Part shown: positions 1 to 33,765 of the stretch, piece by piece | How the letters are laid out: each line of letters opens with the position of its first letter | Numbering within the stretch: the first letter of the stretch is position 1 | NCBI GenBank assembly: GCA_005878615.1 | Contig: VBLT01000111.1 | Coordinates: forward strand, 1-33,765 | From: Methanobacteriota archaeon | GTDB lineage: Archaea > Thermoplasmatota > Thermoplasmata > RBG-16-68-12 | DNA length: 33,765 nt | Reading direction: 5' to 3' | Notes under the pieces: generated by a model | What the model was told of the DNA's origin: nothing | The model's input: the letters and a program-made list of their open reading frames with translations, nothing else | Database searches by the model: none | Translations under genes and position numbers: made by a program

Positions 1-325
1 GAGCACCCAACTCCCCCTCGACGTCCGGACGGAGCAGCACGACGCGGCCGTCTGCCTGGACGGCCCCGAGACAGAGGACTTCGGACATGAACGGGCCGAT
101 CTGGCGGGAAGGGAAGTTCGTCACCGCGACGACGGACCGTCCCAGCAGATCGGCCTTCGTGTACCAACGATGGACGGCGGCGGAGGACGACTTGATCCCG
201 AGCGGCCCGAAGTCGATCCGCAACCTGTATGAGGGATTGCGGGCCTCCGGGAAATCCGCGACGTCGACGATCCTCCCGACGCGCATCTCGACCTTCTGGA
301 AGTCCGAAATCGCAATCGTCGCCAT
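1..325 (-). CDS. csaA: CsaA-like tRNA-binding-domain protein (3' end cut by window edge)
   Basis: The gene starts at ATG 325 and runs off the left edge, so 108 codons are visible. The product begins MATIAISDFQKVEMRVG and carries NFPSRQIGPFMSEVLCLG, the signature of the EMAP/Trbp111-type OB fold also found at the C terminus of MetRS. Stand-alone CsaA proteins are about 110 residues, so only a few residues should be missing. Family members bind tRNA or act as export-associated chaperones; which applies here cannot be told. It lies 45 bases after the metallopeptidase gene on the same strand with no obvious TATA box between, so the two are probably co-transcribed. Confidence 0.85.
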   Translation of the reverse strand, partial: MATIAISDFQKVEMRVGRIVDVADFPEARNPSYRLRIDFGPLGIKSSSAAVHRWYTKADLLGRSVVAVTNFPSRQIGPFMSEVLCLGAVQADGRVVLLRPDVEGELGA

Positions 326-370
326 GGTCCCGCGGCGCGCGAACGGACGCGCTCCATTTGAGGCCTTTGC

Positions 371-877
371 TCAGACCGCGCGCGACTCGGGACTCCGGAC
401 GCCGACGTGCTTGCAGAGGCGTTCGTGTTCCTCGCGACTCGTCCATTCGACCCGAAGGTAGTCGGCGATCTCGCGATCGCTCATGTCGAGGCGACGCGCC
501 TCGTCGACGGCGACCTGGTACGCCTCGACCTCGGTCGGACGATCGACGTAGTTGTACCGGCGGTCCCACAGCTCCTTGCCGGCATGCCACTGCCGGATGT
601 GGGTGAGTTCGTGGAGCACGTCGAGATAGAGGATCCGATCCTCTCCGGTCTGAAGGTAGCCGAGGCCGGCGACGACGTTCCCTTTGTCATCATCGATGTA
701 CATGTACATGTCCTCGGGGACGACGTCGATCCGACAATCCCGAAGGACCTCCTCGCGGAGACCGTCGGGGAAGATTCCGCGGAACGCCGCCGACCGGTCG
801 AGACCGGGGAAGACATCGAGGATCGCGTGCTTCCCCGGTTTCACTTTCCGGTTGACGGAAACCGAGACCTTCGCCAT
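371..877 (-). CDS. Small HELTH-motif zinc metallopeptidase-like protein, unknown function
   Basis: This 168-residue protein has no signal peptide. In its centre is VLHELTHIRQWHAGKELWD, an HExxH motif with an aromatic-rich flank, followed about 23 residues later by TEVEAY, whose Glu could be the third zinc ligand (gluzincin-like). The N-terminal half contains a beta-rich stretch (MYMYIDDDKGNVVAGLGYL). The C terminus is charged and helical. It probably acts in the cytoplasm; no substrate is evident. The start is ATG 877. A T-rich element preceded by purines at about 901-910 lies some 28 bases upstream, fitting a leaderless transcript. Downstream is csaA. I do not recognise a named family, so catalytic activity is inferred from the motif only. 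Confidence 0.75.
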   Translation of the reverse strand: MAKVSVSVNRKVKPGKHAILDVFPGLDRSAAFRGIFPDGLREEVLRDCRIDVVPEDMYMYIDDDKGNVVAGLGYLQTGEDRILYLDVLHELTHIRQWHAGKELWDRRYNYVDRPTEVEAYQVAVDEARRLDMSDREIADYLRVEWTSREEHERLCKHVGVRSPESRAV

Positions 878-1002
878 TCGAAGCCGACGAACAGAAGGAC
901 GAACAAAAAGGTTTCGAGGACAGAGCGTTGGAGGGAGCCTAGTCGCCGCGTCACGGGGAAGAAAGCAGATATAGGATTCAGAGAGATGGACCTCCTGGGA
1001 GG

Positions 1003-2514
1003 ATGCGAGTTCTCGCCTCGGTCGTCATTGCAGTTTGCCTTTGTGGCGTCATCGCCGGGGCGGCCGCAGGCCTCGCGGGCCGTCCGGTCGTCGTACCCTC
1101 ATTGGACACATCTGCGCCAACTGTAGACATCCTCTTTCCGTCTGGCGGCGAAATACGCGAATCTATGATCCATGCTGATGGGAACGCAACGGATGCCGAC
1201 AGTGGCCTTCAACGCGTTGAGTTGCGGCTGAACGGGGGAGCCTGGCTCGAAGCCTTCGGCGTCACCCCGGGCAGCCAGCATGTAGAATGGTACCGCGGCG
1301 CTCTCGACACGGTGGTGGGCCTGAACCGCCTCGAAGCGCGAGCTTGGGACGTTGCGGGAAACCCATCCGCCACTGCCCACATCGATTTCACGGTCCGACC
1401 GTGGGATCTTTTCATTCACGTGCAACCGGCGAGTCGCTTCTTTGTGCCAGGTGAGGCTGTGAATTACTCGGTGGACATGACGAACGTCGGGAACGAGACG
1501 ACCGCTCTCTACTGGTCGAGCTTCTGTCAAGCCTACATCACGGTCGAGGACCAGACGGGCAAGGAATGGCTCAACCAGAGCCGGGGCCAGACCTGTGCCC
1601 CCGCGTTCTCGAACATCACCCTTGCGCCCGGCGAAAGGTACACGACGAACGGGAGTTGGGATCAGCGGGACAACGGGAGGAATCCCGTGCCGACCCCGGG
1701 CTGCTATGTCCTGCGACATGTGTTCCACAGGTACGCGAACCTCGCGGAGGAACCCGCGATCTTCGGGATCGGCGATTCCCCGTTCAACACGCCCCCGGTC
1801 GCGACGTTCGAGATCATTCCTTCAACGGGCGACACTTTGACGCCCTTTAGCGTCGATGCGAGTCGTTCCTTCGACTGCCATGACAGAACGTCTTCGTTGG
1901 AAGTACGCTGGGACTGGCAGGCCGACGGGCTCTGGGACACCCAGTGGACGGCGGACAAGATCGCGGCGCATTCGTATGCCTCACCAGGTCCACAAACGAT
2001 TCGCCTTGAAGTCCGAGACTCGAACGGAGCGGTCGCAACCGCGTCGCGCGTTGTAACGGTCCAGGCGGCGCCTGATGTAGATTCCCCGACGATCAACCAC
2101 ATGCCGCCTTCCCAAGCGTTCCCCGGGGAAAATCTGACCATTTGGGCGGAGGTCGAAGACGACGGGACAATCGTATCGGTCCAGCTGACGTACTCCGTAG
2201 CCAGCCTGGCCCACAACCTCGACATGGTCGTCCGACAGCCCCACCTGTATGCCGTTGAGGTGATTGCCCCTCAATCGGAAGCGACCCTGCGATACCACAT
2301 CGTCGCCACCGATGCGGCCGGCCATCAGACGCGACTTCCTACCGTCGGTGAATTTCAGATTCCGTTGGTCCCTCAGTCCTCAGTGAGTTCCGACCTTCGA
2401 TCCCTCGGAATTGGCATCGGCCTTGGTGCGTCGGCAGGATCCCTCGCCGTGGCGGTTGCAATCTGGGCCTGGCGAATACGACGAAAGGGCAGCCCGCCCT
2501 CCAAGGAACCGTAG
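1003..2514 (+). CDS. Secreted, membrane-anchored multi-domain surface protein (Ig-like, BsuPI-like, PKD)
   Basis: 503 residues. An N-terminal signal peptide (about 1-26) is followed by an Ig/Big-like segment (35-130) and a segment resembling the BsuPI proteinase-inhibitor fold (about 134-245, with YSVDMTNVGNETT, LAPGERYTTNGSWDQ and PTPGCYVLRH). A PKD domain follows (265-353, with DASRSFDCHD, VRWDWQADG and HSYASPGPQTIRLEV), then another Ig-like domain (357-455). A C-terminal transmembrane helix (466-489) ends in RIRRKG. The protein is therefore exposed outside the cell and anchored at its C terminus. N-glycosylation sequons (NAT, NYS, NET, NQS, NIT) are frequent. GGGAGG sits directly against the ATG, too close for a normal Shine-Dalgarno, and an AT element at 967-973 about 33 bases upstream suggests a leaderless transcript. 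It may be an adhesin or S-layer-associated protein; no enzymatic domain is visible. Confidence 0.85.
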   Translation: MRVLASVVIAVCLCGVIAGAAAGLAGRPVVVPSLDTSAPTVDILFPSGGEIRESMIHADGNATDADSGLQRVELRLNGGAWLEAFGVTPGSQHVEWYRGALDTVVGLNRLEARAWDVAGNPSATAHIDFTVRPWDLFIHVQPASRFFVPGEAVNYSVDMTNVGNETTALYWSSFCQAYITVEDQTGKEWLNQSRGQTCAPAFSNITLAPGERYTTNGSWDQRDNGRNPVPTPGCYVLRHVFHRYANLAEEPAIFGIGDSPFNTPPVATFEIIPSTGDTLTPFSVDASRSFDCHDRTSSLEVRWDWQADGLWDTQWTADKIAAHSYASPGPQTIRLEVRDSNGAVATASRVVTVQAAPDVDSPTINHMPPSQAFPGENLTIWAEVEDDGTIVSVQLTYSVASLAHNLDMVVRQPHLYAVEVIAPQSEATLRYHIVATDAAGHQTRLPTVGEFQIPLVPQSSVSSDLRSLGIGIGLGASAGSLAVAVAIWAWRIRRKGSPPSKEP

Positions 2515-2668
2515 TCGGCTTTCCCTGGACCCCTTGAGAGCGTCACCGGCCAATTTTGGCCCGGACGAGGCAGTCAATTCTTGCTTCGATGGCTGCCAGA
2601 CGCGTCTTCCGCTCTTGGTTCTCATCGGCCCCGTGCAAGAAACCCAAATTCCCTCGCCGGTGTTTCAT
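2515..2668. other. Intergenic gap between convergent genes
   Basis: The stops of the surface protein (plus) and the aminopeptidase (minus) face each other across 154 bases. I see no RNA gene, repeat or convincing open frame; it presumably holds both transcription terminators. Confidence 0.5.
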
Positions 2669-5275
2669 TCAGGAACTTCGGGTCGCGAACCAGCGTGCGA
2701 GGTCTTTCCCGTTGTTCTTCAGCCAGGCGGCGTTGACGCGGATCTTCTCGATCGACTGCTGCACGGTCCGGCGGACTTCCGGGGCTTCGCGGCCCCGGAA
2801 GAATCGCTCCACGTCCTTCACGGCTTCCGGCGTCGTGAACTCCTGCGCGATCTGCACGAGCCTCCGGATCAGGAACCCGGATTCGGCATAGCGGCGGTAG
2901 AGCTCGTCCCAGTTGTCCTTGACGAAGGACCACGCGAGGTCCCGCCCGACGCTCGGGCGGCTGGCCGCGACGGTCGTGATGACGAGCACGGCGTCCTGGG
3001 AACGGACCGCGTCCGTGAGGGAACGCCGCAGGGTCTCCTGCAGGAGCCGCTCGTCGCGCGGATGGCTCAGGGCCATGAGGAGGCGCACCTGCTCCTCCTG
3101 GAGGGCCGCCTTTCGCTGAAGCTCCCAGAGCGTTTCGTAGGTGGCCTGGTCCGCCTGCTGGCCGACGAGGTTGTACACGACCCCGCGCAGGTCCGGATGG
3201 AGGGTCGACGGGTCCTTGAGGTATCGCGCAAACCGGCGACCCGCCTCCGTGAGGACGGGGCGGTAGGAATGGTGGCCGAGGCGGCTCAGGACCGTCGAGC
3301 GCTTGAGCGCATCCAGGTGGCCTTCGCGCGGTTTCGGGTCCCACCCGCTCTGCTCGCCCGCGCGACGGAACAGCTCCCGCCCATAGGCGTCGAATTTCTC
3401 CAGGTACCGCGTATCCGAGATCAGCGTCTCGACGTCATGGAGGGACTCCGCGATCAGCCGCCATCCGGTCGCGTCGTCCTCGCCGCGATAAGCGGCCGTG
3501 AGGTCGAGGAGCGTCGTCGCGGGCAGATATCCGGCCCGCATGAGAGCGTGGGCGTCGTTCTGCAGCCCACTCCGGTCCTCCGTCCCGAGCTCGCCCGCTT
3601 CGACGGCCCGTCGGAGCCGGTCCCATTCCTCCGGCGGATAATTGACGCGGTAGAATCCCGACTGGCCGGCATTCACCTTGATCCAGTCCTTGTCGGCCGA
3701 TCGCCGGGACCGTCCGAGGGGACGCGATTCGGTCTTCTTCTCCATGAGGAAGGACACCGGCTTCTTCTGCCCCGCCCGCGCGATCCGCACGGGGACCTTC
3801 CACCGCGTCCGGTCCTTGGAGGGCCCGAGGATGTCGCTGTAGAGGAAGCGGGACTGGGTGAGGCCGACCCGGGCGCTCCCGCCGGTCCTCTTCACCTGGA
3901 CGTCCAGGAGGGGGAACCCCGTCTGCCGGGTCCAGGAGCCCATGAGCGCCCGAACCGGCTGGTGCGAAGCGGCGGTCAGCGCCCGCCACAAGTCCTCCGT
4001 CCGCGCGTTGCCGTAGGCATGGGCCTTCAGGTAATCGCGGATCCCGCGCCGGAACGTCGCCTCCCCGAGAAACTGCTCCAGCATCCGCAAGATCGAGGCG
4101 CCCTTGCTGTAGCTGATGTCATCGAAGATCTCGCGGATCTCCGCCGGGTCCCGGACGGGGACCTCGATCGGGTGGGAGCTCTTGAGGCCGTCCAGGGCGA
4201 GCCCGCGGACGATGTCCTCCTCCAAGAACTGGGTCCACATCTTCCACTCCGGATGGAGGGCGCCGGTCGTCTTGGCCCCCATCCACGACGCGAAGCTCTC
4301 GTTCAGCCAGAGGTCGTCCCACCACGCCATCGTGACGAGGTCCCCGAACCACATGTGGGCCGTCTCGTGGGCGATGACCTCGACGATCGTCTGCCGCGTC
4401 TGCGCGGAGGAGGTGGCGGGGTCGAAGAGCAGGATCCGCTCCCGGTACGTGATCGCGCCCCAGTTCTCCATCGCGCCGGCGGCGAAGTCCTGGAGCGCGA
4501 TGTGGTCGAGCTTCTCGAGCGGATACGGAATGCCATAGTAGTCGTTCAGGTAGTCGAGGATGCGGATCGCTTCGTCGAGGGCCCAGCGGCTGTGGCCGAT
4601 CCGGTCCGGAAGGGCCCACACTGCGAGTTTCGTGCCCCGCCGGGCCTTGCCTTCGATCGTATCGAGGGGGCCGATCGCGAAGGCGAGGAGGTACGTCGAC
4701 ATCCGCGGCGTCTCCGCGAACCTCACGAGGCGGGTGCCATCCCCGAGATCCTTCTCGTCGAGTGGCGGCGTGTTCGAGATCGCCGTCATCCCATCGGGGA
4801 CGACGAGGGACACCTCGAAGGTCGCCTTCGCGGCGGGCTCGTCCCAGCAGGGGAAGGCGCGCCGTGCGTTCGTCGACTCGAACTGGGTCGCGGCCATGTA
4901 CCCTTGCTTCCCGTCGGACATCGTGTACCGGCTTCGGTAGAAGCCCGCGAGTTCGTCGTTGAGCGTGCCGGAAAACGAGAGCCTCAGGGTCGCGGGACCG
5001 GAGGGGACGGACTCGGCGAAGTCCAGCCGCAACACCTCACGCTTCGAATCGAAATCGATCGAGGTCGCCGGAAGGCTCCCGCCCTTCGACGAGCTGACCG
5101 TGGCCTCGCGGACCTCGAGTCCTTCCGCGTTCAGCACGATCGTCTTCGTGGGCCGCGCGACCTGAATCCGGATCGACTCGCTCCCCTCGAACGAGAAGGC
5201 CTTGAGGTTCGGTCGCAGCTCAATCGAATACTTCTCCGGTCGCACGGTATCGGGCAGGCGGTGTTCCGTGGCCAT
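2669..5275 (-). CDS. M1-family zinc aminopeptidase (tricorn-interacting-factor type)
   Basis: 868 residues starting at ATG 5275. The exopeptidase motif GAMENWG is at 267-273, and the zinc site HETAH (303-307) with the third ligand in NESFAS (Glu326) gives the canonical HExxH-x18-E spacing. The N-terminal beta-saddle domain precedes it, and an ERAP-like helical C-terminal domain follows. The family removes N-terminal residues from peptides; archaeal F2/F3 relatives finish degradation of proteasome or tricorn products in the cytoplasm. At 868 residues it is somewhat longer than the roughly 780-residue Thermoplasma factors, part of this being a basic Arg/Lys-rich linker near residue 530. A purine-rich Shine-Dalgarno (GGGAAGGGAG) lies just upstream and an AT-rich promoter at about 5322-5333, so this gene has a leader. 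Confidence 0.95.
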   Translation of the reverse strand: MATEHRLPDTVRPEKYSIELRPNLKAFSFEGSESIRIQVARPTKTIVLNAEGLEVREATVSSSKGGSLPATSIDFDSKREVLRLDFAESVPSGPATLRLSFSGTLNDELAGFYRSRYTMSDGKQGYMAATQFESTNARRAFPCWDEPAAKATFEVSLVVPDGMTAISNTPPLDEKDLGDGTRLVRFAETPRMSTYLLAFAIGPLDTIEGKARRGTKLAVWALPDRIGHSRWALDEAIRILDYLNDYYGIPYPLEKLDHIALQDFAAGAMENWGAITYRERILLFDPATSSAQTRQTIVEVIAHETAHMWFGDLVTMAWWDDLWLNESFASWMGAKTTGALHPEWKMWTQFLEEDIVRGLALDGLKSSHPIEVPVRDPAEIREIFDDISYSKGASILRMLEQFLGEATFRRGIRDYLKAHAYGNARTEDLWRALTAASHQPVRALMGSWTRQTGFPLLDVQVKRTGGSARVGLTQSRFLYSDILGPSKDRTRWKVPVRIARAGQKKPVSFLMEKKTESRPLGRSRRSADKDWIKVNAGQSGFYRVNYPPEEWDRLRRAVEAGELGTEDRSGLQNDAHALMRAGYLPATTLLDLTAAYRGEDDATGWRLIAESLHDVETLISDTRYLEKFDAYGRELFRRAGEQSGWDPKPREGHLDALKRSTVLSRLGHHSYRPVLTEAGRRFARYLKDPSTLHPDLRGVVYNLVGQQADQATYETLWELQRKAALQEEQVRLLMALSHPRDERLLQETLRRSLTDAVRSQDAVLVITTVAASRPSVGRDLAWSFVKDNWDELYRRYAESGFLIRRLVQIAQEFTTPEAVKDVERFFRGREAPEVRRTVQQSIEKIRVNAAWLKNNGKDLARWFATRSS

Positions 5276-5317
5276 GACGCTCCCTTCCCTTCGCAGTCGC
5301 CAGGGAGGTCCATGTCG

Positions 5318-5334
5318 AATATCTAGTTAATCGT
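5318..5334 (-). promoter_or_regulatory. AT-rich promoter of the M1 aminopeptidase
   Basis: On the minus strand an ATTAACTAGATATT-like tract stands out from the GC-rich surroundings about 50 bases before ATG 5275. This is compatible with a TATA box, a TSS near 5300 and a short leader that includes the GGGAAGGGAG ribosome-binding site. Confidence 0.45.
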
Positions 5335-5430
5335 AATCGATTTCGGCGGGACTGTCGCCCCTCCGCGGCCCTCTGCGGACAAGGCGAGAGCCCGGAGGGC
5401 TTATGGCTTCTCACGGAATCCGCGGCCTCC

Positions 5431-5937
5431 GTGGAACCCGACCGGAGCTCCGAGATCGCGGCCACGTTCGAGCGGATCCGACGGCCGCTCCAGTGGCCCA
5501 TGGAGAACTTTCGACGGAGGCATCGGTCGAACCGCCGCTTCGAGGGATACGAATTCTCGCGAGTCCGGCGCAACGTGCGGGCCGGTTTCGCCTTCGGCTT
5601 CGCCCTCCGCGAGGACTCCCTCCCGGGCATCACGAATCCGCCCGAGGTCGTCGCCTACGCGTTCGTGGAGCCGAACGGGTCGAGCCTGCATCGGGCCCTC
5701 GTGACGAAGGAGAGGAGCGCCGTCCGGCGACTGGTCGCGGCGAGCCAGCGGATGGGATTCCCCTTCGAACTCCACATGGGCGGGTCGGTCGCGGCCGTGC
5801 GACATCGGTCCATGTCCCAGGTGCCCCGCGAGATCTTCGTCCTGGTGGCCTCGGACTTCCTGATGTTGTGTTACCAGCCGCTTCGTGCCGCCGGCTTCCT
5901 CGAGCGGGTGACGAAGGCGACCACGAAGCCGGGTTGA
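5431..5937 (+). CDS. Conserved-looking protein of unknown function
   Basis: 168 residues from a GTG start. I do not recognise the family. The composition is that of a real folded protein: a basic N terminus (ENFRRRHRSNRRFEGY), alternating hydrophobic strands (VVAYAFVEP), helices, and a hydrophobic C-terminal part (EIFVLVASDFLMLCYQPL) that looks more like a buried strand/helix than a membrane span. An overlapping frame on each strand is also open but has the Arg/Pro/Gly-rich composition of a GC shadow. A weak CTTATGG at about 5400-5406 lies 28 bases upstream, so the transcript could be leaderless. It diverges from the aminopeptidase, and its stop lies 2 bases from the stop of the convergent HTH gene. 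Confidence 0.6.
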   Translation: MEPDRSSEIAATFERIRRPLQWPMENFRRRHRSNRRFEGYEFSRVRRNVRAGFAFGFALREDSLPGITNPPEVVAYAFVEPNGSSLHRALVTKERSAVRRLVAASQRMGFPFELHMGGSVAAVRHRSMSQVPREIFVLVASDFLMLCYQPLRAAGFLERVTKATTKPG

Positions 5938-5939
5938 AA

Positions 5940-6254
5940 CTAGGCGCCCATCTCGACGGCAAGGGCCGCCGGGACATGCGGCCGGTCGATCACCTCGAAC
6001 ACCTTCGTCCAATTGTCGGCGAGGTCCCGAGAACATCGCAGGACCCCCAGGTCGACGAGCGCCGCGAGCCGCCGGCGCGTCCGTGAGGCCGGCCACCGGA
6101 ACCGGACCGCCATGAACTCCACGAGGGCCCGCTCCCGCGCCTTGGCATGGGCGAAGTGCACCTGGATCGTCGTCGCGACGAGGGCCAGCTCGTCGCGTTC
6201 CTCGACGTCGTGAACCTCGCCCAGGATCGTCCACAGTCCCCGCAACCGAGTCAT
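5940..6254 (-). CDS. Possible small winged-helix (MarR/ArsR-like) regulator
   Basis: 104 residues if started at ATG 6254 (MTRLRGLWTILGEV); an upstream in-frame ATG at 6353 would overlap the divergent promoter and is less likely. After an N-terminal helix comes VRFRWPASRTRRRLAALVDLGVLRC, which reads as recognition helix plus wing of a winged helix: Ser/Thr-Arg-Arg helix, then LVDLGVL, typical of 'next-step' winged-helix DNA binders. The remaining part (DNWTKVFEVI) would be the wing strand. It is divergently placed from the adenosine-specific kinase, a common position for a local regulator. Function is inferred from this pattern alone. Confidence 0.5.
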   Translation of the reverse strand: MTRLRGLWTILGEVHDVEERDELALVATTIQVHFAHAKARERALVEFMAVRFRWPASRTRRRLAALVDLGVLRCSRDLADNWTKVFEVIDRPHVPAALAVEMGA

Positions 6255-6305
6255 GCGCCGCGGAGGGGGCTCTCCATCCGTGGCCCTTCCGAGTGCACGT
6301 ACCCT

Positions 6306-6334
6306 ACCCTTAGGGGTTCGCAACAAGACTTTAA
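6306..6334 (+). promoter_or_regulatory. TATA box and nearby imperfect palindrome before the adenosine-specific kinase
   Basis: CTTTAA at 6329-6334 is centred 27 bases before ATG 6359, the spacing of an archaeal leaderless promoter. Just upstream, ACCCTTAGGGGT (6306-6317) is an imperfect inverted repeat between the two divergent genes. It could be an operator for the HTH protein, but that is a guess. Confidence 0.55.
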
Positions 6335-6358
6335 TTCGCAAGGGCGGATACATCGGCG

Positions 6359-6850
6359 ATGCCGGTGGACACGGAACTCGTCGCGATCGAGAACCCGGAC
6401 GGCCTCAACGTGATCCTCGGCCAGACCCACTTCATCAAGACCGCGGAGGACCTCCACGAGGCCCTCGTCGGGGCGGTCCCCGGAATCCACTTCGGCCTGG
6501 CGTTCTGCGAGGCCTCCGGCCCCTGCCTGGTCCGCGTCGAAGGGAACGCGGAAGACCTCAAGGCGCTCGCCGCGAAGAACGCGCTGGCGATCGGCGCGGG
6601 CCACTTCTTCATCGTCTTCCTCCGGGACGCGTATCCGATCAACGTCCTCCGGGCCGTCCGGGAGGTGCCGGAGACCGTGACCATTTTCGCCGCGACGGCG
6701 AACCCGGTCGACGTGATCGTCGCGAAAACGCCTCGCGGTCGGGGGGTCCTCGGAGTCGTGGACGGCGAACGCGCGAAGGGGATCGAAGGGAAGAAGGAGC
6801 GGGACGAACGGCGCGCCTTCCTCCGGAAGATCGGGTACAAGCTGGACTGA
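6359..6850 (+). CDS. Adenosine-specific kinase family protein
   Basis: 163 residues, the usual length of this small archaeal/bacterial family (Adenosine_kin; structurally known from a Pyrobaculum protein). Diagnostic stretches include IHFGLAFCEASGPCLVR, GAGHFFIVFLRDAYPINVL, VPETVTIFAATANPVDVIV and GRGVLGVVDG. The family binds AMP/adenosine; its physiological reaction is poorly established. A TATA box 27 bases upstream indicates a leaderless mRNA. Only one base separates its TGA from the ATG of the next gene, so the two are co-transcribed. Confidence 0.9.
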   Translation: MPVDTELVAIENPDGLNVILGQTHFIKTAEDLHEALVGAVPGIHFGLAFCEASGPCLVRVEGNAEDLKALAAKNALAIGAGHFFIVFLRDAYPINVLRAVREVPETVTIFAATANPVDVIVAKTPRGRGVLGVVDGERAKGIEGKKERDERRAFLRKIGYKLD

Positions 6851-6851
6851 C

Positions 6852-7589
6852 ATGTGCCGCATGCTCGGGATCGTCAGCCGCAAACCCGCGCCGGTCGAGA
6901 CCCTGATGGCCTTCCGCCAGCTCGCGGACACCGGCCGCAACTACCGGGACTTCGGCTGCCCGCAACCGAACCCCAAGGCGGGCCATCCGGACGGGTGGGG
7001 CATCGCCTGCCTCGGGGCCGACGGGGAATTCTACGCCCGGAGTGCGGCCAAGGCGACGGCGGATCCCAAGTACGAGGAGGCCGTGAAGCGCCTCGTCCGG
7101 GTCTGCAGCCCTCCGCTCTCGCTCCTCGTCCACCTCCGGTATGCCTCGAAGAGGGATACGATCCAGGAGCAATACGCGCACCCGTTCCGTCGGGAGGTCG
7201 ATGGCCGGGTGACCTTCTTCGCCCACAACGGAGAGATCGAAGGGTTCGGCCTGCAGGATGGGAAGATCGACACGCAATTGATCTACGACCGGTTCCTCGA
7301 CTCCTTGGGGACAGAGGCCCGTCCGCTGCCGGAATTCAAGCAGGCCGTGGCGAAGGCCAAGGCCGCCATCGACGCGGAGTTCCCGCGGAAGGTCGAGTCC
7401 TACACGTTCCTGATGCTCGACGGCGGCCGCCTGATCGCCCACCGCGACGCCCGGACGTGCGTGCCATACTACACCCTCCACGAGACCTCGACCGGGGACA
7501 TGCGGGTCGTCTGCTCCGAGGTCCTCCCCACCTTGCCGGGGCGATGGCGCATGCTCCGGAACGGCGAGTTCTTCGAGGTCCCGGGCTGA
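6852..7589 (+). CDS. Class II glutamine amidotransferase (YafJ/GATase_4-like)
   Basis: 245 residues. The product begins MCRMLGI; after removal of Met1 the Cys2 becomes the N-terminal nucleophile of Ntn-type glutaminases. Further family signatures are HPDGWGIACL, VHLRYAS and FFAHNGEIEGF (glutamine-binding and oxyanion elements), plus a late SEVLPTL. No synthetase domain is attached, so it is a stand-alone YafJ-type amidotransferase whose acceptor is unknown. The start follows the upstream stop by one base. Pairing with the adenosine-specific kinase suggests a shared nucleotide-related role, which is an inference. Confidence 0.9.
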   Translation: MCRMLGIVSRKPAPVETLMAFRQLADTGRNYRDFGCPQPNPKAGHPDGWGIACLGADGEFYARSAAKATADPKYEEAVKRLVRVCSPPLSLLVHLRYASKRDTIQEQYAHPFRREVDGRVTFFAHNGEIEGFGLQDGKIDTQLIYDRFLDSLGTEARPLPEFKQAVAKAKAAIDAEFPRKVESYTFLMLDGGRLIAHRDARTCVPYYTLHETSTGDMRVVCSEVLPTLPGRWRMLRNGEFFEVPG

Positions 7590-7690
7590 TCGCTCGCCTA
7601 TTCGAGGCCCACGGGAGAAATGTTCCGTTCGCGGCGGTACCGTCAAAAACCGCCCGCGCAACGTGCGAAAATAGCGACCCTGGCTATCAA

Positions 7691-7747
7691 GGAAAGGGTT
7701 AATATAATCCCTGTTTCGTATGCATGATGTTCTTCTTGCGGGGGAGG
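7691..7747 (+). promoter_or_regulatory. Promoter and ribosome-binding site of tfb
   Basis: GGAAAGGG (BRE-like, 7691-7698) runs directly into TTAATATAAT (7699-7708), a strong archaeal core promoter. The predicted TSS is about 7730, giving a leader of roughly 27 nt that contains GGGGAGG (7741-7747), a full Shine-Dalgarno 10 bases before the GTG at 7758. Confidence 0.75.
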
Positions 7748-7757
7748 ACTGCTTAGA

Positions 7758-8672
7758 GTGCGTGAGGTCGAGATTACAACGGCATGTCCGGAGTGCCGTG
7801 GAGACCACTTGGTCCGGGACTATTCGCGCGCCGAGATCGTCTGCGAGGACTGTGGACTCGTGCTGGACGACATGATCATCGACGAAGGTCCGGAGTGGCG
7901 GGCCTTCGACTCCGAGCAGCGCGAGTCTCGGGAGCGGGCCGGGCCGCCGAGCACGATCATGGCCCACGACAAAGGCCTGTCGACGTCGATCGGCTGGCGG
8001 AACAAGGACGCGTACGGCCGGCAGATCCCGCACAAGTCGCGGGCCCAGATCTACCGCCTACGGAAGTGGCAGCACCGGATCCGCACGTCGAAGAGCGGCG
8101 AGCGGTCCCTCGCCCAGGGCCTGACGGAGATCAACACGATGGCCTCCAAGATGGGACTCCCGCGGCATGTCCGCGAGAGCGCCGCGGTCCTGTACCGCCG
8201 GGCGTCGACGAAGAACCTCGTGCGCGGCCGATCCATCGATGAGGTGGTCGCGGCGACCCTGTACGCATCGTGCCGCCAGTGCGGCGTGCCGCGGACCCTG
8301 GACGAGATCGCCTCCAAGTCGAGCGTGGACCGGAAGTCGATCGGTCGGACCTACCGCACGCTGGTCCGGGAACTCGGACTCAGGCTGCTCCCGCAAAGCC
8401 CACGGGACTACATCGCGCGGTTCTGCAACCGCCTGGACCTCGACATGGACGTGCAGCGGAAGGCGAAGGAGATCCTCGACAAGGTCGAGAAGGACGAACT
8501 CGCGTCGGGCGTCGCGCCGAGCGGCGTCGCAGCCGCGACGATCTACATCGCGGCGATCCTCTCCGCCAAGCCGTGCACCCAGAAAGAGGTCGCGGAAGTC
8601 GCCGGAGTCACCGAGGTCACGATCCGGAATCGGTACAAGCGCATCTCCGTCGCCATCGGCATGGTAAAGTGA
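7758..8672 (+). CDS. tfb: Transcription initiation factor B (TFB)
   Basis: 304 residues. TFB bridges TBP on the TATA box to RNA polymerase and sets the start site. The N-terminal zinc ribbon uses C10, C13, C29 and C32; it is followed by a B-finger/linker ([32 protein letters not shown]) and two cyclin-like repeats with the typical [21 protein letters not shown] and [16 protein letters not shown] segments. The C-terminal helix-turn-helix ([20 protein letters not shown]) contacts the BRE. The GTG start is set by the Shine-Dalgarno at 7741-7747 and by the N-terminal position of the zinc ribbon. Length and domain order are complete. Confidence 0.97.
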
Positions 8673-8708
8673 CCGGGTCCGAGAGGCGGCCCGGCAATCC
8701 CTGCTCAC

Positions 8709-9299
8709 TCAGTCCGGGTCCGGTCCCGTGAGGGGGACCATCGGCGGGCGTTTCCGAAAATACAGGACGAGGAGTGCCGTTCCCGTCGTGGGTAGTCCGA
8801 TTCCCCCGGCCAGGCCGGCCGCGTAGATTGGATTCTGATCGAGAAATGCGATCCTCATTGTGTACGAAACGTTCGAATGACTGAATGCAACGAGCCGCGC
8901 AATCCATCCGGGGAAACGGACCATGGATCGGTTGCAGTCCACATCCGCTCGGATGCCTGCGCGCTCTAGATTCGCTGCGAGTTGCTGGCTGAAAACCTGC
9001 TCCTGTTGGTCAGGGGGAAGGCGACGGTAGCTGGGATCGGCTTGAAGCTGGGACGAAGTCGCCGCCCTCACACCGATGAAAGCCTGCCACTCCTCCAAGG
9101 AGAAGAGATAGACAGAAACGTCGCAGCCGGGAGACCCGAGACGAGCTTCTACCGCGAGTCTTCCACCGCTCGAAACCTCGCGATCGGACCAGCCGGACGC
9201 GGTGGCATCGATCGCCTCCTCCTGGACGAGGACGAGTGGAAAGACGAGCGTCAGAACCAGGAGCAGGGAACCTGCAACGACCAGGGCGACTCGCAGCAT
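8709..9299 (-). CDS. Two-TM membrane protein with extracytoplasmic loop, unknown function
   Basis: Starting at ATG 9299 gives 196 residues (an in-frame TTG at 9368 would add 23 unconvincing residues). A TM helix at the extreme N terminus (MLRVALVVAGSLLLVLTLVF) is followed by an extracytoplasmic region of about 125 residues with two cysteines (GCDV, VDCN) and a Gln-rich helix. A second TM helix near the end (YAAGLAGGIGLPTTGTALLV) precedes a basic RKRP tail. The layout resembles small archaeal envelope proteins; no family was recognised. It converges with tfb, 36 bases apart. Confidence 0.65.
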   Translation of the reverse strand: MLRVALVVAGSLLLVLTLVFPLVLVQEEAIDATASGWSDREVSSGGRLAVEARLGSPGCDVSVYLFSLEEWQAFIGVRAATSSQLQADPSYRRLPPDQQEQVFSQQLAANLERAGIRADVDCNRSMVRFPGWIARLVAFSHSNVSYTMRIAFLDQNPIYAAGLAGGIGLPTTGTALLVLYFRKRPPMVPLTGPDPD

Positions 9300-9431
9300 G
9301 AGTCGGGAATCAAAGCGAGACGGATTCCGCCCGCTCTCAATTGACGGGGCCGGCGACGAGGACAACAATTCGGAACGGGCGGGATCGCTATTGAATCCCT
9401 CGGCCAGAGGTTCGGAGCCGCTCCCCGTAAG

Positions 9432-9439
9432 GTTTAAAG
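9432..9439 (+). promoter_or_regulatory. TATA box of the FKBP gene
   Basis: GTTTAAAG at 9432-9439 is the only AT-rich element before the FKBP frame. Its centre is 40 bases from the TTG start, so the leader would be about 14 nt. Confidence 0.55.
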
Positions 9440-9475
9440 TAGTGCGGCCCTTCAGAACGTGCTCGCGGTGAGTGG

Positions 9476-10345
9476 TTGGTCTCCGAGACGATCGAAAAGG
9501 GCGACATTGCTTGGCTCGAGTACGATGCCTGGACGATCAACCCGAACGGGACCCAGACTCTTTTCGACACGACCCATGACGAGGTCGCGAAGAAAGAAGG
9601 CAAGTTCGACGAGAAGAAGGTCTACATCGAGACGCCGGTCGTCGTCGGAAAGGGCCGGCTCTTCGAGGGCCTCGACGCCGCGCTCGTCGGCGCCAAGATC
9701 GGCGAGACGAAGGAGGTCGTCATCCCCGCGGACAAGGGGGCCGGGGCCCGCGATCCGCGGCTCGTCGAACTGCGGACCGAGCGAGAGTTCCTCCGTCAAG
9801 AGATCAACCCGGAAGTCGGGATGGAAGTTTCCATCAGCGGCAAGCACGGGATCGTAACGGCCGTCAGCGCGGGCCGCGTCCGGGTCGACTTCAACAACCC
9901 ACTCGCGGGGAAGACCCTCAAGTACGTTGTCAAGCCGACCCGCAAAGCCCTGACCCCGGAGGAGCGCGTCCGGGCCGTGATCGACATGGACTATGGCCTG
10001 GGCGACCAATTCAAGATCCATTTGAAGGACGGGAGCGCGGAGATTCAGGTTCCCGACGTCTGCAAGACGGACGAGAAGTGGTTCGTCTCCAAGTTCCGCG
10101 TGGTCGCGGACCTCCGGGAACTCACCGAGCTCAAGACGATTCGATTCCTCGAGGAATATGAAAAGAAGGAGGCCAAGGCGGAGCCTGCGACGTCGGTGAA
10201 GGCCGAAGCCCCCGCGACGGAGGAAAAACCCGCGGCCGCTTCCGAGACGAAGCCGAGGAGGAAGGCGACCGCGACGAAGGCGAAACCGAAGGCACCGAAG
10301 GCAGAGCCTCCGACGGAGCGGGAAAAGACCCCCGAGGAACTCTAG
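9476..10345 (+). CDS. Long FKBP-type peptidyl-prolyl isomerase with Lys/Ala/Pro-rich tail
   Basis: 289 residues. The FKBP core (GDIAWLEYDAW, TLFDTTHDE, VVGKGRLFEGLDAALVGAKIGET) surrounds an insert-in-flap region and is followed by LVELRTEREF and MEVSISGKHGIVTAVSAGRVRVDFNNPLAG, the hallmarks of archaeal long SlyD-like FKBPs that act as folding chaperones. The C terminus (about 230-289) is a low-complexity Lys/Ala/Pro/Glu tail. Translation must begin at TTG 9476: an in-frame stop lies at 9440-9442 and no ATG or GTG is available in between. It is presumably cytoplasmic. A tRNA gene with its own promoter follows. Confidence 0.9.
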   Translation: MVSETIEKGDIAWLEYDAWTINPNGTQTLFDTTHDEVAKKEGKFDEKKVYIETPVVVGKGRLFEGLDAALVGAKIGETKEVVIPADKGAGARDPRLVELRTEREFLRQEINPEVGMEVSISGKHGIVTAVSAGRVRVDFNNPLAGKTLKYVVKPTRKALTPEERVRAVIDMDYGLGDQFKIHLKDGSAEIQVPDVCKTDEKWFVSKFRVVADLRELTELKTIRFLEEYEKKEAKAEPATSVKAEAPATEEKPAAASETKPRRKATATKAKPKAPKAEPPTEREKTPEEL

Positions 10346-10390
10346 TCCTCGATGGGTTCCGAACAACCTTCGGGGTCGGACTCGCCGAAG

Positions 10391-10397
10391 CTTTAAT
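10391..10397 (+). promoter_or_regulatory. TATA box of tRNA-Arg
   Basis: CTTTAAT is centred about 29 bases before the first nucleotide of the tRNA, in a stretch between stop 10345 and the tRNA. Confidence 0.6.
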
Positions 10398-10422
10398 GGC
10401 CGACTTAACCCGTCGTCGCCGC

Positions 10423-10497
10423 GCTCGGGTCGCCTAGCACGGACAGGGCACCCGCCTCCTAAGCGGGTTATCTGGGGTTCAAATCCCCACCCGAGCG
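10423..10497 (+). tRNA. tRNA-Arg (anticodon CCT)
   Basis: A complete cloverleaf can be folded by eye. Acceptor GCTCGGG (10423-10429) pairs perfectly with CCCGAGC (10490-10496). The D stem is GCCT/GGGC, the anticodon stem CCCGC/GCGGG encloses loop CTCCTAA with anticodon CCT (10458-10460), the variable loop has 5 nt, and the T arm is TGGGG-TTCAAAT-CCCCA. The discriminator base is G10497. CCA is not encoded and must be added after transcription. No intron is present. It decodes AGG. Confidence 0.95.
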
Positions 10498-10533
10498 TCC
10501 CGTCGTCTATTCGTCGTCTCGACTGATGCTCAT

Positions 10534-11517
10534 TCAAAGAGGCTTGCGGGAACTTGTGGGCAACAGCTTTCGTGCCGCAGCGTTCGGGTCCAAACGCCGC
10601 GACGCCACGTCCTCGGCCATCCGCTCGAAGTCCTTGCCGAAGGCGGATCCGGCCTCCACCTGACGGGCGAGGAGGCGCTGCGCGTTCTCGAGGATCTCGA
10701 GTCGGGCGCGGGCGATCTCGCGCTGCTTCCGGAGCCCAGTCTCGTCCAAGAACGTGGCGTGTCTCATCAGGGCGTCGGCCAATTCGTCGATCCCGCGGCC
10801 CTCGATCGCTGCCGTCCGGATGATCGGCGGGGTCCAGCCGTCCCGCGCTTCGAGCTGAAACTTCAGATTCGCGACGAGGACGTCCGCGTTCCCGAGGTCG
10901 ACCTTGTTGACGACGTACACATCGCCGATCTCCAGGATCCCCGCCTTCATCGTCTGGACCGCGTCGCCGGTCATCGGCATCTCGACCACGACGGTCGAGT
11001 GGGCCCTCGTCGCGATCTCCACCTCGCTCTGGCCCGCGCCGACCGTCTCGACGAGCACGAGGTCCATTCCGAGCGCGTCCAAGACTCGGACCGCGTCGAA
11101 GGTCGCAAGGGCCAAGCCGCCCGCATGGCCCCGCGTCGCCATCGACCGGATGAAGACGCCCGGATCGACGCCGGTGTCGGCCATGCGGATGCGGTCGCCG
11201 AGGACTGCTCCGCCCGTGTAGGGCGACGTCGGATCGACCGCCACGACGCCGACTTTCTTCGCCCGGCCGCGAAGGGTCCGGACAAGGCGGTTGATGAGGG
11301 AACTCTTGCCGACGCCGGGCGGCCCGGTGAATCCGACGACGTGGGCCCGGCCTGTGTGCGGATGGATCCGGGCGAGGGCCTCGGTGGCCTCCGGCTCGTC
11401 GTCCTCGATCAGGGAGATGAGCTTCCCCGCCGCCCGCTTGTCGCCCTTCAGGAGGGAATCGACCAGGCCGGGGACCGGGTCCCGGGGACGCGCCGCGGTC
11501 CCCTTCCGGGCCGGCAC
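10534..11517 (-). CDS. meaB: MeaB/ArgK-type GTPase chaperone of a B12-dependent mutase
   Basis: 327 residues from GTG 11517. Walker A GPPGVGKS is at 65-72, followed by VGVVAVDPTSPYTGGAVLGDRIRM-type SIMIBI switch elements, the D/E-rich VETVGAGQSEVEI segment, and NKVD (around 207). These are diagnostic for the MeaB/MMAA family, which loads and protects adenosylcobalamin in methylmalonyl-CoA mutase relatives and gates release of damaged cofactor. The start lies 4 bases after the stop of the B12 subunit, making it the third gene of the mutase operon. The C-terminal dimerisation helices (LRKQREIARARLE) are present, so the protein is full length. Confidence 0.95.
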   Translation of the reverse strand: MPARKGTAARPRDPVPGLVDSLLKGDKRAAGKLISLIEDDEPEATEALARIHPHTGRAHVVGFTGPPGVGKSSLINRLVRTLRGRAKKVGVVAVDPTSPYTGGAVLGDRIRMADTGVDPGVFIRSMATRGHAGGLALATFDAVRVLDALGMDLVLVETVGAGQSEVEIATRAHSTVVVEMPMTGDAVQTMKAGILEIGDVYVVNKVDLGNADVLVANLKFQLEARDGWTPPIIRTAAIEGRGIDELADALMRHATFLDETGLRKQREIARARLEILENAQRLLARQVEAGSAFGKDFERMAEDVASRRLDPNAAARKLLPTSSRKPL

Positions 11518-11521
11518 CCGC

Positions 11522-11920
11522 TCACGCCCCTTTACCTGCGGTCTCGAAGAAGGCGACGATTTCGCGGAGCGGCGTACCGGGGCCGAACACGACCTTGATG
11601 CCGGCCTTCTTGAGCTTGGGAATGTCTTCCTCCGGAATGATCCCGCCGCCCGCGACGAGGATGTCGCCCGACTTCCGTTTCTTGAGGAGCTTCACGACCT
11701 CCGGGAAAAGGGTCATGTGCGCCCCGCTGAGGCACGACAGGCCGATCGCGTCGACGTCCTCCTGGATCGCGGCCTCGACGATGTCCTCCGGACTCTGCCG
11801 CAAGCCGGTGTAGATGACCTCCATGCCGGCGTCGCGCAACGCGCGGGCGACGACCTTGGCCCCGCGGTCGTGGCCGTCGAGTCCCGGTTTCGCAATCAGG
11901 ACGCGGATCTTCTTCGCGAT
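11522..11920 (-). CDS. Acyl-CoA mutase small (cobalamin-binding) subunit; apparent ATC start
   Basis: 132 residues if translation starts at ATC 11920. The reading frame carries [20 protein letters not shown], whose DGHDRG supplies the lower-axial His to cobalamin, then [19 protein letters not shown] and FGPGT: a complete B12-binding Rossmann domain that partners the large subunit. No ATG or GTG exists in frame between the upstream TGA (11932-11930) and TTG 11839, and starting at that TTG would delete DGHDRG. GAGGTGG (11931-11925) is a good Shine-Dalgarno 4 bases before ATC, giving the expected [14 protein letters not shown] terminus. The frame is the same as that of the large subunit, separated only by its stop codon. 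Confidence 0.85.
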
Positions 11921-11929
11921 CGGACCACC

Positions 11930-13609
11930 TCAATACAGGAGCGGTTCCTCGTAAGCGCCGAAGACCTCGCGCATCACGTCGCAGATCTCGCCGAGCGTCG
12001 CCTTCGCCCGGACCGCGTCGAGGATGAACGGCATCGTGTTGTCGTCCGATTCGCACGCCTTCCGGAGGCGGTCGAGGGCGGCGGTGTGCTTCTTCGAGTC
12101 CCGCGTTCGGCGAATCTTGCTGAGCCGGGCCGTCTGGGCTTTGAGCGACGCCTCCGAGACCCGCAGGACCTCGAAATCCGGCTGTTCGTCCACGACGAAA
12201 TCGTTGACGCCGACGATCACCCGCTCGCGGTCCTCGATCTCCCGCTGGTATCGGTATGCGGAGTTCGCAATCTCCTGTTGGAAGAACCCTTTCCGGATCG
12301 CGGGGATGACGCCGCCGAGCCCCTGGATCCGGTCGAAGTACCGGTAGGCCTCTTCCTCGAGTTCGTCCGTGAGGGCCTCGAGGAAATACGAGCCGCCGAG
12401 GGGGTCGACCGTATTCGGGACGCCGCTCTCGTGGGCCAAGATCTGCTGCGTCCGGAGGGCGAGGCGCGCGGCCGCTTCGTTCGGGACCTGATACGCTTCG
12501 TCGTACGCGTTCGTATGAAGGGATTGAGCTCCCCCGAGGACGGCGGCGAGGGCCTGGACCGTCGTCCGGACGAGGTTGACCTCAGGTTGCTGGGCGGTCA
12601 AGCTGACGCCGGCGGTCTGCGCGTGGAACCGGAGGAGCCACGACCGCGGGTTCTTCGCGCCGAAGGTATCCCTCATCTCCCGCGCCCAGATCCGTCGGGC
12701 GGCGCGATACTTCGCGATCTCCTCGAACAGGTCGTTGTGGGCGTTGAAGAAGAACGAGAGGCGGTTTGCGAAGTCGTCGACTTTGAGACCGCGGTCGATA
12801 CCCCATCGCACATACTCCATGCCATTCGCCAACGTGAAGGCCAGTTCCTGTCCCGCGGTGGCGCCGGCCTCTCGGATGTGGTACCCGCTGATCGAGATCG
12901 TGTTCCACAGCGGCACCTCCTTCGCCCCGAACTCAAAAGTGTCGACGACGAGGCGCATCGACGGCTCCGGCGGGAAGATCCACTCCTTCTGGGCCTGATA
13001 TTCCTTGAGGATGTCGTTCTGGATCGTGCCCCGTAACGAGGAGAGGGGCGCCCCTTGGGCCTCCGCCGCGGCGAGGTACATCGCCCAGATCGCCGACGCG
13101 GGGCTGTTGATCGTCATCGACGTGCTCACCGCTCGCAGGTCGATCCCCGCGAAGAGGATCTTCATGTCCTCCAGCGACGAGACGGCGACCCCGCAGGTCC
13201 CGAACTCCCCCTTTGCTTCAGGGGCGTCCGTGTCGTAGCCGTACAGGGTCGGCATATCGAACGCGACGCTGAGCCCGGTCTCGCCGTGACTGCTGAGATA
13301 CTTGAACCGGCGGTTCGTGTCCTCCGCGCCGCCGAACCCCGCGAACATCCGCATCGTCCACAGGCGACCGCGGTACATCGTCGGATGGATGCCGCGGGTG
13401 TACGGGAACTCACCGGGCTTCCCGACCCGTTCCTCGTCCGTCTTGCCCGCGAGATCGAGGGGCGTGTACAACCGTTTCACGGGACGGCTCGACGTGGTGA
13501 GAAATTCCGCGCGACGTTCAGGGAGGGACTTCAGGGCCTCCCGGAGGGTCGTCTCCTCCCACCGTTTCAGCTCTTTGTCGAGGGCCTTCTGATCTTCGTC
13601 GGCCCGCAT
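11930..13609 (-). CDS. B12-dependent acyl-CoA mutase large subunit (isobutyryl-CoA-mutase-like specificity residues)
   Basis: 559 residues from ATG 13609. The TIM-barrel catalytic domain contains [71 protein letters not shown] (His244) and [14 protein letters not shown]. With this start the numbering matches Propionibacterium methylmalonyl-CoA mutase: Tyr89 is Phe89 and Arg207 is Gln207, while His244 is kept. Phe/Gln at these sites is the pattern described for isobutyryl-CoA mutases, so carbon-skeleton rearrangement of a non-dicarboxylic acyl-CoA is more likely than methylmalonyl-CoA. An in-frame TTG at 13630 is possible, but the TATA box at 13641-13648 is too close for it to be transcribed. 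The B12 subunit and MeaB follow at once. Confidence 0.93.
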
Positions 13610-13640
13610 GAACGCCTCGGAGGCTTTCAAACGCCCGCGC

Positions 13641-13648
13641 CTTATAAG
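13641..13648 (-). promoter_or_regulatory. TATA box of the acyl-CoA mutase operon
   Basis: CTTATAAG on the minus strand, centred 35 bases before ATG 13609. The implied TSS (about 13618) leaves a short leader of about 9 nt and argues against the upstream TTG start. Confidence 0.65.
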
Positions 13649-13670
13649 ATGGTTGCGCCGCAGGACTCGA

Positions 13671-14237
13671 TCATCCGGACTGGCTCGACTCGACGATCGT
13701 CTTCGCGAGGCCCTGGAAAGCCTGCTCGACGTTGTCGCCGGTCTTCGCGGACGTGTAGAGGACCGGGCATTCGTAGGAGCGGAGGATGTTCGCGGCGTCT
13801 TCCGGGTTCACTTCCCGCCGCGCGGTCAGGTCCGTCTTGTTGCCGAGGGCGTAGACGGGGATCGGGCCGACGGAGTCGCGGACTCCATCGATCCACTTCG
13901 ACATGTCGCGCAGGGAGGCCTGCCGGGTCATGTCGAAGACCGCGAGGACCCCCTTCGCGCCGTGGAAATAGGCTTCCTTGAACAGCTGGAGGAACGTTCG
14001 CTTGCCCATGATGTCGAGGATCATCATGTCGACCTGGACCGGCCGGCCTTGCATCGAGCCGAGCGCGACCGTCTTCTTGGAGACAACCGCACCGAGCGTC
14101 CGGATGTAGGTCTCGTCGAAAGCCCCGGATACGAACCGGTGGATGAGGCTCGTCTTGCCGACGCCCTCCTCGCCGACGAGGCAGATTTTGAACTTGAAGG
14201 TCTTCTGCTCGGGCTCCACGGACGGCTTCCGCATCAT
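13671..14237 (-). CDS. Ras/Rab-like small GTPase
   Basis: 188 residues from the tandem ATGs at 14237. The start could extend to TTG 14270, but an AT-rich TTGATAAC about 29 bases before 14237 favours the ATGs. Features: G1 GEEGVGKT (22-29), a G2 Thr in YIRTLGA, G3 written DIMGKRT where eukaryotic Rabs have DTAGQE, G4 NKTD, and G5 TSAK. There is no C-terminal prenylation cysteine (it ends VESSQSG) and no effector domain is fused. Archaeal Ras-superfamily GTPases of this type are thought to work in signalling or polarity; the partner here is unknown. It stands alone between two CoA-metabolism operons. Confidence 0.9.
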
Positions 14238-14292
14238 GGTACGCGCGGTACCCAGCCAGGGGGTTATCAAGCCAGCGGCCCGATTTTCAGTT

Positions 14293-14769
14293 TCAGGAAC
14301 GGACTGGCTCGAACCCTTCGATGTCGGTGACCGCGCCGACCCGATCGCCCCGCGCCTTGAGTTTCGCGCGGACGGCCAGGCCGACCCTCGCCTTGGCGGG
14401 AGGGACGAGGAGTCGATGGACCAATCCGCCTCGAATTCCTTCGAACGTCACGAGGGCCCAGACCTGGGGACGGGACAGCGGCGTACCCCGTCGATCCAGG
14501 TGAGCCATCGTGACCGCGGCGACGCGGCCCTCGGGCGGCACGTCCACGAATTCGCTCAGCTCCGCGAAGCAGTCCTCGCAAAAGAGCCGGGGCGGAAGGT
14601 AGTCGAGGTTGCAGGCGACGCAACGGGAGGCGAGCATCTTGCCGCCGTCCCGGAGGGCGACGAAAAACCGCTCCCCCGCGACGCCGGAGGTGTAGATGTA
14701 GTCCGCCTCCATGTTCCCCTCCCACTGGCGGAACCGGCGGGCGTCCGTGGTCCGGTCGAGGAACGTCAT
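14293..14769 (-). CDS. DUF35 zinc-ribbon/OB-fold protein (partner of thiolase-fold enzyme), copy B
   Basis: 158 residues. A rubredoxin-like zinc ribbon (CVAC and, 16 residues on, CEDC) precedes an OB fold (GRVAAVTMAHLDRR, WALVTFEGIRGGLVHRL, VRAKLKARG). DUF35 proteins bind acyl-CoA and form complexes with thiolase-superfamily enzymes: archaeal HMG-CoA synthase/thiolase assemblies and the ChsH2 partner of Ltp2 aldolases. Its ATG overlaps the TGA of the preceding DUF35 gene by four bases (ATGA), so translation is probably coupled. It is the last gene of the four-gene operon. Confidence 0.9.
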   Translation of the reverse strand: MTFLDRTTDARRFRQWEGNMEADYIYTSGVAGERFFVALRDGGKMLASRCVACNLDYLPPRLFCEDCFAELSEFVDVPPEGRVAAVTMAHLDRRGTPLSRPQVWALVTFEGIRGGLVHRLLVPPAKARVGLAVRAKLKARGDRVGAVTDIEGFEPVRS

Positions 14770-15287
14770 TTCGCATCCTCCTTCAGCGGCCCGAAGTGAC
14801 GGATGTCGAGGACGCTGCCGCGGCGTTCCTCCCAGGGCCTCCAGACGGCCTTGACGCGCATCCCGATCCGGATCTGCTCCTTCGTCATGTCGCCGAAGTA
14901 GTGCATCATCCCCATCTTCGGGGAGGCCCCATCGATGCTCACGACGCCGACGAGGATCGGATCCGGGATCCGTTTCGCGTCCGTGTCGAGGTAGGAGATC
15001 GAGAAGGTCTCAATCGTCCCGGTGTCCTGGATGAACGTCCATTCGTCGGTTGGGCGGAAGCAAGATTCGCAGAACATACGCGGCGGAAAGAGGATCCTCT
15101 TGCACGAGTGGCAAGTGCGCGCGATGAGCCGTCCGTTCTGCAGTTCCGCGAGGAACCGGGACATCGCCTCGCCGGCCGACCAAGCGTATTTCGCGTTCGG
15201 CCGGAACCGGGTCTGCGTCACCTTGCCTTCGTTCAGGTCCGCCGCGCTCAGCTCCACGCCGGGCCACTTCTTGATGCGTTCGCTCAT
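14766..15287 (-). CDS. DUF35 zinc-ribbon/OB-fold protein, copy A
   Basis: 173 residues, starting MSERIKKWPGVEL at ATG 15287, which overlaps the stop of the thiolase-like gene (ATGA). A helical N-terminal hook (AGEAMSRFLAELQNGRLI) leads into a zinc ribbon (CHSC, CESC) and an OB fold (GTIETFSISYLDTD, ILVGVVSIDGA, IGMRVKAVWRPWEE). It is longer than copy B mainly at the N terminus. It should dock on one of the two thiolase-fold proteins encoded directly upstream. Which thiolase pairs with which DUF35 cannot be read from the sequence. Confidence 0.92.
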   Translation of the reverse strand: MSERIKKWPGVELSAADLNEGKVTQTRFRPNAKYAWSAGEAMSRFLAELQNGRLIARTCHSCKRILFPPRMFCESCFRPTDEWTFIQDTGTIETFSISYLDTDAKRIPDPILVGVVSIDGASPKMGMMHYFGDMTKEQIRIGMRVKAVWRPWEERRGSVLDIRHFGPLKEDAK

Positions 15288-16447
15288 GACGACATCACCA
15301 CCACGGAGCCGTACTGCATGAGATCGCCCCAGGCCTGCGCGACGCCGGTGTGGACCTCGTGCGGGATCTGCCGCTTGCCGGCCTGGTTCGTGAGTTGCCA
15401 GAAGAGTTCCCCGATCTTCTGTCCCATCGTCGCGGCGATCGGGTTGCCGACGCCCATGAGGCCGCCGGAAGGGCAGACGGGCAGGTCCCCGTCTCGCTCC
15501 GTGACGCCCTCGCGGGTGAGGATCGGGGCCTCGCCCTTTCTCGCAAGGAGCAGGCCCTCCAGGTGATGGAGCTCCTTGTAGTCGAAGGGGTCGTACGGCT
15601 CCGCGAAGTCGATCTGCCTCCGCGGGTCCGAGATCTTGGCGCGCTTGTAGGCGGTCTGCGCGGCCCGGGCGACGTACTCCGGGAAATACAGGTCGCGGTC
15701 GGTCCACATCGTCGAGTCGATGCACCAACCAACACCGGACATCCAGGCGCGGTCCTTGATTTTCCGGCGGCGGATGAAATCCTCCGAGGCGAGGACGATC
15801 GCCGAAGCCCCGTCGCTGGGCGGGCTGATGTCGAGCCGTTGCACCGGCCACGCCATGACCTCGCTGTTCAGGACATCGTCGACGGTGATGTTCGGATCCG
15901 CCAGTTGCGCGCACGGATGCCCGACCGCGTTCCGCTTGTTCTTCACGGCGACGCGGGCGATGTCCTCCTTCTTCACCCCGTGGACATGCATGTAGCGGTT
16001 CATCTCCATCGCGAAGATCCAGATCAGATTGGGCCGCAACGGACGATCGAGGATCGGGTCCCAGATATGGGCGAAGACGCTCTGCGGGTGCGGCTGGCAG
16101 GAGGACATCTTCTCCTCGTTCACGACGAGGACCGCGTCCGCGAGGCCCGAAGCCACGTGCCACCAGCCCGCGATCGAACTGAAGACGCCGGTCCCGCCGC
16201 CGGTGAAGACGCGGGTGTACGGCTTCCGATAGCCGCCGCAGCCGTCGAGGAGGTATTCGCCTTTCATGTGGACGCCGTCGAACGCGTCCGGCGCGGTCCC
16301 GTTAACGACCATGTCGATGTCCGCCCGGGTGAGCCCCGCGGAGTCGAGGGCCATCTTGGTCGCCTCGAAGCACATCTCCTTGCCGGTCTCCTGGAGGCGC
16401 CGGCGGAACAGGGTCATCCCCGCGCCGATCACGCCGACCTTCCTCAT
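15284..16447 (-). CDS. Thiolase-fold protein 1, catalytic Cys and His absent (Ltp2-like aldolase candidate)
   Basis: 387 residues from ATG 16447 (MRKVGVIGAGMTLFRRR), the SCP2-type thiolase fold. The position of the nucleophilic Cys is occupied by Gly/Thr (RVFTGGGTGVFSS), and the usual GHP of the second active-site loop reads GNP in GGLMGVGNPIAAT, so normal thiolase chemistry is not expected. The loop that is HDCF in SCP2 thiolases reads YDPF (AEPYDPFDYKELHHLE), as in Ltp2/DitF-type retro-aldolases, which use tyrosines. ATGA overlaps with both neighbours show tight coupling. Alternatives are a non-catalytic scaffold or an unknown acyl-CoA carbon-carbon lyase. Confidence 0.88.
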   Translation of the reverse strand: MRKVGVIGAGMTLFRRRLQETGKEMCFEATKMALDSAGLTRADIDMVVNGTAPDAFDGVHMKGEYLLDGCGGYRKPYTRVFTGGGTGVFSSIAGWWHVASGLADAVLVVNEEKMSSCQPHPQSVFAHIWDPILDRPLRPNLIWIFAMEMNRYMHVHGVKKEDIARVAVKNKRNAVGHPCAQLADPNITVDDVLNSEVMAWPVQRLDISPPSDGASAIVLASEDFIRRRKIKDRAWMSGVGWCIDSTMWTDRDLYFPEYVARAAQTAYKRAKISDPRRQIDFAEPYDPFDYKELHHLEGLLLARKGEAPILTREGVTERDGDLPVCPSGGLMGVGNPIAATMGQKIGELFWQLTNQAGKRQIPHEVHTGVAQAWGDLMQYGSVVVMSS

Positions 16448-17595
16448 TGGCCGGCCCCCAGGACGGCGACCGCTCCCGTCGCGGACGGAATGTACCGCCA
16501 CGATTGCGCGAGGCCGACGCGCACGCCGTCGATCTGATGGCTTCCGGCATCGCCGCGGAGTTGGAGGGCGACCTCGGCCGCCCGATGCAGGCCGGTCGCC
16601 TCGAAGACGTTCCCGCATCCGAGCGAGCCGCCGGCCACGTTCACAGGCAACGCCCCGCCGGGATCGTAGCCGCCCTTCACGACCGTGCGGCCGGCTTCCC
16701 CCTTCTTCGCGAGCCCGACCGCCTCCAGGTGTTGCAGCTCCTTGTAGGAGAAACGGTCGTCGACCTCGGCGAAGTCGATCTCCGTCGCGGGACGTCGGAC
16801 CTTCGCGAGGCGATAGGCCATCTCGGCCGCGAGTTGGGCGTACGCCGCCTGCGTCCAGTCGCGCGTCTCGAGGGTCGGCGAATCGCTCGCCCATCCGATG
16901 CCGCGGATCCATACCGGATTCGCGTGACGTCGCTTCGCGGCCGCCTCGGACGCGAGGACGAGCACGACGCCGCCGTCGGCGGGGGCCGCGATGTCGAGCG
17001 CCCGCAGCGGGGTGAAGCGTTCCGGGGAGGAGAGGACCTGCGCGGCATCGACGTTCGCGGCATAGGCCGCGAGCGGATTCCGAAGCGCATTCTTGCGGTT
17101 CTTGGCCACGACCGCGGCAAGGGCCTTCGCCGACGTCCGGGTCTTTCGGAGGAAGGCATCGGCCTCGAGGCCGGCGATGAGGAACGGGTGGCCCCCGAGC
17201 GGCTTGTTCCAGATCGGATCGAGGCCATGCTCGATGATCCCTTCCAGGGTCAGGATGTCGGAGGCTTTGCTGTGCGCCTCGACGACGGCGATGTCGATGA
17301 GCCCGGTCTGGATCTGCATGAACGCGTTCGCGAGTCCTTGCAGGCCGTCCCCGGTCACCGTGCAGACGGGCCGGAGCGCACCCCCGATCTGATCCGGCGT
17401 GAACTCATCGAAGATGCCGAAGCCCTCGTAGTAGTCCTCCGCGCACGTGACGAACGAATCGACCTCCGTCCGCGGGTCGACGCCGGCGTCCGCGTAGGCG
17501 CGGGAGGCCGCCTCGAACATGAGCTCCTTCCAGCTGTACTCGGGCGTCGACGGACGAAAGGCCGTCATGCCCACTCCGATGATCCCGACCCGCAT
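16444..17595 (-). CDS. Thiolase-fold protein 2, catalytic Cys and His absent
   Basis: 383 residues from ATG 17595 (MRVGIIGVGMTAFRPS); the open frame extends further but this start fits the conserved N terminus. The fold is recognisable from VDSFVTCAEDYYEG, LQTGL-type helices, ALDIAAPADGGVVLVLAS and GVRVGLAQSW. The nucleophile position reads VTGDGLQGL instead of containing Cys, and the GHP loop reads GCGNVFEATG. The HDCF-like loop is VDDRF, so it also differs from protein 1. First gene of the four-gene set, overlapping the next by ATGA. It may form a heteromer with protein 1 and the DUF35 proteins. Confidence 0.87.
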   Translation of the reverse strand: MRVGIIGVGMTAFRPSTPEYSWKELMFEAASRAYADAGVDPRTEVDSFVTCAEDYYEGFGIFDEFTPDQIGGALRPVCTVTGDGLQGLANAFMQIQTGLIDIAVVEAHSKASDILTLEGIIEHGLDPIWNKPLGGHPFLIAGLEADAFLRKTRTSAKALAAVVAKNRKNALRNPLAAYAANVDAAQVLSSPERFTPLRALDIAAPADGGVVLVLASEAAAKRRHANPVWIRGIGWASDSPTLETRDWTQAAYAQLAAEMAYRLAKVRRPATEIDFAEVDDRFSYKELQHLEAVGLAKKGEAGRTVVKGGYDPGGALPVNVAGGSLGCGNVFEATGLHRAAEVALQLRGDAGSHQIDGVRVGLAQSWRYIPSATGAVAVLGAGQ

Positions 17596-17694
17596 GTCGA
17601 TTCGTCCCCGGCCCGACGCCGATTCCCGGGAATTCGCGACCGCACAAAAGACTGTCGTCATCGGACACGCAAGGCCTTAAGGCGAGTCGCGTCG
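17596..17694. promoter_or_regulatory. Divergent promoter region with a perfect 10-bp palindrome
   Basis: The 99 bases between thiolase-fold protein 2 (minus) and the exonuclease-like gene (plus) contain GCCTTAAGGC (17674-17683), a perfect palindrome whose core could be read as a TATA-like element on either strand. A T-rich CTTTTGTG (minus, about 17650-17643) is the other candidate box. No clear Shine-Dalgarno precedes either gene. Confidence 0.4.
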
Positions 17695-18327
17695 ATGGTT
17701 CCCGCGGAAGGGGTCCGGCTGCCTCTATACTACTTCGATATCGAGACGACGGGGGACGATCCGCAGCAGGACCGGATCGTGACCGTCCAGTACCAGCCGC
17801 TCGCGGACGACCTCTCCGCGGTCGGGCCTTTCCAGGTGATCGCGGAGTGGGAGTGGGGCGAGAAGCAGGTGATCCAGATGGCCCTCGACAAGGGGGTGCT
17901 CGAGCCAACCTGGGACTTCGTGCCGGTCGGGAACCGGCTCCGCTTCGACTTGACCTTCCTGATCGAACGGGCGACGAAGTGGAACCTGATCGAATGGGAC
18001 CTTGCGAAGCTGAAGTACTTCTGGTTCACGAAGCCCTACGTGGACCTGGGGCCGATCCTCGTGATGCTGAACCGCGGTTCGCTCGCGGGATCGAGCTTGC
18101 ACAATTTCTCGGAGAAGGAGAGGGGGTCCCGAATCCCGCGGATGTACCTCGCCGGTCGATTTCCCGAGATCATCGAGTACGTGACGAAGGAGAGGAACGC
18201 GGCGCTCGATCTGCTCCAAGAAGGACGGGACGTCCTCGGGACGATGGGCGACCAGCGACGCCGGACGCCAGGTGCCCCCGATCCGGCGAGAATCGAGGAA
18301 TCGGAAACGTCCGAGGCGAAGCCCTAA
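17695..18327 (+). CDS. DEDD-type 3'-5' exonuclease-like protein
   Basis: 210 residues from ATG 17695. LYYFDIETTGDDP (Asp15, Glu17) is the ExoI motif of the DnaQ/PolB-like RNase H fold. VGNRLRFDLTFLI (Asp85) is a good ExoII motif. The ExoIII motif would be EYVTKERNAALDL, in which the canonical Y-x3-D is not obvious, so activity is uncertain. The C-terminal 35 residues are low-complexity and charged. Such stand-alone PolB-exonuclease relatives are common in archaea, with roles in repair or RNA processing that are mostly unproven. An open frame extends far upstream but is antisense to the thiolase-like gene and is rejected. Confidence 0.75.
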   Translation: MVPAEGVRLPLYYFDIETTGDDPQQDRIVTVQYQPLADDLSAVGPFQVIAEWEWGEKQVIQMALDKGVLEPTWDFVPVGNRLRFDLTFLIERATKWNLIEWDLAKLKYFWFTKPYVDLGPILVMLNRGSLAGSSLHNFSEKERGSRIPRMYLAGRFPEIIEYVTKERNAALDLLQEGRDVLGTMGDQRRRTPGAPDPARIEESETSEAKP

Positions 18328-18363
18328 GAGACCGTCCGCGGTTATGCCATCTCGGAAGGGACG

Positions 18364-19506
18364 ATGGACTTCGAATTGGATTCCGAACACGAGATGATTC
18401 GACAGACCGTCCACGACTTCGCGGAGAAGGAGGTCCGGCCGGTGGCGGCCCACGTCGACAAGACTGGCGAGTTCCCGAGGGCCACCGTCGCGAAGATGGG
18501 CGGATTGGGCTTCCTCGGCGTCGCGATCCCGACCGGGTATGAGGGAGCGGGTCTCGATGTGCTCGCCCTGGCGATCGGCATCGAGGAGATGGCCCGGGTC
18601 TGCGGATCCCATGCCTTGATCATGGCGGCCCACAACTCCCTGTGCACCGGGAACATCTGGCTCGCTGGAAGCGAGGCCCAGAAGCGGAAGTACATCCCCG
18701 ACCTCGCGAGCGGCCGGAAGATCGGCGCGTGGGCGTTGACGGAACCGACGAGCGGATCCGACGCGGCCGCGTTGAAGACCGCCGCGAAGTGGAAGAAGGA
18801 CGAGTGGGTCCTCAACGGGACCAAGACCTTCTGCACGAATGCTCCGGTCGCCGGGACCTTCGTCATCCACGCGGTCACAGAGTCTTCGAAGGGGACGCGC
18901 GGGATCAGCGCGTTCATCGTGGAGCGGGGCAACCCCGGGCTCTCGATCGGCAAGGTCGAGGACAAGCTCGGCGTCCGCGGGAGCGCGACGTCGCAGGTGA
19001 TCCTGAGTGATTGTCACGTCCCGAAGGACGCGATGCTCGGGGCCGAGAACGACGGATTCGTCAACGCGCTCAAGATCCTCGACGGAGGCCGGATCGGGAT
19101 CGGGTCCATGGCCGTCGGGATCGCCCAAGGCGCGTTCGAGGAATCCGTGAAGTACGCGAGGGATCGCGTGCAGTTCTCGAAGCCGATCGCGGAGCATCAG
19201 GCGATCCAGTTCATGCTCGCCGACATGGCGACGCGGATCGACGCGGCACGTGCCTTGGTCCGGAGGGCGGCGTGGCTGAAGGACCGCGGCCTGCCGTTCA
19301 AGAAGGAAGCTGCGATGGCCAAGCTGTACGCGAGCGAGATGTCCTCGTTCGTCACGAACAAGGCCGTGCAGATCCACGGCGGCTACGGATACATTGCCGA
19401 CTACCCGGTGGAGCGGATGCTCCGCGATGCCAAGCTCACGGAAATCGGGGAAGGGACGAGCGAAATCCAGCGGCTCGTCATCGCGAGAGAAGTGCTCGGA
19501 AAGTAG
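18364..19506 (+). CDS. Acyl-CoA dehydrogenase
   Basis: 380 residues, full length for the FAD-dependent short/medium-chain family, which introduces a trans-2 double bond into acyl-CoAs. Signatures include [14 protein letters not shown] (FAD/substrate binding), GIRGSAT-like [49 protein letters not shown], and [14 protein letters not shown] with the catalytic-base Glu at 363. The electron acceptor would be ETF, not encoded here. Proximity to the mutase and thiolase/DUF35 operons points to a common acyl-CoA pathway. It follows the exonuclease gene by 36 bases, where TTATG at about 18341-18346 may be a weak promoter. Confidence 0.95.
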
Positions 19507-19518
19507 GTCGGATTATCT

Positions 19519-19526
19519 CTTTATAC
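19519..19526 (+). promoter_or_regulatory. TATA box of alaS
   Basis: CTTTATAC at 19519-19526 is centred 28 bases before ATG 19551 with no Shine-Dalgarno in between, as expected of a leaderless archaeal mRNA. Confidence 0.7.
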
Positions 19527-19550
19527 CGCGGCCGCGCATCTCCGCGCGAA

Positions 19551-22250
19551 ATGCCCGACAGTGAATACGAGGTCGAGCTGTTTCGCAAGCAAGGATTCAC
19601 GCGGCAGACCTGCTCGAAGTGCGGGAAATTCTTCTGGTCCCTCGGGCACCACGAGACCTGCGGCGAGGCGCCGTGTCAGGAGTACGACTTCATCGGCAAC
19701 TCGCCGTTCAAGAAAAAACTCACGTACCGGGCGATGCGCGAGGATTTCCTGTCCTTCCTCGAGCAAAACGGGCATGCCCGCGTGAAGCGATATCCGATCG
19801 TCGCCCGCTGGAGGGATGACGTCTTCTTCGTCCAGGCGAGCGTGTACCCGTTCCAACCGTGGGTCATCAGCGGCCAGGCCAGCCCGCCGGCGAATCCGTT
19901 GGCGATCAGCCAGCCGTGTGTGCGCTTCGTCGACGTCGACAACGTCGGCAAGACGGGACAGCACTTCACGATGTTCGAGATGATGGCCCACCACGCGTTC
20001 AACTTCCCCGACCGTCCGATCTATTGGAAGGACCACACGGTGGAACTCTGCCAGCTCTTCCTCACGGAGCGGCTCGGCATCAATCCGACATTGCCGCGGT
20101 ACAAAGAATCCTGGTGGGAGGGCGGCGGGAACAGCGGCCCTTGCCTCGAGGTCGTCTTCGGCGGCGCGGAGGCAGCCACCCTGGTGTTCATGCAGAACCG
20201 GGAGTTGAACGGGCACCGCGTGCCGATGGACACGACCGTCGTTGACACGGGCTACGGGCTCGAACGGCTCACCTGGCTCTCCCAGGCGACGACCTCATCG
20301 TACGAGGCCGTCTTCGGCGACGCACTCGCGTATCTGAAACGGGCGACCGGCGCGAAGCGCGTGGACGACCGCGTGCTCCGCGAGTATTCGAAGGTCGCTG
20401 GCATGCTGAAGGTCGAGAGCCTCGCGGACATCCGCGAGATCCGCCGGCAGACCGCGGAGCGGGTTGGAATCGCGGTGGAAGAACTCGTCGCGCAGGTCTC
20501 GCCGCTCGAGGCCCTCTACACGATCTGCGACCATGCGCGCGCCCTGATTTTCCTCCTGGGAGACGGCGTCGTGCCCTCGAACGCCCGGGAAGGTTACTTC
20601 GCACGGCTGCTGGTCCGCCGCGGCCTGCGGGCGCTGAAGGATCTCAACATCACGTACAGCCTGGCCGACACGGTCAGCTTCATGATCGACCAGATCCGGG
20701 AGGACTACCCGGAGTTCTTCTTCAACAAAGGGGACATCCTCAAGCTGCTCAAGGTCGAGGAGACGCGGTACAAGGAGACGCTGGAGAAGGGCCGCACGAC
20801 AGTGGCCAAGATCGCGGAGGAGCGCAAGGCCGCGGGGAAGGGGTTCGACGTCGAGACCTTGATCGAGCTATATGATAGCCACGGTCTCAATCCCGACGTC
20901 GTGCGCGACTTCACAGACGTCCCGGTCGAGATCCCGGACGACTTCTACGCCCGGGTCGCGGCTCGTCATGAGCGGCCGACCCATGTGGAGTCGGAGAAGA
21001 AGATCCAGATATCGAGGGAGCTTCCCGCCACGAAGCTCCGCGTCTACGAAGACAAGAGGAAGCGTTCCTTTCGGGCCAAGGTGCTCGCGGTGGAAGGCGA
21101 AGCGGTCGTCCTCGACCAGACCTATTTCTATCCGGAAGGAGGAGGCCAGGAGGCCGACCACGGGACGATCGCGGACCGGGAAGTCTACGACGTCCAGAGG
21201 ATGGGGACCTCGATCCTCCATTTCGTCCGAGGGGACGCGACCTCCGTCCTGAAGAAACGCGTCGCGTGCGTCATCGACGGAGAACGCCGCGAGGCCCTCA
21301 TGCGAAACCACACCGCGACGCACATCGTCCTCGGGGCCGCGCGCAAAGCCCTCGGCAACCACGTCTGGCAGGCCGGCGCGCACAAGGCCCCGGACCTCGC
21401 GCGCCTCGACATCACCCACTACGATGCCCTGACCGATGCGGAGGTCGCCCGCATCGAAGAATTGGCGAACGGCGAGGTCCTCGGACACCACCAGGTCCGG
21501 GCGAAGGTCTTGGCGCGCGACGTCGCCGAGAAGAAGTTCGGCTTCCGCCTGTACCAGGGCGGCTCCGTCCCGGGAGGCGAGCTCCGGGTGGTCGAGATCC
21601 CGAAGTGGGACGTGGAGGCCTGTGGAGGGACCCACGTCTCGCGGACGAGCGATGTCTCGCTGATCAAGATCCTTCGATCCACGCGCATTCAGGACGGGGT
21701 CGTGCGACTCGAATACGCCGCCGGGAAAGGAGCCCTCGAGGCCATCCGCAAGCAGACGGAAGACCTGCGGCGCGTCGGCGAGATCCTGGCGGCTCCGGCG
21801 GATCAGATCGTCCCCACGGCGGAGCGGATCATGGGCGAATGGAAGGAGCTCCGCAAGGTTGCCCAGAAAGCGACCGATGAACGGGCCGCCGCGAAGACGA
21901 AACAGGAAATCGAGACCGCGAAGGGCACGTGGCCGATCGTGAAGGACGAGGTCGCCCAAGGGGTGGGCTTCATGATGTCGATGTCGAAGGCGACGGCCTC
22001 CGAGCCTCGCGTGACCGGGATCTACTGGGCCGCGGCCCCGAACGACGTGAAGCTGGTGCTCACCCGGGGAGTTGAGGTCCCGGTCGATGCCGCCGAGCTC
22101 GTCCGCACGGTCGCGCCGGAATTCCGGGGCAAGGGCGGGGGCAAGCCCGACTTCGCGCAGGCGAGTTTCCCGAACGTCGACATGGCGCGCGCCGCCGCCG
22201 CGAAACTTGAGGAACTCATCCGGAAGAAACTCGGGATCGAGAGCGGATGA
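19551..22250 (+). CDS. alaS: Alanyl-tRNA synthetase (archaeal type)
   Basis: 899 residues. It charges tRNA-Ala. The archaeal N-terminal extension with a cysteine cluster (CSKCGKFFWSLGHHETCGEAPC) precedes the class II core (PCVRFVDVDNVGKTG as motif 2 region; DTGYGLERLTWL as motif 3). The editing domain has HTATH and, after it, CGGTH, the four zinc ligands for hydrolysing mis-acylated Ser/Gly-tRNA. The C-Ala domain at the end (GVEVPVDAAELVR, GKGGGKPDFAQ) completes the protein. The start is ATG 19551, 28 bases after the TATA box; a longer open frame overlapping the acyl-CoA dehydrogenase is a shadow. One base separates it from the next gene. Confidence 0.97.
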   Translation: MPDSEYEVELFRKQGFTRQTCSKCGKFFWSLGHHETCGEAPCQEYDFIGNSPFKKKLTYRAMREDFLSFLEQNGHARVKRYPIVARWRDDVFFVQASVYPFQPWVISGQASPPANPLAISQPCVRFVDVDNVGKTGQHFTMFEMMAHHAFNFPDRPIYWKDHTVELCQLFLTERLGINPTLPRYKESWWEGGGNSGPCLEVVFGGAEAATLVFMQNRELNGHRVPMDTTVVDTGYGLERLTWLSQATTSSYEAVFGDALAYLKRATGAKRVDDRVLREYSKVAGMLKVESLADIREIRRQTAERVGIAVEELVAQVSPLEALYTICDHARALIFLLGDGVVPSNAREGYFARLLVRRGLRALKDLNITYSLADTVSFMIDQIREDYPEFFFNKGDILKLLKVEETRYKETLEKGRTTVAKIAEERKAAGKGFDVETLIELYDSHGLNPDVVRDFTDVPVEIPDDFYARVAARHERPTHVESEKKIQISRELPATKLRVYEDKRKRSFRAKVLAVEGEAVVLDQTYFYPEGGGQEADHGTIADREVYDVQRMGTSILHFVRGDATSVLKKRVACVIDGERREALMRNHTATHIVLGAARKALGNHVWQAGAHKAPDLARLDITHYDALTDAEVARIEELANGEVLGHHQVRAKVLARDVAEKKFGFRLYQGGSVPGGELRVVEIPKWDVEACGGTHVSRTSDVSLIKILRSTRIQDGVVRLEYAAGKGALEAIRKQTEDLRRVGEILAAPADQIVPTAERIMGEWKELRKVAQKATDERAAAKTKQEIETAKGTWPIVKDEVAQGVGFMMSMSKATASEPRVTGIYWAAAPNDVKLVLTRGVEVPVDAAELVRTVAPEFRGKGGGKPDFAQASFPNVDMARAAAAKLEELIRKKLGIESG

Positions 22251-22251
22251 C

Positions 22252-22839
22252 ATGGACTTCCGGGCCTGGCGCCGTCGACTCCGGGAGTACGACGAGATCA
22301 CGAACGTCGGGCCGATCATCCGGCGATACTTCGTCATCGGCGCGTTCGACGGCGCGCTCACCGTCCTCGGGATCATCATCAGCTCCTCGGCCTTCGGCGA
22401 CCTGGAATCGCACAAAGCCCTGGTCTTGTCCGCCTCGTTCGGCGCGGCGATCGCTCTCGCGGTGAGCAGCGCCGTCGGCGCCTACGAGGCGGAGCGTGTC
22501 GAGAAGAAGCTCGATATCCGGACGATCGAACGTGCCCTTCTGGCCCGCTTGAGCGAAGAGCACCGAGAGGCCTTCCGCTTCGCGGCCATCGTGAGCGCCC
22601 TCGTCCACGGCGTCGCCCCGCTGATCGCGGGGCTCCTTCCGGTGATCCCGTTTCTCCTGCTCGATGCCCGGACGGCCACGATCGCGGCGATCGTCACCAC
22701 GCTCGTGATCCTGTTCGTCCTCGGCGTCTACCTGGGAAATCTCGTCCGAGAACGCGTGCTCGTGACCGGACTTCGATTCGCCGCCGCCGGGATTGGGACG
22801 GCCCTCATCCTCTGGTTTCTCGGGGCGCGACTCGCGTAA
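22252..22839 (+). CDS. VIT1/CCC1-like integral membrane protein
   Basis: 195 residues. After a short amphipathic N terminus, PIIRRYFVIGAFDGALTVLGIIISS resembles the first membrane helix of VIT1/CCC1-family iron/manganese transporters, including its conserved Asp. About five membrane helices follow. A charged cytoplasmic segment (EAERVEKKLDIRTIERALLARLSEEHRE) separates the second and third, as in the family's metal-binding stretch. The transported ion cannot be deduced. The ATG lies one base after the alaS stop, so it is translated from the alaS mRNA. Confidence 0.8.
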   Translation: MDFRAWRRRLREYDEITNVGPIIRRYFVIGAFDGALTVLGIIISSSAFGDLESHKALVLSASFGAAIALAVSSAVGAYEAERVEKKLDIRTIERALLARLSEEHREAFRFAAIVSALVHGVAPLIAGLLPVIPFLLLDARTATIAAIVTTLVILFVLGVYLGNLVRERVLVTGLRFAAAGIGTALILWFLGARLA

Positions 22840-22848
22840 CCCGCGCAC

Positions 22849-22855
22849 CTTTATC
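22849..22855 (+). promoter_or_regulatory. Possible TATA box of the site-2 protease gene
   Basis: CTTTATC at 22849-22855 lies only 16 bases before ATG 22868. If it is the real box, the TSS would fall near 22878 and translation would have to start at the in-frame GTG 22880 instead. Read-through from alaS is the alternative. Confidence 0.35.
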
Positions 22856-22867
22856 TAGACGCGAAGG

Positions 22868-24364
22868 ATGGCACGCGACGTGCTTTCGGCGGAGGCGGAG
22901 GTCGAGTCACTCCGGAACTCCGTGGCCAAGCACTTCGAGGTGTACGGCGTCCTCGTGACGCCGCTCGCCCTGACCTTCCAAGTTCGGGCGCCGCCCGCAG
23001 GGATCGACGGACCGTTCGACGCGCTCCGGCAAGACCTCGTGCCGAAGGACTACATCCCGACGATCACCCAGGAGAGGGGCGAGCTCCTCGTGCACGTCCA
23101 GCGACGGCCGAAAGCCCGGTTCGCGGGCGTCCAGGTGAACCTCATTTTGTTGATCGTCACAGTCCTGACGATCCTGTTTTTCGGAGGCGCGTGGAACTGG
23201 TCCGATTATTCGGGCAAGCCGATCCTGTCCGCGGAGTCGATCGGATACGGGGCCGCGTTCTTCTCCGTCCCCCTCCTCGCGATCCTCGGCTGTCACGAGA
23301 TGGGGCACTACCTCGTCGCGAAGCGATACCACGTGCGGGCGTCCCTCCCGTTCTTCCTCCCGTCGATCCCGCCTCTCGGGACGCTCGGGGCCTTCATCAG
23401 CATGCGGGATCCGATCCCGAACCGGCGGGCCCTCCTGGACATCGGCGTCTCCGGTCCTTTGGTCGGCTTCGCGATCGCGATCCCCGTGACCCTCGCCGGC
23501 CTCGCCCTGTCGACGGCCTCGGCCCCCGTCGCGGCGACCGGCGTCGGCGAGGCCATCCGACCGTCCATCTTGTTCTCCCTCCTCTCCCTCTTCTTCCCGC
23601 TGCCGAGTTCGTTCGCCCTCCATCCGCTCGCGTTCGCGGGATGGGTCGGCCTCTTCGTCACCGCGATCAACCTGCTCCCGGCGGGACAGCTGGACGGCGG
23701 GCACGTCGCGCGGGCCCTCCTCGGCCGCCGACAGTTCTACATCAGCTGGGCGGCGGTCCTCATCCTCTTCGGCCTGAGCGCCTTCTATCCGGGTTGGTTC
23801 ATCTTCGGCTTCTTGATCCTCATGCTCGGCGTCCGGCATCCTCCGCCGCTGAACGACATCAGCCGGCTCGACCCGAGGAGGATAATCGTCGGCATCGTCG
23901 CCGTCGTCATCTTGCTCGTCACGTTCGTCCCACAGCCGTTCGTGGCCGTCGGAAACGAGCGGGCCCTCCGGTTGGAGGACCTGAGCGGGTCCGTCCTCTC
24001 CGAGTACGCGAACGTGACGATCGCCCTCAACAGCTCGAGGCTCCTCATCTTCGTCGTCAACAACACAGGTCCCGCCAAGGAGAACGTCGTCGTGAGCGTG
24101 AGGCCCAACAACCTGGACCGCGTCGGCTTCGTGATCCGGTTCACGGCCTATCAGATCGGATCGTCGAACCTCTCCGCGAACAAGGACACAGTCGAATTCC
24201 GGTTGAACGCCTCGCAACGTGCGGTCCTCGACTTGATGGTCATGGCACCCGCGATCTGGCCGAGCGCATTGCCCGCGATGGTGACGTTCCAGGTCCACGC
24301 CGCGACGCCCGACGGGGTCGCGACCCCGGCCGACCTCGACGTCCCGGTCCAAGTCACGAGTTGA
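22868..24364 (+). CDS. Site-2 protease (M50) with long cytoplasmic head and extracytoplasmic C-terminal domain
   Basis: 498 residues. An N-terminal soluble domain of about 85 residues (ferredoxin-like pattern, LRNSVAKHFEVYGV) precedes the membrane core. HEMGH (143-147) and NLLPAGQLDGGH (about 266-277) are the zinc site of intramembrane M50 metalloproteases, with GVSGPLVGF between them. The last TM helix (about 340-357) is followed by roughly 140 residues rich in beta strands and NxS/T sequons, likely outside the cell. Family members release membrane-anchored regulators; the substrate here is unknown. Its stop overlaps the convergent methyltransferase stop by 11 bases. Confidence 0.93.
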   Translation: MARDVLSAEAEVESLRNSVAKHFEVYGVLVTPLALTFQVRAPPAGIDGPFDALRQDLVPKDYIPTITQERGELLVHVQRRPKARFAGVQVNLILLIVTVLTILFFGGAWNWSDYSGKPILSAESIGYGAAFFSVPLLAILGCHEMGHYLVAKRYHVRASLPFFLPSIPPLGTLGAFISMRDPIPNRRALLDIGVSGPLVGFAIAIPVTLAGLALSTASAPVAATGVGEAIRPSILFSLLSLFFPLPSSFALHPLAFAGWVGLFVTAINLLPAGQLDGGHVARALLGRRQFYISWAAVLILFGLSAFYPGWFIFGFLILMLGVRHPPPLNDISRLDPRRIIVGIVAVVILLVTFVPQPFVAVGNERALRLEDLSGSVLSEYANVTIALNSSRLLIFVVNNTGPAKENVVVSVRPNNLDRVGFVIRFTAYQIGSSNLSANKDTVEFRLNASQRAVLDLMVMAPAIWPSALPAMVTFQVHAATPDGVATPADLDVPVQVTS

Positions 24365-25337
24365 CGAAGACGCAGAAGTGCCGCACCAGGGAGCGGTGGA
24401 CTCGGAGCGCATGCGCCTCGATGCGTTCGAGGTGCTCCGAAGCCAGATCGATCATCGCCTCGTTCGGGAGGACGACCGCCGCGTGTGCTCCGGGCGGGAG
24501 GAGATCGCGAAACGCGCGGAACGTTCGCTCGTAGAGGCTCGCGATCGGTTCCCCACGCGTCGACGCCGCGCGACCGTAGGGAGGATCGGTCGCGATGCCG
24601 TGGACGCTCGCCCCTCGCAACGGCAACCTGCCTGCGTCCGCGACCCCGAGCGCTCCGTCTCCTGCGCCACGGAGGGAGGCGCGAAAGCCGAGGATCATCC
24701 TTCGGTCCCGGTCGAGGCCGATCGGCCGAAGCCCGATGGAGACGGCTTCGAGCAGGAGCCCCCCGGTGCCGCAGAACGGATCCAGGACGAAGCCCGCCAT
24801 CGGAACTCGCGACAAGTTCAGCAGGGCCCGCGCGAACTTCGGATGCAACGAGATAGGCAGGGAGAAAGGCCGGTGGGCGACCTTCGTGGCTTCGAGGCGG
24901 GCGCGGTCGATCCGATGGATCACCCGGCCAAGGAGGAATTCCTCGCCGACGAGGAGCCGGTAGTCGATGGAGGGTTGCTCCAGGTCGACGACGCCGGTCC
25001 GACCGAAGTCCGCGCCGAGCTGGCCTTCGGCGGCGGACGCATCGACGTCGATCCCGAGGCCCCGCGCACGGACCCGGAACGTGCGGCCGTGGAAGTCGCA
25101 ATCGCGGGCGAACGAACGAATCGAATCGAATTCGCCGGAGGCCACTTCCTCGCAGACGACGTGCGCGAGGCCCAGACGGTGGACGGCTCGCTCGACCGGT
25201 CCGGTCGCATCGAGGCGGAGCACTTGCGTGTCGAACATGGCGGTGCGAATCTCGACCCGCTCCGCGGCGAGTGCGGCGAGGGCCTCGGCGCGGGGAAGGG
25301 TCGGATGCTCCCCCGACAATTCGATGAAGATCCGCAC
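24354..25337 (-). CDS. tRNA (guanine-N2) methyltransferase, Trm-G10/Trm11 type with THUMP domain
   Basis: 327 residues from GTG 25337 (MRIFIELSGEHPTLPRAE is the usual N terminus of this family; the open frame beyond it is not conserved-looking). A THUMP-containing RNA-binding half (1-150) is followed by an SAM-dependent Rossmann methyltransferase with LDPFCGTGG (185-193, SAM loop) and DPPYGR (251-256, motif IV of N2-guanine methyltransferases). It most likely modifies G10 of tRNA. It is convergent with the site-2 protease and divergent from the GNAT gene; the 79-base divergent gap carries a shared AT-rich element around 25381-25390. Confidence 0.92.
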   Translation of the reverse strand: MRIFIELSGEHPTLPRAEALAALAAERVEIRTAMFDTQVLRLDATGPVERAVHRLGLAHVVCEEVASGEFDSIRSFARDCDFHGRTFRVRARGLGIDVDASAAEGQLGADFGRTGVVDLEQPSIDYRLLVGEEFLLGRVIHRIDRARLEATKVAHRPFSLPISLHPKFARALLNLSRVPMAGFVLDPFCGTGGLLLEAVSIGLRPIGLDRDRRMILGFRASLRGAGDGALGVADAGRLPLRGASVHGIATDPPYGRAASTRGEPIASLYERTFRAFRDLLPPGAHAAVVLPNEAMIDLASEHLERIEAHALRVHRSLVRHFCVFVNS

Positions 25338-25380
25338 GGCCGTCGAACGGCGCGGGACGGGATGAGCTTGCCGCCGACCG

Positions 25381-25392
25381 GTATTTTCAAAT
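25381..25392. promoter_or_regulatory. AT-rich divergent promoter element
   Basis: GTATTTTCAAAT lies 25-36 bases before GTG 25417 on plus, a leaderless spacing, and about 50 bases before GTG 25337 on minus. It is the only AT-rich element between the two genes. Confidence 0.45.
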
Positions 25393-25416
25393 CGAACGGA
25401 CCCTTCGGACGGCCGC

Positions 25417-25851
25417 GTGCGGATTCGCCCGTTCGTGCCCAACGACATCCCCGCGATCGCGACGATCGTGCGCGACGCGTTGCGGGAGAACTATCCGACC
25501 TCCCTCTACCTCGACATCCACCGCTGGTGGCGGGACGGTTTCCTCGTCGCGGAGGTCAACGGCCACCCGATCGGGTTCCTCGCGGCCGTCATCAGTTCGG
25601 ACGGCCAGGCCCGAATCTTGATGTTCGCGGTCACCTCGGGCTGGAGGCGCCAAGGCCTCGGAAGGCAGATGATGGACGCCTTCATCCAGTCCTGCGTGAT
25701 GCGCGGCATCCGTCGAATCGAACTCGAGGTCCGGGTCTCGAACGAAGAGGCGATCCGCTTCTACAAGCGGTACGGGTTCGAACTGACGACCGTCCTGCCG
25801 AAGTTCTACACGGACGGCGAGGACGGCTACAAGATGCTCAAGCAGTTTTGA
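25417..25851 (+). CDS. GNAT-family N-acetyltransferase (RimI-like)
   Basis: 144 residues from GTG 25417. Single GNAT domain: MRIRPFVPNDIPAI at the N terminus, ILMFAVTSGWRRQGLGRQMM (beta4 plus acetyl-CoA pyrophosphate loop, motif R-x-x-G-x-G), RRIELEVRVSNEEAIRFYKRYGFE (motif B, typical of RimI/Ard1-like enzymes) and a Tyr-rich end. It probably acetylates protein N termini, though other small amines are possible. It is separated from the convergent ATPase gene by 9 bases. Confidence 0.92.
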   Translation: MRIRPFVPNDIPAIATIVRDALRENYPTSLYLDIHRWWRDGFLVAEVNGHPIGFLAAVISSDGQARILMFAVTSGWRRQGLGRQMMDAFIQSCVMRGIRRIELEVRVSNEEAIRFYKRYGFELTTVLPKFYTDGEDGYKMLKQF

Positions 25852-25860
25852 GTCGCGGGC

Positions 25861-27399
25861 TCACTGATAGCCCTGGACGTCGTCCGCCTTGTGCTCGTTC
25901 CAATAGTGGTAGGGGGACGCCTCGCGCTGCGCCGGGGACATGTCCGTCCCGACGCCGGCCGAGTACGATCCGTAGCGCTCGCGGATTTGGTCCTCGATCG
26001 TCCGTGCGACCTTGACGGCGCGCCGGACATGGCCCGCCTCGATCAATTTCGCCTGCTCGGTCACCGCGATGTCGCCCGCGGAGCGGATCAGGCCGCCGAG
26101 CTCCCGCAGACGTAGGCTCAGGGCCTTCTCCTGGTTGTCGAGCGCCTTCGCCCGCCGCCGCGCCTCCTCGATCACGACGCCGACGGCCTCCTGGGACGCG
26201 GCCGGGATGCGCTTGTCGACCATGATTTCCTGGGCGACGAACTGGGCGAGCTTGGCCCGGTTCACGTCCGTGTCGGGCATCGTGGTCTCGACGAGCACCT
26301 CGTAGCCGGCGCCCGTGATGCGGGAACGCAACGGGGAGAGGATGTGCGGCAGGTCCTGGATGTTACAGGCCCCGACGAAAATGAAGTCGCACGGGACGCT
26401 TTCGACCTTCACGCTCGCCCCCGCGCTCTGCGGGTTGCGGCCGGAGATCGGGAAGCGCTTCTCCTGCATCGCCGTCAAGATGAATCGCTGCAGGTGGCCG
26501 AGCTGAGGGAGTTCGTCGATGAAGAGGACGCCTTGGTGGGCCTCGTGGATCGCGCCGGGCACGACGCGGTCGTACGGTTGGGTGCCGAGCTGCGGGTGTC
26601 CGCCATACGGATCGTGCCGGACGTCGCCGAGAAGCTCCGTCTCGCTCGCGCCCGTCGCGAGGACGAACGGACGCCGCGTGATCGGGACGAGCACCTTCCG
26701 CGGGCTCTCCTTCTCCACCTCGCGGCGCTTCTCGAGGGCCTTCTGATCGAGGACGCGGATCATGTCGCCCGCGCGCTCGTACACGACGACCTCTTCTTTG
26801 CCGAATTGCTGCCGCGTCGTCGTGACGCGGTCGCGCCCGCCGAGCTGCGCGAACGTCACCTCGAAGATGCCTCCGAGGAGGTCTCCGAAAGGATTGCCGA
26901 CGTTGCCCTGGGCCGCCGCCTTCGGCCGGCCGCACTTCGGGCACATGCGGTCCGTCGGAGAGGAATAGGTCCCGCAGTGGACGCACTTGTAGCCGAGGCG
27001 TTCCGCGACGTTGATCGGTGCCTCTTTGGGATCGATCAGGTCGCCTTCTGCGCCCGCGAGGCGGCTCTGGTCCGTCAGGACGTCGTCCTGCTGCTTGACC
27101 TCGACGAAGGGCCGCTCCGGATTCTCCGGATTGTGGACGACGCGGATCTCTTCCGTCACCGAAGGGAGATGGAGCGAGAGGGCCTGGGCGATCATCGACT
27201 TCCCGGTGCCCGGCGGCCCGACGAGGAGGAAGTGCCGCCGCTGGTTCGCGGCGATCCGCGCCAACGCGACGGCCTCCTCCTGGCCGACGACCCGCTTCAG
27301 TGGATCGTCCGGGATCCCGATCTCGGCCGTCGTCTCGAAGTCGTCGAGGGCGAATCCCTCGTCCGCCGCGAGCAGCTTCGTCCGGGCGATGACGTCCAC
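25861..27399 (-). CDS. LonB-like AAA+ ATPase with inserted zinc ribbon and no protease domain
   Basis: 512 residues from GTG 27399. VVGQEEAVALARIAANQRRHFLLVG leads into Walker A GPPGTGKS (61-68). Walker B is VLFIDE (291-296), followed by TAMQEKRFPISGRN and PCDFIFVGACN, all close to archaeal LonB. Between the Walker motifs, where LonB carries its membrane helices, there is a zinc ribbon (C139, C142, C153, C156) and no TM segment. The chain ends soon after the AAA+ lid, with no Ser-Lys Lon protease domain. It is therefore likely a soluble remodelling ATPase. It lies 5 bases after the dnaG stop and is probably co-transcribed with it. Confidence 0.88.
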   Translation of the reverse strand: MDVIARTKLLAADEGFALDDFETTAEIGIPDDPLKRVVGQEEAVALARIAANQRRHFLLVGPPGTGKSMIAQALSLHLPSVTEEIRVVHNPENPERPFVEVKQQDDVLTDQSRLAGAEGDLIDPKEAPINVAERLGYKCVHCGTYSSPTDRMCPKCGRPKAAAQGNVGNPFGDLLGGIFEVTFAQLGGRDRVTTTRQQFGKEEVVVYERAGDMIRVLDQKALEKRREVEKESPRKVLVPITRRPFVLATGASETELLGDVRHDPYGGHPQLGTQPYDRVVPGAIHEAHQGVLFIDELPQLGHLQRFILTAMQEKRFPISGRNPQSAGASVKVESVPCDFIFVGACNIQDLPHILSPLRSRITGAGYEVLVETTMPDTDVNRAKLAQFVAQEIMVDKRIPAASQEAVGVVIEEARRRAKALDNQEKALSLRLRELGGLIRSAGDIAVTEQAKLIEAGHVRRAVKVARTIEDQIRERYGSYSAGVGTDMSPAQREASPYHYWNEHKADDVQGYQ

Positions 27400-27404
27400 C
27401 CCGC

Positions 27405-28640
27405 CTATGGGGCCAGATCGCTCCGCGTCCAGACGACGACGCCCGCGGGCTGCTTGGTGATCGTGCCCATCTTCGTGCCGACGACGGAGTGCATGTTCAT
27501 CTCCGCCGCGATGTCGAGGATCCGCTGCGTGATGATCCCGTCGAACACGATGGCCCGGGTCTGCTTCTTGGTCTTCAGGGTGTCGACGAGCTCGCGGACC
27601 GGGACCTCGGTCACGACGCCGTCCCCCTCATCGAGGAGGCGCGCGGTCGAGGAGCCGCCGAGCTGCAGGAGCATGTCCCGGTACTTCTCCAACTTCGGGT
27701 TCAGGGCCTTGGTCGTCGGCGTGAGAGGCGCGGGAGGGGCCTCGCGGACGTCGCGCGGTTCGGGCCTCGATTCCGGCCGAGGCTCGCCGCCCCGATCGAA
27801 TCGGCCGGGGGCCGGTGCCGGCCCCGCGTTCTTCGCTTCGGGGAATTCCGTTTCCGGCTTGTACACCTGGCCGCTCAGCCCGTACATCTCCACGTATTGG
27901 TCCGCGGGGATCTTGTTCCGGAGGGCCTTCATGATCTGCTTCTGCGTGAGCTCCTCGACCTCTTTCCCGCGGGGGGCCCGCGCGATGAAGTCCACTTCCG
28001 CGACTTGCAGGAGTTCCTTCAGGATCAGGTCGCCGCCGCGGTCGCCATCGACGAACGCGGTCAAGGCCCGCTCCTTCGACAGCTCCTGGACCGTCTTCGG
28101 GACGTTCGTCCCTTCGACCGCGATCGCGTTCTTGATGCCGGAGCGGAGGAGGTTCAGCACGTCCTGGCGGCCCTCAACGATGATGATCGCGTCGCTATCG
28201 GAGACATTCGGCCCCGACGGGAGGCGCTCCGGACCGAAGGACACGATCTCGGACACCTGGACGCTCTGACGCACTTCGTCGAGCAGGTCCGTACCGGAGG
28301 TCTTCGACTCCTCCTCGACTTTCTCCACCTTGATCGTCGCCTTGCAGGGGCCGACGCGGTCGATCGTCTCGAGTGCCGCGGCCAGGATCGACGTCTCGAC
28401 CTGGTCCAGCGAGGACGGGATGTAGATGAGTCCCTCGGACCGTCCCTTCTTGCTCTGCACGTCCACTTCGATTCGACCGATGCGCCCGCCTTTTTGCAGG
28501 TCGCGCAGGTCGAGCTCTTCGCCGAGGAGCCCCTCGGTCTGGCCGAAAACGGCCCCGACCACGTCGGGCTTCTCCACGATCCCTTCGGCCTCCATTCGGG
28601 CCTGGATCATGTATTTAGTCGTACTTGGATCGATGTTCAT
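27405..28640 (-). CDS. dnaG: DnaG-like primase (archaeal)
   Basis: 411 residues from ATG 28640, chosen because MNIDPSTTKYMIQ and VEKPDVVGAVFGQTEGLLG are the standard archaeal DnaG N terminus; 55 additional in-frame codons upstream look like leader. The Toprim domain (148-225) has VEGRQD (Glu156) and FVDGDRGG (Asp198, Asp200). A Pro/Arg-rich linker (about 285-330) precedes the C-terminal domain. Archaeal DnaG associates with the exosome as an RNA-binding subunit, and primase activity has also been reported. It has its own promoter about 180 bases upstream with a structured leader. The Lon-like ATPase follows. Confidence 0.96.
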   Translation of the reverse strand: MNIDPSTTKYMIQARMEAEGIVEKPDVVGAVFGQTEGLLGEELDLRDLQKGGRIGRIEVDVQSKKGRSEGLIYIPSSLDQVETSILAAALETIDRVGPCKATIKVEKVEEESKTSGTDLLDEVRQSVQVSEIVSFGPERLPSGPNVSDSDAIIIVEGRQDVLNLLRSGIKNAIAVEGTNVPKTVQELSKERALTAFVDGDRGGDLILKELLQVAEVDFIARAPRGKEVEELTQKQIMKALRNKIPADQYVEMYGLSGQVYKPETEFPEAKNAGPAPAPGRFDRGGEPRPESRPEPRDVREAPPAPLTPTTKALNPKLEKYRDMLLQLGGSSTARLLDEGDGVVTEVPVRELVDTLKTKKQTRAIVFDGIITQRILDIAAEMNMHSVVGTKMGTITKQPAGVVVWTRSDLAP

Positions 28641-28796
28641 GTTCAGTGTCTTCCGGGAGGCGGCCGCTCGCGGCTCCCGTTCCACCGATCCCGTCGGTGC
28701 TGCCCCGCAGGGCCTTTCGGCCTCCTTGGAAAGGAGGCAGGAAAGCGTGATCCGGATGAGTGGGACGGATGAGTCGCGGCCTTTGCCGCTATCCCA
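28641..28796 (-). ncRNA. Hairpin-rich leader of dnaG (candidate structured RNA)
   Basis: About 155 nt lie between the predicted TSS (about 28796) and ATG 28640. Reading the minus strand, successive perfect stems are: GCGGC/GCCGC (28789-28776, 4-nt loop); GCCTCCTT/AAGGAGGC (28738-28720, 3-nt loop); GGCC-GAAA-GGCC (28722-28711), which shares bases with the previous stem and so competes with it; CTGC/GCAG (28710-28700); CACCGA/TCGGTG (28699-28683); and CGGGAG/CTCCCG (28679-28654). A 9-nt direct repeat ACTCATCCG occurs twice, 4 nt apart (28773-28752). No known riboswitch class is recognised. It may be a regulatory 5' UTR or a separate small RNA; GC-rich chance pairing is the alternative. Confidence 0.4.
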
Positions 28797-28816
28797 ATTC
28801 CTCACTGGAGCTGGCC

Positions 28817-28834
28817 CTATTTAAAGATTCTTTG
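28817..28834 (-). promoter_or_regulatory. Core promoter of dnaG
   Basis: On minus, a purine-rich CAAAGAAT (BRE-like) precedes CTTTAAATAG (28826-28817), a near-ideal archaeal TATA box. It lies in the gap after the Toprim gene, so dnaG is not simply read through from it. The expected TSS is near 28796. Confidence 0.7.
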
Positions 28835-28844
28835 CTGCTCATTC

Positions 28845-29321
28845 TCACCTGCGAGACCGTCGCCGATTGTCCCGCCGGAAGACCTGATTCGAGTACCAGC
28901 GCTTTGAGTCGCGTTGCCGGTGTCCCGAGGCGACGTGTTCGCTCACCCGCTCGACGAAGGTGTGGAGCGATTCGACGTCCGTGATGTCTTTCCGGCACAG
29001 CCGCGTGAGCCGGGCCCGGAGTTCCTCGTCGAACCGCACGCCGTTCGCCGCGAGGCCGTCCCGGAGCTGCCGCGCGAGGCGGCCGCCGCGGACGTCCCAG
29101 TCCGTGAGGATGATCGCCTCCCGATGACTCGCGGCGATCGATTCGCAAAGGCCGAAGATCGTCGAGCCTTCATTGATCAGGCGGACGTCTCCCTCGACGC
29201 CGAGGGCTCGCAAGGCCCGTCGATCGTATTCCCCTTCGACGATGATCGGAGCCAGACGGTTCTTCTCGGCCAGGTCCTCGAGGACCTTCGAGAGGTCGTG
29301 ATACAGCTCTTCCCAATCCAT
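28845..29321 (-). CDS. Small Toprim-domain protein
   Basis: 158 residues from ATG 29321. A Toprim fold is visible: PIIVEGEYDRRAL (Glu29) and AIILTDWDVRGGRLARQL (Asp74, Asp76), the acidic Mg-binding residues of DnaG/topoisomerase/RNase M5-like enzymes. The remaining part is a helical region with Cys-Arg-rich RLTRLCRKDITDV and a very basic tail (RRDNRRRSRR) that could bind nucleic acid. No primase zinc or helicase-binding domain is present. Stand-alone archaeal Toprim proteins of this kind are uncharacterised nucleases or RNA-processing candidates. Located head-to-head with gins51 and directly upstream of dnaG. Confidence 0.85.
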   Translation of the reverse strand: MDWEELYHDLSKVLEDLAEKNRLAPIIVEGEYDRRALRALGVEGDVRLINEGSTIFGLCESIAASHREAIILTDWDVRGGRLARQLRDGLAANGVRFDEELRARLTRLCRKDITDVESLHTFVERVSEHVASGHRQRDSKRWYSNQVFRRDNRRRSRR

Positions 29322-29426
29322 GACCGATCTCGAAGCGGCTCGAGATCCTGCCGCGGGATCCGGCGCCGCCTCGCCGCCGTCTGTCCCAAACCGGGCAAGG
29401 CCGATAAGGGTTGCGTGGCGACGCCA

Positions 29427-29433
29427 TCATATA
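29427..29433 (+). promoter_or_regulatory. TATA box of gins51
   Basis: CATATAT at 29427-29433, centred 26 bases before GTG 29456, with no ribosome-binding site between: a leaderless promoter. The upstream in-frame start at 29411 lies before the box and is therefore unlikely to be used. Confidence 0.6.
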
Positions 29434-29455
29434 TCGCCCGCCGGATACGCGCGGT

Positions 29456-30154
29456 GTGCCGGGCGAGGAGGACGTCAATTTCGAACGCGTCACCAAGGTC
29501 TACCGAGAGGAGAGCGGGAAGAAGACCCTCGTGAATCTCGAAGCGAACTTCTACGATAAACTCGCCGCCTACATCGCTCGGCTCGACCAAGGCGCCAACG
29601 CGGAGGCGCAGAAGGATCCGAATTCGCCGAAGGCGCTCCTTCTCCAGGACGAACTGCGCAAGGTCCGGAAGCGACGGGACCAGATCTTCACGTATCGGGA
29701 GCGGAAGCTCGCCCTGCTCGCCTCGAGTCGCGCGAGCGGCGCGGAGGTCGAGGTGCGGCACCTGACCACGCAAGACCTCGCTCTGTTCGAGGGCATGGTG
29801 GGCCTCCTGAAGAAATCCCGAGCGGAGGCGTTCGGGTCCCTTCCGGCCGCCGCGGAGCCGAAGCTTCCTACGGAAGCGCCCGCGCTCGTGAAACCGCAAG
29901 CACCGCCGAAGGAACCGGAACGGATGCGGGTGGTCCGGGCCGAGGAGACGAAACGGACCCCCGTCGTGCCCACCCTGAAAGATCATGTCCTGGTCCACGT
30001 GCTCGAGGACATCCCGCCGTTTGCGGGGATCGACACGACGTATCGGTTGAAAAAGGAGGACGTGGTCACGCTCCCGAAGACGATCGCGAAAATCCTCGTG
30101 GATCGGGGGAAGGCGCGAATCGTCCAGGCCTCCGGCGTGTCGCTGGCGACCTGA
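29456..30154 (+). CDS. gins51: GINS complex subunit Gins51
   Basis: 232 residues from GTG 29456. GINS associates with MCM and the Cdc45-like GAN/RecJ protein in the archaeal replisome. The helical A domain (NLEANFYDKLAAYIARL, LQDELRKVRKRRDQIFTYRERKLALLA, LTTQDLALFEGMVGLLKKSRAEAF) is followed by a Pro/Ala-rich linker (about 128-165). The C-terminal B domain (LVHVLEDIPPFAGIDTTYRLKKEDVVTLPKTIAKILVDRGKA) is very characteristic. The A-then-B order identifies Gins51 rather than Gins23. It is divergent from the Toprim protein, so replication and Toprim functions share one intergenic region. Confidence 0.93.
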   Translation: MPGEEDVNFERVTKVYREESGKKTLVNLEANFYDKLAAYIARLDQGANAEAQKDPNSPKALLLQDELRKVRKRRDQIFTYRERKLALLASSRASGAEVEVRHLTTQDLALFEGMVGLLKKSRAEAFGSLPAAAEPKLPTEAPALVKPQAPPKEPERMRVVRAEETKRTPVVPTLKDHVLVHVLEDIPPFAGIDTTYRLKKEDVVTLPKTIAKILVDRGKARIVQASGVSLAT

Positions 30155-30285
30155 TCTACGCGGCGCCGAGGTTACTACGTAAGCGAACGGGGAAAAACGA
30201 ATTTACCCACGCGTCCGAATTCGGAGTTCGGCGCTTCGACTGGACGCGGTCCGCGCTCCCGCCGAGGCCGTGGAGGGGATCCCAA
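30155..30285 (+). promoter_or_regulatory. Upstream region of the solute-binding protein: AT element, palindrome, ribosome-binding site
   Basis: GGGGAAAAACGAATTTAC (30189-30206) looks like BRE plus a weak TATA box. CCGAATTCGG (30215-30224) is a perfect 10-bp palindrome just downstream that could be an operator. A GGAGGGG Shine-Dalgarno lies about 8 bases before GTG 30286. The transcript would therefore have a leader, unlike many neighbours. Confidence 0.45.
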
Positions 30286-32817
30286 GTGCAACGCCGACTG
30301 CTGTTTGCCGTCCTTGTAATCGTCTTTCTTGTGGCCGCGCCTCCCCTCCTGCTCGGAGGCGGTGCGTCGGCCAAGACACCGCCGCAGCCTCCGGGTGGCT
30401 TCGTCGACGCGATTCGATTCTTCCAGCAACCGAACCAGGCTCAGGCGCTGGTCGATCTGAAGAGCGGGGCGATGGACGTCTACACGTTCCCCCTCCGGTC
30501 CGTCGCGGACATTGCGGCGGCCCACTCGGACCCCGCGCTACGGACCGCGGACACGTACGGGTTCGAGAACGATCTGTTCGTCAACCCGGTCCCGGTGGAC
30601 CAGAACCAGGCGCCCGGCGTCTTCAACCCGTTCGCGATCCGCGAAGTCCGGCAGGGACTCAACTACGTGATCGATCGAGATTACCTCAATACTAATCTCT
30701 TCGGCGGGGCCGGCCTGCCGCATGCCGTCACCTGGAACGATGCGAGCCCGGAGGTCGTCCGCGATCCTTTCTTCTTCCGGGATACAAACCGCGGCGCGGG
30801 CTTCGATTTCGATCGAGGGAAGACCATCATCTCCAACGCATTGTTTGCCGCGGGGGCCACCTACGATGGGACGTGGAAGTGGCAGGGCAACCCGATCGTC
30901 ATCCCGATCGTCATTCGAATCGATGACTTCCGTCGACCGCTCGGCGACTACGTGGCGAATCAGGTGGAGAGCCTCGGTTTTTCCGTGAACCGACGGTACA
31001 TGTCCGCGGGAGGCGCATTCCAGACCGTGTACTTTGGACCGCCCGACACGGGGGCCTGGATGTTGTACACCGAAGCCTGGTTCAGCTTCCTTGAGGTCCA
31101 ACGGTGGCCCGATTCCGACCTGGACTTCTACAACTGCGGCGGAGAAGGGAGCGCGATCTGGTCGTTCTATTCTCCTCCCCCCGAGCTACGGGACGTTTGT
31201 TCGAGGTTGCTGTTCGGGCGATACGCCAGCGAGTCCGAACGACAGGCTCTCGTGGAACAAGGGACCGCACTCTCCCTCGGGGAGTCCGTCCGGGTGTGGC
31301 TCGTCGGGTCCAGCACCCAACCGTATTCCTCGCGCGTGACGGCCATCGCGTCCGACTCGCAGGGCGGGCTGTTCAGTCCGTTCTCCCTGCGGACCGCGCG
31401 CTTCGCGTCCCCCGGTGGGACCTTGGCGGTCGGGCAGCGAGTTCAGTTCATCTCCACGTTCCAGCCTTGGCAAGGGTTTGCATTCGTCTACGACGCCGTC
31501 ATCGGACAAACGTTCATGGACCAAGGTCTGTCGACGCATCCCCGATCCGGCGCCTTCATCCCGGTCCGTTCTGTATTCGAGACGACGACGGCCGGGCCGA
31601 GCGGCACGATGGCGGTCCCACCGGACGCATTGACGTGGGATCCTAGCACCATGGGATTCACCACCGTACCGGCGGGAACCACCTCGATGTCGAAGGTCCG
31701 GTTCCACTACACGTTCGGCACGTGGCACGACGGGGTGGCAGGGAACATGGCCGACGTGCTCTACCAGATTGCCCTGATCGCCCGGCGGGATCGCGGCGAT
31801 GTCTCATCCCACGACTTCGACGCGGTGAATGTCCATGACCGAATGTTCGACAACCTGTTCCGCGGCCTGAAGGTCATCGATCCGACGACCTTAGATCTCT
31901 ACATCGACTATTGGCATGTCGATCCCTCGTTCATCGCATCAGCGGCCGACGTATGGCCAGCCACGCCGTGGGAGGTCGGCGAACTCGCGATGGCGACCAC
32001 CCTCCACGACCACACGCGGGTCAGTGAGTTGACCGCGGCGTTCGACGGGCTCGACGCGATCGACCTAGCGAAGGGGCCTGCCGTTGAATTCATGGACCGG
32101 GAGATTTCGTCGGGGAATATCACCACCCGCGGTCCGTCCGTGACGAGGCCGCCCGGCTTCGAGTCGTACGTCACCCAATCCGAGGCCGAGGCACGGTGGA
32201 CGGCGCTTCAGAGTTGGCGGACCGCTCACGGTCACTATTTCGTTAGCAACGGCCCGTACTTCTTGGATTCGGTCGATCCGGCGGCGAGCCAGGCAACGGT
32301 CCGAAACTTTGCGGGCTATCCGTTCCCGCGCGATCGATGGGAGGCGCTCCTGGACCCACCGGTCCCGAATCTCGCGATCGATCCGATCGACGATGTCCAG
32401 CAAGGCGATGAAGCGTCCGTCTCCATGTTCACGAGGGTCAACGGAAAATTGTTCGATGATGCGACCGTCCACTTCCGCATCCAAGCCGTCGGCAGCCCGG
32501 ACACCTTGCTGTCGGGAATTCCGGACCACGTCGGGAAAGGAGAGTGGCAGGCCGACCTGACCGCGGACTTCACGAGGAATTTGGCGCCGGGAACCTACTC
32601 ATTCCAGGCTGCCTCGAGCGCGAATGCGAACTTCGTCGTCGCGTTCGCGGACCGGACGTTCCGAATCGTCTCCGCGAACAACGCGATGAGCCCGATGTTC
32701 GTGACCTCGATCGAATCGGCGCCGACGCCTAGCGCGGCCCCGATTCAACTCGGCGCCGCCGCCTGGGACGATCGCGGCTCCGCTCGCATTTCAATCTCGT
32801 TCTGCGGATCGGGTTGA
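30286..32817 (+). CDS. Family-5-type extracellular solute-binding protein with circularly permuted motif order
   Basis: 843 residues from GTG 30286. A signal peptide (1-29, ending GGGASA) is followed by ALVDLKSGAMDVYTFP (about 54-69) and REVRQGLNYVIDRDYL (119-134), which are normally the middle of peptide/nickel-binding (SBP family 5) proteins. WQGFAFVYDAVIG (395-407), FGTWHDGVAGNMADVLYQI (477-495) and SNGPYFLDSV (654-663), normally the N-terminal lobe, come afterwards. A C-terminal Ig-like domain (about 695-800) ends the chain without a membrane anchor or lipobox. It would capture a ligand outside the cell, but no permease genes are adjacent. It is much longer than the usual 500-600 residues. 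Confidence 0.85.
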   Translation: MQRRLLFAVLVIVFLVAAPPLLLGGGASAKTPPQPPGGFVDAIRFFQQPNQAQALVDLKSGAMDVYTFPLRSVADIAAAHSDPALRTADTYGFENDLFVNPVPVDQNQAPGVFNPFAIREVRQGLNYVIDRDYLNTNLFGGAGLPHAVTWNDASPEVVRDPFFFRDTNRGAGFDFDRGKTIISNALFAAGATYDGTWKWQGNPIVIPIVIRIDDFRRPLGDYVANQVESLGFSVNRRYMSAGGAFQTVYFGPPDTGAWMLYTEAWFSFLEVQRWPDSDLDFYNCGGEGSAIWSFYSPPPELRDVCSRLLFGRYASESERQALVEQGTALSLGESVRVWLVGSSTQPYSSRVTAIASDSQGGLFSPFSLRTARFASPGGTLAVGQRVQFISTFQPWQGFAFVYDAVIGQTFMDQGLSTHPRSGAFIPVRSVFETTTAGPSGTMAVPPDALTWDPSTMGFTTVPAGTTSMSKVRFHYTFGTWHDGVAGNMADVLYQIALIARRDRGDVSSHDFDAVNVHDRMFDNLFRGLKVIDPTTLDLYIDYWHVDPSFIASAADVWPATPWEVGELAMATTLHDHTRVSELTAAFDGLDAIDLAKGPAVEFMDREISSGNITTRGPSVTRPPGFESYVTQSEAEARWTALQSWRTAHGHYFVSNGPYFLDSVDPAASQATVRNFAGYPFPRDRWEALLDPPVPNLAIDPIDDVQQGDEASVSMFTRVNGKLFDDATVHFRIQAVGSPDTLLSGIPDHVGKGEWQADLTADFTRNLAPGTYSFQAASSANANFVVAFADRTFRIVSANNAMSPMFVTSIESAPTPSAAPIQLGAAAWDDRGSARISISFCGSG

Positions 32818-32913
32818 GACGACTGGACCCTCGTCCGGGTGGCTCGAGTTCACCGCGAAGACGCCACGAGGCCTCCGCAACGATTCCGGGACCGATGGCG
32901 AAGGGCCAGTCCT
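32818..32913. other. Gap between convergent genes
   Basis: 96 bases between the stops of the solute-binding protein and the small membrane protein. I see no gene or repeat in it. Confidence 0.4.
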
Positions 32914-33432
32914 TCATGCCTTCATCGATTCCCGCGTGCCGCTCCGCAAGAATCTCCAGAACCCCAGGAGGATCGAGGAGGCAGGCACCGCGATGAACCA
33001 GAGGGCCAGGACCCAACCGGCCCCCGGGCGCGCGTCGCAGAGCGATGGGATGAGGGAGAACAGGACGCCGTTCAGGCAGAAGACCTCGAGCAGGCCCCAC
33101 ACGGGGATCCCGGAGAAGGCGAGGGCGAGCGCCAAGTACGTTGAATCACGGTCCTCCCTCCAGAGCGGCCGTCCGGCGACGACGAACAGGGCGGCGATGA
33201 ACACCATGCCCACGTCGATCAGGACGAGGCTGATCGCGTACCCGTACACCTTGGCGGAAGGGTTCGCGAACGAGAGGCCGCCGGAGAGCGCGAGCACGCC
33301 GACCAGCGTCGCGATGATCATGTACGGGATCGGCGAGAGCCTCGGATGCCGCTCGAAGAAATCGATGCGCCGGACCTGCCGGTCCCAGAGGAATCGAGAC
33401 CATCGGGTTCGCCGGAACCCTCCGCGGCCCAC
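32914..33432 (-). CDS. Four-TM membrane protein, unknown function
   Basis: 172 residues from GTG 33432. A basic N terminus (MGRGGFRRTRWSRFLWDRQVRR) precedes four hydrophobic helices: IPYMIIATLVGVLALSGGL, VYGYAISLVLIDVGMVFIAAL, YLALALAFSGIPVWGLLEVF, and GWVLALWFIAVPASSILLGFW. The topology places both ends in the cytoplasm. A single FCLNG motif and a later Cys are the only cysteines. No family was recognised. It is divergent from the 23S rRNA transcription unit. Confidence 0.65.
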   Translation of the reverse strand: MGRGGFRRTRWSRFLWDRQVRRIDFFERHPRLSPIPYMIIATLVGVLALSGGLSFANPSAKVYGYAISLVLIDVGMVFIAALFVVAGRPLWREDRDSTYLALALAFSGIPVWGLLEVFCLNGVLFSLIPSLCDARPGAGWVLALWFIAVPASSILLGFWRFLRSGTRESMKA

Positions 33433-33501
33433 ATCCTAGGAACGAGCCCGCGGCTTATCTCGGTAGCGGGGCCGACGGCGCCGTCCGAGCGACGCCAGGA
33501 C

Positions 33502-33522
33502 CGCGAAGGAAGGATTAAATAC
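33502..33522 (+). promoter_or_regulatory. Core promoter of the 23S rRNA transcript
   Basis: A purine-rich BRE-like tract (CGCGAAGGAAG, 33502-33512) runs into ATTAAATAC with the TATA core TTAAATA at 33515-33521. The expected TSS is about 33544, some 185 bases before the predicted mature 23S 5' end. Confidence 0.65.
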
Positions 33523-33543
33523 GCCCATGGCATAGATAGCCGG

Positions 33544-33728
33544 GCCTCCGAGGATCTTGGGCTCTGCGGACATCGGCATCCCGTTTTGCGCTCGAAGGCG
33601 ACACGTGCACCCTCGACGTGCGCGGGCGTTCGAAGGGGAAGGGTGGAGGCCGCTGGAGGAGCTCGGCTCCGTCGGACAGCGTCCCCTGATACCGATCATA
33701 TGCATCCTGGACGTGTGCTAAGCCGATA
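33544..33728 (+). other. Pre-23S rRNA leader with hairpins
   Basis: There is no coding frame of convincing composition here. GGCCTCC (33543-33549) pairs perfectly with GGAGGCC (33645-33651), enclosing about 95 nt that themselves contain inverted repeats (TCGAA/TTCGA around 33592 and 33629; CACGT/ACGTG around 33603-33620). GGAGC-TCG-GCTCC (33658-33670) forms another hairpin. The last 50 nt presumably include the 5' strand of the pre-23S processing stem (bulge-helix-bulge); its partner would lie beyond the 3' end of 23S, outside this window. Confidence 0.5.
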
Positions 33729-33765
33729 GGTCAGTGGCTAACATGCTGTCTGGGGAATGGCTCGG
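33729..33765 (+). rRNA. 23S rRNA, 5' end only (cut by window edge)
   Basis: From GGTCAGTGGCTAA (33729) the sequence follows the start of large-subunit rRNA (E. coli GGUUAAGCGACUAAG). CTGTCTGGGGAATGGCTCGG at the edge corresponds to the conserved archaeal CUGGUGGAUGGCUCGG segment at about E. coli positions 20-40. The mature end is set by this alignment from memory and may be off by a few bases. No 16S gene or tRNA-Ala precedes it; the transcript has its own TATA box. Confidence 0.75.

Follow-up and report, generated by a model that had tools for sequence, protein, structure and literature searches.

Family-5 solute-binding proteins (SBPs) of the DppABCDF systems have two lobes that close around the ligand, and they dock onto the paired permeases (PMC12136057). 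In canonical OppA, the N- and C-termini are both located in one lobe. The solved protein closest to the one described here is an archaeal OppA, PDB 7fi3, which is probably the structure described by Yokoyama et al. 2022, Proteins 90:1434, a paper cited in PMC12136057. Both halves of the permuted family described below align with it along most of the SBP core, and it also shares the segment that precedes GPY in that family. The difference lies in the order, which is canonical in 7fi3, whereas in the permuted family the C-terminal part comes first and the new termini lie near chain residues 310–323. The DppA/OppA/AppA/NikA-type SBPs (PF00496; 1dpp, 1xoc, 4ofj) are likewise related, since a profile of the C-terminal part of the permuted family matches downstream of their N-terminal region. 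Unlike them, the permuted family has the swapped order, an Ig-like stalk and a C-terminal anchor, and its N-terminal part is too diverged from theirs for a sequence match. The open-access literature searched, which excludes most subscription journals, yielded no description of family-5 SBPs that are permuted in nature.

The protein is encoded in a 33,765-nucleotide archaeal contig (VBLT01000111.1), referred to as a whole as the window, by the ORF at 30286–32817. It is highly likely to be a family-5 SBP (cluster C, OppA/DppA-type) that has undergone natural circular permutation; the fold itself is inferred, as no usable structure model was obtained.

Architecture of the protein

The ORF lies on the forward strand and consists of one uninterrupted frame of 843 amino acids with a GTG start (Table 1). 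The original prediction, made from sequence alone, was that the signature motifs of the family occur out of order, and all of them were found at the predicted residues: SGAMD at 60–64, RQGLNYVIDRD at 122–132, GTWHDG at 478–483 and SNGPYFL at 654–660. Both WHDG and SNGPY thus fall within the part placed second, which corresponds to the N-terminal part of a canonical SBP. The assignment of a signal peptide is inferred from hydrophobicity and alignment, without a cleavage prediction. At the junction of the two parts, the gap between the two half-profiles is about 10–16 residues in most relatives.

In its native order, the protein is matched by Pfam PF00496 (SBP_bac_5) only at residues 40–247 (profile 148–328; 49.2 bits against a gathering cut-off of 32.4), which is just about a quarter of its length, with the later part of the profile sitting at the start of the protein. 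The ORF meets the PF00496 sequence criteria, namely the score and the presence of both core parts, but not the canonical N-to-C order, and the protein is filed as a permuted variant of the family, not as a canonical member. An extra Ig-like domain had also been predicted after the core. A segment conserved in the relatives is indeed present there, but Pfam does not match it, a profile of it found nothing in the PDB below E 0.1, and the label “Ig-like” is an inference from the appearance of the sequence.

Table 1 Features of the permuted SBP gene and its 3′ flank
Feature	Residues	Position	Strand	Basis
Signal peptide (inferred)	1–29	30286..30372	+	Hydrophobic N-terminus (head KD 3.06), aligns with N-termini of relatives
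Canonical C-terminal SBP part, placed first	39–373	30400..31404	+	Pfam SBP_bac_5 profile 148–328; 7fi3_A 323–584
Fusion junction, canonical C-terminus to canonical N-terminus (FSLRTARFASPG)	364–375	31375..31410	+	Junctions of relatives at the same place
Canonical N-terminal SBP part, placed second	376–697	31411..32376	+	7fi3_A 67–310 (single sequence), 17–310 (family profile)
Ig-like (beta-sandwich-like) domain after SBP core (label inferred)	694–784	32365..32637	+	Segment conserved in relatives
Truncated start of second Ig-like repeat, then stop; no membrane anchor		32638..32817	+	Comparison with G001:C79 and G015:C34
Convergent ORF, 172 aa, beginning where the lost tail would lie		32914..33432	-	Codon-position GC

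The two halves are swapped with respect to canonical SBPs

A phmmer search of the PDB with the protein in its native order matched one chain, 7fi3_A (E 5.5e-24), in two blocks that are out of order: residues 41–283 align with chain residues 323–584, and residues 440–682 with 67–310. Such an out-of-order match far exceeds chance. The order was then restored in silico by placing residues 374–697 ahead of 39–373. The restored sequence gave a single collinear match to 7fi3_A (67–569 to chain 67–584) of 102.1 bits, whereas the native-order blocks score 60.3 and 32.6 bits, and the halves proved complementary on the chain, with nearly no gap or overlap. The Pfam SBP_bac_5 match rose in parallel from 49.2 to 59.6 bits and was extended from profile positions 148–328 to 28–328. 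Circular permutation is supported because the protein holds exactly one copy of each SBP half, the two are swapped, and the restored order gives one collinear match.

The profiles of the separate halves point the same way, since they match canonical SBPs of known structure in opposite regions. The first-half profile (the C-terminal part), built from 26 family members and searched against solved sequences, matched 25 of them, and in full-length canonical SBPs the match never began before residue 183 (for example, DppA 1dpp 211–343, AppA 1xoc 213–477 and 7fi3_A 330–599). In canonical SBPs of related genomes it again fell downstream of the N-terminal part, at 267–493 of a 664-codon frame (L063) and at 232–396 of about 560 (L117–L119). 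The second-half profile matched 7fi3_A at 17–310 (E 2.1e-38), the sole PDB chain that it found, and in the native order Pfam does not recognise this half by itself. Invariant residues are present in both halves across the family.

The predicted circular permutation therefore held at the level of sequence, by swap-back, half-profiles and homologues, while the fold was not shown. Two AlphaFold2 models, computed from only three sequences (the window protein, L001 and L002), were of low confidence (pLDDT 37.4 and 41.8) and constitute no evidence for or against an SBP fold.

Relatives and genomic context

Homologues with the same order, sought as a check on the prediction, were found widely, which supports the permutation. 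A paralogue in the same genome, G000:C19, is 46% identical to the window protein and has the same permuted order, which is also found in relatives from six other genomes (G001, G002, G008, G015, G017 and G026), in L001, from a Brockarchaeota metagenome-assembled genome (MAG), and in the partial L002, from a MAG named as Crenarchaeota. These relatives span 19–61% identity, and every family member having both halves shows the swapped order. A more distant set in family f12 has the same order as well. No relatives of the permuted protein were found in the viral contigs scanned. In the f12 set, a 2032-aa ORF (L046:1457–7552, +; G086:C19) comprises two permuted SBP units with GLUG repeats in between.

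The family is common in the phylum of L001 and rare or patchy in that of the window. In the former, the permuted L001 protein has a match at E ≤ 0.001 in 221 of 349 sampled genomes. Most listed matches extend collinearly across nearly the whole query, the order of C-terminal part, N-terminal part and Ig-like domain was seen in all 29 of those that were fetched, and 30 loci of this phylum share the swapped order. In the latter, 6 of 293 sampled genomes were matched, some merely by partial hits to canonical SBPs. In a quick tree, the order-level group of the window is nested among sequences from the phylum of L001, although the joining branch has only limited support (SH-aLRT 93). This nesting of the L003 group, together with the rarity of the family in its own phylum, leaves lateral acquisition by the lineage of the window as a possibility.

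Genes for dppBCDF or dppBCD adjoin the permuted relatives in seven loci (L002, L013, L048, L051, L052, L054 and L055), and G000:C19 is located in a dppBCDF operon. No DppBCDF-type permease or ATPase genes are found within the window, where the ORF is preceded upstream by archaeal information-processing genes (Gins51, Toprim/primase-like and LonB-like). Two of the DppC proteins encoded beside permuted SBPs are long (L013:11231–12757, −, 508 aa; L002:3068–4483, +, 471 aa), the extra length being a long stretch between the first and the later membrane segments. This stretch might conceivably be a docking place for the permuted partner, which is an inference only.

The window copy is a truncated orphan

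Following the Ig-like domain, nearly all complete relatives carry a strongly hydrophobic C-terminal segment (maximum KD 2.4–3.4), which is retained in G000:C19. The tail of the window protein reaches a KD of only 0.71, and the anchor is absent. The nearest relative, G001:C79, is 55% identical to the window protein over nearly its full length. It continues, as does the orphan G015:C34, into bacterial-Ig-like repeats (Big_13/Big_7/Big_5-type); G015:C34 terminates in a membrane anchor and G001:C79 runs off the contig end. The window frame instead stops early, within the second Ig-like repeat. A tblastn search of the window with homologous tails gave no convincing continuation in other frames, and the codon-position GC switches strand and frame after about 32836, to a convergent gene without a Pfam hit. 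A frameshifted C-terminal continuation was ruled out on these two grounds. From the early stop, the absence of the tail in other frames and the GC switch, it follows that the window copy is a 3′-truncated orphan. The lack of an anchor and of permease genes, which had been noted as unusual, is thus true of this copy only; complete relatives are anchored and many are found beside dppBCDF.

The orphan relative G015:C34 (L057, G015:C34:1–12000; frames at 1088–4566, −), with its extra Ig-like repeats and anchor, has a reading frame that is split over frames and contains an in-frame TAA.

A second permutation in the same genome

Another SBP of the same genome, G000:C29 (L017:3320–5296, +), is also permuted, with PF00496 profile positions 297–365 preceding 2–276. 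Like the window family, it represents a natural circular permutation of PF00496, with dppB, dppC and dppD downstream. Unlike in that family, the chain is cut between the AN.LL..LGY segment and IELWYN, the anchor is N-terminal and is kept in front of the moved C-terminal part, and there are canonical sisters about 40% identical to it. When swapped back, the protein gave one match to profile 2–365 of 188.9 bits, compared with 177.4 bits in two stretches. This permuted order was found at full length in ten loci, including G000:C29 itself, and in at least ten genomes, whereas five related loci, at about 35–43% identity, have the canonical order. The permuted rows all lie on one side of one branch (support 88/96), and the tree is consistent with a single origin of this type. 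Because the cut sites differ, it is most simply regarded as an event separate from that of the window family. So far, it has been found in the taxonomic family of the window and in one other lineage of its order.

Alternative explanations

The original prediction had left open a fusion of two partial copies. In this rival reading, a C-terminal fragment was joined to the N-terminal fragment of another SBP, and there is no single flytrap, or one formed only by domain swapping between two chains. This cannot be excluded without a structure; an intermediate of similar form would also be expected if the permutation arose by duplication, and L046 has two permuted units in one ORF. As a route of origin, which is the main respect in which it differs, fusion is inseparable here from permutation by duplication. 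Nevertheless, the protein has exactly one of each half, complementary on 7fi3_A, and the arrangement is conserved across many genomes, often adjoining dppBCDF, with invariant residues in both halves; a fusion of this kind is very improbable. That an assembly or frame artefact reversed the halves can be all but dismissed: the genome assembly is fragmented (152 contigs), but the same order is kept in many independent assemblies and in the paralogue of the same genome.

Other alternatives concern the window copy. It may be a decaying pseudogene, permuted by descent, which has lost its 3′ end and anchor, a reading compatible with permutation as the best explanation for the family. The stop inside the second Ig-like repeat, the missing anchor, the absence of adjoining transporter genes and the disrupted frame of its sister orphan G015:C34 speak for it; against it, the 843-codon frame is intact, with coding-type codon-position GC right up to the stop, the signal peptide is retained, and the similarity to G001:C79 extends over almost the entire length. 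We regard decay as a real possibility. It is less plausible that the orphan copy is a surface sensor or adhesin and not a transport component. Transporter genes do not adjoin it, and the orphan relatives in G001 and G015 have extra Ig-like repeats, but the complete paralogue C19 of the same genome lies within a dppBCDF operon.

Proposed mechanism and implications

Under circular permutation, the preferred explanation, a short linker would connect the canonical C-terminus to the canonical N-terminus, which should be feasible as both lie in one lobe, and the chain would have gained its new termini in the stretch separating GPY...YP.W from VD.I....SG.MD. The permuted chain is inferred to retain the two-lobed Venus flytrap, with its termini, and hence its tether, relocated. 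As the family bears the Ig-like stalk and a transmembrane anchor at the new C-terminus, frequently with a coiled-coil-like segment as well, the permutation would shift the tethering point of the binding protein. The permuted SBP would be secreted, bind peptides or other small solutes and hand them to a DppBCDF-type importer; binding, substrate, docking and transport are all inferred, and there is no ligand evidence for the permuted family. The window copy would be either a released binding protein using a transporter encoded elsewhere (for example, that of C19) or an early pseudogene, and, being truncated, may be non-functional.

A bolder reading, which we consider probable as one joint claim, is that archaeal SBPs of the PF00496 family have undergone two or more circular permutations, each with its own cut site, that one of these events founded a large family, that both types stand beside DppBC-type transporters, and that the flytrap tolerates new termini and its tether point can move. 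Binding proteins are permuted in the laboratory to serve as biosensors, whereas no natural case for this family came up in the open-access literature searched. Annotation by domain model, in which PF00496 covers so small a part of the protein, gives an incomplete account of an uptake protein that is common in archaea. Should the fold be confirmed, these organisms would offer a natural experiment, with two cut sites, canonical sisters about 40% identical and the transporters that accept the permuted proteins.
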